DNA of 64,000 nucleotides from Corallococcus sp. NCRR (lineage in GTDB: Bacteria; Myxococcota; Myxococcia; Myxococcales; Myxococcaceae): NCBI RefSeq assembly GCF_026965535.1, contig NZ_CP114039.1:5952001-6016000 (forward strand), read 5' to 3'. Within the stretch, counting starts at the first letter, position 1; each line of letters starts with the position of its first letter. This document shows positions 1-64,000 of the stretch, piece by piece. The notes below the pieces were generated by a model. It saw nothing but the letters and a program-made list of their open reading frames with translations, was not told the DNA's origin and did no database searches. Both the position numbers and the translations under genes were made by a program.

Positions 1-2
1 AT

Positions 3-239
3 TGGGAGGAAATGCCGCACGGGACGGTTCTGTCTGGCCGGCTAATCGTGCGAGACCGCGTTTACGGGCGACTTACCTCGGCGACTACTCCAAAGGGCGA
101 CAGTTTTCCTGTCTGCCTGGAGGTCTACGACGTGAAAGACGGGGAACGAGGAATGGCACGCGAGCCCGGCAACGACTCACCCTCCAATGGCCGTATCTTC
201 ACGAGCGAATACGTGAGGGCGGTGAGCGAGTTTGAGTAA
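3..239 (+). CDS. C-terminal part of a hypothetical protein, cut by the window edge
   Basis: The frame is open from the first bases of the window to a stop at 237-239, giving about 78 residues that end in ...YVRAVSEFE. An internal ATG at 12 has a GGAGG only two bases upstream, too close for good initiation, so I think the gene begins outside the window. The visible part is rich in beta-type residues (GRLIVRDRVYG, FPVCLEVYD) and has no membrane segment. It lies 26 bases upstream of the DUF2381 gene on the same strand, so the two are probably co-transcribed. In myxobacteria DUF2381 genes often sit beside serine/threonine kinase genes, so this could be the tail of such a protein, but nothing visible proves it. 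Confidence 0.5.
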   Translation, partial: WEEMPHGTVLSGRLIVRDRVYGRLTSATTPKGDSFPVCLEVYDVKDGERGMAREPGNDSPSNGRIFTSEYVRAVSEFE

Positions 240-265
240 CAGCACCAGCTGGGAGTAATCGCCGA

Positions 266-1180
266 GTGTCATCTTCTTCTTTCGTCGTGCTCCTGGGGCT
301 GCTGTTCGTCGCCGAAACAGCCGTCGCTCAGTCAGAGGGTTCAGCATCGGTGCCGGGCGCACGACGCATCGAGTTGTCGCCGGACGATGTTCAAGTCGCA
401 CCCGAGATCGCGATCAGTCCTGGACTCTCGACGGCTCTCTTCTTCGATTCCGACCTGATGCGCGACAGTGTCGAGTTGGAGGGGCGAGATTGCTTTGCAC
501 TGGTGGATGTGGGGCAAGCCACGATTCGACTGGTGCCTTCGTCGCGTGTAGCTCCAGGCGAGCGGTTTCGTCTGGTCGTGCGATTCAAGGATGGCGCAGC
601 CCCCTTGCGTGCATTCTTCCTTTTGCGGATCCATCCGGCAAAAGCCGAGTCTCTCATTGAGGTCTATCGCGGCAAGCGGACGATTGAGACGTACCAGCAG
701 GAAGCCCGCGAGGCGCATGCGGAATTGCTGCGCTGCCAAAATGAGAACGCAAGACTGATGGCGGAGCACGATGCTCCGGGAGGGCTGGCGGGCCTGATCT
801 CCACCGGAGGAATGGACGAGCGTGGTGTTGCCGGGCAAGTCGTGACCCTTGAGTTCTCCCAAGCCTCTGGGCGTGACCTGACGGCCTCTTACATCACGAG
901 CTATCGCTCCACTACGGGCGTAGCGGTGGACATCAAGTTGGACGTGAAGGTCGGGGCTCAGCCATGGCTCGCGAAGGGTGCAACGCTCAAAGGCAAGGCT
1001 GGCGTGGAGTTGAAGGTGATCCGCGTATGGCAGCGAATGCCAATTCCAGGAGGAAACGTCGGTCGGGTTGTTGTGGAAGCCGAGGCCTCAGCAGAAACAA
1101 CTCGAGGGCCCTTTTCACTCAAGCTCTGGGAGGAAGATGGGTCGCGTACTGTCGTGTTTGGCAACGTGATGTTCCCCTGA
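266..1180 (+). CDS. DUF2381 family protein (Myxococcus paralogous family TIGR02268)
   Basis: This 304-residue protein starts at a GTG and has a cleavable signal peptide of about 21 residues (hydrophobic VVLLGLLFVAETAVA, ending AVAQ), so it should be exported. The rest fits the DUF2381 pattern of myxobacteria: an N-terminal beta-rich half (RIELSPDDVQVAPEIAISPG), a short charged helical segment around residues 130-165 (AREAHAELLRCQNENARL) and a C-terminal beta-rich half containing RVWQRMPIPGGNVGRVVVE. The family is expanded in Myxococcaceae and has no known biochemical function. The upstream partial gene is on the same strand. Downstream there is no co-directed gene, only the duplicated selC fragment. 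Confidence 0.85.
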   Translation: MSSSSFVVLLGLLFVAETAVAQSEGSASVPGARRIELSPDDVQVAPEIAISPGLSTALFFDSDLMRDSVELEGRDCFALVDVGQATIRLVPSSRVAPGERFRLVVRFKDGAAPLRAFFLLRIHPAKAESLIEVYRGKRTIETYQQEAREAHAELLRCQNENARLMAEHDAPGGLAGLISTGGMDERGVAGQVVTLEFSQASGRDLTASYITSYRSTTGVAVDIKLDVKVGAQPWLAKGATLKGKAGVELKVIRVWQRMPIPGGNVGRVVVEAEASAETTRGPFSLKLWEEDGSRTVVFGNVMFP

Positions 1181-1532
1181 TGGAGCCAGTTGCTGAGTCC
1201 TCGCCGTTACCTGCTGCGCAGTAACGCAGCGGTAACGCAGTCGAGTGGACTGGGTTGGATGATCCCGGACGCGGCCGGGTACGGTTTCCATGGTGCAGGT
1301 GAGGCGCAGCCCTCGGAATCATTTGGCGGTAGGGCACGGGAATCGAACTCGCCAGGGACTGCTCTCGCAGCCCCTCACCGGTTTTGAAGCCTTGCCAGAC
1401 CGATTTGCGAGGTGCCCAAGGGGATTGAGGGTCGGCCAGTTTCCCTCTGGAGCGGGGAGGGTGGAGCGTCACAACTTCCTCTCGCCGAGTCAGGCCCGGC
1501 GAGCGCTGATGCAATCGAAGCAGGCGGCCTGA
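1181..1532. other. Gene-free stretch holding the truncated selC copy
   Basis: I see no convincing gene in these 352 bases. The main content is the 66-bp duplicate of the 3' part of selC at 1324-1389. A short direct repeat, GTAACGCAG, occurs twice in quick succession around 1221-1239, on the outer side of the duplicate. Such small repeats can be recombinase arm sites, but two short copies are weak evidence. Confidence 0.6.
1324..1389. repeat. Truncated copy of the selC 3' end (candidate att site)
   Basis: These 66 bases are identical to 3094-3159. They comprise the 3' CCA, acceptor 3' strand, T arm, variable arm and anticodon loop of tRNA-Sec in minus-strand sense. Identity starts at the CCA complement (TGG) and stops two bases past the anticodon complement. 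The other half of the tRNA is missing, so this copy cannot make a tRNA. This is the pattern left when a tyrosine recombinase integrates an element into the anticodon-loop region of a tRNA gene. Confidence 0.85.
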
Positions 1533-1814
1533 TTACGACCAACTTGGTGTCTCAACAATCCGGTGCGGTACAGGGGCCGTTACGTCGGTGAACTTCGCGC
1601 CGGTGATTCCCGCGCGCTCCAGGGTCTCCTTGATCTCCTCGGACACGATCAGGGCCACGGGCCAGCCCCAGGTGCGGAACACCTTGGCGCCTCCCACCTT
1701 CGCCGGGTCGATGCGCATCCCGGACGCCGAGGCTTGGTTCGCCGCATCGTCGAGCGACATGCCCCCAACGGTTCTGACCCCCGAGTCGGTCGTGCATCGA
1801 ATGCGGTCCGTCAA
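1533..1814 (-). pseudogene. N-terminally truncated Imm11 (DUF1629)-family immunity protein
   Basis: The 93-residue product matches only the C-terminal half of the two full-length Imm11-type proteins at 38052-38618 and 40084-40650. The shared core here is KVFRTWGWPVALIVSEEIK followed by a GAKFTDV end, against KVFR..GW...LIVSEDIK and GMRFTEV in the intact ones. The residues before it (RIRCTTDSGVRTV) line up with the IRCID... region of the full-length proteins, so roughly the first 110 residues are absent. Its ATG overlaps the stop of the upstream gene by ATGA, so it could still be translated as a short protein. No cognate toxin is seen in this segment. It could be a remnant of a toxin-immunity module or an orphan immunity gene. 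Confidence 0.6.
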
Positions 1815-2491
1815 GGCAAATGGGCGAGATTATCTGAGAAGAGCGCGTCCAGGAGCGTCGGGGGACCTTCACCATTGAAGAAGCCCACGCGCAGCTCCGG
1901 AAGCGGCACTCCCGCGAAAGCCAACGGGAAGGGGCGACACCCGAGCACTTCCTCTATGCTGCGCGCCAGCGTATCCGCTTCAGGCCTGACAGCCGCTGGA
2001 GGATCAAAAGTCAGCTGTGGAGAGGAGAAGTGGTGAAGGTGAAAGGCCGGAGCACCCGCTCCCTCTCTCTCGGGGGAGCGGTCTGCCTGCATGGGATAGG
2101 CAGTGTAGGTCGGACGCCAGAGTTGGGTGGTGGCATATACAATGTAAAAAGGTGCAAGCACGCTGACTGCGGCAGCAACGCGGGTCGCGAGACGCTCGCC
2201 TCCGGGCATTGGCTCCGTTCGGTATAGAAAACAGCGCATGCACGCCGAGACATAGGGCTGAGTCCCGCCGCCGATGTTTTCACCTGGGAGCGCACGCCTG
2301 AGTTCCGTCATGAAGTTCTTCCACTCAGTCCCGCTCAATGCCTTGTCCCAGGCCGCCATGAACCGTGCGTGCTCGGGTGTGCGCTGATGCGCTGGCACTG
2401 ACTCGGTCAGATCATCATCCTCCGCGGGGAAGCCAGCGGGATGGTATTGCCGGGCGATTTCCACCAGCGACTCTCGTGTCACTTCAGTCAT
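1811..2491 (-). CDS. Hypothetical protein (226 aa), probable toxin-locus accessory
   Basis: I do not recognise a named family. The product is soluble-looking at the N-terminus (VEIARQYHPAGF, WKNFMTELRRALPG) and contains a CxxC-like pair in SACMRCFLY. A moderately hydrophobic stretch follows near residues 105-120 (AAAVSVLAPFYIVYATT) and could be a single membrane segment or a buried strand. The start overlaps the 3' end of the upstream lipoprotein gene by 8 bases, with GAGG just before the ATG, and its own stop overlaps the next ATG. The three genes 3014-1533 therefore form a tightly coupled unit. Myxobacterial polymorphic-toxin loci often contain small genes of this layout, but its role is unknown. 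Confidence 0.7.
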   Translation of the reverse strand: MTEVTRESLVEIARQYHPAGFPAEDDDLTESVPAHQRTPEHARFMAAWDKALSGTEWKNFMTELRRALPGENIGGGTQPYVSACMRCFLYRTEPMPGGERLATRVAAAVSVLAPFYIVYATTQLWRPTYTAYPMQADRSPEREGAGAPAFHLHHFSSPQLTFDPPAAVRPEADTLARSIEEVLGCRPFPLAFAGVPLPELRVGFFNGEGPPTLLDALFSDNLAHLP

Positions 2492-3014
2492 TCGCCTCGC
2501 CCTTCAGCGGAATGTCGAAATATACGGGATCCAGGCCTCGGGTCGTGCACTCCGAAACACGGGCTCCGGCGATGTTTTCCCTGAGCAGGTGCTCATACTT
2601 GTTTTTGAAACGTCGGCAGAGGATGGCGATCATCTCTCCTTGCTGCGCATTGGATAGAATTTCCTGCGCCGCCATGTTGGCCAGATACGTAGCAACCTGT
2701 TGGGCGACCTCCAGGGGGACCTCGCTCTGCTGGATGTTGCGGATCGGAACTCCCACTTCGAATCTACACACGTCGGTAGCTCCTGAGCCGCCTTCCGTGA
2801 TGCGTGCATGAATGCAGACAGCCCGCCAGCCATCAGGCCGCATCTCTTCGGCGTCTACCGCGACGATTGTCTTGAAGCGGAAGTGTTCAGGTGTAATGCG
2901 TCCGATGACAAGACCACGCCCATGGGTGCATCCGCTCTGCCCCACCACGCCTGTCAGCAGGATTGCCGCGAGTGCCCACGGGACCAGCCTCCGCGTTGAT
3001 GCCCTGGGGGCCAT
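2484..3014 (-). CDS. Putative lipoprotein, unknown function (176 aa)
   Basis: The N-terminus has Arg residues, a hydrophobic core (WALAAILLTGVVG) and then QSGC at residues 26-29. This resembles a type II signal peptide, although the -3 residue is Gln rather than the usual Leu, so lipidation is likely but not certain. The mature part is mixed alpha/beta with an amphipathic helix around EVAQQVATYLANMAAQEIL and no recognised domain. It is the first gene of the three-gene unit inside the selC-bounded segment and starts about 80 bases from the tRNA 3' end. It could be an envelope accessory of a toxin module. Confidence 0.65.
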   Translation of the reverse strand: MAPRASTRRLVPWALAAILLTGVVGQSGCTHGRGLVIGRITPEHFRFKTIVAVDAEEMRPDGWRAVCIHARITEGGSGATDVCRFEVGVPIRNIQQSEVPLEVAQQVATYLANMAAQEILSNAQQGEMIAILCRRFKNKYEHLLRENIAGARVSECTTRGLDPVYFDIPLKGEAND

Positions 3015-3093
3015 AATCGCTCTCGATCGCGAGCACTTCGGTGTGCCTTGCTCCAGTCCTCATCCGAGGGACGTCGGAATCAAAGAGGAAGTG

Positions 3094-3192
3094 TGGCGGT
3101 AGGGCACGGGAATCGAACTCGCCAGGGACTGCTCTCGCAGCCCCTCACCGGTTTTGAAGACCGGGCCGGCCACCAGGTCCGGAGGCCCTACC
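3094..3192 (-). tRNA. selC: tRNA-Sec (anticodon UCA), selC
   Basis: Read on the minus strand, this 99-base gene begins GGTAGGGC and ends GCCCTACC followed by G and an encoded CCA. That gives an 8-bp acceptor stem, the long type specific to selenocysteine tRNA. The anticodon loop reads CTTCAAAA, so the anticodon is UCA (complement of plus-strand 3155-3157). A long variable arm (GGGGCTGCGAGAGCAGTCCC, a self-complementary hairpin) and a T loop with GTTCGATTC follow. The host should therefore make selenoproteins by UGA recoding. No selA, selB, selD or SECIS-bearing selenoprotein gene is in the window. Confidence 0.95.
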
Positions 3193-3234
3193 GCTTCCGA
3201 TTACCGCCGCTCCGCCCCGGTCCGTCAACCACGG

Positions 3235-4206
3235 TCACGGCTTGCGCGCGAAGACCACGGCGTACTCGTCGCAGTTGAACAGCGCGGGCCACTGGAGCTG
3301 CTCCGTCGTCATCCGCATCGCCTTGTGCACGTCCGCGCGCACCTGGTGCAGGGACGTGCTCCCCGGATTGCGCTCCAGCTGCGTCATGCCCCGCAGCGCC
3401 ACCAGCGCCGTGTTCACCGCCGGGTACACGTCGTCCGCGATGGACTCCACCTTCGCGTCCTGGAACCCCGCCCGGCGCAGCTCCGACAGGTAGCGCTCCG
3501 TCGACCAGACGTTCTCCTCCGGGAACGCAATCAGCCCGCGCCAGTAGCGGTAGCGCAGCCGCGCGCGGAGTCCTGCTCCAGCTTCACGGTCCGTCTTCTG
3601 CGCCATGTCCGCCATCACCAGCCGGCCTCCCGGCTTCAGCACCCGGAAGGCCTCGCGCAGGAAGTCCTGCCGCATCCGGAAGTGCATCGCGGACTCCAGC
3701 GCGAACACCACGTCGAACGCCCCCTCCGGCCCCGGCAGCGCCGTCGCGCTCCCGACCTCCAGACGGACGACGCCCTCCAGCCCCGTCAGCTTCACGCGCT
3801 CCCGGCCCACCTTCACCTGGTTCGGCGTGATGTTCACCCCGAGGATGCTCGCGGGCTTGAACTCCTCCGCCCACAGCAGGTCCTGATCCGCGTAACCGAA
3901 GCCGCAGTCCAACACCGCATCCCCAGGCCCCAGCTTCGCCGTCCTCGCCAACAGGCGCGCCATCTCCGCCTGCGCGGACCGGAACAGTTCCCCCACGCGC
4001 TCCACGTTGGAGTCGTCCACCTTCTCCACGTGCTCCCAGTAGCCCAGGTTGATCCAGAAGGGCTCCCGGCCCGTCGTCACCCGGATGTCCTGGGGCGTCG
4101 GCATCCCCGCCACCCAGGCTCCTGTCTCGTTCGTATAGAACCGCTCCGGGTCCGCCAGGAACGCACTCTTCAGCCGCGTCGCGACCTGCCTCACGTTGAC
4201 CATCAT
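3235..4206 (-). CDS. SAM-dependent class I methyltransferase
   Basis: The 323-residue protein has a class I methyltransferase fold. Motif I is VLDCGFGYADQD, a motif II region FDVVFALESAMHF follows, and post-motif LKPGGRLVMADM comes after that. The stretch NITPNQVKVGRERV resembles the cyclopropane-synthase, tocopherol and sterol C-methyltransferase group. These act on small molecules or lipids, so a small-molecule or lipid methyl acceptor is likelier than DNA or protein. I set the start at the ATG at 4206 because an AAGGAGG lies six bases upstream; the frame is open to 4242 without a better site. The gene stands alone, divergent from the transglutaminase-type gene. The true substrate cannot be read from the sequence. 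Confidence 0.85.
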   Translation of the reverse strand: MMVNVRQVATRLKSAFLADPERFYTNETGAWVAGMPTPQDIRVTTGREPFWINLGYWEHVEKVDDSNVERVGELFRSAQAEMARLLARTAKLGPGDAVLDCGFGYADQDLLWAEEFKPASILGVNITPNQVKVGRERVKLTGLEGVVRLEVGSATALPGPEGAFDVVFALESAMHFRMRQDFLREAFRVLKPGGRLVMADMAQKTDREAGAGLRARLRYRYWRGLIAFPEENVWSTERYLSELRRAGFQDAKVESIADDVYPAVNTALVALRGMTQLERNPGSTSLHQVRADVHKAMRMTTEQLQWPALFNCDEYAVVFARKP

Positions 4207-4383
4207 CCCAAGCCTCCTTGGCCTTCCATCCGAGGGCCGCAACCCTAGCCCGTGTCTCGGCGATTCCAGGCCTGGCCTGCATGACGGTTTTCACTGGTGA
4301 ATGGAGCGGGGACGCTCGCCTGGTTTCCCTGGGGGCGTCTTGCCCGGCGCGTCATCCGGGTTCCATGATGAGGCCCTTCCGCC

Positions 4384-6771
4384 ATGCGCCGAATCTTCCG
4401 TTCCGTCCTCCTGGCACCGGACCTTCTTCCGGTGTCCGTCCTGCTGTTGTGTCTGTGTCTGTCCTTGAGCGCGCATGCGGCGACGGCGGCGTTGCCCTTC
4501 CGGGTCGGCCCTCCGGCCAGATGGGTGAAGCCGCTCCCCATTCCTCCGGAGTCCGGCTCGAAGACCGCGGGGGATGACGAGACGAGCGTCGCCTGGCTGC
4601 TGACGGATAAACAGGTGCGCGTGTCTGGCCATTCGCGCGAGCAGTACGTGCACGCGGCCCGGAAGGTGCTCGCGCCGCAGGGCATCGACCGCGTCACGGA
4701 CATCCAGATCCGCTTCGACCCGACCTACCAGAAGCTCACCATCCACGGCATCTGGCGCATCCGCGACGGCCGCCGCGAGGACGTCTTCCAGCCCTCCGAA
4801 GCCCGCGTCATCCAGCAGGAGACCGAACTCCAGAACCGGCTCTACAACGGCGCCCTCTCCGTGGTGCCCTTCCTGCGTGACGTGCGCGTCGGCGACACGG
4901 TGGAGGTGGCGTACTCCCTCGAAGGGGCCAACCCCGTCTTCGGCGGCCGCTTCTCCGACGCCGTCACCGCGGGCCAGCCCTTCCGCGTGGTCCACTTCTC
5001 CTACCGCCTGCTGTGGCCGGAGGGGAGGGGACGCACGCTCTTCATCCGCGACTTCGCGGCGCCGGGCCTGTCGCGCTCGGAGTCGATGCTGGGCGGCGAA
5101 CGGGAGATCATCCTGGAGCGCCGCGACGTGCCCGCCGTCCGCTCCGAGGACCACGTCCCCGGATGGCAGCCTGTCTACCCGTGGGTCCAGCTGAGCGAAT
5201 ACAAGGACTGGAACGACGTCGCGCGCTGGGCTTCGTCCCTCTTCCAGGTGCCCGCGCGCTCCAAGGCGCTGGATCAGGAGGTCCGCCGGCTCGCGAAGGA
5301 GCCCACGCCCGAGGCGCGCTTCGTCGCCGCGCTGCGCTTCGTCCAGGACGAGGTGCGCTACCTGGGCATCGAGATGGGCCCCAACTCCCACCAGCCCCAT
5401 CCGCCCGACGAGGTCCTCCAGCGCCGCTTCGGCGACTGCAAGGACAAGTCGCTGTTGCTGGTGGCGCTGCTCAAGGGGCTGGGCATCGACGCGCAGCCGG
5501 CGCTCGTGAACACGGACATCACGCGGCTGTTGGACGGCCTGCGTCCCACCGCCACCGCGTTCGACCACGCCATCGTCCACGCCACCGTGGACGGCCGTGA
5601 GCTGTGGGTGGATCCCACGTCGACGCTGGAGCGCGGCGGACTGGACCGCTACGAACCGCCTCCCTACGGCCGGGCCCTCATCGTGGCCCCCGGCACCACG
5701 GCGCTCTCCGTCATCCCCGCGCCCACGCTGAAGGAGCCCTCCGTCTTCGTGGAAGAGACGTACGTCGCGACGAAGCGCGACGGGCCGGCGACGCTCGAGG
5801 TGGTCACCACCCGCACGGGCGAATCCGCCAACGCCATGCGCCGCTCGCTCGCGAGCACGTCCCTGGCCGAGCTGTCCCGCTACTACGTCAACTACTACGC
5901 GAAGACGGACGCGAAGATCGCCGTCGAGAAGCCCCTGACGGTGGACGACGACACCGCGAAGAACGTGCTCGTCGTGCGCGAGTACTACCGCATCGAGGAT
6001 TTCTGGTCCGCCGACGGCCACCGGGACTTCGCCGCGCACGGCTTGCGTGAGTACCTCAAGGAGCCGAGCTACTCCCGCCGCGCCTTTCCGCTCGAGATGG
6101 GGCACCCCGTCTTCGCCCGTCACCGCATCACGCTGAAGGCCGATGAGCCCCTTCCCGGTCGCAGGGAGCACAGCACCGTGGACGATCCGGCCTTCCACTT
6201 CGAGTCCGACACGGGCCCCATCGGAAAGACGCTGGTGCTCGACTACCGCTACCGCAGCCTCGCGGACTCCGTCCCGCCGGAGCGCATCGCGGAGTACGTG
6301 AAGGCCTTGCGCTCCACCGAGGAGCATCGCGGCTATTACGTCCAGCTCGGGAGCCGGTCCGCCCGCCGGGCCCGGCATGAGCCCCCAGCGGTCCCCGGCG
6401 CCGTCCTCCTGGGCGTCATCGCGGTCTGCGGCCTGCTCATGTTCGTCGTCGTGAAGGGCGGTCCGGTGGAGCTCTGGCGCAAGGGCCGCGCCTGGGGCCG
6501 GCGCCGCGCCTTCGCGCGCAAGTTCGACGCCGACCACCGGGGCGACAGCGCCGGGTCCGCCATCCCCATCACCAGCCCGCAGGAGCTGCTGTCCACGCTG
6601 GGACGGCTGCGCTGCGCCTGCGGAGCCACCCGCGAGGCCCCACGGGACTCACTCCGCCACGAGGCCATCGTCCTGGGCGACCGCCACCTCACCCTGGTGC
6701 AGTGGCAGTGCCCCGCCTGCGCCCGAGCCCGCCGCGCCTACTTCGAGGACAAGGGCTCGCGCGCCGCCTGA
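4384..6771 (+). CDS. DUF3857 / transglutaminase-like membrane-anchored protein with C-terminal Cys cluster
   Basis: This 795-residue protein has an N-terminal signal sequence (hydrophobic VSVLLLCLCLSLSAHAATA), then a DUF3857 region, then a transglutaminase-like domain. The catalytic triad is visible as C352 (RFGDCKDKS), H395 (FDHAIVHA) and D410 (WVDPTS). A transmembrane helix lies near residues 671-692 (LLGVIAVCGLLMFVVV). The last ~100 residues contain two Cys pairs, LRCACG and QCPAC, which look like a zinc ribbon on the cytoplasmic side. The bulk of the protein should be periplasmic. Family members are proposed to be cysteine proteases or amide-forming enzymes of the envelope, and the substrate is unknown. 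The appended zinc-ribbon tail is not typical of the family. Confidence 0.85.
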   Translation: MRRIFRSVLLAPDLLPVSVLLLCLCLSLSAHAATAALPFRVGPPARWVKPLPIPPESGSKTAGDDETSVAWLLTDKQVRVSGHSREQYVHAARKVLAPQGIDRVTDIQIRFDPTYQKLTIHGIWRIRDGRREDVFQPSEARVIQQETELQNRLYNGALSVVPFLRDVRVGDTVEVAYSLEGANPVFGGRFSDAVTAGQPFRVVHFSYRLLWPEGRGRTLFIRDFAAPGLSRSESMLGGEREIILERRDVPAVRSEDHVPGWQPVYPWVQLSEYKDWNDVARWASSLFQVPARSKALDQEVRRLAKEPTPEARFVAALRFVQDEVRYLGIEMGPNSHQPHPPDEVLQRRFGDCKDKSLLLVALLKGLGIDAQPALVNTDITRLLDGLRPTATAFDHAIVHATVDGRELWVDPTSTLERGGLDRYEPPPYGRALIVAPGTTALSVIPAPTLKEPSVFVEETYVATKRDGPATLEVVTTRTGESANAMRRSLASTSLAELSRYYVNYYAKTDAKIAVEKPLTVDDDTAKNVLVVREYYRIEDFWSADGHRDFAAHGLREYLKEPSYSRRAFPLEMGHPVFARHRITLKADEPLPGRREHSTVDDPAFHFESDTGPIGKTLVLDYRYRSLADSVPPERIAEYVKALRSTEEHRGYYVQLGSRSARRARHEPPAVPGAVLLGVIAVCGLLMFVVVKGGPVELWRKGRAWGRRRAFARKFDADHRGDSAGSAIPITSPQELLSTLGRLRCACGATREAPRDSLRHEAIVLGDRHLTLVQWQCPACARARRAYFEDKGSRAA

Positions 6772-6776
6772 CCCGG

Positions 6777-7100
6777 TCAGCCGCCGCTGGTCGACTGGCA
6801 GATGCCCGGGCAGTCCGCGCTGCCGCCGGGCTGGCACGTGTCAGACGGATCATCCACGCAGGTGTTCCCCGACACGTTCCCCGCGCAGCCCCCGAAGAGG
6901 CCGCCGCAGCACTCGACGTACCCCTCCGGTACGTCACACGGCGTCGGGAAGGACTTGCACGTCTCGCTGTCCGAGCGCGCGAACACCACCACCTGCGGAC
7001 ACGTGCGCGGCCCGTCGTCGTCGCCGCCGCCCAGGCAGCCCGTCAGTCCCAGCACCGCCGCCATCAGCCCCAGCTTCGTCCATGCATGCATGGCGCGCAT
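6777..7100 (-). CDS. Cysteine-rich putative lipoprotein
   Basis: From the ATG at 7100 (or 7091) the product has a lipoprotein signal, AAVLGLTGC, with a good lipobox LTGC. A Gly/Asp-rich linker (LGGGDDDG) follows, then a small domain with about 12 cysteines in patterns such as CCGGLFGGC and CQPGGSADCPGIC. Such Cys-rich surface lipoproteins are common in myxobacteria and are probably disulphide-stabilised outside the cell. The frame is open to 7142, but an upstream start would overlap the neighbouring gene. It follows the TPR-zincin gene on the same strand by about 20 bases. No specific function can be assigned. Confidence 0.75.
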   Translation of the reverse strand: MRAMHAWTKLGLMAAVLGLTGCLGGGDDDGPRTCPQVVVFARSDSETCKSFPTPCDVPEGYVECCGGLFGGCAGNVSGNTCVDDPSDTCQPGGSADCPGICQSTSGG

Positions 7101-7120
7101 CAGGGCAGGGGAGAGCGGCG

Positions 7121-8155
7121 CTAGTCCAGTCCCCGCTCCCACAGGTCGTCTTCATCCAGACCCATCAGGTGACCGACTTCGTGCATCACCGTGATGCCAA
7201 TCTGTTCGATCAGCTCCTCGCGGGTGCGCGCGAAGCGCTCCAGGTTCTTCTGGTACAGCACGATGGAGGGCGGGAAGTGATCCGCCGCGTCCATCACGCT
7301 GCGCTCGCCCACGGGCGTGCCCCGGAACACCCCCAGGATGCACGGCGACAGCGGCGGCTGCTGACCCAGCAGGTCCTCATCCGACGGCAGGTCCTCCACC
7401 GCCAGCGTCACGTTGTCCATGTACTGCTTCACCTGCGAGGGCAGGGCGCGCATCGCGTCCTCCACCGCGCGGTCGAACGCCGCCTCCTCCAGGGCCACCG
7501 GCGGCGGCAGCTCCTCCGGCGCCAGCGCCTGCGCCCGGGCGAAGCGCTTCTTCGCCTCCTTCGCGTCCCCGCGCCGTTCGGCGACGAGCCCCAGGTAGTG
7601 GTGCGCCCACGCCTCGTCCGGCGCGTCCTTGAGCACCCGCTCGAAGGCCTCCTGCGCGGGTGCGAAGCGGCACAGTTCGAACAGCGCGATGCCCCGCTCC
7701 AACTGCGCGTCCGGAGAGCGCGGCATGTGCGTCAGCGCCTGGTCCAGGATCTTCAGCGCGGACTCGCACTCCCCCAGCTGGTTGAGGCCCATGCCCTCCA
7801 GGAGGAGGAATTCGTAGACCAGCTCCACGTCGTCCGCCCGCTGCGCCAGCTTCCGCCCGCGGCCACACCACTCCAGCCCCTCCTCCACCGCCTCGCGGTC
7901 CTCGCCGGTGCGGCACACGAGGAATTCCGCCGCGCCGAAGAGGATCTCCAGGTCTTCCGGGGCCAGCTTGAGGGCGGCGCCATAGGCCTTGCCGGCGTCC
8001 TCCAGGCGGCCCACCTCCACCAGCGCGGCGGCCCGGTAGTGCAGGGCTTCTGGTGAATCCGGAACGTCCCGGAGCAGGGCGTCGGCGCTGGCGAGCGCGG
8101 CCTCGAAGTCCCTCGCCTCGAAGGCGTCCGCGACCCCCTCCAGCCGCGCGTCCAT
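7121..8155 (-). CDS. TPR protein with C-terminal zincin-like metallopeptidase domain
   Basis: The first ~240 residues are tetratricopeptide repeats (PEALHYRAAALVEVGRLEDA, APEDLEILFGAAEFLV, AWAHHYLGLVAERRGDA), a protein-binding scaffold. The last ~110 residues fit the minimal metallopeptidase family Zincin_1: LIEQIGITVMHEVGHLMGLDED has the HExxH zinc motif (HEVGH) followed by Gly and Asp. A 13-residue longer start at 8194 exists, but GGGGAGG lies eight bases before the ATG at 8155, so I prefer that one. There is no signal peptide, so the protein is probably cytoplasmic. Zincin_1 alone is usually ~110-130 residues; the long TPR extension suggests a regulated or targeted peptidase, but its substrate is unknown. 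Confidence 0.8.
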   Translation of the reverse strand: MDARLEGVADAFEARDFEAALASADALLRDVPDSPEALHYRAAALVEVGRLEDAGKAYGAALKLAPEDLEILFGAAEFLVCRTGEDREAVEEGLEWCGRGRKLAQRADDVELVYEFLLLEGMGLNQLGECESALKILDQALTHMPRSPDAQLERGIALFELCRFAPAQEAFERVLKDAPDEAWAHHYLGLVAERRGDAKEAKKRFARAQALAPEELPPPVALEEAAFDRAVEDAMRALPSQVKQYMDNVTLAVEDLPSDEDLLGQQPPLSPCILGVFRGTPVGERSVMDAADHFPPSIVLYQKNLERFARTREELIEQIGITVMHEVGHLMGLDEDDLWERGLD

Positions 8156-8282
8156 GTCCCGCGCCTCCCCTTGCTTCGCCATGCGCTTCGCCATACGGGC
8201 AGGCAGCTAAGAAGCCGCCCTTCGCGTTGTCAACGACCGGCGTCGCTGTTACCTTCCAGCGCCCCGTTTTGGCCCGAACCCC

Positions 8283-8639
8283 GTGAACATCCTGGTCGTC
8301 GATGACGATTACGAGCTGTGCACCATGCTCTCTCGCTACCTGGAGATGCATGGCTACACCGTGTTCTCGGCGTCGGACGCGCTCCAGGCGCTGGACATCA
8401 TGGAGCGCCACCCCGTGGGGCTGGTCATCACCGACTACCTGATGCCCCACCTGGACGGCATCCACTTCACGGAGATGCTGAAGGCGGACCCCCGCTTCCA
8501 GAACATCTCCGTCCTGATGATGACCGCCAGCACGGACGCCAACATCTCCGACCGGGGCCTGCGCAAGGGCGTGGCCATCACCCTGCAGAAGCCCCTGGAC
8601 ATGGGGCAACTGCTCAACCTCGTGCGCTTCGCGGAGTAG
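8283..8639 (+). CDS. Single-domain response regulator (CheY-like receiver)
   Basis: The 118-residue product is a receiver domain only. The acidic pocket is D7-D9 (VVDDD), the phospho-acceptor is D51 (VITDYLMP), T81 sits in MMTAS and the conserved Lys is K103 (LQKP). No output domain is attached, so it must act by binding a partner or as a phosphate relay. It starts with GTG and is divergent from the TPR-zincin gene. A weak TTGTCA-N17-TACCTT promoter may lie at 8227-8255. It precedes the groEL promoter on the same strand. Orphan receivers beside groEL and the nearby hybrid kinase suggest a shared stress or polarity circuit, but that link is only positional. Confidence 0.88.
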   Translation: MNILVVDDDYELCTMLSRYLEMHGYTVFSASDALQALDIMERHPVGLVITDYLMPHLDGIHFTEMLKADPRFQNISVLMMTASTDANISDRGLRKGVAITLQKPLDMGQLLNLVRFAE

Positions 8640-8717
8640 GGCCTTCCCCGGGCGTCCCGGGCCCCCACCCGAGCGGGCCGGAAGGCGTCCTCAGGCCCAC
8701 ACGCCTGCCCCTTTCCG

Positions 8718-8745
8718 TTGACATCGTCGATGCGGCCCTTATGTT
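8718..8745 (+). promoter_or_regulatory. Housekeeping-type promoter of groEL
   Basis: A perfect -35 hexamer TTGACA at 8718-8723 is followed after 16 bases by TATGTT at 8740-8745 (4 of 6 matches to TATAAT). The -10 box runs directly into the CIRCE operator. Repressor bound there would therefore block initiation. Confidence 0.7.
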
Positions 8746-8770
8746 GGCGCTCGACATGGCCGAGTGCTAA
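8744..8770 (+). promoter_or_regulatory. CIRCE operator (HrcA binding site)
   Basis: TTGGCGCTC - nine bases - GAGTGCTAA matches the CIRCE consensus TTAGCACTC-N9-GAGTGCTAA. The right arm is perfect and the left arm has two substitutions (A to G at positions 3 and 6). It lies 48 bases upstream of the groEL ATG and overlaps the -10 box, as expected for heat-inducible chaperonin control by HrcA. Confidence 0.88.
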
Positions 8771-8809
8771 CGGCCATCCCCATTCTCAGAAATTCCCCAA
8801 GTATTCTAG

Positions 8810-10462
<1,653 letters not shown>

Positions 10463-10503
10463 GCCGGCATCCAGGCTCCGTAGCTCCGTAGAGGGTTTTC
10501 CGG

Positions 10504-10551
10504 CCCCGGTGGGCCTCGCGAGAGCGGGGCGCCCGGGGCTGGAGTCTTTTT
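10504..10551 (+). terminator. Probable terminator after groEL
   Basis: A GC-rich inverted repeat, CCCCGG at 10504-10509 against CCGGGG at 10533-10538 with further inner pairing (GGGC/GCCC), is followed by CTTTTT at 10546-10551. The T run is eight bases beyond the stem, so it is not a textbook case. It lies between the converging groEL and kinase genes. Confidence 0.4.
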
Positions 10552-12080
10552 CAGGAAGCGGTCTTCTTGAAGGCCAGTCCCAGCTCGCGGCTGAGCGCCG
10601 AGGTGTCGGAGAGCAGCTTGGGCAGGCACGCGGCGGCCCCGGCGCGCAGGGACGCCAGCGCCGTGTCCATGGTGAGGTGCTCGGCCAGCACGACGAAGGG
10701 CGCGCCCTGGCTCAGGGCCCGGGCCAGCTCCAGCGCCTTCTTGCCGTAGGCCGGCGCGAAGTCCCACGACACCACCACGCCCACGGGCGGCTCCATCGTG
10801 GCCACCTCCGCGCCCGCGACGACGCGCGCCTCCAGGCCCAGGAGCGTCAGCGCCTCTGAAATCAGCCGCGCGGTGGCCGGGTTGTCCTCCAGCACGTCCA
10901 CCCGGCGCACAGCGGCGCTGGGGGCGGGGACGGGCGGCGCGGCCGGCGTGTACAGCGCCTGCCGCAAGAGCGCGCGCACCTGGCGGATGTCGTCGAAGGG
11001 CTTGAGCAGGTAGTCCACCACGCCCAGTTGCAGCGCCTGCTGCGTCGTCACCAGCGAGGGGTAGCCCGTCATCAGGATGACGCGCGACGCGGGGTCCAGC
11101 TTCCGCGCGTGCTGGGCCAGCTCCAGGCCGGAGATGCCGGGCAGGTTCTTGTCCGTGACGATGAGGTCCACTCGGGACGAGCGGAGGATTTCGAGCGCGG
11201 CCTCGCCGGTGGCCGCTTCAATGACCTCGCACTCCTTGTCCATCAGGTCCTTGAAGACCATCCGGATGATGCCCTCGTCGTCCACCACCAGCAGGCGCTT
11301 GCGCGGCGGGCGCGGCGCGTCCGTGGGAGGGAAGAGCACGCGGAACACCGTGGCCGGGGGCGGCACTTCGCGCAGCGTCGTGGGCGGCACCAACGCAATC
11401 TGCGCCTGGTGCTCCTGCGCGATTCTCCGGCAGACGGCGAGCCCCAGGCCCGTGCCGCGTTTGCTGGCGGAGACGTAGGGCTCGAAGATGCGTGTCTTGA
11501 GCTCGTCCGGGATGCCCGGTCCCCAGTCGGACACGTAGAGGGCCGCGGAGGCGCCTTCGCGCGCGAGCGTCACCTTCACGCGGCCCCGGCCGGACATGGC
11601 GTCGCGAGCATTGTTGAGCAGGTTGAGCGTGAGCTGCTCAATCAGCCGCGCGTTGCCCTGGATGGTGAGGTCCTCGGGGGCCTCCACCTCCAGGGAGATG
11701 CGGGCCGAGTCCGGGTTGACGCTGAACACCTTCGCCGCCGCCCAGATGGGCGCGGCCAGGGACAGCCGCTGCTGCGGGGCCGGCCGCTCGCTGGCCAGCC
11801 GGATGAAGTCGGAGACGATCTGCTCCATCCGCTCCACCTGCGCGAGCAGCAGCTTCAGCGGGCCGCTGGAGCCTGCCTCCTCGGCCAGCAGTTGGGCGTA
11901 GGCCTTCGCGCCCAGCAGGGGCTGACGCAGCTCGTGGAGGACCTCCGCGGCGACCTGGTGGGTGTGGGCGTTGGCGCGTTGCAGCGCCACGGCCGCGAGC
12001 CGTGCCTTCTCCAGGTCCCCCGCGTCCAGGGCCTGGAGCAGCTGCGCGAGCGGCGAGGGGGTCTCCATGCTCGGGAGCAT
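10551..12080 (-). CDS. Hybrid sensor histidine kinase with receiver and degenerate receiver
   Basis: Domains in order over 509 residues: a short N-terminal helix region; a HisKA-type dimerisation domain with the phospho-histidine in EVLHELRQPLLG near residue 50; an ATPase domain with LNLLNNARDAM (N box), DWGPGIPD (G1) and GTGLGLAVCRR (G2); a canonical receiver near residues 270-385 (LLVVDDEG, VDLIVTDKNLPG, LLKPFDD); and a second C-terminal receiver-like domain near 400-509. The last is degenerate, with VDVLEDNP at its start and GVVVSWDF where the acceptor strand should be. There is no membrane segment, so sensing is cytoplasmic. The gene is convergent with groEL and divergent from encC. A second possible start is at 12068. 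Confidence 0.88.
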   Translation of the reverse strand: MLPSMETPSPLAQLLQALDAGDLEKARLAAVALQRANAHTHQVAAEVLHELRQPLLGAKAYAQLLAEEAGSSGPLKLLLAQVERMEQIVSDFIRLASERPAPQQRLSLAAPIWAAAKVFSVNPDSARISLEVEAPEDLTIQGNARLIEQLTLNLLNNARDAMSGRGRVKVTLAREGASAALYVSDWGPGIPDELKTRIFEPYVSASKRGTGLGLAVCRRIAQEHQAQIALVPPTTLREVPPPATVFRVLFPPTDAPRPPRKRLLVVDDEGIIRMVFKDLMDKECEVIEAATGEAALEILRSSRVDLIVTDKNLPGISGLELAQHARKLDPASRVILMTGYPSLVTTQQALQLGVVDYLLKPFDDIRQVRALLRQALYTPAAPPVPAPSAAVRRVDVLEDNPATARLISEALTLLGLEARVVAGAEVATMEPPVGVVVSWDFAPAYGKKALELARALSQGAPFVVLAEHLTMDTALASLRAGAAACLPKLLSDTSALSRELGLAFKKTAS

Positions 12081-12196
12081 GGCGGAGGCAGGTGTTCACG
12101 CGCAACGCACCCCCCGCGGGATTCGGTTGACCGCGCTCGCGACCAAACGGATGCTCGCGCACGCCCTCCAGCCCGGCCCTGGTCGCCGAGGTCCTC

Positions 12197-12586
12197 ATGC
12201 CGCAGACGAACCCGTTCCACTCGCTGGTGCCCCGGAAGCTGACGGACTCCGAACTGGCCCGCTCCATCCGGCTCAACATCGAGGCGGAGCTGGACGCCAT
12301 CAACCTCTACGCCGCGCACCTGGACGCGACGGACAACGAGGAGGCGAAGGCCATCCTGCGGCACGTCATGGACGAGGAGCGCGAGCACGCGGCCCTCTTC
12401 TGGCAGCTCATCGCGCGGTTGGATCCGGAACAGGCCCAGCACGACCGCGAGGCGTCCCAGAAGTACCGCCTCATCACCACCGGCGCCTCCCACGAAGAGG
12501 TGGAGGCGGTGAGCGAGGGCGGCGGCAGCGAGGCCGCCGAGGTGGAGCTGCCCAAGCGGCTCACCGTGGGCAGCCTGCGCAAGTAG
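12197..12586 (+). CDS. encC: EncC-type encapsulin cargo, ferritin-like iron oxidase
   Basis: The 129-residue protein has an encapsulated-ferritin core (SIRLNIEAELDAINLYAAHL...VMDEEREHAALFWQ). The residues that would bind iron, E31, E61 and H64, sit one position from E32, E62 and H65 of the characterised EncFtn. An acidic Gly-rich linker leads to a C-terminal LTVGSLRK (122-129), nearly identical to the LTVGSLRR targeting peptide that loads cargo into the M. xanthus encapsulin shell. It should oxidise Fe(II) inside the encapsulin for iron storage and oxidative-stress protection. The shell gene encA is not in the window, which agrees with encC lying apart from encA in M. xanthus. GAGG lies five bases before the ATG. 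Confidence 0.92.
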   Translation: MPQTNPFHSLVPRKLTDSELARSIRLNIEAELDAINLYAAHLDATDNEEAKAILRHVMDEEREHAALFWQLIARLDPEQAQHDREASQKYRLITTGASHEEVEAVSEGGGSEAAEVELPKRLTVGSLRK

Positions 12587-12604
12587 CGCGCGCGTCCGGC
12601 TTCT

Positions 12605-13993
12605 TCAGCCCTGTCCCTGCGGGGGCGGGGGATTCTGGCGGCGCTCGGCCGGGGTGGCTTCCAGGTCCTGCGCCGCCATGTAGACGACGTTCCGGGTGCC
12701 CCGCTTGCCCCGGTACATGGCCCGGTCGGACAGGTCCAGCAGGTGGTCCTTGTCCTGTGCGTGCTCCGGGAAGCTGGCCACGCCGATGCAGGTGGTGAGC
12801 TTGAGCGCCAGCCCCTCGCGGCCCAGGAACTGATGGGTCTCCATGGTGCGGCGGATGCGCTCGGCGACCTTGAGGGCCCCGCCGGAGTCCGTGCCGCGCA
12901 GCAGCACCACGTACTCGTCGCCGCCGAAGCGCGCCACCACGTCCGGGTCGCGCACGCAGCCCTTGAGCACGCGCGCGGCCTCCACCAGCACGCGCGAGCC
13001 CACCAGGTGCCCGTGCGTGTCGTTGATGGCCTTGAAGCGGTCCAGGTCCAGGAACAGCAGGGAGAAGGGGCGCTCCGTCTGCAGGGCCTCGTTCACCTCG
13101 CGGTCCAGCACCAGGTGCAGGTAGCGCGTGTTGAACAGGCGGGTGAGGTCGTCGACGTAGGCCAGGTCCTCCACGGCGGCGAAGCGGCCCAGGTTGCGCA
13201 GGGCCAGCGCCCAGTTGCGCACGAGGAAGCCCACGGTCTCCGCGTGGTGCTCCGCGGGCGCGCTGTCGTGGAAGAGCACCGCGTGGCCCAGCACCAGCTC
13301 TCCGTCCACGGCGGGGAAGGAGAGGGTGCGCGGCCAGGGGACCTGGAGCCCGTCGAGCTCCACGGGCGTGCGCGTGCCCGAGAGCCGCTCGATGAGCTGC
13401 GGGACGAGCGCTTCGTGCAGGTCCACCGGCAGCCCGCGCATGCCGTGCGAGCGGAAGCCCGCGCCGTTGGGGTCGCGCTCCAGGAGCATCACCGCGGAGG
13501 CGTTGGCCATGGACTCCAGCGCGTCCGAGGCGGCCGTGGACAGCCGCTCGCGGTCGAGCGTGGTGGCGATTCGCTGGCCTGCCTCCAGCAGCGCGACGTG
13601 CTGGCGCAGGGACGCGTTCTCACGCATCAGGTCTCGCGTGGTGAGCGCGCGGCGCAGCGCGTGCTCCAGGGCCTCCGGCGCCACGGGCTTGACCAGGTAC
13701 TCCGCCGCGCCGCTCTTGATGGCGCGCACCGCGGGGGCCACCTTGTCCAGGCCGGTGATGACGAGCACCTCCACGCCGGGGTAGCGCTCGCGCACGTGGC
13801 GCAGCACCTCCATGCCGTCGCCGCCGGGGAGGATGAGGTCCGTCACCACCGCGTCGAACCGCTCCGCGGAGAGGGCGGCCTTCGCGTCCGCCACGGTGGG
13901 GACCGCCGTGACGAGATGTCCCGCGGCCGTGAGGTAGTCGCCGTAGAGGTTGCGGGCGATCTTTTCGTCGTCGACGAGGAGCAGTCGCGCCAT
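12605..13993 (-). CDS. Response regulator with GGDEF domain (diguanylate cyclase)
   Basis: The 462-residue protein starts with a receiver (LLLVDDEK, phospho-acceptor D52 in VVTDLILPG, LVKPVAPE). It continues with a GAF-like middle region of ~150 residues and ends with a GGDEF domain. The active motif is GGDEY at 357-361, a functional variant, and the inhibitory I-site RxxD is at 348-351 (RDPD), exactly five residues upstream. It should make c-di-GMP when phosphorylated and be feedback-inhibited. A Pro/Gln-rich tail follows. It is convergent with encC and divergent from the CheW-like gene, inside the groEL2-romR block. c-di-GMP controls motility and development in these bacteria. Confidence 0.92.
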   Translation of the reverse strand: MARLLLVDDEKIARNLYGDYLTAAGHLVTAVPTVADAKAALSAERFDAVVTDLILPGGDGMEVLRHVRERYPGVEVLVITGLDKVAPAVRAIKSGAAEYLVKPVAPEALEHALRRALTTRDLMRENASLRQHVALLEAGQRIATTLDRERLSTAASDALESMANASAVMLLERDPNGAGFRSHGMRGLPVDLHEALVPQLIERLSGTRTPVELDGLQVPWPRTLSFPAVDGELVLGHAVLFHDSAPAEHHAETVGFLVRNWALALRNLGRFAAVEDLAYVDDLTRLFNTRYLHLVLDREVNEALQTERPFSLLFLDLDRFKAINDTHGHLVGSRVLVEAARVLKGCVRDPDVVARFGGDEYVVLLRGTDSGGALKVAERIRRTMETHQFLGREGLALKLTTCIGVASFPEHAQDKDHLLDLSDRAMYRGKRGTRNVVYMAAQDLEATPAERRQNPPPPQGQG

Positions 13994-14045
13994 GACTGTT
14001 CAGGGCTTAGCACCCAACGCTGGAAGGCTGCTAGGGTCCCCGGCC

Positions 14046-14858
14046 GTGCCCTTTGAAAGCGGACGGCGGCTCTGCCTGCTGGTGGAGGCCGGTGAGACGC
14101 GCTACGCGGTGGAGGCCACGTCCGTCATCGAGGTCGCGATGCCGGGCGCTCGCGGCGCGAGTCTGCGCGGCGTACTGGAAGTGAAGGACCTCGCCGCGCT
14201 GCTCGGCGGCCTGCCCGAGGACGTGCCGGGCATGGTGGTGGTCCTGGACGTCAGCCCCACGCTCGCGGTGCGGGTGCGCGCCGTGGTGGAGGTCGCGGAT
14301 GTCGCGAGGGATCCGTTCTTCTTGCTGCCGCCGGGCCTGGCGGACTCGCTGGCGCCGCTGAGCCGGGGCGCGGTGCTGCACAAGGACCGGCTGTACCTGG
14401 AGCTCATCGTGGAGGCGCTGCCGCACCGGGCAGGCCCGCGCGCGGCCCCGCCGGAGCCCCGGCCCGTGCACTGGGCGGACGAGCCCCCGGAGCGGGCGCT
14501 GGTGCTGGAGTCCCAGGGGGTGCTGTTCGGCGTCCCGCTCGCTTGCGTGTCCCAGGTGGTGCCCCGGGGCGAGGCGTTCAGCGTGCTCCCGGTGCAGAGC
14601 GGGCCGGTGGCGGGCGTCTATCCGCACGCGCAGGCGCTCTGGCCCATCTGTTCGATTCCAGCGCTGCTGGGCGCGCCGGCCCGGGTGGAGGAGCTGTTCG
14701 TCCTCACGGAGCTGGCGGGCCGGAACGTGGGGCTGGCAGCCACCCGGGTGCTCGGTGTGCTGCAGAAGTTCAAGCCGGCCGAGCTTCCCGGAACATTCCG
14801 GGCGCCGGGGCTGCCGGATCCGGTGATGTTACTGGACCTGCAGCGCATGTTTTCTTGA
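14046..14858 (+). CDS. CheW-like protein with two tandem CheW-type regions
   Basis: I start the gene at the GTG at 14046 (VPFESGRRLCLL), because the longer open frame would overlap the divergent cyclase gene. The ~270-residue product has two related CheW-like halves: LCLLVEAGETRYAVEATSVI at the start and RALVLESQGVLFGVPLACVS near residue 150. Each precedes a beta-rich segment (VVVLDVSPTLAVRVRAVVEV; LFVLTELAGRNVGLAATRVL). CheW domains couple receptors to CheA kinases. There is no CheA or receptor gene nearby, so it may work with a distant array or serve the neighbouring polarity regulator RomR, encoded 117 bases downstream on the same strand. Confidence 0.75.
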   Translation: MPFESGRRLCLLVEAGETRYAVEATSVIEVAMPGARGASLRGVLEVKDLAALLGGLPEDVPGMVVVLDVSPTLAVRVRAVVEVADVARDPFFLLPPGLADSLAPLSRGAVLHKDRLYLELIVEALPHRAGPRAAPPEPRPVHWADEPPERALVLESQGVLFGVPLACVSQVVPRGEAFSVLPVQSGPVAGVYPHAQALWPICSIPALLGAPARVEELFVLTELAGRNVGLAATRVLGVLQKFKPAELPGTFRAPGLPDPVMLLDLQRMFS

Positions 14859-14944
14859 TCGGCCCAAAGCGCGAATCCTAAGCTTCTCCGATTGACACAG
14901 GGCGTGCAGGCAGGCTTGCTCGCCCGAAATCTCAAACGAATTCA

Positions 14945-14962
14945 GGGGGGTATGCGCCCCCC
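14945..14962 (+). promoter_or_regulatory. G6/C6 hairpin in the romR leader
   Basis: GGGGGG-TATGCG-CCCCCC forms a perfect 6-bp G:C stem with a six-base loop, ending just before the GAGG ribosome site (14963-14966) and 13 bases before the romR ATG. A TTGACA at 14892-14897 upstream could be a -35 element, but I find no good -10. The hairpin could restrain translation. Confidence 0.4.
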
Positions 14963-14975
14963 GAGGCCGGAGCCG

Positions 14976-16241
14976 ATGCCCAAGAATCTGCTGATCGCCG
15001 ACGACTCGCTCACCATCCGCAAGGTGATCGGGATGATCTTCGCGACGGAAGACTTCCAGGTGACCGCGGTGGACAACGGGCTGGACGCCATCTCCCGCAC
15101 GCGCGAGCTGCGTCCGGACGTGGTGCTCGCCGACGTGATGATGCCGGGCAAGAGCGGCTACGAGGTCTGCGAGGCGCTCAAGAGCGACCCCTCCACGCAG
15201 GCCATCCCGGTGCTGCTGCTGGCCGGCACCTTCGAGGCGTTCGACGAGAACCGCGCGAAGGCCGCCCGGGCGGATGACCACATCACCAAGCCCTTCGAGA
15301 GCCAGATCCTCCTCGACAAGGTGAAGGCCCTGGTGGGCCAGAAGTCCAACACCATGCCCGCGTCCGCCGCGACGCGCGTGCTGCCGCAGACCGCCGCCCC
15401 GGTGGCTCCGGCCGGTGCGCCGCCCGCCGCCGCCGCGCCTCCGGGAGCGCGTCCCGCGGGTGCGCCGCCTCCGGGCGCTGTTCCTCCGGGTGCGCGTCCT
15501 CCGGGCGCGGGTATGCCGCCGCCGGGCGCGCGTCCTCCGGGCGCGGGTGTGCCGCCGCCGCCGGGCGCCGCGCGTCCGCTGCCGGGCGCTGTTCCTCCTG
15601 GCGCGCGTCCTCCGGGTGCGCCGCCTCCGGGCGCCATGCCGCCGGGTGCGCGTCCTCCGCCGGGTGCGCCGCCTCCGGGCATGGGCGCGCGTCCTCCGGG
15701 TGCGCCGCCTCCGGGCGCCATGCCTCCGGGTGCGCGTCCTCCGCCGGGCGCTGTTCCTCCTGGCGCGCGTCCTCCGGGTGCGCCGCCTCCGGGCATGGCC
15801 GCGCGTCCTCCGGGCCCTGGCGCCCCGAACATCCCGGGCGGCTTCCCGCGTCCTCCGGGCGCCGCGCCGCTGCCGTCCGCGCCTCCGCCCGCGGCGGTGC
15901 CTCCGGCCGCCCGTGCCCGGGATCCGTTCGGGCTGGGCGCTCCGGCCGCGCCCGCCGCTCAGGCGCGCACGGAGAGCATCCGCATCGAGGACTCGCTGCC
16001 CGAGCCCAGCGGCGCGGAGGAGATCTCCCTGGACATCGGTGGCCCTCCGGCGCCCGCCGCCACGCCCGCGCGCGCCCGTCCGGCCGCGGATGGCGGCGAG
16101 GCCCTGCTTCGCGAGGCGCTGTCGAAGGCGTCCCGCGAGGTCATCGAGAAGATCGCCTGGGAGGTCGTACCGCAGCTGGCGGAGACCATCATCCGGGAGG
16201 AGCTGGAGCGGCTCATCAAGGACCGCGAGACCCAGCATTGA
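14976..16241 (+). CDS. romR: RomR, response regulator of cell polarity and motility
   Basis: The 421-residue product matches RomR in layout and length: a receiver domain (LLIADDS, phospho-acceptor D53 in LADVMMPG, ITKPFE), a long low-complexity linker of Pro, Gly and Ala (PPGARPPGAPPPG units, about residues 145-310), and an acidic C-terminal helix region (SREVIEKIAWEVVPQL...REELERLIKD). In M. xanthus RomR sits at the poles, works with RomX as the exchange factor for the GTPase MglA, and sets front-rear polarity for gliding and type IV pili. The receiver and the C-terminal part both guide localisation. I use the ATG at 14976 with GAGG nine bases upstream. Longer frames to 14892 exist but add no domain. 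Confidence 0.93.
   Translation: MPKNLLIADDSLTIRKVIGMIFATEDFQVTAVDNGLDAISRTRELRPDVVLADVMMPGKSGYEVCEALKSDPSTQAIPVLLLAGTFEAFDENRAKAARADDHITKPFESQILLDKVKALVGQKSNTMPASAATRVLPQTAAPVAPAGAPPAAAAPPGARPAGAPPPGAVPPGARPPGAGMPPPGARPPGAGVPPPPGAARPLPGAVPPGARPPGAPPPGAMPPGARPPPGAPPPGMGARPPGAPPPGAMPPGARPPPGAVPPGARPPGAPPPGMAARPPGPGAPNIPGGFPRPPGAAPLPSAPPPAAVPPAARARDPFGLGAPAAPAAQARTESIRIEDSLPEPSGAEEISLDIGGPPAPAATPARARPAADGGEALLREALSKASREVIEKIAWEVVPQLAETIIREELERLIKDRETQH
15404..15905 (+). repeat. Degenerate Pro-Gly-Ala coding repeats in romR
   Basis: The linker DNA is built of short degenerate units such as CCTCCGGGTGCGCGTCCTCC encoding PPGARPP. Some longer blocks recur, for example the GARPPGAPPPGM segments near 15690 and 15775. 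Such tandem DNA is prone to length change, so linker length may vary between strains. Confidence 0.7.
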
Positions 16242-16264
16242 TTCGCAGTTCCCTCTGATTCCCC

Positions 16265-16286
16265 GCCGGCCCCGTCGGGGGCCGGC
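16265..16286 (+). promoter_or_regulatory. Strong hairpin between romR and valS
   Basis: GCCGGCCCC (16265-16273) pairs perfectly with GGGGCCGGC (16278-16286) around a four-base loop. There is no T run, so it may terminate romR in a GC-rich way. It ends eight bases before the valS ATG, and no other ribosome site is evident there, so it could also control valS translation. Confidence 0.5.
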
Positions 16287-16294
16287 CGCTTGCA

Positions 16295-19200
16295 ATGACT
16301 GACACGACTGAACTGTCCAAGGCCTACGAGCCCTCCGAAGTGGAGGCGCGGTGGTACAACCACTGGCTGGAGCGTGACTACTTCCGCGCCGAAGCCCCTT
16401 CCTCCAAGCCGCCGTTCAGCATCGTGCTGCCGCCGCCCAACGTGACGGGCAGCCTGCACATCGGCCACGCGCTCACCGCGACCATCCAGGACATCCTCAC
16501 GCGCTGGAAGCGGATGAGCGGCTTCAACGCGCTCTGGCTGCCCGGCACGGACCACGCGGGCATCGCCACGCAGATGGTCGTGGAGAAGGAGCTCAAGAAG
16601 ACGGAAGGCAAGAGCCGCCACGACCTGGGCCGCGAGGCGTTCCTCGAGCGCGTCTGGACGTGGAAGGGCAAGTTCGGCGCGCGCATCGGCGAGCAGCACC
16701 GCTACCTGGGCGCGTCCCTGGACTGGAGCCGCGAGCGCTTCACCATGGACGAGCAGTCCTCGGCCGCGGTGCGCGAGGTCTTCGTCCGGCTGTACGAAGA
16801 GGGCCTGATGTACCGGGCCCAGAAGCTCATCAACTGGTGCCCGTCCTGCCGCACGGCCCTCTCCGACCTGGAAGTGGAGCACGAGGAGAAGAACGGCTCG
16901 CTCTGGCACATCCGCTACCCGGTGAAGGACAGCGACCGCTCGCTCACCGTGGCGACGACGCGCCCGGAGACGCTGCTGGGCGACACGGCCGTCGCCGTGC
17001 ACCCGGATGACCCGCGCTACCTGGGCCTCGTGGGCCGCAGCGTGTCCCTGCCGCTCACCGACCGCGAGATCCCCATCATCGCGGACGGGGAGCTGGTGAA
17101 CATGGAGTTCGGCACCGGCGTGGTGAAGGTCACGCCCGCGCACGACTTCAACGACTACCAGACGGGCCTGCGCCACAAGCTGCCGATGCTGTCCATCCTG
17201 GACGAAGCGGCGCGCATGACGAAGGACACCGGCAAGTACGCGGGCCTGGATCGCGCGGAGGCGCGCAAGCAGGTGCTCGCGGACCTGACGGAGCTGGGCC
17301 TCCTGGAGAAGGAGGAGCCGCACAAGCTCAACGTGGGCACCTGCCAGCGCTGCGCCACGGTGGTGGAGCCGCGCCTGTCTCCGCAGTGGTTCATCAAGAT
17401 TGAACCGCTGGCGAAGCCGGCCATCCAGGCCGTGGAGGAGGGCCGCACGAAGTTCGTCCCGGAGTCGTGGACGAACACGTACTTCCACTGGATGAACAAC
17501 ATCCACGACTGGTGCGTGAGCCGCCAGCTGTGGTGGGGCCACCAGATCCCCGCGTGGTACTGCGGCGCGTGCACCCCGGCGGAGGAGCGCTCCAAGGACA
17601 CGGCGGACGTCATCGTGTCGCGCACGCCGCCAGAGTCCTGCCCGAAGTGCGGCGGCAAGGAGCTGACGCAGGATCCGGACGTGCTGGACACCTGGTTCTC
17701 GTCCGCGCTGTGGCCGTTCTCCACGCTGGGCTGGCCGAAGCAGACGGCGGATCTCCAGACCTTCTACCCGACGTCCGTGATGGAGACGGGCCACGACATC
17801 ATCTTCTTCTGGGTCGCCCGGATGATGATGATGGGCCTGCACTTCATGGGCGATGTGCCCTTCCGCACCGTGTACCTGCACGCGATGGTGCGCGACGAGA
17901 AGGGCGAGAAGATGTCCAAGACGAAGGGGAACGTCATCGATCCCCTGGACGTCATCCTCGGCGCGAAGGCGGAGTCGCTGCAGCCGTCCCTGCGCAACCG
18001 CTTCCCGCAGGGCATGCCCGCCCACGGCGCGGACGCGCTGCGCTTCACGCTGGCGTCGCTCACGCAGCAGGGCCGTGACATCAAACTGTCGATGGATCGC
18101 CTGGGTGGCTACAAGGCGTTCTGCAACAAGCTGTGGAACGCCAGCCGCTTCGCCCTGATGAACATGGGCGACTTCAGCCTGGACAAGACGCCGCTGGAGG
18201 GCCGCGAGCTGACGCTGGCGGACCGATGGATCCTCTCCCGGCTGCAGAAGGCGACCCAGGAGACGCGCGCGTCGCTGGAGGCGTTCGGCTTCGCGGAGGC
18301 CGCGTCCACGCTGTACCAGTTCCTGTGGGCGGAGTTCTGCGACTGGTACATCGAGCTGGCGAAGGGCTCGCTGTACGGCGAGGACGCGGAGGCCAAGGAC
18401 ACCACGCGCGCGGTGCTGGTGACGTGCCTGGACCGCATCCTGCGGCTGATGCACCCGTTCATGCCGTTCATCACCGAGGAGATCTGGCAGAAGCTACCGA
18501 TGTCCCGGCCCACGGAGAGCATCTGCATCGCGGCGTACCCGGAGCCGGAGTCGGCGTGGGTGGACGCGGCCGCGGAAGGCGAGATGGCGCCGGTCATCGC
18601 GGCCATCGAGGGCCTGCGCACGCTGCGCGGTGAGAGCAACCTGCCGCCGTCCGCCAAGGTGAAGGCGGTGGTGCAGAGCCCGGACGCGACGACGCGCGAG
18701 CTTCTGGAGCGCTGGCGCGCGTACCTGATGCCGCTCGCGGGCCTGTCCGAGGTGGTGGTGGGCCCCCCGGGCGCCAAGCCTCCGCAGGCGGCGGCGTTCG
18801 TGAGCGGCAACCTGGAGATCTACGTGCCCCTGGCGGGCCTGGTGGACCTGGACGCGGAGCGCGACCGCCTGAAGAAGGAGATCGCCCGCGCCGAGCAGGA
18901 GCTCGCCAGTTTGCAGCGCAAGCTGGACAACCCGAACTTCGTGGCCCGTGCTCCGCCGGACGTGGTGGAGAAGGACAAGGCCCGGGTGACGGAGCTCCAG
19001 GAGCGCACGGTCAAGCTGCAGGATCACCTCCAGCGCATCGCCCCGGAGCCCCCCATGTCCGAGACGCCGTCACCGTTACCGGGCAGCACCGAGTCCGAAG
19101 CCCCTGAAGCGTCCGAGTCCCCCGCGCCCGAGACAGCCCAGGTGAAGGTGGCCGCCGAGCCGCGGGCGCCGAAGGACGAAGAGGTGAACCTGGGGCAGGA

Positions 19201-19774
19201 GCTGAAGGGCGAGATTGAAGCCGAGGAGGCCTCGCAGGCGCCCCAGGCCGCGGATCCGGTGGTGGAGGAGGCCCTCAACAAGCTGCGCGAGGGCACCAAG
19301 GAAGGGCTGTCCGCGGCGGACCACCACGACCTGGGCGTCGCGTACATGAGCATGGGGCTCGTGGACGACGCGATGCGCGAGTTCGACCGGGCCAAGGAGG
19401 GCGGCGACACCCGCGAGGCGCCGGAGGGTTCGGCTGCGCCGGTGAAGAAGGCCTCCGCGAAGAAGGCGGCGGGCAAGAAGACGGCCGCGAAGAAGGCCGC
19501 CGCGACGAAGGCGGTGGGCAAGAAGGCCCCGGCGAAGAAGGCCTCCGCGAAGAAGGCGGCGGGCAAGAAGACGGCCGCGAAGAAGGCTCCGGCGAAGAAG
19601 GCCTCCGCGAAGAAGGCGGCGGGCAAGAAGACGGCCGCGAAGAAGGCGGCGGTGAAGAAGGCCCCGGCGAAGAAGGCTTCCGCGAAGAAGGCGGCGGGCA
19701 AGAAGACGGCCGCGAAGAAGGCCGCGGCGAAGAAGACCACTCGGGGCAAGCCGGCGCGCAAGGCGCGCCGGTAG
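16295..19774 (+). CDS. valS: Valyl-tRNA synthetase with TPR and histone-H1-like C-terminal extension
   Basis: Residues 1-920 are a complete class I valyl-tRNA synthetase. HIGH is at 55-58 ([11 protein letters not shown]), KMSKT at 539-543, the editing-domain segment [10 protein letters not shown] is present, as are the anticodon-binding part and the usual C-terminal coiled coil ([19 protein letters not shown]). It charges tRNA-Val in the cytoplasm. The frame then continues without a stop for ~239 residues: an acidic Pro/Glu linker starting MSETPSP at 921, one TPR-like motif ([20 protein letters not shown]), and from about residue 1052 a Lys/Ala tail of [13 protein letters not shown] units like histone H1 or HC1. 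ValS is normally 880-950 residues. The tail should bind nucleic acid. The ATG of residue 921 could also serve as an internal start for a separate protein. Confidence 0.95.
19451..19720 (+). repeat. Four ~45-bp coding repeats in the valS tail
   Basis: A block encoding [15 protein letters not shown] occurs at 19451, 19541, 19601 and 19676 with few base changes and short variable spacers ([15 protein letters not shown]). The near identity at DNA level points to recent expansion or slippage, and strain-to-strain length variation is likely. Confidence 0.85.
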
Positions 19775-19783
19775 GAGGCGGAA

Positions 19784-20656
19784 GTGCAGCAGGATTATCT
19801 CGATCGGCTCATCGCGCTGTCCCTCGACGAGGACCTGGGTGCGGCGGGGGACGTCACCTCGCTGGCGGTGGTCCCCGCCGAGGCGGAGGGCAGCGGTGAG
19901 CTGGTCGCGAAGGAGCAGATGATCGTCGCCGGCCTGGACGCCTTCGTCCGCGTCTTCCACATGGTGGACGCGGAGGTGGAGGTGGAGGTCCTCAAGCGCG
20001 ACGGCGAGGAGATCAAACCGAAGGTGGTCGCCGCGCGCGTCCACGGCAAGCTGCGCTCGCTGCTGGCTGCGGAGCGCACGGCGCTCAACCTGGTGCAGCG
20101 CGCCGCCGGCATCGCGACGTTGGCCCAGCAGGCGATGACCTCCGTGCGGGGCTCGAAGCTGCGGGTGCTGGACACGCGCAAGACGCCGCCGGGTATGCGG
20201 GGCCTCGCGAAGCACGCAGTGCGCATGGGCGGCGCGTCCAACCACCGCTTCGGCCTCTTCGACGGCATCCTCATCAAGGACAATCACATCGCGGCCGTAG
20301 GTGGTGACATCACCGAAGCGGTGCGCCGCGCGAAGCTGAACGGTCCCCGGTTGGTGAAGATTGAGGTGGAGGTCACCAACTTCAAGCAGCTGGAGGAGGC
20401 CATCGCCGCGGGCGCGGACGTCATCATGTTGGACAACATGGACGACGCGCAGATCCGCGAAGCGGTGAAGCTGACGGCAAGCCGCGTGCCCATCGAAGTC
20501 TCGGGCGGCGTCACGCTGGACCGGCTGCCCCGGCTGGCGAAGCTGGGCGTGGACTTCGTGTCGATGGGCGCGCTGACGCATTCGGCGCGGGCCATGGACC
20601 TGTCGCTGGAGATCGCGACGACGAAGAAGCCCGCGCGCAAGCCCCGCTCCGCCTAG
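19784..20656 (+). CDS. nadC: Nicotinate-nucleotide pyrophosphorylase (carboxylating), quinolinate phosphoribosyltransferase
   Basis: This 290-residue enzyme converts quinolinate and PRPP to nicotinate mononucleotide in NAD biosynthesis. Family features are all visible: the N-terminal [28 protein letters not shown] near residue 97, [17 protein letters not shown] near 127, [12 protein letters not shown] near 153, and the barrel end [11 protein letters not shown]. It begins with GTG only nine bases after the valS stop, with GGAGGCGGA just ahead, so valS and nadC are one transcription unit. A short basic tail ([12 protein letters not shown]) closes the protein. The DNA shows no anomaly. Confidence 0.95.
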
Positions 20657-20676
20657 CGCGGAGGCAGGGCTTCATT

Positions 20677-20698
20677 CGCGGTGAGGGGGCTCACCGCG
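20677..20698. terminator. Hairpin between convergent nadC and phosphatase genes
   Basis: CGCGGTGAG pairs perfectly with CTCACCGCG around a GGGG loop. It covers the stop codon of the minus-strand phosphatase gene and lies 20 bases past the nadC stop, so it could end both transcripts. There is no T tract. Confidence 0.55.
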
Positions 20699-22310
20699 CG
20701 CCGGTGAGCGCCTCCACGCGAGGCTTGCCCTCCGCCGACGCGGGCATCCCCATCTCCAGCAGCGCGGACAGGGTCGGGGCCACGTCCACGGGGTTGATCT
20801 CCTCCAGGTACAGCCCCGGCTTCACGCCCTTGCCAGCGAACACCACGGGCACCTGCGTGTCATACGAGTACGGCGTGCCGTGGTTCGTGCCGCGCGGGTA
20901 GTCGCTGACGACCTGGAACGGCTTCGCCATGAACAGCACGTCACCGCTGCGCACCGGGTAGTAGCCACGGCGCATCGCCGCCATGAGCCCGCCCTCATCC
21001 GGTGCCGTGTCCAGGTCGTCCTTGGCCACCGCCCACACGGCATAGGGCTGCTTCGCCAGCCACGCCGCCGCCGCGCGCCGCACCGCCACCGCGTCCACCT
21101 GGCCGGACTCCAGCGCCTTGCCGCCCAGGTACACGTCCAGCTCCAGCAGCTTCACCGTGACGTCCACGTTGAACTTCGCCTTCAGCTCCTGCGCCAGCCC
21201 CTTCGCCGCCTCCACCGGGTTGAGCCGCGCCGCCGGCACGCCCGCCTGCGCCCACGCCTCCGGGATCTCCGCGCCGCCGTGGTCCGCCGACAGCGCGATG
21301 ACCAGGTTCGCCTTGCCCCCCGCCGCGCGCTCGGCCGCGGCGATGAGCTCTCCCATCGCCACGTCCAGCCGCAGCATCGTGTCCTGCATCTCCCACGAGT
21401 ACGGCCCGAACGCGTGGAACACCGCGTCCGTGCCGCTGAAGCTCACCGCGAGGATGTCCGGCACGTCGTCCTTGCCCAGGCCCTCGCCCTCCAGCGCCGC
21501 CTTCGCCGCCTGCACCAGCAGGTCATGCGAGTACCCCGACACCGCGAACGCCCGGTACGACGCCGGCCCGGGGGCCTGCTGCCCGCCCTTCAGCGCATGG
21601 GGAAAGACGCGCCCCATGCCGTAGGCCTCCGGCTCCATGGGGCGGTCGTCCTCGCCGATGTACTCGGCGCGCGGACGCAAGAGCTCCCACGTCTTGCTGA
21701 ACGCCGCGTCCGGCAGCTTGCGCGCGTTGAACGCCTGCATCCACGCGGGCTCCGCCTTCGCGTACCAGGTGCTCGTCACCATCCGCCCCGTCGCCTCGTC
21801 GAACCACCAGGCCTGGCCCTGGCGCCCGGCCAGCGGGATGGCCGCCCGCGACTTGTACGACAGCGCCACCACCTTGCCCCGGCCCTGCGTGGACACGCGC
21901 AGCCGGTCCGCCAGCGTCTCCGCCATCAGGTTCACCGGGCTGGTGTCCGACCCCGCGGGCGTCTCCCCGTTCAGCACCGGGTGCGTCGGGTCCGTGTAGA
22001 CCTGGACCGCCTGCCCGGCCGCGCGGTCGTAGATGTCGTTGTCCACGATGCCGTGGCGCCAGGGGTTCGCGCCCGTGGCCAGCGTCGCGTGCCCCGGCGC
22101 CGTCCGGGCCTCCGCGTAGGCGTACCGGGCGTAGGGGTAGTACGCGCCCGTGGAGAGCAGCCGGCCCAGGCCCCCCGTGAGGCGCGGACGGTTTCTGAGC
22201 AGGACGTCGCTGCCCATGGCGTCCACGCTGATGAATAGCGTGAGCTTCGGGGCCTTGGCGGAGGCGGGCAGGGCGAACAGGACGAGGAGGGCGGCAATCA
22301 GGCGCGACAT
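20691..22310 (-). CDS. Secreted alkaline phosphatase family protein (PafA-like)
   Basis: From the ATG at 22310 the product is 539 residues with a signal peptide (LIAALLVLFALPASAKA). The fold is the alkaline phosphatase / nucleotide pyrophosphatase superfamily. FISVDAMGSD carries the first metal aspartate, TAPGHATLATG the Thr nucleophile region, VNLMAETLADRL follows, and LSADHGGAEIPE supplies the later metal-binding Asp-His pair. The Thr nucleophile and the insertion pattern resemble PafA-type phosphomonoesterases, which scavenge phosphate in the periplasm. A longer frame to 22364 adds only residues before the signal peptide and overlaps the divergent gene. No Pho box was found in the short upstream space. 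Confidence 0.88.
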   Translation of the reverse strand: MSRLIAALLVLFALPASAKAPKLTLFISVDAMGSDVLLRNRPRLTGGLGRLLSTGAYYPYARYAYAEARTAPGHATLATGANPWRHGIVDNDIYDRAAGQAVQVYTDPTHPVLNGETPAGSDTSPVNLMAETLADRLRVSTQGRGKVVALSYKSRAAIPLAGRQGQAWWFDEATGRMVTSTWYAKAEPAWMQAFNARKLPDAAFSKTWELLRPRAEYIGEDDRPMEPEAYGMGRVFPHALKGGQQAPGPASYRAFAVSGYSHDLLVQAAKAALEGEGLGKDDVPDILAVSFSGTDAVFHAFGPYSWEMQDTMLRLDVAMGELIAAAERAAGGKANLVIALSADHGGAEIPEAWAQAGVPAARLNPVEAAKGLAQELKAKFNVDVTVKLLELDVYLGGKALESGQVDAVAVRRAAAAWLAKQPYAVWAVAKDDLDTAPDEGGLMAAMRRGYYPVRSGDVLFMAKPFQVVSDYPRGTNHGTPYSYDTQVPVVFAGKGVKPGLYLEEINPVDVAPTLSALLEMGMPASAEGKPRVEALTGAR

Positions 22311-22403
22311 GGTGCGGCAGCCTCTCCGGCCGGATGAACAGAAGCAACCAACATGCGCGCCCACCGCTTGGACACGTCACCCCGCCCTGATATGGGCGCC
22401 TCA

Positions 22404-22814
22404 ATGGTCGAGGCACGGCTGCGCGTCATCTACGGCGACACGGATCAGATGGGGGTCGTCTACTACGCGAACTACTTCCGCTACTTCGAGTTCGCCCGCA
22501 GCGAGTTCTTCCGCGCCCACGGAGGCAGCTACCGCGAACTGGAGAGCACCGGGCTGCTCCTGCCCGTGGTGGAGGCCAGCGCCCATTACAAGGCGTCCGC
22601 GCGCTACGACGACATGCTCCTCATCCGCACCACCCTGGGAGAGTTGCGCCGCGCGTCACTCGTGTTCACCTACCAGCTGCTGCGCGACGGTGACTCCCCC
22701 ACGCTCCTGTGCACCGGCCGCACCCTGCACGCCTGCGTGGGGCGCGACGGCAAACCGCAGCGGCTGCCCGAAGCCATCGCCCGCCTGAAGTCCGCGGACG
22801 ACTCCGACATCTGA
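22404..22814 (+). CDS. Acyl-CoA thioesterase, YbgC / 4-hydroxybenzoyl-CoA thioesterase family
   Basis: The ~136-residue product is a single hot-dog domain. The signature VIYGDTDQMGVVYYANYFRYFE carries the catalytic Asp in the DTDQMGVVYYANY motif, followed by EFARSEFFR and YDDMLLIRTTLGELRRASLVF. It hydrolyses short-chain or aromatic acyl-CoAs in the cytoplasm. YbgC members are often tied to the envelope Tol-Pal system, but no tol genes are here. I chose the ATG at 22404; 22392 is an alternative. There is no ribosome site. A TTGGAC-N17-TATGGG pair at 22368-22396 would start transcription almost at the ATG, so the mRNA may be leaderless. It is first in a run with glpX. Confidence 0.88.
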   Translation: MVEARLRVIYGDTDQMGVVYYANYFRYFEFARSEFFRAHGGSYRELESTGLLLPVVEASAHYKASARYDDMLLIRTTLGELRRASLVFTYQLLRDGDSPTLLCTGRTLHACVGRDGKPQRLPEAIARLKSADDSDI

Positions 22815-22855
22815 CTTTTTCCCTTCCCGAATTCCCGAACGAGGAGCACCCGACA

Positions 22856-23821
<966 letters not shown>

Positions 23822-23864
23822 GCTGTCCGTCAGCCTCGTCCCTCACTCCACCGGAGACACCGCC

Positions 23865-24290
23865 ATGGCCGGCGCCACGCGCACCATCACCATCAACGCT
23901 CCCGTCGAGAAGGTCTTCGACATCATCACGAACTACGACCGCTACGCGGAGTTCCTCCCGGAGGTGAAGAAGGTCTCCACCTCCCAGCGCCAGGGGAACA
24001 CCGTCCAGGTGCACTACGAGGTCGATGTGGTGAAGCGCATCAAGTACACCATCCGCGTCACCGAGGAGCGCCCCAAGCGCATGTCCTGGACCTTCGTCGA
24101 GGGCGAGGTGATGAAGGACAACAAGGGCAGCTGGACGCTGGAGCCCGAGGGCGAAGGCAAGACGCGCGCGACCTACAACGTGGAGATGGCCCTGGGCGCC
24201 CTCATCCCCAAGGCCATCATCAACACCCTGACGGAGACCCAGCTCCCCAAGATGCTGGAGGCCTTCAAGCGCCGCGCGGAAGCGGCCTGA
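23865..24290 (+). CDS. SRPBCC family protein (polyketide cyclase / START-like, RatA/Coq10 type)
   Basis: This 141-residue protein is a single helix-grip domain. It opens with TITINAPVEKVFDIITNYDRYAEFLP, the typical start of the Coq10/RatA branch, and ends with a long amphipathic helix (LPKMLEAFKRRAEAA). Members bind hydrophobic ligands such as ubiquinone intermediates or, in the RatA branch, ribosomes. Which branch applies here cannot be decided by eye. A GGAGA stands upstream of the ATG. It is last in the thioesterase-glpX run. There is no signal peptide, so it is cytoplasmic. Confidence 0.88.
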   Translation: MAGATRTITINAPVEKVFDIITNYDRYAEFLPEVKKVSTSQRQGNTVQVHYEVDVVKRIKYTIRVTEERPKRMSWTFVEGEVMKDNKGSWTLEPEGEGKTRATYNVEMALGALIPKAIINTLTETQLPKMLEAFKRRAEAA

Positions 24291-24722
24291 CGGCCTGCGT
24301 CGGCGCCTTTCGTCGACGGCCTTCGTCACCGCTGACGTTCCGCGTCAGGTCTCCGCCCGCCTGCCTGTCATCCCGTACGGTCCGTGCCGTGCAAGGGAGC
24401 AGGAGGGCGGGCGGGCCCTTTTCGGCTGGAGCCGTGCCACGCAGGGGGAGGGGGGCCACCTGAAATGAGTCGTGTTGCGGCGCGCGGCGGGCGCATTAGG
24501 ATCAGGCGAATTTTGAACGTCCACGGATGCTTCCCTGACATCCGTGGCACGGTGGCTCTGCCCCGGATGTCGGGAGCTGGACGAGCAGCCATGCGGAATC
24601 AGGGGTCCGTTCCTACAAAGAAACCGGGGTTCTTAATTTGCATCAAAGAGATGTGGAAGTGGTAAGGGGGCGGGACGGCGGGCGTACATCGGGGTACGTA
24701 GGCTGAGGGAGAAACCGAACCC
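24291..24722. other. 432-base intergenic stretch with a perfect inverted repeat
   Basis: I find no reading frame with believable codon use here. The clearest element is a perfect 9-bp inverted repeat, CCACGGATG at 24521-24529 and CATCCGTGG at 24539-24547, with nine bases between. Its downstream flank has locally lower GC (around 24610-24660, with AAAGAAACC and TTAATTTGC), which is where the promoter and leader of the 59-codon gene should lie. I could not identify convincing -35 and -10 boxes. Confidence 0.6.
24521..24547. promoter_or_regulatory. 9-bp inverted repeat, possible regulator site
   Basis: CCACGGATG-N9-CATCCGTGG is a perfect dyad whose centre-to-centre spacing (18 bases) puts the half-sites on almost the same DNA face. 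That is common for dimeric repressors. It is about 175 bases before the small gene at 24723. It could instead be an RNA hairpin. No matching regulator gene is adjacent. Confidence 0.4.
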
Positions 24723-24902
24723 ATGCTCGACGCGTTCATCATTGAAGAAATCAAGCGCCGCGAGCGGCTCCGCCGCGAGGATTACGAGCGGCCGGTGGTG
24801 GAGCTCCCACTGCCTGCACCCGATGACCGTCCCCACCGGAGGACGGACACCGAGGAAGAGAAGCCGTCACGAGGCGTCGTCGTCATCGACCTGCTCGGCT
24901 GA
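24723..24902 (+). CDS. Small conserved-looking protein of 59 residues
   Basis: The gene encodes 59 residues beginning MLDAFIIEEIKRRERLRRE and ending GVVVIDLLG. A GAGGGAG ribosome site lies about ten bases before the ATG, third codon positions are G/C-rich as in its neighbours, and the product is highly charged with a helical N-terminus. These features support a real gene although it is very short. I recall small proteins starting MLDAFIIEEI in other myxobacteria, which would support conservation, but I cannot verify that. The function is unknown. It stands alone after a long leader. Confidence 0.75.
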   Translation: MLDAFIIEEIKRRERLRREDYERPVVELPLPAPDDRPHRRTDTEEEKPSRGVVVIDLLG

Positions 24903-25008
24903 TGACCCCATCCCACCCGTGGCCCCGGAGCCACGGCGTGTCCTCAAGCCCGCGGCCGGGCCGTCCCTTCCCGGACGACCCCCGCGGGCTTCGCATTTGC
25001 GGGCCTCT

Positions 25009-26097
25009 TCACCCCGGGGCCAGCAGCAGCAGGTGCCGGGGGTGGTACACCTCCCACAGCACCGTTCCCTTCTGGAGGGGGTTGTAGGGCTGGAGGGCCA
25101 GCAGGACCTTCTGGCGCCACTCCTCCGGCAGCGCGCCCTCGCCGTGGAAGGCGCCCACCAGCGCCCCGGTGACGGCGCCGTGGACCTCCGTGTCGCCGCC
25201 CCGGTGGACGACGTCCAGGAGCGCCGCTTCGGCGGTGGGGACGTGCAGCAGCTCCCAGAAGGCCAGCCGGAACGCTGCACGCACCGCGTTATTGCCGGGC
25301 CGGTGCATGTGCAGCTCCGGGCCGTAGAGCTGCGGGTCGTCCTGGGCCGCCAGGGTCAGGTCCTCGCGCAGGAGCTTCGCGGCGAAGGCCACCTCCTGGA
25401 CGTAGTCCTTCTCCTGCTTCCCCAAGGCGGCGGCGGCCAGGGAGATGCCCACCTCCGCGGCGGGCAGCAGGTCCGCGGCCTTCAGGTTCGGTCCGCCCGT
25501 CACCGCCTTGGCGATGGCGGCGCACAGCCCGGCGCCGGCCAGCTGGCTGCGCGGGTCGAAGTGGGTGAGGGCGGTGTCCTCCAGCGACGCCTTCGCCAGG
25601 GCGAAGGCGTCCCTCGCCAGGTGCACGCCCAGGGGCACCACGCGCGGCAGGGCGCCCGCGGGGGCCATCCGCCGGAGGTTCTTCTGCCACACGCGCTTGC
25701 CGGAGTCCTTCACCACGGGCGGGAGGCTCGCGTCGCACTCCTGGAACAGCTCCTTCATGGGCTCGCTGACGGCGAAGGCGTGCGACTGCCAGGCCCGGTA
25801 GCGCTTGAGGGCGTCCCCCGCGTCGTAGCGCTTCATGTCCCGCAGGCTGAGGGCCAGCGCCACCGCGAGCTGGGTGGGCTCCGTCACCTGTCCCTTGCGC
25901 AGGTCGTGCGGACCGCCCCCGTGCATGCCCTGGTACGGCCCCTCGGCGAGCTGGGGGAAGGCCGGTGCGTAGAAGGGCCTCCCCGCGGTGGGGACGGCCA
26001 GGGCATTGCCGATGGCGAGGCCCAGGAGGGCGCCCCGGGCGCGCTGCCCGGGGAGCGGGTCGGGGCCCGTGGCGCGACGCTTGGGAGGAGGAGGCAT
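25009..26097 (-). CDS. ADP-ribosylglycohydrolase family protein
   Basis: The ~362-residue product has the all-helical DraG/ARH fold hallmarks: RARGALLGLAIGNALAVP at the N-terminus, where the family has GxxxGxAxGDALG, PTQLAVALALSL in the next helix, and VHRGGDTEVHGAVTGALVGAFHG at the C-terminus, equivalent to the metal-binding GGDTDT loop. Two deviations stand out: the first-loop Asp is Asn (GNAL) and the second Asp of GGDTD is Glu. Activity may be altered or lost. The family removes ADP-ribose from proteins or small molecules. I start at the ATG at 26097; a GTG at 26112 is possible. It is divergent from eno. Confidence 0.85.
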   Translation of the reverse strand: MPPPPKRRATGPDPLPGQRARGALLGLAIGNALAVPTAGRPFYAPAFPQLAEGPYQGMHGGGPHDLRKGQVTEPTQLAVALALSLRDMKRYDAGDALKRYRAWQSHAFAVSEPMKELFQECDASLPPVVKDSGKRVWQKNLRRMAPAGALPRVVPLGVHLARDAFALAKASLEDTALTHFDPRSQLAGAGLCAAIAKAVTGGPNLKAADLLPAAEVGISLAAAALGKQEKDYVQEVAFAAKLLREDLTLAAQDDPQLYGPELHMHRPGNNAVRAAFRLAFWELLHVPTAEAALLDVVHRGGDTEVHGAVTGALVGAFHGEGALPEEWRQKVLLALQPYNPLQKGTVLWEVYHPRHLLLLAPG

Positions 26098-26117
26098 TCG
26101 GCGGCTGGACACTGTAG

Positions 26118-28270
<2,153 letters not shown>

Positions 28271-28272
28271 GG

Positions 28273-29196
28273 TTGGGGCCGGGCGGCTCCAGCCGAGCGG
28301 GCAGGGCGCTCTGGGTGTTGCTCGCGGCCGCGCTGTTCAGCGGCTGCGTGGGCACCCAGGCCGCCTCCTCCTCCCAACTGGACACGGCGGGCGTGGGGCC
28401 CGAGTCGACGAGCAACGGCAAGCCGCTGTCCTTCGCGCTGAGGCCCTCGCACGAGGAGCCGGAGCTGGTGGCGGTGCGCCACCGCGTGGCGGCGGGCGAG
28501 ACGATGTACCGCATCGCCAAGACGTACGGCATCACGGTGGAGGAGCTGGCCCAGGCCAACGGCATCAAGGATCCGCGTGAGCTGGCGGTGGGCAAGGAGC
28601 TGCTGATTCCAGGCAGCGAGCCGCCGAAGTACGGCGACCCAGGGCCGCTGTCCGACGAGGAGCCGGAGCTGGTGCTCTCCAAGCCGGGGCAGGCGCCGGT
28701 GTCCACGCCGCGCCGCTCGGTGCCGGCGGTGGCGCGCCGCGAGGAGCCGCGCGCGCGCGTGGTGTCGGGGCGTCCGGGCGCGCCGTCGCGTCCGAGGCTC
28801 GCGACGCAGGGGATGCTCGACTGGCCGCTGCGGGGCGTGCTGTACGGCCGCTTTGGCAAGAAGGGCAAGGAGCCGCACGACGGCATCGACCTGGCGGCGC
28901 CCGCGGGCACGCCCGTCAAGACGGCGCAGGAGGGCACGGTCCTCTACGCGGGCGAGCAGAAGGGCTACGGCCTCATCGTCATCGTGGAGCACGCGTCGCC
29001 GTTGATCACCCTCTACGCGCACAACCGCGACCTGCGCGTGAAGACGGGGCAGAAGGTCCGGCGCGGGCAGGTCATCGCCACGGTGGGCGAGTCCGGCCGC
29101 ACCTCCGGCCCGCACGTGCACTTCGAGGTGCGCGTGGACGGCAAGCCAGCGGATCCGCTGGAGTACCTGGGCGTCATGCCGTCCGCGAACGACTAG
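28273..29196 (+). CDS. Lipoprotein with LysM and M23 peptidase domains (NlpD/EnvC type)
   Basis: The best start I can find is TTG at 28273, giving a type II signal (ALWVLLAAALFSGC). The ~307-residue product then has a LysM domain (RHRVAAGETMYRIAKTYG...VGKELLIPG), a Pro/Arg-rich linker and an M23 domain. The zinc ligands are present: H202 and D206 (PHDGIDLAAP) and H281-V-H283 (GPHVHFEVR). It may therefore be an active peptidoglycan endopeptidase, unlike E. coli NlpD, which has lost them. It should act at the periplasmic wall, possibly in cell separation. It directly follows surE. Confidence 0.88.
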   Translation: MGPGGSSRAGRALWVLLAAALFSGCVGTQAASSSQLDTAGVGPESTSNGKPLSFALRPSHEEPELVAVRHRVAAGETMYRIAKTYGITVEELAQANGIKDPRELAVGKELLIPGSEPPKYGDPGPLSDEEPELVLSKPGQAPVSTPRRSVPAVARREEPRARVVSGRPGAPSRPRLATQGMLDWPLRGVLYGRFGKKGKEPHDGIDLAAPAGTPVKTAQEGTVLYAGEQKGYGLIVIVEHASPLITLYAHNRDLRVKTGQKVRRGQVIATVGESGRTSGPHVHFEVRVDGKPADPLEYLGVMPSAND

Positions 29197-29224
29197 TCTT
29201 CGTGCCGCCGGACGTGGGCGGCGC

Positions 29225-29857
29225 TCAGGGCTGGACGGCGTAGAGCTGCCCGCGCATCTCTCCGTAATAGGTATGGGCCTTGGTGTGCAGGTTGAAATAG
29301 AGCACGCCCTTGCGCGCGAGCGACTCGAGCCCGGCCAGCGTCCGCGTCTGGGCCAGGAAGCCCAGCTCCGCCGGACAGCTCTCCGGGAGGCCGGACTTCA
29401 TGCCCTTCATGTCCTTGATGAAGGTGACGTTCGCGTTGGTCAGCTCCACCGACCAGCGTCCGTTGGCGAGCGTCTTCGTCAGGTTGCCCGACTCGCCGAA
29501 ATCCACCACCACGGGACCCAGCACGCCCGGCGGGCCGCAGTGGATGTGGAACATGAGGATGTCGGCGGGATTGACGCCGGTCATCTCGACCTCGACGTAG
29601 GCCCGGGTCAGGTCCTTGGAGAAGCGCAGCACCCCATGGCCCCGGGACGGCCGCTGTTCCCTCGGCGTCGAGGGCGCGGTGGCCCCAAGGCTCTTCTGCA
29701 GGGGCTTGGGCGTCTCGGACTCCTCGCCGGGCTCCTGGGCGGGGCTGAGGAAGGCTTCGTAGACGGTGAAGGTCGTCGCGCCGAGCGCGGGATCCTTGGC
29801 ATGGGAGGACAGCGCGCCGAGGGTCAGGACGAGGGTCAGGGACAGGGGAATTCGCAT
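29225..29857 (-). CDS. CHRD domain-containing exported protein
   Basis: The ~210-residue product has a signal peptide (IPLSLTLVLTLGALSSHA) and one CHRD domain. Typical segments are GVLRFSKDLTRAYVEVEMTGV, ILMFHIHCGPPGVLGPVVVD and GVLYFNLHTKAHTYYGEMRGQL at the end. CHRD domains occur in chordin and in many secreted bacterial proteins with no known activity. An ATG at 29872 would add five residues, but the signal peptide begins naturally at 29857. It is convergent with the LysM/M23 gene and lies downstream of the LysR gene on the same strand. Confidence 0.85.
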   Translation of the reverse strand: MRIPLSLTLVLTLGALSSHAKDPALGATTFTVYEAFLSPAQEPGEESETPKPLQKSLGATAPSTPREQRPSRGHGVLRFSKDLTRAYVEVEMTGVNPADILMFHIHCGPPGVLGPVVVDFGESGNLTKTLANGRWSVELTNANVTFIKDMKGMKSGLPESCPAELGFLAQTRTLAGLESLARKGVLYFNLHTKAHTYYGEMRGQLYAVQP

Positions 29858-29965
29858 GGCGGGCTCCAGCACGACGAGAACGCCTCATGGCGTAGCGTGG
29901 ACGCCTGCCCTCGCGGATGGCCAGAAGTGGCCACCCGATGACCGTCTTCGGTCCACGAGCGCGCC

Positions 29966-30850
29966 TCACAGCGGCGCGATGATCCGCCGGATGTGTTCGA
30001 GCACCTGCCGGATCTTCGGAAGCTCGCTGAGCGCCTCCGGGACGCTCACGCGCAGCGGCTGCTCACGCCCCACGACGTCCGCGAGCACGGGGACCAGGAC
30101 CCCCTCCGCCTCGCCCGGGTCCGCCAGGTCCACGCTGGGAATCAACCCGATGCCCTGCCCTGCGAGGCAGCACGCCCGGATGAAATGGATGTCCGTGGAG
30201 ATGAGGGCGGGTTCCACCTGGAACGCGGGGCCTCGAAGCTGGGGCCACAGGCATGCGTCGCCCCCGGGGCCCTCCCAGGAGAAGAGCTCGTGGCCCCGCA
30301 GGGCCTCCACGGAGTCGGGCGCACCGCGCTCACGCAGGTAGGCCTCGGCTGCCCAGAGGCGCTCGCGGACTCGCAGCACCACCTGGGAAATCCAGGGGCC
30401 CCGGGGCATGTCCTCCCCGAAGTGCACCGCGAGGTCCACGTTGTCCAGCGGCTCCGCCAGCGGATGGTCGCTGAAGCACGCGTGCACCCGCAGGAGCGGA
30501 TAGGTGCTCCGCAGCAAGCCGAATAGCGGCGACAGCAGGTGTGGCGGCAGGCCCACCGGCAGCACCACGCGCAGGAGCCCCGCGGGGACCTGCCCGACCT
30601 CGCGCAGTGAGGCCACCAGGGCGCGCGTCTCCTGCATCATCAGCCGGCCGCGACGGGCGAGCACCTCGCCTGCCTCCGTCAACACCACGCCCGTCCGGGT
30701 GCTCTTGAGCAGGGGCACTCCCGCGCGAGCCTCCAGCGCCTCCACGCGACGCCTGAGCGTCGTCCTCGACACTCCCAGGATGTCCGCCGCGGCCAGGAAC
30801 GAGCCCGTCTCAGCGACGCCGACAAAGGCACGCAACTCTTCCAGGTCCAT
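29966..30850 (-). CDS. LysR family transcriptional regulator
   Basis: The 294-residue protein has the LysR N-terminal winged helix (LEELRAFVGVAETGSFLAAADILGVSRTTLRRRVEALE) and a C-terminal periplasmic-binding-like effector domain (VDLAVHFGEDMPRG, ACCLAGQGIGLIPSVD). It should act as a tetrameric DNA-binding regulator responding to an unknown small molecule. LysR genes often control a divergent neighbour, but here both flanking genes lie on the same strand. Its target could therefore be the CHRD gene downstream, the ketopantoate reductase gene upstream, or elsewhere. The substitution RTTLRRR for the common QPALSRQ in the recognition helix is unusual. Confidence 0.9.
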   Translation of the reverse strand: MDLEELRAFVGVAETGSFLAAADILGVSRTTLRRRVEALEARAGVPLLKSTRTGVVLTEAGEVLARRGRLMMQETRALVASLREVGQVPAGLLRVVLPVGLPPHLLSPLFGLLRSTYPLLRVHACFSDHPLAEPLDNVDLAVHFGEDMPRGPWISQVVLRVRERLWAAEAYLRERGAPDSVEALRGHELFSWEGPGGDACLWPQLRGPAFQVEPALISTDIHFIRACCLAGQGIGLIPSVDLADPGEAEGVLVPVLADVVGREQPLRVSVPEALSELPKIRQVLEHIRRIIAPL

Positions 30851-30992
30851 GCACGCGACACGTCGGAGCGGACCGTCCAGGCCCGCACCGACGCTCCTTC
30901 CGTCGAGCGAGCATCCGCAGGTCGACCCGGGACTTGCAAGATGGGGGGCCCACCTGGACTGGAGTCGAAGCAGGCGCTGGACGGGCTGGGGA

Positions 30993-32003
30993 CTAGGTTT
31001 CTCCGGGAGCGGGAGGCGTGGCGCGCGGCGGGTATCCTCCGGCTTGGCGGGCGCGCTCGCGCACCAGGGCGAGGATGTTCTCGCAGGTGGGCATGGGCTT
31101 GCCGGTGAGCTGGCCCAACTCCACGACGGCGCCCAGCAGTGCGTCGATCTCCATGGGGCGTCCGCGCTCCAGGTCCTGGAGCATGGACGTCTTGTGTGCG
31201 CCGACCTGGGCCGCGCCCTGGATGCGCTGATCCACGTCGATGAGGAAGCGCGTGCCCAGCGTCTCCGCCACGGCCTGGGCCTCCAGCATCATCGTGCGGG
31301 CCACGGCGCGCAGGTCCGGCTGGCGGGAGAGGACGTCGAGCGTCGCGCCGGTGAGCGCGGACAGCGGGTTGAACGCGAGGTTGCCCCAGAGCTTCACCCA
31401 GATTTCATCGCGGATGCGCGGGCGCACGGGCGACTTGAGCCCGGCCTTCATCATGAGCTGTGACAGGGCCTGCACGCGCGGGCTCTTGCCGCCGTCGGGT
31501 TCGCCCAGCGTCACGCGGTCGTTGTACGTGTGCACGATGACGCCGGGCGAGACGACCTCCGCGGCCGGGTACACCACGGTGGCGATGACGCGCTCGGGAG
31601 GCAGGGTGCGCAGGATGATGCCGCCGTGGTCCACGCTCTCGACGTGGCGGCCCGCGTACGGGCCTTCGAGTCCGTGGAAGTACCAGTAGGGCACGCCGTT
31701 GATGCCGGTGACGAGCGCCGTCTCCGGGCCCAGCAGCCGGGCGATCTGGGGCGCCGCGGCGGGCAGGGCGTGGGCCTTGAGCGTGAGGAAGACGTAGTCC
31801 TGCGGGCCCGCGTCGTCGGGCGAGTCCGTGCAATGCGGATGCACGGTGACCGTCTCGCCGCCGCTGGTAAGCGTGACGCCGTGGGCGCGCATCGCGTCCA
31901 GGTGGGCGCCTCGCGCGATGAAGGTCACGTCCGCGCCGGCCTGGAGCAGCTTGACGCCCAGGAAGCCGCCGATGGCGCCCGCGCCGAAGATGGCGATCCT
32001 CAT
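30993..32003 (-). CDS. 2-dehydropantoate 2-reductase (ketopantoate reductase family)
   Basis: The 336-residue protein has an N-terminal NADPH-binding Rossmann motif (IAIFGAGAIGGFLG) and the family segments FLTLKAHALPAAAP and NGVPYWYFHG. The catalytic Lys lies in the WVKLWGNLAFNPLSALTG helix near residue 195-210. PanE makes pantoate for coenzyme A. Family members also act on other 2-ketoacids, and myxobacteria carry several paralogues. Its ATG overlaps the stop of the upstream acyl-CoA synthetase by ATGA, which ties it to CoA-thioester chemistry. It could therefore be a specialised paralogue rather than the main PanE. Confidence 0.85.
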   Translation of the reverse strand: MRIAIFGAGAIGGFLGVKLLQAGADVTFIARGAHLDAMRAHGVTLTSGGETVTVHPHCTDSPDDAGPQDYVFLTLKAHALPAAAPQIARLLGPETALVTGINGVPYWYFHGLEGPYAGRHVESVDHGGIILRTLPPERVIATVVYPAAEVVSPGVIVHTYNDRVTLGEPDGGKSPRVQALSQLMMKAGLKSPVRPRIRDEIWVKLWGNLAFNPLSALTGATLDVLSRQPDLRAVARTMMLEAQAVAETLGTRFLIDVDQRIQGAAQVGAHKTSMLQDLERGRPMEIDALLGAVVELGQLTGKPMPTCENILALVRERARQAGGYPPRATPPAPGET

Positions 32004-33529
32004 GACGTGAGCCCCAGCCGCTCCGCGAGCCCGATGCGCTGCACCTTGCCGGTGGGGCCCTTCGGCAGCTCCGTGAAGAAGACGATGCGGCGGGGCACCT
32101 TGAAGTCCGCCACGCGTGAGGCCACGAAGTCGCGCAGCTCGCGCTCGGTGGGCGTGTGGCCTTCGCGAAGGACGACGGCGGCGGCCACGTCTTCGCCGAG
32201 CTTGGGGTGGGGCAGGGCGAACGTCACGGCCTGCTGCACGGCGGGATGATCCAACAGCACGGTGTCCACCTCCAGCGGGCTCACCTTCTCCCCGCCGCGA
32301 TTGATCAGCTCCTTCAGCCGTCCGGTGAGCCGCAGGTAGCCCTGCGCGTCGAGCGTCCCCTGGTCGCCCGTGCGGAACCATCCGTGCGTGAAGGCGCGCG
32401 CGTTGGCCTCGGGGTTGTTGACGTAGCCGGACATGACGTTTGGGCCGCGGATGACCACTTCGCCCATCACGCCCGGGGGCAGCAGCGCGCCTGCTTCGTC
32501 CATGATGGCGACCCGAGGCCCGGCGGCGAGCCCCACCGAACCCGCGTACCGGGGACGCGGCGGCAACGGGTTGGAGGCCATCTGGTGCGCGGCCTCCGTC
32601 ATGCCGTAGCTCTCGATGACGGGCACGCCGAAGACGCGCTCCAGCTCCGCCATCACCTGCGGCGGCAGCGACGCGGAGGAGGAGCGGATGAAGCGCAGCC
32701 GGTGATTCTTCAGGCTGTCCGCGTTGCGGTGGGCTCGCTCCAGCAGCGCCTGATGCATGGTGGGGACGGCGGTGTACCAGGTGGGGCGGGCCTCCTCGAA
32801 CCAGGAGAAGAAGCGCAGGGCGTTGAAGCCGGGCGTGCACACCACGCGGCCGCCGGCCGTCAGGCTCGACAGCACCGCCGCCACGAGCCCGTGGATGTGG
32901 AACAGCGGCATGATGTTGAGGCACGCATCCTCGGGCCCCAGGCCCAGCAGCGCGCCGATGTGCCTCGCGGACGCGCTGAGGTTCGCATGCGTCAGCGGCA
33001 CCTGCTTGGGCCGCGCCGTCGTGCCCGACGTGTGCAGCACCAGCGCGACGTCGTCCGTGGAGGCGGGGCCGGGACGGCGCGCCGCGCCCGGGAAGGGCTG
33101 CCCGGCCACGAGCCTGAAATCCCCCGCGGGCCCCTCCTGCGTCGGACGCAGTTCGATGAGCGGAAGACCGCGTGCGCGCGCAACCTCGCGGGCCGGTCCC
33201 TCCGCTCCTTCGAGCACGATGAGGGCCCGGGCCTGGAGGTCGTCCAGGTAGAACGTGAGCTCGTCCGCGCGGTAGGCGGGATTGAGCGGCGCGGTCGTCG
33301 TGGCACTCGCCACGGCGAGGAAGGCCGCCGCCATCTCCGGCCCGTTGGGGAGCACCAGCGCGACGCGGTCTCCCTGTCCCAGCCCCCACGCATTCAGTTG
33401 CCCACGGACCTTCGTGGTGAGCTCCCGCAGCGCACCGTACGTCATGCCCTGCCTGCCGGGCGCACCGAGCGCTACGTCCTCCGCCCGTCCACGTGCGAGC
33501 AGCGCTTCGAGGGTGTCCATCCGCTCCAT
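32000..33529 (-). CDS. AMP-forming acyl-CoA synthetase (AAE3/Pcs60-like)
   Basis: The ~509-residue ANL-superfamily enzyme activates a carboxylic acid with ATP and joins it to CoA. Motifs: the P-loop LHTSGTTARPKQVPLTH, the A5 motif ESYGMTEAAHQ, A7/A8 FRTGDQGTLDAQGYLRLTGRLKE (broken here only in my reading, the hinge Asp region is normal), and the terminal catalytic Lys in LPKGPTGKVQR. The overall likeness is to the oxalate/medium-chain group that includes yeast Pcs60 and plant AAE3. I start at 33529 (MERMDTLEALL) with GGAG upstream; the frame to 33634 has no conserved content. It is coupled to the reductase gene. Confidence 0.88.
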   Translation of the reverse strand: MERMDTLEALLARGRAEDVALGAPGRQGMTYGALRELTTKVRGQLNAWGLGQGDRVALVLPNGPEMAAAFLAVASATTTAPLNPAYRADELTFYLDDLQARALIVLEGAEGPAREVARARGLPLIELRPTQEGPAGDFRLVAGQPFPGAARRPGPASTDDVALVLHTSGTTARPKQVPLTHANLSASARHIGALLGLGPEDACLNIMPLFHIHGLVAAVLSSLTAGGRVVCTPGFNALRFFSWFEEARPTWYTAVPTMHQALLERAHRNADSLKNHRLRFIRSSSASLPPQVMAELERVFGVPVIESYGMTEAAHQMASNPLPPRPRYAGSVGLAAGPRVAIMDEAGALLPPGVMGEVVIRGPNVMSGYVNNPEANARAFTHGWFRTGDQGTLDAQGYLRLTGRLKELINRGGEKVSPLEVDTVLLDHPAVQQAVTFALPHPKLGEDVAAAVVLREGHTPTERELRDFVASRVADFKVPRRIVFFTELPKGPTGKVQRIGLAERLGLTS

Positions 33530-33669
33530 GCCGGGCTCCACGTCCTCGGGGTCCTCTTCTCCGAATATGGCCGTGGATCCCCAGCGGCAACCGCTTTGTG
33601 CGCGGGCTGGGGCCTTCTGCACGCGGGTTCCCACAGTGCTGCTATATCGGCCCGCCGGGAGGCATCACC

Positions 33670-34446
33670 ATGTCGCGGAAAGTGGCGCTCATCACCGGCG
33701 CGTCAGCGGGGCTCGGAGTGCAATTCGCGGAGCAGTTCGCGAAGGACGGGCACGACGTCATCCTCGTCGCGCGCGGCGTGGCGAAGCTGGAGGAACTGGC
33801 CAGCAGGCTGGAGCAGGCGCACGGGGTGAAGGCGCACGTGCTGCCGGCGGACCTGGGACAGCCCTCCGCGCCCGAGCAGCTCTTCGCGCGCGTGCGGGAG
33901 CTGGGGCTCGCGGTGGACTTCCTCGTCAACAACGCGGGGTTCGGCTCATCCGGGCCGTTCCTGGACCAGGACCTGGGGCGCGAGGCGGAGATGGTGGAGG
34001 TCAACTGCGCCGCGCTGCTCAAGCTCACGCACCTGTTCGCGCGGCCCATGCGCGAGCGCAAGCAGGGGCGCATCCTCAACATCGCGTCCACCGCGGGCTT
34101 CCAGCCGGGGCCGTACATGGCCACGTACTACGCGACGAAGGCGTTCGTGCTGTCGTTCACGGAGGCGCTCGCGGTCGAATTGGAGGGCACGGGCGTGACG
34201 GTGACCTGTCACTGTCCGGGCGCCACGAAGACGGAGTTCGCCGGGCGCGCCGGGAACGCGGAGTCCCGCCTGTTCAAGCGGCCGGGCGTCGCGGAGGCGC
34301 CCGCGGTCGCGGGCCATGCCTACGCGGCGATGATGAAGGGCCGGGTGGTCTCCATCCACGGCGTGCTCAACTGGCTGGCGGCCTTCTCGGTGCGGGTCAG
34401 CCCTCGCGTCGTGGTGCGTTCCATCGCGGCGAAGCTCAACCGGTAG
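33670..34446 (+). CDS. Short-chain dehydrogenase/reductase
   Basis: The 258-residue SDR has the cofactor motif TGASAGLG (TGxxxGxG), NNAG in DFLVNNAGFGSSG, the catalytic Ser in NIASTAGFQ and YYATK (YxxxK). It resembles the DltE/YqjQ-type SDRs of unknown substrate. The C-terminal part (VLNWLAAFSVRVSPRVVVRSIAAKL) is amphipathic and could touch a membrane, as in lipid-acting members. GGGAGG lies eight bases before the ATG. It is divergent from the acyl-CoA synthetase gene and may work with it in acyl or lipid metabolism, but that is only positional. Confidence 0.9.
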   Translation: MSRKVALITGASAGLGVQFAEQFAKDGHDVILVARGVAKLEELASRLEQAHGVKAHVLPADLGQPSAPEQLFARVRELGLAVDFLVNNAGFGSSGPFLDQDLGREAEMVEVNCAALLKLTHLFARPMRERKQGRILNIASTAGFQPGPYMATYYATKAFVLSFTEALAVELEGTGVTVTCHCPGATKTEFAGRAGNAESRLFKRPGVAEAPAVAGHAYAAMMKGRVVSIHGVLNWLAAFSVRVSPRVVVRSIAAKLNR

Positions 34447-34506
34447 GGCTGAGCGGGCAGGGAAGCGGCCACGGAAGGCCTGGGCGCGGGCCGGGAGGAG
34501 GGTAGA

Positions 34507-35547
34507 GTGTCGGCCGTGTCCCGCCTCTCCCGGCTCTTCATCACGTGCCTCGTATCGCTGGCCTCGCCTGTCTTCGCCCAGGAGCGGGCAGCCGTCACCG
34601 AGCCCTCCACCGTGGCGGTCCTGCCCCTGGCGGCCAACGCGGCGGGGAGGGATGCCGCGGAGGGCATCACGTCGCTCATCGCGGGCCGGCTCGCGGAGTC
34701 ACCCCGGCTGCGCGTGCTGTCCCAGCGGGAGCTCCAACAGCGCGCGGGGGCCGGACGCGAGCAGGCGCTGGTGGGCAACTCCCCGTGTGACAAGGGCGAC
34801 TGCGTCCAGGAGCTGTCCTCGCTGACGGGCGCGCGCTACGTCCTCACCGGGCGGTTGGATCGCTTCGGGGGGCAGTACCTCCTCGACGCGAGCCTCGTGG
34901 ACACGCGGGATGGCCGCACGCTGGCCCGGCCGCGCACGGAGGCCTCCGAGGACGGCGAGCTGCTGCGCGCGGTCCTCGCCGTGTCCGACGAGTTGAGCGT
35001 CGCGCTGGATTCATCCAGGGAGGTCGTCCCGGCCCGGCCGCTGCTGGGGGGCGCGGTCGCGTCGTCGCCGGGAGGCGGGCTGACGCTGGGGTTGCGCTTC
35101 AACAACAGCTTCATCGACAAGGTGTCGTCCCTGAACCCGGGCCTGGACCTGGAGATGGGCTATTGGTTCCACCCGGAATGGCAGGGCTTCGTCCAGGTCG
35201 GCTTCACCTGGGTGCATGTGGGCGGCGCCGACGAGGGCGAGCTCAACGTGCTGCCCAGCATCGTGGGGGCGCGGCACTATCACCGCCTGGAGAAGGACCT
35301 GCGGCCGTACTGGGGCTTCGGCCTGGGCGTGCAGTTGTCGTTCGGCGACTACGGCATCTTCCAGAGCACGGGCCCGCTGCCGTCCGTGGTGGGGTTCGTG
35401 GGGTTGGAGTACCTGCTGGTGGGCCACGTGGGCTTCCAGTTGGAGCTGGGAACGAACATCGCGCAGGCGGTGCTGGGGCTCGCGGACGACGGCGCGGGCG
35501 ACGGCCTCAACTTCGATGTCAACGCTGGCATCGCGTATCACTTCTGA
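34507..35547 (+). CDS. Exported protein: CsgG/FlgO-like domain plus C-terminal beta-barrel
   Basis: The 346-residue product starts at GTG with GGGAGGAGGG just ahead and has a signal peptide (LFITCLVSLASPVFAQE). Residues ~35-165 resemble the CsgG/FlgO-like fold (STVAVLPLAANAAGRDAAEGITSLIAGRL, then ARYVLTGRLDRFGGQYLLDASLVDTRDG). Residues ~190-346 are alternating beta strands with aromatic girdles, ending in ...NAGIAYHF with a terminal Phe, typical of outer-membrane barrels. It should sit in the outer membrane with a periplasmic domain. The TPR lipoprotein gene follows after 17 bases. Confidence 0.75.
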   Translation: MSAVSRLSRLFITCLVSLASPVFAQERAAVTEPSTVAVLPLAANAAGRDAAEGITSLIAGRLAESPRLRVLSQRELQQRAGAGREQALVGNSPCDKGDCVQELSSLTGARYVLTGRLDRFGGQYLLDASLVDTRDGRTLARPRTEASEDGELLRAVLAVSDELSVALDSSREVVPARPLLGGAVASSPGGGLTLGLRFNNSFIDKVSSLNPGLDLEMGYWFHPEWQGFVQVGFTWVHVGGADEGELNVLPSIVGARHYHRLEKDLRPYWGFGLGVQLSFGDYGIFQSTGPLPSVVGFVGLEYLLVGHVGFQLELGTNIAQAVLGLADDGAGDGLNFDVNAGIAYHF

Positions 35548-35564
35548 GTCTTCCGGAGCCTCTC

Positions 35565-36707
35565 ATGTCCTCGCGTCTGCGTGCCCTGCCGCTCATCGCC
35601 CTGCTGGCCTCCGGGGCCTGCACTGAAACGCCGAAGCTCGACCCGAAGGACCAGGCGGAAGGGCTCTACCTCCAGGCCAACTCCGAGTACCTCAAGGGCA
35701 ACTTCGACGCCGCGCTCAAGTCCTTCGACGAGATGAAGGCGCTGACGCCGGGAGACCCGCGCCTGCCCGCCGCGAGGGGCGAGGTGCTCCTGTCGATGAG
35801 CCGGCTGGAGGAGGCCGAGAAGGAGTTCGAGGCTGCGCTGCGGTTGGACGCGAAGCGCTCCACCAACTGGAGCCGGCTGGGGTTCATCCAGGCGCAGCTG
35901 GGCAAGAAGGACGAGGCGCGCCAGTCGCTGCAGAAGGCGCTGGCGCTGCATCCGAAGGACTTCAACGCGCTGGAGCAGTTGGGAGAGCTGGCCGAGGAGC
36001 GCGGCGACCACGACGAGGCGGTGCGCGACTTCACGCAGGCGGCCGAGGCCGCGCCGGACGCGTCGAAGGCCGACCTGCTGGTGCGAGCGGTGGACGTGCT
36101 GACGAAGCAGGGGCGGCAGGACGAGGTGCTCGGGCTCTTGCGCAAGGTGACGGGGCAGGGCGTGAGGACGCCGGAGGTGCTGACGGCGCTGGGAGACGCG
36201 GAGGTGCGCGCGGGCCGGTTGCCTGAAGCCGCGGCGGTGTACGAGGAGGCCGCGAAGAAGTCGCCCAAGGATCCGACGCTGTGGGAGCTGGTGGCGGAGA
36301 TCCAGCTCAAGCTGAACAAGCGCGAGGAGGCGCTGAAGGCCTACGGTGAGTCCCTGAAGGTGAAGGACCGCGCCGTCGTCCACGTGGCGCTCGCGAAGGC
36401 ACACCTGACGGCGAACGACCGCGCGGCGGCGGAAGGCGAGCTGCAGAAGGCGCTGGAGACGGTGTCGGGAGCGGACGTGGGGGAGATGCAGGAACTGGCG
36501 GACCTGCTCTCGGCGATGGGGCGCAAGCAGGACGCCCTACGCATCCTGACGAGCCTGGGCTCGGAGCCGGGGCACGCGAAGAACATGGAGTTGCAGCTGT
36601 CCACCGCGAGGCTCGCGCGAGACCTGAAGGACACGGCCGCCGTGCAGGCCGCGTGCGCCCGCGTGGCCGCGGCGGCAGCGGATGGTGGCGTGGTGAAGTG
36701 CCCGTAG
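35565..36707 (+). CDS. TPR-repeat lipoprotein
   Basis: The 380-residue protein has a lipoprotein signal (PLIALLASGAC, lipobox SGAC at ~16-19) and then about nine tetratricopeptide repeats, e.g. NSEYLKGNFDAALKSFDEM, AEKEFEAALRLDAKR, AVRDFTQAAEAAPDA. It ends in ADGGVVKCP. It is probably an envelope scaffold working with the barrel protein encoded upstream. The toxin gene begins only two bases after its stop. Myxobacterial sitA genes are usually preceded by sitB, but I have no basis to call this TPR protein SitB. Confidence 0.85.
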   Translation: MSSRLRALPLIALLASGACTETPKLDPKDQAEGLYLQANSEYLKGNFDAALKSFDEMKALTPGDPRLPAARGEVLLSMSRLEEAEKEFEAALRLDAKRSTNWSRLGFIQAQLGKKDEARQSLQKALALHPKDFNALEQLGELAEERGDHDEAVRDFTQAAEAAPDASKADLLVRAVDVLTKQGRQDEVLGLLRKVTGQGVRTPEVLTALGDAEVRAGRLPEAAAVYEEAAKKSPKDPTLWELVAEIQLKLNKREEALKAYGESLKVKDRAVVHVALAKAHLTANDRAAAEGELQKALETVSGADVGEMQELADLLSAMGRKQDALRILTSLGSEPGHAKNMELQLSTARLARDLKDTAAVQAACARVAAAAADGGVVKCP

Positions 36708-36709
36708 GC

Positions 36710-38038
36710 ATGCGCAGTGGGTGGCAGTGCCTGCTGTTGCTGTGCCTCCTGACGGGCTGCGCGTCCGTCCGGGTCGTGCGCCTGGACACAGGGCGTGCGG
36801 ATCCGGTCGTCGTGACGCCCCGGGTGGAGGAAGAGGCTCCGCTGGAGGACGCGGAGCTGACGAAGGGCGAGTTCAAGAAGGCCGTTTCGGAGTTCGCACG
36901 GGAGGTCCGGCCGTTCGCGCATCCGCTGCGGGATGCGAGGACGTTGTTCGGCATGCCGGAACGCAGTGGCGTGTTCGGGTACGAAGCGAGCACGCATCGG
37001 ATCCGCCCTCTTGGGGAAGCGGAAGCGCGGGAGCTGCACCTCTTGGACGACGCGTCGGCGGAGCTGACGCGTGCCTATGGGCGCTGGTGCGAGCGCAAGA
37101 AGCAGGGGCGGGACTGCCTGTCGTTGCAGGAGGAGGGGCCGCTGCTCGGAAGCGACGGGCGGTATGCGCTGGCCCTGGCGTTGGCGATGGACTCGGTGTG
37201 GGAGGAGACGGCGGAGGCGCTGCGGGGCGTGGTGAATCCGCAAGCGGTCCTGGCCACCGTGACGGCGTCGGTGACGGTGTACCTGCTGTTGTGGTCATTG
37301 CCCGAGCCCGTGTCCAAGGGCCTCGCGGCGCTGATGACCGCGACGGCCATCGCATATCTGGGCGTGGACACGGTGTGGGGACTGCTGAACGGGTGGTTGA
37401 CGCTGGTGAGGCAGGCGGACCGAGCGCTGACGTTCGACGATTTGCGCGAAGCAGGGGAGGGCTACGGGAAGGTGCTGGGGAGGAACGCCGCGCGGGTCTT
37501 CGTGATGCTGGCCACGGCGGCGGTGGGCAACACGGTGGGGCTCGCGGCTAAGACCCCGGTGCTCCCTGGCTCTGCGCAAGCCGCGCTCGCAGTGGAGGCT
37601 CAGGCGGGCTACTCGTACGCGGGAATCGGAGGTGTGCGGTCCGTGGCCATGACCGCGGAGGGCTTCACCATCGCGCTGGCGCCCAACGCAGTCGCCATGT
37701 CGTCAGACGGTGGCAGCCAGAAGCACCACCTCGCGACTCTCAGGAACAACGTGTCCACGCATCGTGGAGGCCCGTGGACGCCGCGCTTCCAGCGCATCTT
37801 CAAGAAGGCCGGGATGGAGCTGAAGGACGCGGAGAACATCGTCGAGGTCCCGGGCCATCGAGGTCCTCATCCCCAGCGGTACCATGAACTCGTGATGGAG
37901 CGGCTCAACAGCGCCACGGCGAATTGCAGGAAGGTCGAAGACTGCCGTGCGGCTCTGACAAGGGCCCTTGAAATCCTGGCCAGGGACGTCAAGAAGCCTG
38001 GGACAGAACTCAACCTTCTTGTCACCCGAGGCGGCTGA
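36710..38038 (+). CDS. SitA-like polymorphic toxin lipoprotein with AHH nuclease domain, copy 1
   Basis: The 442-residue protein has a lipoprotein signal with lipobox LTGC (C17). A conserved body of ~300 residues contains a hydrophobic hairpin (VTASVTVYLLLWSLPEPVSKGLAALMTATAIAY region, ~185-230) and a glycine/alanine-rich segment. A C-terminal AHH-type His-Me-finger nuclease follows: QKHHLATLRN, then FKKAGMELKDAENIVEVPGH and GPHPQRYHE. In M. xanthus SitA toxins are outer-membrane lipoproteins passed between kin by TraA/B-dependent outer-membrane exchange, killing cells without the matching SitI. The last ~52 residues differ from copy 2 and should set specificity. The immunity gene starts 13 bases downstream. 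Confidence 0.82.
   Translation: MRSGWQCLLLLCLLTGCASVRVVRLDTGRADPVVVTPRVEEEAPLEDAELTKGEFKKAVSEFAREVRPFAHPLRDARTLFGMPERSGVFGYEASTHRIRPLGEAEARELHLLDDASAELTRAYGRWCERKKQGRDCLSLQEEGPLLGSDGRYALALALAMDSVWEETAEALRGVVNPQAVLATVTASVTVYLLLWSLPEPVSKGLAALMTATAIAYLGVDTVWGLLNGWLTLVRQADRALTFDDLREAGEGYGKVLGRNAARVFVMLATAAVGNTVGLAAKTPVLPGSAQAALAVEAQAGYSYAGIGGVRSVAMTAEGFTIALAPNAVAMSSDGGSQKHHLATLRNNVSTHRGGPWTPRFQRIFKKAGMELKDAENIVEVPGHRGPHPQRYHELVMERLNSATANCRKVEDCRAALTRALEILARDVKKPGTELNLLVTRGG
36769..37873 (+). repeat. ~1.1-kb direct repeat, copy 1 (toxin core)
   Basis: This stretch is nearly identical to 38800-39904 (offset 2031). I counted roughly ten single-base differences by eye, such as AAG/CGG at the FKK/FKR codon and CATTGCCC/CCTTGCCC. 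It covers almost all of the toxin gene from just after the lipobox to the GPHP motif. Recent duplication or ongoing gene conversion is the simplest cause. Confidence 0.93.
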
Positions 38039-38051
38039 AAGCCCAGAGCCC

Positions 38052-38618
38052 ATGACACGTCGTTACTTCAAGCTGTCCGAAGACGTTCAGGCTGGGACCT
38101 GGTACCTCGGCGACCCTGTCGATGAGCAAGGCCAGGAGGTCGAAGATCCCTGGCAGTTCCGTGCGGGGCATCCGGTGTCGGTCTCTGGCCGGTTGACCGT
38201 GCCCATTGATCAGCAGGGACGTGCGCTGGACTTCTCGAACGCGGGAGTCGGACTGACGCCGGTTGTCCATGTGAAGGTGGCGTCCATCTTCTCCGAGCTC
38301 GCTCCTGCGGATGTTCAGCTCATTCCCGTCCGCATCAAGGGCATGCCAGACCAGTACGTCATCCTGGTGGCCACGAAGTGCATCCTCTGCATTGATGAGC
38401 CGGCCTCTGCCGTCCAGTTCTGGACCGCTGAAGATGGACTGCCGGAGAAGGTTGGGACGTATTACGCGGTGGATGATCTTCACATCGACGTGAAGAAGGT
38501 CGGCACCACGAAAGTGTTTCGGACCGAGGGCTGGAAAATCGCCCTCATCGTCTCCGAGGACATCAAGCTCGCCCTCGAACGCATCCGCGCCACGGGAATG
38601 CGGTTCACCGAAGTCTGA
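38052..38618 (+). CDS. Imm11 (DUF1629)-family immunity protein, copy 1 (SitI-like)
   Basis: The 188-residue protein starts MTRRYFKLSEDV and fits the Imm11 pattern: YFKL.(E/D)D at the start, W.L.DP.D.QG.E, RAGHPV, then a C-terminal IVSEDIKLALERIRATGM. It should neutralise the toxin encoded 13 bases upstream in the cytoplasm; there is no signal peptide. Its first two thirds are only about half identical to copy 2, but the last ~45 residues are almost the same. Most immunity specificity should thus lie in the N-terminal and middle part. Confidence 0.82.
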   Translation: MTRRYFKLSEDVQAGTWYLGDPVDEQGQEVEDPWQFRAGHPVSVSGRLTVPIDQQGRALDFSNAGVGLTPVVHVKVASIFSELAPADVQLIPVRIKGMPDQYVILVATKCILCIDEPASAVQFWTAEDGLPEKVGTYYAVDDLHIDVKKVGTTKVFRTEGWKIALIVSEDIKLALERIRATGMRFTEV

Positions 38619-38746
38619 CTGCGGGCGTTGCAGGGAAATCTTCAGGGGTGATGGCTCATGCATTGGATAGGTCTACTGTTCCCGGGACTGGTGCTGACGA
38701 GAGCAGGTCGGACCTATGTGGTGATGAAGTGCCCGTAGGTGCGCGG

Positions 38747-40075
38747 ATGCTTCGTGGCTGGCTCTGCCTTCTTCTCCTCCTGACAGGCTGCGCATCCAAC
38801 CGGGTCGTGCGCCTGGACACAGGGCGTGCGGATCCGGTCGTCGTGACGCCCCGGGTGGAGGAAGAGGCTCCGCTGGAGGACGCGGAGCTGACGAAGGGCG
38901 AGTTCAAGCGGGCCGTTTCGGAGTTCGCGCGGGAGGTCCGGCCGTTCGCGCATCCGCTGCGGGATGCGAGGACGTTGTTCGGCATGCCGGAACGCAGTGG
39001 CGTGTTCGGGTACGAAGCGAGCACGCATCGGATCCGCCCTCTTGGGGAAGCGGAAGCGCGGGAGCTGCACCTCTTGGACGACGCGTCGGCGGAGCTGACG
39101 CGTGCCTATGGGCGCTGGTGCGAGCGCAAGAAGCAGGGGCGGGACTGCCTGTCGTTGCAGGAGGAGGGGCCGCTGCTCGGAAGCGACGGGCGGTATGCGC
39201 TGGCCCTGGCGTTGGCGATGGACTCGGTGTGGGAGGAGACGGCGGAGGCGCTGCGGGGGGTGGTGAATCCGCAAGCGGTCCTGGCCACCGTGACGGCGTC
39301 GGTGACGGTGTACCTGCTGTTGTGGTCCTTGCCCGAGCCCGTGTCCAAGGGCCTCGCGGCGCTGATGACCGCGACGGCCATCGCATATCTGGGCGTGGAC
39401 ACGGTGTGGGGACTGCTGAACGGGTGGTTGACGCTGGTGAGGCAGGCGGACCGAGCGCTGACGTTCGACGATTTGCGCGAAGCAGGGGAGGGCTACGGGA
39501 AGGTGCTGGGGAGGAACGCCGCGCGGGTCTTCGTGATGCTGGCCACGGCGGCGGTGGGCAACACGGTGGGGCTCGCGGCGAAGACCCCGGTGCTCCCTGG
39601 CTCTGCGCAAGCCGCGCTCGCAGTGGAGGCTCAGGCGGGCTACTCGTACGCGGGAATCGGAGGTGTGCGGTCCGTAGCCATGACCGCGGAGGGTTTCACC
39701 ATCGCGCTGGCGCCCAACGCAGTCGCCATGTCGTCAGACGGTGGCAGCCAGAAGCACCACCTCGCGACTCTCAGGAACAACGTGTCCACGCATCGTGGAG
39801 GCCCGTGGACGCCGCGCTTCCAGCGCATCTTCAAGAAGGCGGGCATGGAGCTGAAGGACGCGGAGAACGTTGTCGAAGTCCCGGGCCATCGAGGTCCTCA
39901 TCCCGAGGAGTATCACCGCACGGTGTACAAGCGCTTGTACGAGGCGACCGAGGACTGCCGCACGGTGACGACCTGCCGAACGGCAATCGAAGAGGCCCTT
40001 CGGCGATTGGCCAGAGAGGTCGCGACTCCTGGATCCGACCTCAACCTTCTTGTGACGCACGGTGCTCGACCCTGA
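38747..40075 (+). CDS. SitA-like polymorphic toxin lipoprotein with AHH nuclease domain, copy 2
   Basis: This toxin has the same length as copy 1 (442 residues) with its own signal peptide (LRGWLCLLLLLTGC, C15) and a body almost identical to copy 1 through GHRGPHP. After that it diverges: EEYHRTVYKRLYEATEDCRTV... against QRYHELVMERLNSATANCRKV. The HH and GPHP..YH nuclease residues are kept, so both copies should be active. A frame open to 38648 exists, but the lipoprotein signal fixes the start at 38747. Just upstream is a relic of the 3' end of the TPR gene. The immunity gene follows after eight bases. Confidence 0.82.
   Translation: MLRGWLCLLLLLTGCASNRVVRLDTGRADPVVVTPRVEEEAPLEDAELTKGEFKRAVSEFAREVRPFAHPLRDARTLFGMPERSGVFGYEASTHRIRPLGEAEARELHLLDDASAELTRAYGRWCERKKQGRDCLSLQEEGPLLGSDGRYALALALAMDSVWEETAEALRGVVNPQAVLATVTASVTVYLLLWSLPEPVSKGLAALMTATAIAYLGVDTVWGLLNGWLTLVRQADRALTFDDLREAGEGYGKVLGRNAARVFVMLATAAVGNTVGLAAKTPVLPGSAQAALAVEAQAGYSYAGIGGVRSVAMTAEGFTIALAPNAVAMSSDGGSQKHHLATLRNNVSTHRGGPWTPRFQRIFKKAGMELKDAENVVEVPGHRGPHPEEYHRTVYKRLYEATEDCRTVTTCRTAIEEALRRLAREVATPGSDLNLLVTHGARP
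38800..39904 (+). repeat. ~1.1-kb direct repeat, copy 2 (toxin core)
   Basis: Partner of 36769-37873. Both ends of the identity fall inside the coding sequence, leaving separate signal peptides upstream and separate toxin tails downstream. Confidence 0.93.
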
Positions 40076-40083
40076 CTGTCGCC

Positions 40084-40650
40084 ATGACCTCACGATTCTT
40101 TGAATTGTCGGATGACGCTTCTTGGCCCGGGCGCTGGCACCTGGATGACCCCATGGATACAGGTCTGCAGGAACTGGAGGATGCCCGGATCTTCAATCGC
40201 GGGCATCGCGTGCCGATCGAAGGGCGCCTTCGGATCCCTGTCGAACAGCCCGGACAGGCGCTCGACTTCACCCAGACCGCGTCGATGGTTCCGGTGGTCG
40301 GTCGTCGTGTCGCCGCGATTTTCACGGACATGGCCCCCAATGACGTTCAGTTCGTTCTCGCCAACGTCGAAGGGGAAGAAGATCCCTTCCGAATCCTGGT
40401 GGCGACCCGGCTGATCCGCTGCATCGACGAGTCGCGCTCGAAGGTCCAATTCTGGACCGCCGAGAATGGACTGCCTGAGAAGGTCGGGAAGTACTACGCC
40501 GTGGACGACCTGCACATCGATCCAACCCGGGTTGGAGAGTCCAAGGTGTTCCGGCTGGAGGGATGGGCTGGGACCCTCATCGTCTCGGAGGACATCAAGC
40601 TCGCCCTGGAACGCATTCGCGCCACGGGAATGCGGTTCACTGAAGTGTGA
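40084..40650 (+). CDS. Imm11 (DUF1629)-family immunity protein, copy 2 (SitI-like)
   Basis: The 188-residue protein begins MTSRFFELSDDASWPGRW and has the same architecture and length as copy 1, with FNRGHRVPIEGR, QPGQALDFTQ and the shared tail SEDIKLALERIRATGM. The middle differs strongly from copy 1 (VLANVEGEEDPFRILVATR against VRIKGMPDQYVILVATK). It is expected to protect against the toxin of copy 2, eight bases upstream, and probably not against copy 1. It is cytoplasmic with no signal peptide. Confidence 0.82.
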   Translation: MTSRFFELSDDASWPGRWHLDDPMDTGLQELEDARIFNRGHRVPIEGRLRIPVEQPGQALDFTQTASMVPVVGRRVAAIFTDMAPNDVQFVLANVEGEEDPFRILVATRLIRCIDESRSKVQFWTAENGLPEKVGKYYAVDDLHIDPTRVGESKVFRLEGWAGTLIVSEDIKLALERIRATGMRFTEV

Positions 40651-40687
40651 TTGTCGCGCCGTGCCTGGAGTCCGAGGGGGGAAACCC

Positions 40688-41149
40688 ATGCTGCGCCTGT
40701 GCGGTCTGCTGGTCCTGACGCTGACGCTCGCGTGCGCTGAACGCCCGCCTCCGCCTGCTCCCCGGACCTGGCCGCGCTCCCAGAACTCCGGGCTCGGCAC
40801 CGTGACGTCGGTGGAGCGCGTTCACATCACCCAGGGCTTCCAGGTCCTTCGCGGCGCGACGCTAGAAGAGGTCACCGTCCACGAAGGATTGTTGATCAAG
40901 CTCCAGGACCTGAGTCCGGTGGAATTCCTGCCCCGTGCCATGTCGCCCCCTTCGCTAGTGCTGGGGGACAGCTTCGCGGAGATGATCGACGGCCTCGACT
41001 GCGGCGTCTGTCCCCAGGGCCAGACCTGCACCGCGGACAACACCTGCTGCACGCCCGCGACCTGCGCCTCGCTGGGCCGCTCCTGCGGAACCGTGGTTCC
41101 GGACGGCTGCGGCCATGCGCTCGACTGCGGTGCCTGCCCCGTCCGCTGA
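40688..41149 (+). CDS. Cysteine-rich putative lipoprotein
   Basis: The 153-residue product has a lipoprotein-type signal (CGLLVLTLTLACAE, Cys ~16), a ~90-residue middle of mixed character and a Cys-rich C-terminal module (CGVCPQGQTC, NTCCTPATCASLG, GHALDCGACP) with a dozen cysteines. The module resembles small disulphide-knotted repeats of surface proteins. A purine-rich GAGGGGGGA precedes the ATG. It lies 37 bases after the second immunity gene on the same strand. It may be an unrelated surface lipoprotein or a passenger of the toxin locus. Confidence 0.75.
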   Translation: MLRLCGLLVLTLTLACAERPPPPAPRTWPRSQNSGLGTVTSVERVHITQGFQVLRGATLEEVTVHEGLLIKLQDLSPVEFLPRAMSPPSLVLGDSFAEMIDGLDCGVCPQGQTCTADNTCCTPATCASLGRSCGTVVPDGCGHALDCGACPVR

Positions 41150-41176
41150 CCGCCCGGGCTCACCGTGCCCGGGCGG
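41150..41176. terminator. Bidirectional terminator-like hairpin
   Basis: CCGCCCGGGC and GCCCGGGCGG form a perfect 10-bp stem with the seven-base loop TCACCGT. It sits directly after the lipoprotein gene stop and 18 bases past the lexA stop on the other strand, so it can serve both convergent genes. Confidence 0.65.
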
Positions 41177-41193
41177 AGGTGCCATGAACTGCT

Positions 41194-41862
41194 TTACGTC
41201 CGGCCGCCCTGCAGCTTCCGGTACACGCCCACCACCTGCCCCAGAATCATCGTGGAGCGGAAGTCCGAGCGGTTCACGTAGATGGGCTGCATCGTCGCGT
41301 TCGCCGGCTGGAAGCGGATGCGGTCCTGCTCCGGGTAGTAGCGCTTCACCGTGGCCTCGTCCTCGATGAGCGCCACGACGATCTCCCCCGGCTGCGCCGA
41401 CGGCGTCTTCTTCACGAAGAGGTAGTCCCCGTCGTGGATGCCGTCGTCGATCATCGACTGGCCCTTGACCCTCAGCGCGAACACCTCCCGGCCGTTCACC
41501 CCGCCCAGGAGGAAGCTGTCGATCTTGACCGAGTCCTCCATGTGCTCCTGCGCCAGCGCCGGCGCACCCGCCGCCACCTTGCCCAGGAGGGGGATCTCGA
41601 TCATGCCGGAGTCCCGGCTCTTCATCCCCAGGCCCAGGAGCAGCCTCGCCCGCTTGGTGGGCACCAGCGAGCGGCTCTGCTGCTCGCCCCGCGTCAGGTA
41701 ACCCTTGCGCTCCAGGGCCTTCAGGTGATCGTTCACCCCGTTGGTCGACCGGATGTCCATGTGCTCCCCAATCTCCCGGATGGTCGGGGGGAAGCCTCGG
41801 ACCTCCGTCTCCTTCACGATGAAGGTCAGGATTTCGCGCTGGCGCTCCGTGAGCTCTTCCAT
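41194..41862 (-). CDS. lexA: LexA repressor
   Basis: The 222-residue SOS repressor has an N-terminal winged helix ([32 protein letters not shown]), the autocleavage site Ala-Gly in [10 protein letters not shown], the catalytic Ser in [11 protein letters not shown] and the catalytic Lys in [15 protein letters not shown] lies seven bases before the ATG. It represses DNA-damage genes and is cleaved when RecA is activated. A LexA box lies 74 bases upstream within its own promoter region, so it should regulate itself. The gene is divergent from the tmoK-like gene. Confidence 0.97.
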
Positions 41863-41935
41863 GGCCGCACTCCTTCGCTCGGTCGCCCGCCTGCTCTGGC
41901 GGTGATGGGCAACAGAATTTCAGTGGCCCATGCTC

Positions 41936-41952
41936 CCTGAACATACGTGTAG
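41936..41952 (-). promoter_or_regulatory. LexA box upstream of lexA
   Basis: Read on the minus strand the 17-mer is CTACACGTATGTTCAGG. It matches 16 of 17 positions of the M. xanthus LexA motif CTRHAMRYBYGTTCAGS as I recall it. A second TGTTCAG on the plus strand at 41961-41967 faces it. Confidence 0.8.
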
Positions 41953-41958
41953 AGTCAA
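41953..41958 (-). promoter_or_regulatory. -35 element of the lexA promoter
   Basis: On the minus strand TTGACT directly abuts the LexA box, which would then fill the -35/-10 spacer, an ideal position for repression. I find no clear -10 hexamer. Confidence 0.45.
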
Positions 41959-42057
41959 TCTGTTCAGTACCCCCACCCATACCCGCCGTGCTGCCCCCAC
42001 CCGGCCCTCTCGCGGCTTGAGGAGGCGCGTTGATCTCGGCGTACACTTGGCGCCGCC

Positions 42058-45000
42058 GTGTCCGACCTCCGCCATACGCTGCTCTTCGTCGATGACGAGG
42101 CCGACGTCCTGGACATCCTCAGCCGGATGTTCCAGCGACGCTACCGCGTCCTCACCGCCCCCCACGGCAAGGCAGCCCTGGAAATCCTGCGAACCGAGTC
42201 CGTGGACGTGCTCGTCACGGACCAGCGCATGCCGGAGATGACCGGCATCGACCTGGTCAACGCCGCCAGGGCCGAGGGCATCGACGTCACGACGCTCCTG
42301 CTCACCGCCTATACGGACCCGCAGGACATCATCGCGGCCATCAACCAGGGCCAGGTGTACCGCTACGTCACCAAGCCCTGGGACGTGAACGACCTGCTCA
42401 TCACCGTGAAGAACGCGGTGGAGTTCGCCCAGCTCAAGAAGGACAAGGAGAAGCTCATCCGCCAGTTGCACCAGCGGGTGGAGGCCCTCTTCGTCCTCTA
42501 CGAGGTCAGCCGCGCCAGCGCGAACGACCCGGCCAGCTACGACGCCATCATCGACCGCGTGCTCACCGCCGTGGCCCGCGTGCTGCCGTACGACTGCGGC
42601 GCGGCCCTCATCGCGCCGGACGGCCAGCGGGGCGCCACGCTGCGCCTGCGCTGCGTGGGCAACGTGGGGGAAGAGGCGCTGCTGGGCGTCAAGGAGTCCA
42701 TGCTCGGCGCGTACCGCAAGAGCAGCGGCCTGACGCTTCCGGAGGACCGGGTCATCACCCGCGTCACCGGCACCACCACCCAGGACTCCGCGTCCCCCGT
42801 CGTCTACCCCAACCAGCTCACGGTGAACCTCACCGCCGCGGGCAAGCCCGTGGGCATGCTGTCGCTGTTCTCCCACCGCGCGGACGCGTTCACGGAGGAC
42901 GACGGGCTCTTGCTGGACGTGCTCGCCAACCAGACGGCGGACGCCATCCAGTCGCTGCGCTCCGCGGAGGAAGAGGCCCGCCACCGCATGGAGCGCATGG
43001 TCGCGTCCATGGCGGACGGCGTGGTGCTCACCGACGAGAAGAACGACATCGTGGTGATGAACCCCGCGGCCCGCCGCATCCTGCACGCGGGAGAGGAGGG
43101 GCAGGGGCCCTCCAACCGGCTCCTGGAGGAGCGCCTGGGCTTCCAGCCGTTCCAGTTGGTCCGAAACCTGGAGTACAGCGGCCACCAGGTGCTGCGCGAG
43201 GACGTGAAGCTCTTCGACCGCACCGTGCAGACCACCGTGACGCCCGTCAACGACGCGCGCGGCACCCTGCGCGGCGTGTGCGTGGTGCTGCGCGACATCA
43301 CCGACCAGAAGCGGCTGGAGGAGCGCAAGGACACCTTCGTCTCCATGGTGAGCCACGAGCTGCGCACGCCGCTCACCTCCATCACCGGCGCGCTGGACCT
43401 GGTCCTCAACCGGATGGCGGGGGACATCAACGAGCGGCAGCACCGCTACCTGTCGCTCGCCAAGGACTCCGCGGAGAAGCTCAACAGCATCGTGGACGAC
43501 CTGCTGGACCTGTCGAAGTACGCGCAGGGCCGGCTGAAGATGAGCTTCGAGCGCATCTACCTGGAGGAACTCGTCCAGCGCGTGGTGGAGAAGTACGGGC
43601 CCGCCTTCGCGGAGAAGCGCATCCGCGTGGTGCCGCTGCTGCCGCAGCACCCGCTGCGCGCCATGGTGGACCCCAACCGCGTGAACCAGGTGCTCAACAA
43701 CCTGCTCAACAACGCGGTGAAGTTCACGCCGGAGGGCGGCGAGGTGCGCGTGGAGCTGCGCGCCACGTCCAGCCTGCCCGGCTACGTGGTGCTCTCCTGC
43801 TGGAACAGCGGCGACCCCATCCCGGAAGAGAGCCTGGAGCGCATCTTCGACCGCTTCGAGCAGGCCCGCACGCAGGCCAACCGCACCGTGCGCGGCACCG
43901 GCCTGGGCCTGCCCATCTGCCGCAACATCGTGGAGGCCCACGGCGGCCGCATCTGGTCCGAGCCGTCCCAGACGGGCGTGCGCTTCATCGCCGTGCTCCC
44001 CACGGAGCCGCCCCAGGACGTGCTGTCCCAGGCGGCCGTGGACACGCTCTTGCCGGCGCCGCAGCCCATCCGCGCGGACTCGCGCGGCAAGGTGCTCATC
44101 ATCGAGGGCGAGCCCGAGGTGGGCCACATCATGAAGGCGCTGCTCGGCGCCCGGGGCTACCGGGTGCGTCTGGCGGCCTCCGCCGAGGAGGGGCTGTCCG
44201 CCGCCCGCAACCTCCACCCGGATGTGGTGCTGGTGTCGGTGCGCCTGCCGGACGTGGACGGCCTGCGGCTGGCGGAGATCCTCCGGAATGATCCGGAGAC
44301 GCGCCGCTCGCCGCTGCTGCTCACGTCCGCGTTCGACGAGCGCCAGCGCGCCTTCCGGGCCGGCGCGGACGCGTTCCTCGTGCGCCCCCTTGCGGGCGAC
44401 AAGCTGCTCGCCACGGTGGACTCGCTCGCGCGGGGCCGCGCCGGGGCGCAGCACGGACGCGTGCTGGTGGTGGATGACGACGTGAAGATCGCCTTCATCT
44501 GCCGCGAGGTCCTGGAGGGCCTGGGCTTCGAGGTCGGCGTCGCGCACAGCGTGGAGGAGGGCCGGCGTTCGCTGCGCGAGCGCAGGCCGGACGCGGTGCT
44601 CCTGGACGTCACGCTGCCGGACGGCGACGGGTTCGCGTTCCTGGAGGAGATCAAGGCCGAGCGCGCTTCCGGCCACATCTCCGTCATCTTCATCTCCGCG
44701 CGCACGGAGACGTCGTCCAAGGTCCGGGCGCTGAAGCTGGGCGGGGACGACTACATCACCAAGCCCTTCGACGCGCTGGAGCTGGGCGCGCGCGTAGAGA
44801 GCATGCTGCGGCGCAAGGAGCAGGAGCTGTCCTCGTCGCCCACCACGCAGCTGCCCGGCTCCACCGCCATCGAGCGCGAGGTGCAGCGCCGCCTGGGTGC
44901 GCGCCAGCCGTTCGCGTTCTGCTACCTGGACCTGGACAACCTCAAGGCCTACAACGACTACTACGGCTTCGCGAAGGCGGACGGCGTGGTGCGCCAGACG

Positions 45001-45392
45001 GGCGACCTGATGCGGGAGGTCTTCCAGCAGGAAGGCGCCCCGGGGGACTTCCTGGGCCACGTGGCCGGGGACGACTTCGTCTTCATCACCTCCGTGGAGT
45101 CCGTGGACCGGGTGTGCCAGCGGGCCATCGAGCAGTTCGACCGCATCATCCCGCTCTACTACGACCGGCAGGACCGGGAGCGCGGCCACATCGAGGCGGA
45201 GGACCGCTTCGGGGAGAAGCGCGAGTTCCCCATCATGAGCGTGTCCGTCGTGGCGGTGATGACGGACGGCGTGTCGCACGACCACGCGGAGCTGGCGCGC
45301 CGGGCCGCCGACATGAAGAAGAAGGCGAAGGCGATCTCCGGCTCCGTCTTCCTGCGCAGTGACTTAGAGCGCGTGGTCCGGTCCGTCACCGG

Positions 45393-45396
<4 letters not shown>
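42058..45396 (+). CDS. tmoK: Hybrid histidine kinase with three receivers and a degenerate GGDEF domain (TmoK-like)
   Basis: The 1112-residue cytoplasmic protein starts at GTG. Domains in order: receiver with D55 (VTDQRMPE, VTKPWD); GAF-like (~140-300); PAS-like (~310-420); HisKA with H433 (VSHELRTPLTS); ATPase (LLNNAVKFTPEGG, GTGLGLPICRN); a receiver whose acceptor is replaced by S727 (VVLVSVRLPD); a canonical receiver with D850 (VLLDVTLPD); and a GGDEF-like domain whose motif is AGDDF at 1003-1007, so probably inactive as a cyclase. This layout and its place divergent from lexA match TmoK of M. xanthus, a kinase with an inactive GGDEF domain needed for type IV pili-dependent motility. The assignment rests on memory of that locus. 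Confidence 0.85.
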
Positions 45397-47231
<1,835 letters not shown>

Positions 47232-47263
47232 AGCCCGGCGCGTGTGGTAGCTAGGGCCATCGC

Positions 47264-48235
47264 ATGGCTGCTCCCCCATCCCGCAGGCGACAGGCGCCGT
47301 TCCTCATCGGACTCGTGCTCATCCTGGCCGCGCTGCCGGTGGGCTGGTTCGTCTTCCTGCGGGAGCCCCCCGCGCCCTTGCCGCCCCAGGCGCCTCCGCG
47401 CCCCGCCGTCACGCAGGCGGAGGCGAAGAAGGCCGTGGAGCTGGTGCTGAGCTCCTTCGAAGGCACCGTGGAGGTGAGGCACGGCGAGGCCGGGGCCTGG
47501 GAGCCCGCCAGGAAGGACATGCCGCTGCGGCCCACGGACGTGGTGCGCACCGGTCGTGGATCCTGGGCCGTGGTGCTCAACGGTGAGTCCGTGGAGCTGC
47601 GCATGGAGGCCGAGACGGAGGTCTCCGTGGCGGAGCTGTCCGACCAGCTGTCGGAGTTCCTCCTGAACAACGGCATGGCCACCGCCACCGTGCGAGGCCG
47701 GCCCAACGTCCGCCACACCTTCATCCTCAAGGCGAAGAACGGCGACGCGGAGGCCAGCACCTCGCAGGGTACCTTCACCATGAGCAACAACGGCAAGGGC
47801 ACCGTGAGCGTGGGCACGCGCGAGGGCGACGTGAAGCTGACCGGCAAGGAAGGCAAGTACGTCATCGTGCGCGCCGGCCAGCAGTCCATCGTCCGCCCCG
47901 GGCGGGCCCCCACCGAGCCGGCTTCCATCCCCAGCACCGTGTTCCTGAAGATGGATTGGCCCAGGGGCAAGACGCAGCGGAATCAAGAGGTCGCCATCGC
48001 CGGCCGCACGGAGCCGGGCAGCCGCGTGACGGTGAACGGCGCCAGCGTGCTGACGGACGAGGAGGGGAACTTCAAGCTCGGTGTCCCGCTCGAGAAGGGC
48101 AAGAACACCGTCCATGTGAGCGCCGTGGGAGTGGGTGGCGCGCGCCAGGAGGAGAAGCGCGAACTGGTCCTGGATACACGGCCGATTGTCGAGGTCGAGG
48201 ACCCCTGGAAGACCACCGGCGGTTCCACGCCCTGA
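47264..48235 (+). CDS. FecR-like domain protein with N-terminal membrane anchor
   Basis: The 323-residue protein has one N-terminal membrane helix (LIGLVLILAALPVGWFVF), then a Pro-rich linker. A FecR-like beta domain follows (~55-210: EGTVEVRHGEAGAWEPARKD, LRPTDVVRTGRGSWAVV, GTFTMSNNGKGTVSVGTREG). The C-terminal part is an Ig-like or cohesin-like domain (EVAIAGRTEPGSRVTVNG, NFKLGVPLEKGKNTVHV). Free-standing FecR-domain proteins in myxobacteria are periplasmic or surface proteins, not necessarily sigma regulators. It opens the surface part of the 15-kb run and may assemble with the next two products. Confidence 0.85.
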   Translation: MAAPPSRRRQAPFLIGLVLILAALPVGWFVFLREPPAPLPPQAPPRPAVTQAEAKKAVELVLSSFEGTVEVRHGEAGAWEPARKDMPLRPTDVVRTGRGSWAVVLNGESVELRMEAETEVSVAELSDQLSEFLLNNGMATATVRGRPNVRHTFILKAKNGDAEASTSQGTFTMSNNGKGTVSVGTREGDVKLTGKEGKYVIVRAGQQSIVRPGRAPTEPASIPSTVFLKMDWPRGKTQRNQEVAIAGRTEPGSRVTVNGASVLTDEEGNFKLGVPLEKGKNTVHVSAVGVGGARQEEKRELVLDTRPIVEVEDPWKTTGGSTP

Positions 48236-48341
48236 TCCACCGGGCGGGGCCTCGGGTCCTGGGAGAAGAGGCCCACCTCATGGGTGGGCCGGCGGAGCGG
48301 GAGCCTCCCGGGTGACGAAGGGGACCGCCTTCGTGCGGCCC

Positions 48342-48362
48342 ACGGCACCAAAGTGGTGCCGT
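48342..48362 (+). promoter_or_regulatory. Perfect 9-bp hairpin before the Ig-like gene
   Basis: ACGGCACCA and TGGTGCCGT pair perfectly around the loop AAG. It lies 107 bases past the FecR-like stop and 33 bases before the proposed start of the next gene. It could attenuate transcription or be a regulator site. There is no T run. Confidence 0.5.
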
Positions 48363-48394
48363 CCCGGCGGAGGGCCTTGTAGAGTCGGCGAGCC

Positions 48395-50323
48395 CTGGAA
48401 CGTCTCCTGCTCTCCGCGTTGATCTTGGTTTCTGCCCCGGTCTGGGCGGCTTCGCTGGAGCTGCTCGGCCCGGACGCGCCCGTGCCGCCGGAGGGCTTCA
48501 CGGTCGCGGTGGTGCGCCGGGACGCCGGGGGCCAGCCGGTGGCGTTCACCCCCTCCTCCGTGACCGCGGAGGGCGCGGAGCTCAAGCCAGGTCCAGAGGC
48601 GCCGCCGCTGCGGACCTGGGTCGTGGTGCCCAAGGCCCGGTCGCGCGAGGTGGTGGTGCGCGTGAAGGGCGACGGCGAGGAGGTCCAGGGCCGCTACGAC
48701 GTGGGGCCGCCCGCGAGCCGCATGGAGCTGTCGCTAGAGCCCGCGCTGCCGGTGAAGGGGCGCGACACGGAGGCGACGCTCACCGTGAAGCGGCTCCGGC
48801 AGGATGGGACGCCGGATGACAGCGGCGCGCCGCCGGTGCTGCGTGCGAGCACCGGGCAGGTGGAGGGGCTCCAGCGCACGGGGCCGGGCACGTACACCGC
48901 CCGCTACGTGCTGCCGTCCACACGTTTTCCCGAGGCGGCCATCCTCGTCGCGCTGTCCGCGTGGCCCCATCCGCAGTCGGTGCATGGGGCGTATGGGCGG
49001 CTGCTGGTTCCGCTGGCGGCGGCGGTGAACCTGCCCGGCCGGAGTGATCCGGGGGGGCAGGTGTCGCTGGAGGTGGCGGGGACGCGCTTCGGGCCAGCGC
49101 CGGTGGACGCGGCGGGGCGCTTCGTCCTGCCGTTGGTGGTGCCTCCCGGCTACCCGCTGGCCCGCGGAGAGGTGAAGGACGAAACGGGCCACGTGGAGCG
49201 CATCGCCATCGACCTCCAGTTGCCGCCCACGGATGGCCTGGCGTGCGTGCTCAACCCGCAGCGGCTGCCCGCGGACGGCGTGTCCCAGGCCCGGCTCCTG
49301 TGCGCGACGAGTGATCCGAAGGGACAGCCCGTGGCGGATGCGCGCGTCACGGTGAAGGCGAAGTACGGCCGGCTGGACGGGCCCGTTCGCGACACGAACG
49401 GCATGCTGGAGTGGCGCTACACGGCGCCGCGCAAGCTCGCGGCGGATGAGCTCATTGAGGCGGCATGGCCCCAGCGGGGCCCAAGTTCGCGCGAGTCGCT
49501 GCCCATGCAACTGGTGCAGGGCCCGGTGCGCGACGTGACGGTGTCGCTGTCCGAGACGATGGTGCACGCGGGGTCGGTGGCGCGGGTGGTGGTGACGGCG
49601 CGGGACGCGGCCGGGCAGCCCCGGCCGGACGCGAAGGTGGACGTGACCTCTTCCGAGGGGACCGTGGGGCCGGCGGTGGAGTCCCCTCCGGGGACGTTCA
49701 CGGTCCCGTGGACCGCGCCGCGGAACGCGGACCCGGTGAACACGTCCGTGTCGGCGCGCGCGTACGGTCCGCTCGGGACGGAGCCCGCGCGGCTCGGGGT
49801 GTGGCGGGTTCCCTCGGGGCTGGTCGCGGGCGTGGTGGACCTGGCGGGCTGGCCGGTGCCCCGTCAGCCGCTGCGGGTGAACGGCAAGGAGCAGGTGACG
49901 GGGGAAGACGGGACGCTGTTCGTGAGCGGGTGGGCGCCCGGCAAGGTGCGCGTGTCGCACGCCGTGTGGCCGGGGCTGGACGTCACGGTGCACGTGCTGG
50001 GCCCCCAGGGGCCGGTGTTCCCGGAGTCCGCGCCGCTGGTGCCCGCGCCCGTCGTGCAGCGGGTAGAGCTGGCGCCGCCGCTGCCCGTCAACGTGCGCGT
50101 GCGCGTGGAGGGTGCCCTCGTGACGTGCTGGGTGGAGGACCCGCGCGGCCAGGTGCTGAAGGATCGCCCGGTGCACGTCGCCCTGTCCGAGGGTGAGAAG
50201 GGCGATGTGTCCGTGCAGGACGGGCTCACGCGCTTCACCGTGCATGGCGCGAAGGGCCCCGTGAGTGTGTCGGTGGCGGACGTGCGCACCGGCGTGACGG
50301 CGATGGAAGAGGTGCGGCCTTGA
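48395..50323 (+). CDS. Exported protein with Ig/invasin-like repeats
   Basis: The product is ~642 residues. There is no ATG or GTG at the front. Starting at TTG 48419 gives a very short signal, while a CTG at 48395 gives a normal one (ERLLLSALILVSAPVWA, cleaved before ASLEL), so I use 48395. The body is a chain of beta-sandwich domains of invasin/big-1 or carboxypeptidase-regulatory type: DGVSQARLLCATSDPKGQP, VADARVTVKAKYG, VHAGSVARVVVTARDAAGQ, RPDAKVDVTSSEGTV. No catalytic motif is seen. It is likely a periplasmic or surface adhesion/assembly partner of the barrel protein, whose TTG start overlaps its stop (TTGA). Confidence 0.8.
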   Translation: MERLLLSALILVSAPVWAASLELLGPDAPVPPEGFTVAVVRRDAGGQPVAFTPSSVTAEGAELKPGPEAPPLRTWVVVPKARSREVVVRVKGDGEEVQGRYDVGPPASRMELSLEPALPVKGRDTEATLTVKRLRQDGTPDDSGAPPVLRASTGQVEGLQRTGPGTYTARYVLPSTRFPEAAILVALSAWPHPQSVHGAYGRLLVPLAAAVNLPGRSDPGGQVSLEVAGTRFGPAPVDAAGRFVLPLVVPPGYPLARGEVKDETGHVERIAIDLQLPPTDGLACVLNPQRLPADGVSQARLLCATSDPKGQPVADARVTVKAKYGRLDGPVRDTNGMLEWRYTAPRKLAADELIEAAWPQRGPSSRESLPMQLVQGPVRDVTVSLSETMVHAGSVARVVVTARDAAGQPRPDAKVDVTSSEGTVGPAVESPPGTFTVPWTAPRNADPVNTSVSARAYGPLGTEPARLGVWRVPSGLVAGVVDLAGWPVPRQPLRVNGKEQVTGEDGTLFVSGWAPGKVRVSHAVWPGLDVTVHVLGPQGPVFPESAPLVPAPVVQRVELAPPLPVNVRVRVEGALVTCWVEDPRGQVLKDRPVHVALSEGEKGDVSVQDGLTRFTVHGAKGPVSVSVADVRTGVTAMEEVRP

Positions 50324-53300
50324 AGGCCAGGGCGTGGCGGAGGGCCTCGCTGCCGGGCTCGACCGCGGGCGTCTTGCTCGCGCTGCTCCTGCTGTCGACC
50401 GTGGCGTCCGCGCAGTCGCTGTCCGCGGATCTACCGACGCAGGCGTCGACCATCGCCGGGCGCGTCTGCGTGGACGTGGACGGAGATGGGCTCTGTGGAC
50501 CCGACGAGCCCGGGCTCTCGGACGTGCGCCTGGTGCTGGCCACCGGCCGCGAGGTGCGCACCGATGCCTTCGGCCGCTACCACCTCACCGGCGTGGACTC
50601 GCGCGTGCCGGACCTCACCGGCGGCCCGCACCTGCGCCCCGGCCGCCATGCGCTGAAGGTGGATCCGCGCAGCCTGCCGGTGTCCAGCCAGGTGGTGCCC
50701 CGCGTCGCGACGGTGGAGGTGCCCTGGGGCGCCGCCGCCCTCCAGGACTTCGCCGTGCGGACGCCGCCCACGCGCCCCCACGCGGCCATGACCTCCGCCC
50801 CGGGCCGGCCTCCCGAGGCGCGCGCCGCCGACCACGGCAACCTGCGCTTCCTCATCAGCGGCCAGGCCTCTCCCGGAGACCGGGTCCGCGCGGGCGACGT
50901 GGACGCCACCGTGGACGACTCCGGCGCGTGGCTCGCGAGCGTGCTGCTGCATCCGGCCCGGGACAACGTCATCGCCATCACCACCACCTCGCCCGATGGC
51001 GCGGTGGTGTTCACCCAGCAGTCCTTCGACGTGGTCCGGCGCGGTGAGCACGGCTTCATCGTCATCCCTCGCGAGAAGGTGCGCGTGGGCGCCGTGCACG
51101 GGCTGTCCCCGAGCTCCCCCCTGCCCACGGGAGACACCTTCCTGCGTCTGGAGGTGGCCCCCGGCACCCGGGTGACGGCCCCGGACGCCCAGCTCGTCGC
51201 GGGCCCTGATGGCGAGGTCCGCCTGCCCGTGCGGCTCGTGTCGGGACGCAACACGGTCCCCATTTCGATGGCCCCGCCACAGCGGCCCCCGATCGCCGTG
51301 TCCGTGACGGTCGAAGCGCGTGCCTGGCCCTTCGTCGTGGGCCTGCTCGACGTGGAGGCCAGCCTCGCGCCGGCCGGCGGAGGCTTCCGGCTGCGAGGCC
51401 GCGGCGCCCTCCACGGTGAGGCCTGGCTGGGCCCCGTGCAGGTGGTGGGCGAGCTGGACCTGACCGACACCGACCTGCGTCAGTTGGACGACGCGCCGCT
51501 CGCGGACTGGCTGCGTCCCCGGAGGCCCGAGCACTTCGACCGCTGGCCCGACCCCGACCTCGCCCCGGCGGAGTGGGGTGACAACTCCGTGTCCCTCACG
51601 CCCAACCCCACGGAGGGGCGCCTGCGCCTGGAAGCGCGGCATGAGCAGTACGGCCGCGCGGGCTTCGGCACCTACCGCGCGCTCCTGCAGGACCGCGAGG
51701 TGGGCCGCTACCACCGCCCGCTCTTCGGCCCCTACGCGGAGCTGCGTGAGCAGCTGGGCCCCGTGAGCGTGGGGTTGGACGCGTTCGCGGGCGGGCTGGT
51801 GGACCCCACGCGCGGCCTGGCCGCGACGCCCGCGCACGAGGAGCTGCGGGCCACGGGCGGCAGCCTCTACTACCTGGGCGGCGGCACCGTGGCGGAGGGC
51901 TCCGAGCTGGTGCGCGTGGAGGTGCGCGACGGCGTCACCGGCCTGCCGCTGGGCGAGCAGCACCTCATCCGGGGCCGCGACTACGACATCGACTACCTCG
52001 CGGGCCGCATCCTCCTCGCGCGCCCGCTGTCGTTCCTCGCCGGCGCGTCGTTCCTGCGCACGGACGCGCTCACCGAGGCGCCGGAGCCGGTGCTCGTGGT
52101 GGACTACGCGGTGCTGCACACGGGCGACCCGCGCGACTCGGTGGGCGGCGAGGCCTGGGCGCGCTGGCGCGACTCCACCGTCGGCCTGGCCGCCGTGCGC
52201 GAGCGCAGGCTGGGGGCGCCCTTCCAGCTCTTGTCGGGGCGGGGGCAGACGGAGCTGTGGGGCTACTCGCTCCTCGCGGAGGCCGCGAGCAGCCGGGGGC
52301 TCGCGGTGGAGTCCTCCGTGTTCGGCGTGTCGGACGATGGTGGCCTGTCCTTCCTCCGTCCGGTGGGCACGCAGGATGACCACGGCGGCGCGGTGACCCT
52401 GCGCGTGAGCGGCCCTGGAGTCCTGGGACCTGGCCACGGCGGCTCCGTGGCGGCCGTGTGGCGCGAGCGCTCCAAGGGCTTCTCCGACGGCGCGCACCTG
52501 GATGTCGCCCGCTTCCGCCAGCTGTCCCTGCGCGTCACGCAGCCCGTGGGCCCGTTGGCGCTCACGCTCCTGGGCGACGAGCGCCGCTCGGCGGATCCGC
52601 GCCTGCCCTTCGAGGACACGCCCTTCGGTGCCCGCACGCTGGGCGCCGCCCTGGCCTATGCGCATGACGAAGGAACCGTGCGCCTGGAGCTGCGCGACAG
52701 CTGGCTGCGCGCCACGGAGGTGCCCGGCGAGGGCGCCGCGCGCGAAGGCGGCCGGACGTCCCTCGGCGTCTCGGTGTCCCGCATGCTGACGTCCCGCCTC
52801 ACCGTGTCCGCGGCGCACCGGCAGCGGCTGCACGAGCGCGGCTCGGGCTTGGGCCGGATGAACGACACGTTCACCTCCGCGGGCGTGGACGTGAACCTGG
52901 ACAGCGACACGTCCGTGGGCGTGAAGGGCGGCTGGGGGCCGGAGCTGGGTCCGCAGGTCTGGCTGGACGCGCGCGCGCGGCGCGGCAATGAGACCTACTA
53001 CGGCGGTTACTCCGTGGACGTGGACGGGCCGGACTTCGGCCTGGGCCGCGCGGTGACGGGGGCTCGCACGGAGATGGGGGACGGCACCACCCTGTTCGTG
53101 GAGGACGTGAGCGCGCACGACGCGATTTCGATCCGCCAGGCCCGCGCCGTGGGCTTCCAGTACGCGGTGGGCCAGAGCGGCCTCAACGTGGGGGCCCGCT
53201 ACGAGCGCGGCGTGCGCCATCCGCTGGACATCCAGAGCGACCTCACGCGCGACGTGGCCAGCGTGTCCGCGCAGTGGCTGCGCGAGCGCTTCCGCGCGGA

Positions 53301-53955
53301 CGTGCGCGCCGAGCTGCGCCACGAGGAGGGCACCCCCGCGCGCGGCGCCTCCGGCCCGGTGGACCGCACCCAGGTGGTGCTGGCGCTGGCCGCGGAGGGC
53401 CAGCTGATGAAGGACGTGACGGCCTCCGGACGGCTGGACTTCGCGCACACGGCGGGCCGCGATGGGCTGGAGGCCCGGTTCGCGGAAGGGTTCGCGGCGC
53501 TCGTCTGGCGGCCCGGTCCCTGGCTGGTGGTGGCCCGGTACGGCCTCACGCGCGAGCTGTCCCCGGGCGCCCGCTTCGCCTTCGGGGACCGGGTGCTCCA
53601 GACGGTGTCGCTGATGCCGGCGGTGCGGCTGGGCGAGCGGTTCTCCGTGGCCTCCGGCCTGCACGTCGGACGCTCCAGCCTGGGCGACTCCTCGCGCTGG
53701 GTGTGGACGGGCACGCTGCGGCCCTCGGTGCGGCTGCTGGGGGCAGTTGAGGTCGCGGTGGAGGCGGCCCGGCGCACCTCCGCGGCGGACGGCCAGGGAT
53801 TGACGGCGCTCCGGCCGGAGGTGGCTTACCGGCTGGACGAGCGCCTGCGGGTGGCCCTGGGGTACACGGTCCTGGGCTTCAGCGGCTTGGGTCTGGAGGC
53901 CGAATCGGACAATGCTCCGGATCGCCTCTATCTCCGGGCGGAAGTGGCCTGGTAG
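50320..53955 (+). CDS. Large outer-membrane beta-barrel protein with N-terminal SdrD-B-like domain
   Basis: The 1211-residue protein begins at TTG overlapping the previous stop and has a signal peptide (STAGVLLALLLLSTVASAQ). Residues ~45-130 form an SdrD-B-like fold (GRVCVDVDGDGLCGPDEPGLSDVRLVL, with a DxDxDG calcium-type loop). Residues ~165-350 are Ig-like. From ~370 to the end the sequence is a long run of amphipathic strands with Arg/Gly-rich turns (RLRLEARHEQYGRAGFGTYR, YDIDYLAGRILLARPLSFL, FQYAVGQSGLNVGARYERG), ending ...LYLRAEVAW with a terminal Trp. This is a large barrel, perhaps 20 or more strands. It may be a secretion or adhesion pore for its operon partners. I see no TonB box. 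Confidence 0.8.
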   Translation: MKARAWRRASLPGSTAGVLLALLLLSTVASAQSLSADLPTQASTIAGRVCVDVDGDGLCGPDEPGLSDVRLVLATGREVRTDAFGRYHLTGVDSRVPDLTGGPHLRPGRHALKVDPRSLPVSSQVVPRVATVEVPWGAAALQDFAVRTPPTRPHAAMTSAPGRPPEARAADHGNLRFLISGQASPGDRVRAGDVDATVDDSGAWLASVLLHPARDNVIAITTTSPDGAVVFTQQSFDVVRRGEHGFIVIPREKVRVGAVHGLSPSSPLPTGDTFLRLEVAPGTRVTAPDAQLVAGPDGEVRLPVRLVSGRNTVPISMAPPQRPPIAVSVTVEARAWPFVVGLLDVEASLAPAGGGFRLRGRGALHGEAWLGPVQVVGELDLTDTDLRQLDDAPLADWLRPRRPEHFDRWPDPDLAPAEWGDNSVSLTPNPTEGRLRLEARHEQYGRAGFGTYRALLQDREVGRYHRPLFGPYAELREQLGPVSVGLDAFAGGLVDPTRGLAATPAHEELRATGGSLYYLGGGTVAEGSELVRVEVRDGVTGLPLGEQHLIRGRDYDIDYLAGRILLARPLSFLAGASFLRTDALTEAPEPVLVVDYAVLHTGDPRDSVGGEAWARWRDSTVGLAAVRERRLGAPFQLLSGRGQTELWGYSLLAEAASSRGLAVESSVFGVSDDGGLSFLRPVGTQDDHGGAVTLRVSGPGVLGPGHGGSVAAVWRERSKGFSDGAHLDVARFRQLSLRVTQPVGPLALTLLGDERRSADPRLPFEDTPFGARTLGAALAYAHDEGTVRLELRDSWLRATEVPGEGAAREGGRTSLGVSVSRMLTSRLTVSAAHRQRLHERGSGLGRMNDTFTSAGVDVNLDSDTSVGVKGGWGPELGPQVWLDARARRGNETYYGGYSVDVDGPDFGLGRAVTGARTEMGDGTTLFVEDVSAHDAISIRQARAVGFQYAVGQSGLNVGARYERGVRHPLDIQSDLTRDVASVSAQWLRERFRADVRAELRHEEGTPARGASGPVDRTQVVLALAAEGQLMKDVTASGRLDFAHTAGRDGLEARFAEGFAALVWRPGPWLVVARYGLTRELSPGARFAFGDRVLQTVSLMPAVRLGERFSVASGLHVGRSSLGDSSRWVWTGTLRPSVRLLGAVEVAVEAARRTSAADGQGLTALRPEVAYRLDERLRVALGYTVLGFSGLGLEAESDNAPDRLYLRAEVAW

Positions 53956-53970
53956 GCGCCGGGCAGAGGG

Positions 53971-56900
53971 ATGACGAACGTGCGAGCCGGATGGATCCTC
54001 CTGGGACTGGGGCTGTGCGCGGGCGTCGCCCATGCGGGTTGGACGAACGTGGAGACCCAGAGCGCACCGAAGGACGTGGCCGTCTTCCGTCCCGGCTTCT
54101 TCGCCGTCGCGACCGACACGCAGTTGTACGTGTCGCGGGATGACGTCGTGACGACCCTCAACATGGGCACGGCGGGCAGCTTCCTGAGTGGGTCCACCTG
54201 CGTGGTGGGCATCCGCACGGACGGGACGCTCCAGAGCGTGAACAACTGCTCGCCCGCGGACAACGGCAAGCACCTCTTCCCCGATGACGGCGGTGAGTAC
54301 GAGGTGAAGGCCGTGCGCGTCACGGCGGATGGGGGCGTGGGGTACGCGGTCGCCGCCGAGCGACCCTTGATGACCCCGCAGTTCCGGACCTCGCTCCTCC
54401 CCAAGGAGGGCACGGCGGAGTGGGGCACCCTGACGCCCCCGCTGCCGGGTCTGAACGCCCAGCCGCACCTCGCGGTGTTACCCCCGCAGGCGGATGGCCT
54501 GCCGCACGCGCTCTTCTCCGTGTCCGCGGAGAAGGCCAACTTCCTCTGGTACCGGGGCACGACCGGAGTGGCCTACGTGGCCACGGGCATCACCCCTCCG
54601 AAGTGGGCCCACGCCGTGGTGCTGCTGCCGGGCGTGACGCCGGACCAGCCGCTCGCGTTCTTCGGCAACGACACGGGCCTGTTCCGAGGGACCCTGGGCG
54701 TCTCGACCTATCCCTTCGAGCCCATCCCGCTGGCGCCCGGTTCCGTCGACGCGCTCGCGCTCGATGTCTCGAGCGGCTCCAGCGCGGGGACAGGCTTCGG
54801 GCTGCTGCTCCTCAAGCAGTCGGACGGCCAGGTGGTGGCGTACAGCGCGGAGCCGGTGGTTCCGCCCGCGCTTCCAGGAACGCTCTGGCGGCGGAGTCAG
54901 TCCTTTCCCAAAGGCATCACCCAGGCCCCGGTGCAGCTGTCCTGTGCTGATGCGTCCTACTGCGTCGCCATCCTCTACGGCTCCGCGCAGAACGTCTTCA
55001 TCTACAAGAACGAAAGCCCGCCCGACGTGAGCGGGCTCCTGGACATCAGTGTGGATGAGGGCACGAAACAGAGCGTGGATCTCGCGCTGAGCGACCCGGA
55101 CGGTGACGCCGTACGGCTTTCCGCCACCTTGCGCGCCGGCAGTCCCATCACCGTCGAGCAGGCGCCGCTCGATTCGCGCGAGGCCAGTGGGCTCAAGCTG
55201 ACGCTCACCGCGCCCTCGGGCATCTGCGCATCCCAGACGTCCTGGCTGGACGTGGTGGCGTCCGACGGCCTGCGCGTGCATGACACGCAGAAGGCGGTGA
55301 AGTTGGTGCTGAACCACACGCTCAAGCCTGGCGCGCCCCAGGTGGATGCGACGGCCAACGACTTCTTCATGGGAGGGTCCTCCGGCACCTTCACCGCCAC
55401 GCGGGGCACCACGGGCTGCGAGCCCGTCAGCTACACCTGGACGGTGCCCCCCGCGGCACCCGGGCTCGACGTGAAGGAGGCCGTCGCCACGTTCACGCCC
55501 CCGTCCTCGCAGGCGGAGCGCTGCAAGCCGGGGACGGCCGCCTACAACTACGCGGTGACCGCGAACGACGGGACCCTGGACTCCCCGGCAACGAGCGTCC
55601 CGGTGCGGCTCCACCCATGGGGCCCCCCCGAGGCGCCGTTCACCAGCGCCTCGCGTGACGTCTTCTCCGGCGCGGCCTTGCTTCCCCAGGCGAGCCACGT
55701 GTGCGGGGGCACTCCCGGAACGCCAGGACTGCCGCCGGTGTCGACGTTCTGGTCGGTCCTGGAGAATCCCTCGAACGTGTCGGTGACGGCCCTCCAGGGC
55801 AACGACCAGCGTCCCGTGGGCCAGGACCCCGTCGAGGGCAACTCCGTCCTGCTCGCCGGGGGGACGTGCGCGGAGCCCCTGAGTTTGAAGCTGCGCGCCT
55901 TCAACCGCATCACCGTGGACGGCTTCGTCCTCGACAGCCCCTCCTCCGACGTGGAGGTCTCGGTGAAGCCGCGCTGGGTGCCCCTGGAATCGGTGAAGAC
56001 CCTGGTGGACCTGGAGCCGGCGGAGGAGCGCGTGCTGCGCGGCCACGTGAAGACGGATCCGCCGCTCAACTGCACGGGCATGCGTCCCCTCTCCACGGTG
56101 GTGACGCTGGAGGACCGGGACGACCCCAGCCAGGTGTTCGACACGTGGACGGCCACCGGAGGCGGAGGCGACTTCGCGCTGGACCTGCCTCCCATGTGCG
56201 GCAGCGCCAACTACACCGTGCGCGCGCGCGTTCACGAGGGCGGCGTCGTGGCGCCAGAGGCGACCCGGGACTTTCCCCGGCAGGCGCGTGACGTGGTGCT
56301 GGGCGAGCTGAGCGGTGAGCTCGTCGCCACCTGCGGCGAGGGTGCCCGGGGCACGCTGCGCCAGACGATTCCGGAAGGGGCCTGCTCGGCGGTGGACCTG
56401 AAGTGGGCACAGGACGGCGGGCCGGCGATGGCGTCGCTCGTCGGCCAGGGGGACTCGGTGTCGCTGGCCACGGTGGACACGCAGCTGGAGTCCCTGGTGG
56501 GCGAGTTCGTCACCCTGGACGTGTCGGCCACGGGCGAGGGCGCCAGCGGGGCGGCGCGCGAGCACGCGGTGCGCATTGGCGCGCGGCCCTTCGTGAGGGT
56601 GGCGCGGCGCACGGAGACGGGGGAGGGCGTCAACTCCGGCCAGGTGGGCGTCACGGTGACGCTGCGCAACGACACCGCCTGCGACGTGAGCTCCCTCCAC
56701 TACCGGGAGACCGTCACCGGCGCGCAGATGGTGCCCCAGAGCGTGACGTTGAATGGCCAGCCGGTGACGCCGGTGGAGGCGTCCGCGCGGCACTTCGAGG
56801 TGGCGCCGGTGCCGCTGCCCGCGGGCGCGACCGCGACGCTCACGTACGTGGTGCGCACGGCGCTCCTGGCTCCGCCGAAGTACTCGGGCACGGCGTCGCT

Positions 56901-57051
56901 GCGCGAGGTCGCCGTGTCGCACGCGGAGCCGCCGCCGGACTCCACGTCGGGATGCGGGTGCTCCGGCGGGGGCTCGGGCGTGACGGCGTTCGGGCTGGGC
57001 GCGCTGGCGTGGGCCGCGCGGCGCCGGCGGGGCGTCAGAGCCCGAAGCTGA
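53971..57051 (+). CDS. MYXO-CTERM surface protein, cell-surface anchored
   Basis: The 1026-residue protein has a signal peptide (AGWILLGLGLCAGVAHAGW) and ends with a MYXO-CTERM sorting signal: GCGCSGG, a hydrophobic helix (VTAFGLGALAWAA) and RRRRGVRARS. Such proteins are processed by myxosortase and shown on the cell surface, as TraA is. Residues ~30-340 look like a beta-propeller-type or sugar-binding region. From ~345 there are cadherin/Ig-like repeats (ISVDEGTKQSVDLALSDPDGD, YAVTANDGTLDSPATSV) and near the end a DUF11-like repeat (TLRNDTACDVSSLHYRETV). A GTG at 53980 has better ribosome-site spacing than the ATG at 53971. It overlaps the convergent gene by 17 bases at the 3' end. Confidence 0.87.
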   Translation: MTNVRAGWILLGLGLCAGVAHAGWTNVETQSAPKDVAVFRPGFFAVATDTQLYVSRDDVVTTLNMGTAGSFLSGSTCVVGIRTDGTLQSVNNCSPADNGKHLFPDDGGEYEVKAVRVTADGGVGYAVAAERPLMTPQFRTSLLPKEGTAEWGTLTPPLPGLNAQPHLAVLPPQADGLPHALFSVSAEKANFLWYRGTTGVAYVATGITPPKWAHAVVLLPGVTPDQPLAFFGNDTGLFRGTLGVSTYPFEPIPLAPGSVDALALDVSSGSSAGTGFGLLLLKQSDGQVVAYSAEPVVPPALPGTLWRRSQSFPKGITQAPVQLSCADASYCVAILYGSAQNVFIYKNESPPDVSGLLDISVDEGTKQSVDLALSDPDGDAVRLSATLRAGSPITVEQAPLDSREASGLKLTLTAPSGICASQTSWLDVVASDGLRVHDTQKAVKLVLNHTLKPGAPQVDATANDFFMGGSSGTFTATRGTTGCEPVSYTWTVPPAAPGLDVKEAVATFTPPSSQAERCKPGTAAYNYAVTANDGTLDSPATSVPVRLHPWGPPEAPFTSASRDVFSGAALLPQASHVCGGTPGTPGLPPVSTFWSVLENPSNVSVTALQGNDQRPVGQDPVEGNSVLLAGGTCAEPLSLKLRAFNRITVDGFVLDSPSSDVEVSVKPRWVPLESVKTLVDLEPAEERVLRGHVKTDPPLNCTGMRPLSTVVTLEDRDDPSQVFDTWTATGGGGDFALDLPPMCGSANYTVRARVHEGGVVAPEATRDFPRQARDVVLGELSGELVATCGEGARGTLRQTIPEGACSAVDLKWAQDGGPAMASLVGQGDSVSLATVDTQLESLVGEFVTLDVSATGEGASGAAREHAVRIGARPFVRVARRTETGEGVNSGQVGVTVTLRNDTACDVSSLHYRETVTGAQMVPQSVTLNGQPVTPVEASARHFEVAPVPLPAGATATLTYVVRTALLAPPKYSGTASLREVAVSHAEPPPDSTSGCGCSGGGSGVTAFGLGALAWAARRRRGVRARS

Positions 57052-58390
57052 TGCGCTGGCGGCGGTTGGGCGTCTGCTGACGCTCCTCCAGCACGCCCGA
57101 CAGCTCCAGGCCGCGCAGGGTGGCCAGGGCCTCGCGCTCGGACAGGTCCGTGAGGGCGAGCAGGTCCTCCACCGTCTTCGTGCCGTCCGCGAACGCGAGC
57201 AGCATCGCCTGCGGCCCCGCCAGCTTCAGCTCGTGCAGGCCGTAGGGCGGATCCGCCGTGGGGAACAGGCGGCGTCCGGGCGCCATGCGCTGGCGCAGCG
57301 CCACCAGCGTCTCCGTGCGCGTGACGCCCTCCAGGATGAGGTCGCCGGGGAAGAGCGACAGCGGCACCAGGTCCGCGCGCTGCGGCCGCATGGGGCTGAA
57401 GCCGTAGCCGCCCTCCGTCCACGCGAAGGTGGACCAGAGGATGTCCTTCACCTGCTCCTCCAGCAGCTGGCGGCGCTGCTTGGGGCTGAGCAGGCCGCGC
57501 TTGAGCAGCGCGTCGCCGGTGCGCAGCGAGTGCTCGCGCGCGTAGCCCGCGGCCTCCGCGAGCTGCGCTTCCGTGAGCGCGCCCTTGCGCAGGCAGAAGC
57601 GGCCGAAGCGCTCCGGGGCCAGGTTGGAGGCGGCGTACACCACGCGGCCCGCCTCGAAGTAGACGACCTTGAGCACCGTGCCCTGGCGCAGCTTGAGCTC
57701 ACCGTGGTGGCGCGCTTCGTAATAGGCGTTGAGCAGCCTGGGCACCGACGTGTGCGCCAGGTCTCCGCCGAGCGACCACTCCGGCAACTGGCGCCGCTGC
57801 CGCACGGGCGCGGGCGCGGCCTCCGTCCACACGGCGTCGCGCTGCGCGAAGGGCAGGGGCAGGGCCTCCGACACGCCAGGGGCTTCTTCCGGGGGCGAGG
57901 GTTCGGAGGGCTCGGACGGGGTGAGGACGGACGTGAGCGCGGGCTCCTCCTCCGCGGGCGTCTCCTGGACCAGCTCTTCCAGGACGAGCAGGTCCACCTC
58001 GTCGAGCAACTCGCCGTGCGTCACGGGCGGCACGCCGGCGGCCTCCTCCAGCGCGCTGATGACGACGTCCAGCTCGAAGGGCTTCTCGAAGAAGGCGCAG
58101 GCGCCGTGGACCTTGATGGCCTCCTGGGCGAAGCGGTCGCCCTTGTAGACACCGCTGACGGCGATGGCGGGGATGGCGTGCGCGCGCAGGGCGCCCAGCA
58201 CCTCGCTGCCGCGGATGTCCGGCAGGAGCAGGTCCACCAGCGCGGCGTCGAAGCGCGAGTGGGGGCCCAGGGCCTCCAGCGCGGACTCCCCCGTGAAGAC
58301 GGTGAGCGCCTCATGGCCCCGGGTCTCCGCGACCGTGGCGATGAGGGAGGCGAGTTCCTGGTTGTCCTCCACGATGAGCAGTCGCGCCAT
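57035..58390 (-). CDS. Response regulator with DUF4388 (PATAN) domain
   Basis: The 451-residue protein has an N-terminal receiver (LLIVEDN, acceptor D53 in LVDLLLPDIRG, FFEKPFE), a Pro/Glu-rich linker (SEPSEPSPPEEAPG) and a C-terminal DUF4388-type part from ~200 (LGGDLAHTSVPRLLNAYYEARHHGELKLRQG...VYFEAGRVVYAASN). Helical segments at the end resemble a winged helix (KTVEDLLALTDLSEREALATLRGLELSGVL). The DUF4388/PATAN module is common in deltaproteobacterial motility and polarity regulators. I start at the ATG at 58390; the open frame to 58795 has no conserved content. Its 3' end overlaps that of the MYXO-CTERM gene. Confidence 0.85.
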   Translation of the reverse strand: MARLLIVEDNQELASLIATVAETRGHEALTVFTGESALEALGPHSRFDAALVDLLLPDIRGSEVLGALRAHAIPAIAVSGVYKGDRFAQEAIKVHGACAFFEKPFELDVVISALEEAAGVPPVTHGELLDEVDLLVLEELVQETPAEEEPALTSVLTPSEPSEPSPPEEAPGVSEALPLPFAQRDAVWTEAAPAPVRQRRQLPEWSLGGDLAHTSVPRLLNAYYEARHHGELKLRQGTVLKVVYFEAGRVVYAASNLAPERFGRFCLRKGALTEAQLAEAAGYAREHSLRTGDALLKRGLLSPKQRRQLLEEQVKDILWSTFAWTEGGYGFSPMRPQRADLVPLSLFPGDLILEGVTRTETLVALRQRMAPGRRLFPTADPPYGLHELKLAGPQAMLLAFADGTKTVEDLLALTDLSEREALATLRGLELSGVLEERQQTPNRRQRISFGL

Positions 58391-58417
58391 GGGCCGGCAG
58401 ACCCTACCATCAACTCC

Positions 58418-58807
58418 ATGACGGACGTTCAGGGCTTCCACCACGTGGCGATTCAAGCGAACGACGTGGAGCGCGTGACGGCGTTCTATCGCGACCTGCT
58501 GGGCTTTCCGGAACTCAAGCGCCACCTGCGGGAGGACGGCACCCTGCGGAGCATCTGGGTAGGCGTCCCCGGGGGCGCCTTCCTGGCCATCGAGGCGGTG
58601 GACGGGACGCCGGAGGTGGTGCCGTTCCGCCATCCGGCGCCGGGGCTGCTGATGCTCGTGTTCCGGATTCCCCGCGAGGCGCGGGGTGGGGTGGTGGAGA
58701 CCTTGGCCCGCGCGGGGGTGCCGCTGGAGCACGAGACGCGCTGGACGCTCTACGTGAGGGACCCGGAGGGCAACCGGGTGGGGTTGAGCCACCACCCAGA
58801 CGACTAG
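58418..58807 (+). CDS. VOC (glyoxalase/bleomycin resistance) family protein
   Basis: The 129-residue protein is one VOC module: FHHVAIQANDVERVTAFYRDLLGF with the first metal His, LAIEAVDGTPEVV, then RDPEGNRVGLSHH at the end. The H/E pattern fits metal-dependent lyases or dioxygenases acting on small molecules. The reaction cannot be named. It is divergent from the DUF4388 regulator by only 27 bases, so the two share a promoter region. No ribosome site is obvious. Confidence 0.88.
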   Translation: MTDVQGFHHVAIQANDVERVTAFYRDLLGFPELKRHLREDGTLRSIWVGVPGGAFLAIEAVDGTPEVVPFRHPAPGLLMLVFRIPREARGGVVETLARAGVPLEHETRWTLYVRDPEGNRVGLSHHPDD

Positions 58808-58848
58808 GGAGGCGTGCCCGGCCGGGTGCTTGCGGAGGGTGACGGGGC

Positions 58849-60348
58849 ATGGCTACAAGCGGCCCCATGCGCCTGGGTGAACTGCTCGTGAAGGACGGCC
58901 TCGTGTCGGCGGCGGGGCTGGAGGAGGCGCTGGAGTCGCAGGTGGTCCACGGCGGCCGGCTGGGGACGAACCTGGTGGAGCTGGGGCTGCTGTCCGAGCA
59001 GGACCTGGCCAAGGCGCTGGGCCGGCTTCACAACTGCGCCTACGCGTCCGGGGAGATGGTGCCCGACCCGAAGGCCGTGGCGCTGGTGAACCCCAACGAG
59101 GCGGACGACAAGGAGTACCTGCCCATGCGGGCGGACGCGACGCGGTTGAGTGTCGCGGTGGTGAACCCGCATGACTTCACGACGTTGGACGCCATCGCGT
59201 TCAAGACGGGCAAGCGCGTGGTGCCGGTGGTCATCCCCGAGTTCCGGATGAACCAGCTGCTCCGGAGGCACGCGAAGGCGTTCCGGCAGCTGCGGGCCAT
59301 CGACATGAACGCCGTCCGCCCGAGGCCCGCGAAGGGCGCGGCGGCGGAGCTGCAGAAGGCGGCGGAGCGCCCGCCGGACCTGATGAGCGAGGAGGAGTTC
59401 CAATCCGTCTACGCGCAGGCGCTGCGCGGCGGTTCGGATGCGGAAGCGGACGTGCTGGAGGGGGAGATCATCATCACCGGCGAGGAGGTGGTGGAGGCGC
59501 CCGTGGCCACGCCGCCCCAGGGCCGGCCCGCGATGCCCGCGCAGGCGCGTCCCGGAGCACCCGTGCCGCCGCGGGTGGACATCCCCGCGCACATCGCACC
59601 GTCCGTCCCGGTGCAGGGAGTGCCCGCGCAAGCGGCCCGTGCCGCGAGTACGGTGGGGCAGGGCGCGCCGAAGCAGGGAGTGCCCTCGCACGTCGCGGCG
59701 CAGGCGGGAGCGCAGGGAGTGCCCGCGCACGTCGTGGCCCAAGCCGGAGCGCAAGGCGTGCCCGCGCACGTCGCGGCGCAGGCCGGTGCGGCGGGCGCGA
59801 TGCCTCCGGGAGCCGCGCCGAATCCGCCCGTGGCCGCGATGCCGGTGGCCCCTCCTCCCACGCCGCTCACGTTCCCGGAGGCGCAGGCGGAGCTGGGACG
59901 CAGCTCGGACCGCGAGGACGTGGCCCGCACGGTGCTCCGCTTCGCCATGGGCAAGTGGCGCCGGTGCCTGCTGCTGTCCGTGCAGGGCAACCTCGTCACC
60001 GGCTGGCACGGCATGGGGCAGGGCGTGAGCGACGAAGGCGTCCGCCGCATCGGCGTGCCGCTGCGCGACCAGAGCACCTTCCGCCTCGTGCGCGACCTGC
60101 GCTCCCACTTCGTCGGCCCGGTGAAGCGCGACGCGGCGATGGGCATGTTCTACCGCCTGATTGGCGGAGGCTTCCCCTCGACGGCGGTCATCCTGCCGCT
60201 GCTCGTGCGCGGCAAGGTGGTCCACCTGCTCTACGTGGACAACGGCGCGGAGCAGTTCACCCCGCCGGACGTGGGCGAGCTGCTCATCCTCTCCCAGGGC
60301 GTGGGCCGTTCGTACGAGGCGATGATGCGGCGTCGCAAGAGCGCGTAG
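58849..60348 (+). CDS. MshEN (GspE N-terminal)-domain protein, putative c-di-GMP-binding regulator
   Basis: The 499-residue protein opens with two tandem MshEN units, RLGELLVKDGLVS and RLGTNLVELGLLS, matching the RLGxx(L/V)(L/V)xxG c-di-GMP-binding pattern, then the rest of a GspE_N domain (KEYLPMRADATRLSVAVVNPHD). A low-complexity linker (~215-345) with 13-residue tandem repeats follows. The C-terminal ~150 residues are GAF-like (KWRRCLLLSVQGNLVTGW, AVILPLLVRGKVVHLLYVDNG). There is no ATPase domain, so it is not a pilus motor but probably senses c-di-GMP. GAGGG lies nine bases before the ATG. Confidence 0.82.
   Translation: MATSGPMRLGELLVKDGLVSAAGLEEALESQVVHGGRLGTNLVELGLLSEQDLAKALGRLHNCAYASGEMVPDPKAVALVNPNEADDKEYLPMRADATRLSVAVVNPHDFTTLDAIAFKTGKRVVPVVIPEFRMNQLLRRHAKAFRQLRAIDMNAVRPRPAKGAAAELQKAAERPPDLMSEEEFQSVYAQALRGGSDAEADVLEGEIIITGEEVVEAPVATPPQGRPAMPAQARPGAPVPPRVDIPAHIAPSVPVQGVPAQAARAASTVGQGAPKQGVPSHVAAQAGAQGVPAHVVAQAGAQGVPAHVAAQAGAAGAMPPGAAPNPPVAAMPVAPPPTPLTFPEAQAELGRSSDREDVARTVLRFAMGKWRRCLLLSVQGNLVTGWHGMGQGVSDEGVRRIGVPLRDQSTFRLVRDLRSHFVGPVKRDAAMGMFYRLIGGGFPSTAVILPLLVRGKVVHLLYVDNGAEQFTPPDVGELLILSQGVGRSYEAMMRRRKSA
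59680..59796 (+). repeat. Three 39-bp tandem coding repeats
   Basis: Units start at 59680, 59719 and 59758 and encode VPSHVAAQAGAQG, VPAHVVAQAGAQG and VPAHVAAQAGAAG. They lie in the linker of the MshEN protein and could change in number by slippage. Confidence 0.88.
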
Positions 60349-60349
60349 C

Positions 60350-61309
60350 TCATTCGCCTCCCGTGGACCGTTCAGGCGTGGGTGCCAGCACGGGCATCGC
60401 ATCCGGACGGTCCCACAGGACGAAGTGGCTGCACCCGTCCAGCTCCACCACATTGAGCCCCGGCTTCGCGCGCCCGGCGCTCTCCCGCATGGACGCGGAC
60501 TCCAGCACCCGGTCCTTCCCCGGGACGAGCAACGTGCCGCGCCGCACGTTGCCGAACAGGGACGCATCGCGCGCCTGGCTCCAGGCTTCGATGTCCCGCA
60601 GGTTGGCCATCATCGTCGCCACCCGCCTGGGGTTGAACGGGAAGGCCATGATGAGCTCCCGCTTGCGCGCATTCTCCAGCGGCCCCCACGCGCCACGGTT
60701 GTGCTTCGCGATGGGCGCGAGCCGCCACAGCGGGATGAGGAACGGCAGCAGCCACAACTGCGAGGGCGTCAGGCTCCGGTAGGGGCGGGCCTGCGGGAGC
60801 ACGGGTGCCTCCAGCACCACCTCCACCCGCTCGAAGAGGTCCGGCCGCAGCTTCGCGGCCTCCAGCACCACGGCACCTCCGCGCGAATGGCCATGCACGC
60901 GCACGACGTCCGTCCGGGGCAGGTGCTCCAGTGCCTGCACCAGCACCGCGGCGTCATGGGCGATGGTGCCCTCCGGCTCCACCGGCACCTTCGCCCAGGG
61001 GGCGGACGCCTCGCGAGGGTCGGTGATGGGCAGGTGGTAGTCGCAGCTCGTCAGCAGGATGAGCTGGAGGTCGGGCTCGCCGTAGTGGTGCGTGAAGTAG
61101 CGCATGTCCGCCACGAAGCCGTGCATGACGATGACCGTGGCGCGGGGCTGTTCGCAGCGCCGTTCGGCGATGACGGCCTTGCCCACCCGGTAGACGTGTC
61201 CGTCGAAGGGCTCGCTCGCTCGGGGCGTGCCCACCCGGTGCATCAACCACCAACGCGCGGTGGGCACGAGCACGGCGGCGCCAGCGAGGACTCCAAGAGC
61301 GACGAACAT
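60350..61309 (-). CDS. Alpha/beta hydrolase, membrane-anchored
   Basis: The 319-residue protein has an N-terminal hydrophobic anchor (FVALGVLAGAAVLVPTA) and an alpha/beta-hydrolase fold. The oxyanion-loop region is VIVMHGFVADMRYF and the nucleophile elbow is GHSRGG (Ser near 143). A C-terminal segment GTLLVPGKDRVL carries the likely acid Asp, and the catalytic His is in DGCSHFVLWDRP. It is an esterase or lipase-like enzyme facing the periplasm. It converges with the MshEN gene and the stop codons are two bases apart. The substrate is unknown. Confidence 0.87.
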   Translation of the reverse strand: MFVALGVLAGAAVLVPTARWWLMHRVGTPRASEPFDGHVYRVGKAVIAERRCEQPRATVIVMHGFVADMRYFTHHYGEPDLQLILLTSCDYHLPITDPREASAPWAKVPVEPEGTIAHDAAVLVQALEHLPRTDVVRVHGHSRGGAVVLEAAKLRPDLFERVEVVLEAPVLPQARPYRSLTPSQLWLLPFLIPLWRLAPIAKHNRGAWGPLENARKRELIMAFPFNPRRVATMMANLRDIEAWSQARDASLFGNVRRGTLLVPGKDRVLESASMRESAGRAKPGLNVVELDGCSHFVLWDRPDAMPVLAPTPERSTGGE

Positions 61310-61402
61310 GCATTCACCCGGGGCGGAGGTGGAGCGGCGCCATGCGGCGGACGGTCCGTGACACGGCGCGCATCATAAAGGCCGCGCGGGCCTCCCGCCG
61401 CG

Positions 61403-61600
61403 TCAAGGCGCGGCGGTGTCTGTCAAATGCTGGCAGGGCCTCCGCCAGGCAGGGGCCCGCCGGCCCAGCTCCTTGCAGAGGTCCTGGAGCCCGGACTCGC
61501 TGAGGGACACGGAGAAGGACTCCCGGCCGTCCCCTGCATCGACGCCGAAGGGCACCGAGGCGAAGTCATACAGCCGAACCAGCCAGTTCGTTGTTGCTGG
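61403..61600 (-). pseudogene. C-terminal relic of a GC-rich gene at the edge of the AT-rich insert
   Basis: On the minus strand an open frame of ~64 codons ends at TGA 61403-61405. It reads ...LVRLYDFASVPFGVDAGDG, then RESFSVSLSESGLQDLCKEL and RRAPAWRRP. It has G/C-rich third positions like a real myxobacterial gene but no start. Upstream a TAA and a sharp drop in GC at ~61600 cut it off. I interpret it as the 3' end of a gene broken by insertion of the low-GC segment. I cannot name the family. Confidence 0.5.
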
Positions 61601-61666
61601 TTAGAAATGAGTGTGGAGGATCTAATGCCATTCTTTGTGGTGAGTGTTTGAGGTGAACAGTTGGCG

Positions 61667-62191
61667 TCAGGTGAAATCAAAAAAGCCCGACAAGATCTTT
61701 CCGTTAAGATCTGGAGTGCGTGCGTCAACGCTGATGCATTCCACCTTCCCCTTCCAAAGAAGGGTGTGCATCTTTGCGAGCTTGGCAGGGTCTTTCGGTG
61801 TGCCTTTCCAATTGGGACTTAGAAACACTGCTCTGACGCGTTCTGGTTCAAATTGCTCTGCGAAGTAAAGGATGGTCTCTACTGCGTCAGGCATTTTGTT
61901 GAAGGCATCAGGCTGTATCGGACAGGCGAAGTTCCATCGATGCCCATGCTTTAGGACTCGCTTGAATTTATCATGGAATCTTGTCCTGGTTTCGCCTCGC
62001 TCGTGAGGAGAGGTTAGTCGAAGGTATAGTCTCCGTTCATTGCTTAGGGCGTAAATGTGGCGGATTTTGTGCGATGAGGGAATGTCTCCCCACGTGTTGA
62101 GGCGGAAGTCGCGAAACATGCTTCGGAGTTGTGTGCTCTTGCCGTCGCCCTGTTCTCCGATGACAAAGAGGGCGCGCTCTATGTGAGGCAT
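61667..62191 (-). CDS. P-loop NTPase-like protein of unknown function
   Basis: The 174-residue protein starts with a strand and a Walker A-type loop, ALFVIGEQGDGKSTQLRSM (GxxGxGKST at residues ~13-21). A Walker B candidate is the hydrophobic VRAVFLSPNW near 120. It resembles a short nucleotide-binding protein, but no specific family is recognised. AGGA lies five bases before the ATG. Codon use is AT-richer than in its neighbours. Membrane-protein/P-loop pairs occur in filamentous-phage and other mobile-element modules, so one possibility is a phage-type assembly ATPase; this one is short and lacks the C-terminal membrane helix of Zot. A defence or toxin role is equally possible. Confidence 0.7.
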   Translation of the reverse strand: MPHIERALFVIGEQGDGKSTQLRSMFRDFRLNTWGDIPSSHKIRHIYALSNERRLYLRLTSPHERGETRTRFHDKFKRVLKHGHRWNFACPIQPDAFNKMPDAVETILYFAEQFEPERVRAVFLSPNWKGTPKDPAKLAKMHTLLWKGKVECISVDARTPDLNGKILSGFFDFT

Positions 62192-62275
62192 AGTTTTCCT
62201 GGGTTGATTGACTGTTGGTTTGTGGCTTGTGGTTGTGTTGGGCGGTGGTTGTGGGGCTTTGTGTTGGGTTTACTT
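62192..62275 (-). other. C/A-rich, G- and T-poor leader before the P-loop gene
   Basis: In minus-strand sense this ~84-base leader is almost only C and A (for example ACCCAACACAAAGCC and CACAACCACAAGCC), ending AATCAACCCAGGAAAACT before the ATG. Such RNA cannot fold and would stay open. It may act as a translation enhancer or bind an RNA-binding protein. It could also be plain sequence drift. Confidence 0.5.
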
Positions 62276-62317
62276 GCGGATTCATGAGTGACTGAATTGC
62301 GCAGTCGTGGTTGTTTC

Positions 62318-62785
62318 CTATACAGCGAGGACCATCGATGCTCGCAGCAGAAGATTAGGCATGGCAGTGGGCCAGACGCACACGAGAATGTAGCCGCCGG
62401 TGGCCCCAACGAAGCCTACTAGCTTGCCGAATTCACCTTCATCGGAATCACCACGGGAGCCAAGGGCCAGCGGAATGGCAGCTCCAAAGCCAAATGCATA
62501 CCACAGTGGCCACCATGCATCAGGGCGTGCGGATAGCGAAAGTTTTACGGCTGCCGCGACGATGGCGCCTTGAGTAGAGCAAAGAGCGAGGACTAGGGTG
62601 ATTATAATCGCAGTCATCAGCGGGTTCTTCTGGTTGGGTTCGCTGGATTCGATGCTTGGAGACTGAGCAGGCTTTGGTGTGGCAGCCATTGCTATTGGCA
62701 TGGCAGGCACGAGTGCGACTGCGATGAATCCACTATACAGCATGCCGAAAATATAGCCCTTGATGATGAACCAGATGAGTGACAT
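62318..62785 (-). CDS. Small membrane protein, unknown (155 aa)
   Basis: The 155-residue protein has about four hydrophobic segments: IWFIIKGYIFGMLYSGFIAVALV (1-25), MTAIIITLVLALCSTQGAIVAAA (~57-80), WWPLWYAFGFGAAIPLALG (~90-108) and LVGFVGATGGYILVCVW (~122-138). A polar loop (KPAQSPSIESSEPNQ) follows the first, after a possible signal-like AMAAT. It is AT-richer than the genome around it. It lies 126 bases upstream of the P-loop gene on the same strand and the two probably belong together. GGAGG is only three bases from the ATG, so a slightly different start is possible. Confidence 0.7.
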   Translation of the reverse strand: MSLIWFIIKGYIFGMLYSGFIAVALVPAMPIAMAATPKPAQSPSIESSEPNQKNPLMTAIIITLVLALCSTQGAIVAAAVKLSLSARPDAWWPLWYAFGFGAAIPLALGSRGDSDEGEFGKLVGFVGATGGYILVCVWPTAMPNLLLRASMVLAV

Positions 62786-63081
62786 ACGCCTCCGCTAGGT
62801 GTGTGACATCGACTCTATCAGGAAGGACTTTTGCTCGGGTGAGCTTCTGCCTTGAGCGAGCCGTGCGTTTCCTCTGGGGCCTAACTATCTTTCGCCAAGG
62901 CTGCTGAGAGGCCGTGGGCTACTAACCTCATGCTGAGTTGGTTAGCCCGTACCTTCCGCGCCTCTTGGAGCATCCCGGACCTTTGAATGTCGAGGCGTCG
63001 TCCAAGCCCAAAAGGGCTCGAACGTATGCTTCTGGGCGAGGCCCTTTACGACCGGCAGAAATATTCCTATGATTCCAGAGC
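62786..63081. other. Gene-free stretch, right border of the AT-rich insert
   Basis: I see no believable gene in these ~296 bases. An imperfect inverted repeat, GGGCTACTAACC at 62916-62927 and GGTTAGCCC at 62940-62949, could form a bulged hairpin downstream of the protease gene. GC content recovers from about 62950 onward. Confidence 0.5.
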
Positions 63082-63996
63082 CTACCTGACGGCGCTGAGG
63101 GTCCGGACCTGCGCGTTGATCCACGGGATGTAGTTGGAGACCCGCGTGTAGATGCCGGGCAGGCCTGCCCGCGCGCAGCCCACCCCGAAGCTCACGATGC
63201 CCTGGAGCACGTAGCCCTGGGCGCCTTTGACGACGAGCGGCCCGCCGCTGTCGCCCTGGCATGCGTCCTTGCCCCCTTGCGCATACCCGGCCCCGAACAT
63301 GGCGGCTTCGTCGATGACGATTCCTTGTGACCTGTAGCTGTTGGCGACGGTCTGATGCCCGAGGACAGGGACGCCCACCTGCAGCAGGATGCTGGATGTG
63401 TCGTAGCCCCCTTCCCGTGTCAGGCCCCAGCCCGCGACCGTCGCCATCGTGTTTTCAGCGACGCGCTCTCCGGAGGCTGGGAGGCAGACAGGGACGCGCG
63501 TGTTGCTGCCCGCGAGCTGGGCGGCCGGGTTGGGGCGCATGGCCGAGGACTGGCCGCAAGCCCCGGCGACGCTCGTGTCGAACTTGATGGGCTTGTCGAG
63601 CTTGAGGACGGCGATGTCGTTCAGCGTCGTGTCCGGATTGTACTGGGGGTGGTAGACGGCCACCGCCACCCGGGCCGTCACTTGCGTGGACGTGGGCCGG
63701 TAAAGGTCATGCGCCCCGGCGGACGCCGTGAGGTTGGAGTAGCCGTCGTAGATGCAATGGGCAGCAGTGAGGACGATATCACTCTCCTCCCGGGTCGCGC
63801 TCACCCGCACCAGGCTGCCCCCGCAGAAATGGCTGCCGTACTGCTGCAGGCTGACAATCCAGGGGTGGGAGTTCGGCCGGGCCTCGACGCCTCCGACGAT
63901 CTCCTGGTCCGCGTGACCCACTGTCTCGAAGGGGGCCTGCTCGGCCTCCGGACCACCGCACCCGAGAAGACCGACCGCGACGACGACTCCGCTCAT
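63082..63996 (-). CDS. Secreted trypsin-like serine protease (S1 family)
   Basis: The visible 304 residues contain a lipoprotein-like or ordinary signal end (VVVAVGLLGCGG), a ~20-residue propeptide and the mature S1 domain starting IVGG. The triad is H80 (LTAAHC), D127 (NDIAVLKL) and S250 (CQGDSGGP). D244 six residues before the Ser predicts trypsin-like cleavage after Arg/Lys. The residue before IVGG is Glu, so activation needs a Glu-specific or other protease rather than trypsin itself. The first Met at 63996 lacks the usual positive residues, and the frame stays open to the window end, so the true start is probably outside. It is likely part of the predatory or extracellular digestive set. 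Confidence 0.88.
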   Translation of the reverse strand: MSGVVVAVGLLGCGGPEAEQAPFETVGHADQEIVGGVEARPNSHPWIVSLQQYGSHFCGGSLVRVSATREESDIVLTAAHCIYDGYSNLTASAGAHDLYRPTSTQVTARVAVAVYHPQYNPDTTLNDIAVLKLDKPIKFDTSVAGACGQSSAMRPNPAAQLAGSNTRVPVCLPASGERVAENTMATVAGWGLTREGGYDTSSILLQVGVPVLGHQTVANSYRSQGIVIDEAAMFGAGYAQGGKDACQGDSGGPLVVKGAQGYVLQGIVSFGVGCARAGLPGIYTRVSNYIPWINAQVRTLSAVR

Positions 63997-64000
63997 GAAG

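Follow-up and report, generated by a model that had tools for sequence, protein, structure and literature searches.

The window, the whole 64-kb stretch of the Corallococcus sp. NCRR chromosome analysed here, contains encC, a gene lying between a kinase and a cyclase gene and 3′ of a chaperonin gene (Table 1). The encC reading frame begins with ATG, occupies C1:5964197-5964583 of the chromosome (stop codon not counted) and ends in codons for LTVGSLRK.

Table 1. Features of the encC locus, in window coordinates except for the last row
Feature	Coordinates	Strand	Remarks
Response regulator gene	8283..8639	+	Matches MXAN_4468 in position, 5′ of groEL2; neighbour, outside encapsulin system
groEL	8819..10462	+	groEL2 by position; neighbour
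Hybrid histidine kinase gene	10551..12080	-	Divergent from encC; neighbour
Probable encC promoter	12127..12155	+	TTGACC, 17-base spacer, GATGCT; conserved 5′ of encC; predicted activity
encC	12197..12586	+	EncFtn-type ferritin-like encapsulin cargo, 129 aa; 7s8t E 9.3e-64; NF058679 and Pfam EncFtn-like over cut-off
E31 codon	12287..12289	+	Ferroxidase ligand; invariant 34/34; R. rubrum Glu32
Y38 codon	12308..12310	+	Di-iron site tyrosine; invariant 34/34; R. rubrum Tyr39
E61 codon	12377..12379	+	Ferroxidase ligand; invariant 34/34; R. rubrum Glu62
H64 codon	12386..12388	+	Ferroxidase ligand; invariant 34/34; R. rubrum His65
Targeting peptide LTVGSLRK	12560..12583	+	C-terminal end of EncC; LTVGSLRR type
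Gene for response regulator with GGDEF domain (cyclase)	12605..13993	-	Convergent with encC; neighbour
Decayed encC remnants, genomes G036 and G038	L151:5365-5553 and L152:2274-2459		Between kinase and cyclase genes

A phmmer comparison with proteins of solved structure gave Myxococcus xanthus EncC (MXAN_4464, PDB 7s8t) as the best match, over the whole length of the protein, and the EncC of M. xanthus strain AM003 is 82% identical to the window EncC. The Pfam EncFtn-like model scored 36.5 bits (cut-off 27), ahead of the Rubrerythrin and COQ7 models, which also exceeded their cut-offs, and NCBIfam NF058679 (EncB_fam) scored 112.7 bits (cut-off 90); two further NCBIfam models, TIGR04535 for encapsulin-associated ferritin-like proteins (78.1 against a cut-off of 125) and the EncB exception model, stayed below theirs. 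The structure match and the NF058679 score bear out the identification of an EncC cargo in the preliminary description, which does not owe its success to chance. M. xanthus EncC resembles the window protein in length (130 versus 129 aa), in its ligands and C-terminal peptide and in the position of its gene, 3′ of a response regulator gene and groEL2 and not adjoining encA, but its last residue is Arg rather than Lys. M. xanthus EncB (MXAN_3557, PDB 7s5c) shares the EncFtn-like core and a targeting peptide, but is only weakly similar to the window EncC (E 1.5e-6) and has its own counterpart in this genome, adjoining encA. Rhodospirillum rubrum EncFtn (Rru_A0973, PDB 5da5) is likewise distant in sequence (E 1.7e-7), although it shares the EncFtn core and carries its ligands at matching places.

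In R. rubrum EncFtn, Glu32, Glu62 and His65 are described as the di-iron ligands, and Tyr39 is also named (PMC5012862). Because residues 26-85 of the query match residues 27-86 of the 5da5 chain, two segments of equal length offset by one residue, E31, E61, H64 and Y38 pair with Glu32, Glu62, His65 and Tyr39; the pairing was read from these coordinates. All four residues were invariant in the 34 distinct EncC sequences that we compared, the window EncC among them, and were also found in two EncC sequences outside this set (L032 and L038), so that the ligands E31, E61 and H64 listed in the preliminary description stand where it put them. By analogy with the solved homologues, paired EncC subunits would join E31, E61, H64 and Y38 into a di-iron ferroxidase centre, which would in turn oxidise Fe2+.

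Docking peptide, shell gene and companion cargos

The last eight residues of the window EncC, LTVGSLRK, recurred in 15/15 same-genus EncC sequences read, the window EncC included (a 16th, from G026, is cut by a contig end and was left out), and all 34 distinct sequences carry a docking-type peptide of the LTVGSLRR kind, other ends being LTVGSLRR, LTVGNLRR, FTVGNLRP, LTVGSMRP, LTVGGFRR and the like, with R, K or P as the last residue. The closest named records, at 98% identity, are from Corallococcus interemptor, C. carmarthensis and Corallococcus sp. AS-1-6, which identifies the genus as Corallococcus. The docking peptide proposed earlier was thus substantiated; the Lys said to replace the usual Arg is present, but it is genus-wide and hence not unusual. 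A review table gives the M. xanthus EncC peptide as RLTVGS(N)L(M), with no residue after Leu (PMC11202242), and against this entry the final Lys is therefore no notable departure; the same table lists SLGIGSLK(R) as the targeting peptide of R. rubrum EncFtn. Five deep or unusual relatives were also read: EncC ends in LTVGNLRR in two of them (L149 and L150) and in LTVGPLRGR in a third (L148), while L147, from a genome with encA (G043), has LTVGSGRAVQ followed by a longer tail in place of the usual peptide, and L103, from a metagenome-assembled genome (MAG) in which no encA match was found (G083), has no docking peptide.

The genome (9.79 Mb) contains one encA gene, at C1:7604808-7605596, which encodes a protein with 14 differences from M. 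xanthus EncA over 279 aligned residues. As the preliminary description had supposed, the shell is made elsewhere, from a gene 1.64 Mb away from encC, and the genome is not one that lacks a shell gene, which that description had named as the finding that would overturn its proposal. Directly 5′ of encA lies encB, whose product ends in LTIGSLRR followed by 11 residues, and a third docking-motif protein, EncD (NCBIfam NF058680 158.5 bits, cut-off 120; 8vjn E 8.8e-19), is encoded at C1:8971776-8972120 on the minus strand, 3.0 Mb from encC. All four parts of the M. xanthus encapsulin system are thus present here, at three separate loci. The locus tags of the M. xanthus genes are given as MXAN_3556 (encA), MXAN_3557 (encB), MXAN_4464 (encC) and MXAN_2410 (encD) and are widely spaced as well (PMC5959871), and the dispersed layout is the known arrangement, not an unusual one. 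Starting 24 bases past encA on the plus strand is a gene for a response regulator of 474 aa that by eye looks NtrC-type (L154:5700-7124), and this regulator is a likelier candidate for control of the shell genes than are the genes flanking encC.

A degenerate nucleotide pattern encoding LT[V/I/M]GxL and one further residue had 18 matches in the whole genome (8 for the reversed control), three of which lie in frame near a protein C-terminus, namely those of EncB, EncC and EncD. A tighter docking pattern matched four times (control, 0), at the same three genes and once outside any long frame, and neither pattern revealed a C-terminal match that would indicate a further cargo in the genome; the search is not exhaustive, since the patterns miss peptides resembling FTVGNLRP and MTVGSLRR.

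We consider it nearly certain (about 96%) that the gene encodes EncC, one of the pair of ferritin-like cargos carried by the iron-storage encapsulin that myxobacteria build from EncA, docked by LTVGSLRK. Published work on M. xanthus suggests that the peptide would bind the inside of the EncA shell; EncC would find the shell in the cytoplasm through this peptide, and cargo and shell genes therefore need not adjoin. EncB and EncD, encoded beside encA and at the third locus, would complete the system. Because the shell gene and two other known partners are present, the EncC gene is real but ordinary, part of a system that is already known: the four-part system of M. xanthus is confirmed in this genome in dispersed form, and the accepted picture is unchanged. 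Our literature search found no title or abstract beginning that concerned a Corallococcus encC.

Co-occurrence of the dispersed encapsulin genes

Among 96 family genomes, encC was found in 62, encA in 61 and encD in 61, encC being counted at E ~1e-37 or better; EncB and the one G080 match were among the weaker hits left uncounted. Both encA and encC were present in 60 genomes and both absent in 33, an agreement of 93/96; encA and encD agreed in 94/96, and all three genes occurred together in 59. These counts overstate the number of separate events, because the genomes are related and not independent. The exceptions were G080, with encA and encD and no strong encC match, G019, with encC and encD and no encA match, G083, with encC and no encA, and G043, in which encA and encC were present and encD was not found. 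G019, G080 and G083 are fragmented assemblies of 900-1050 contigs (960 for G019), with a completeness of 86-87% for G080 and G083 and a rating of 100% for G019; since G019 also has an EncB-like match, its encA may sit in an assembly gap.

G036 and G038, which lack both encA and encD and belong to the same genus as the encC-bearing G035, hold decayed remnants of encC in the interval separating the kinase gene from the cyclase gene. The coding piece scored 43 and 35, respectively, whereas the 500 single-base shuffles run for each reached 19 at best, and the upstream part of encC was also kept (scores 52 and 53; best shuffles 15 and 17). No remnant was found in the kinase-cyclase gaps of G033, G034 and G031. 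Joint absence together with decay of encC provides genetic support, from outside M. xanthus, for EncC having little role without a shell.

These observations bear on whether EncC might instead be a ferritin-like protein that acts free of any shell, the likeness of its C-terminus to a docking peptide being due to chance. The tail N-terminal to the peptide is variable across the 34 sequences, the final residue is not fixed, and two of the five deep or unusual relatives, one with encA (L147) and one without (L103), lack a normal peptide, all of which speaks for a free ferritin. Against it, a peptide of the docking type ends 34/34 sequences, the three proteins of this genome with the motif at the C-terminus are all known cargos, and encC is missing along with encA in nearly all genomes and has decayed in two. 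The loss of the docking peptide from the EncC of G083, where no encA was found, likewise favours a docked cargo. The M. xanthus orthologue, moreover, is reported to be loaded into shells in E. coli, eluting with the shell when co-expressed with EncA at ~150 EncC per cage (PMC9321382); ~61 EncC are reported for native M. xanthus shells (PMC12693112). We therefore regard a free ferritin as extremely improbable and retain EncC as a docked encapsulin cargo.

Promoter-like element and neighbouring genes

A pattern of TTGAC, 14-20 bases and GGATGCT was found 5′ of encC at 33/35 loci (including L032, which has a TTG start), with an actual spacing of 17 or 18 bases and, at 32 loci, an end lying 17-83 bases from the start codon; 15 of the 35 loci come from one genus. 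Neither L147 nor L148 showed the element, which occurs once in the 64-kb window and is missing from all five kinase-cyclase gaps without encC. Its conservation suggests that it is probably a sigma-70-like promoter from which encC would be transcribed alone. An alignment of the sequences 5′ of encC, encB and encD revealed a conserved TTGAC for encC and encB, but a regulatory motif common to the three genes was rejected, as no longer shared element could be discerned by eye; in Corallococcus, encD lies close 3′ of another gene. An Rfam scan of window positions 8000-16500 at gathering thresholds returned nothing.

We judge the chances evenly balanced that the dispersed encapsulin genes form one inherited unit, with encA, encC and encD kept or lost together although megabases apart, and with encC retaining in different genera a promoter of its own (TTGAC, 17-18 bases, GGATGCT), which would allow EncC dosage to be adjusted separately from that of the shell and EncB.

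The preliminary description had suggested that the chaperonin and signalling genes around encC link iron storage to stress control, and a tie of this kind could take the form of GroEL2 folding or loading the cargo, or of the kinase and cyclase controlling iron storage. The gene order is old, with the kinase gene 5′ and the cyclase gene 3′ of encC at 24/28 named loci and groEL2 5′ of encC on the same strand at 24/28 (L095 and L097 end at encC, and no neighbour gene was seen at L102), and encC and the kinase gene have a 116-base divergent intergenic region in common. In M. xanthus, MXAN_4468 adjoins groEL2 (MXAN_4467) and is close by tag to MXAN_4464 (PMC9040617), but a term search of the text of that paper, which deals with the regulator upstream of groEL2, found neither "encapsulin" nor "MXAN_4464". 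The kinase and cyclase genes are both on the opposite strand, and encC therefore shares no operon with its adjacent genes. We also examined seven of the 34 genomes without encC: the kinase gene was recovered at E 1e-80 in five (G036, G038, G031, G033 and G034, but not G010 or G011), and 5/5 of these keep the order groEL2-kinase-cyclase with no encC between, which argues that the block is independent of encC. Since the block persists without encC, and encC has a conserved promoter-like element of its own, the proposed link is unsupported, and we consider a tie to the neighbours very unlikely. One arrangement in its favour comes from the Deltaproteobacteria MAG G083 (87% complete), the genome noted above for an EncC without docking peptide and for the lack of an encA match, in which encC shares the strand of groEL2 and starts ~115 bases 3′ of it, without an intervening kinase gene (L103:112-2255). 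An encC expressed on its own, and not through the genes beside it, remains our preferred reading of the locus.

Two other genes of the window, both on the plus strand, were also noted. In the response regulator encoded at 14892-16241, the receiver domain precedes a long repeat linker rich in proline, glycine and alanine; in most relatives outside the closest Corallococcus, the match extends over about one third of the protein, the receiver part. A valyl-tRNA synthetase of 1159 aa (16295-19774) carries a long C-terminal extension past the tRNA-binding arm, which ends in a tail that is rich in lysine and alanine and resembles histone H1 (HC2 48.2 bits, cut-off 40). A query of residues ~853-1058, reaching from the arm to within the extension, found matches of 83-100% in 16/16 genus genomes; 12/13 more distant genomes gave matches too, in most cases to only a portion of the query.
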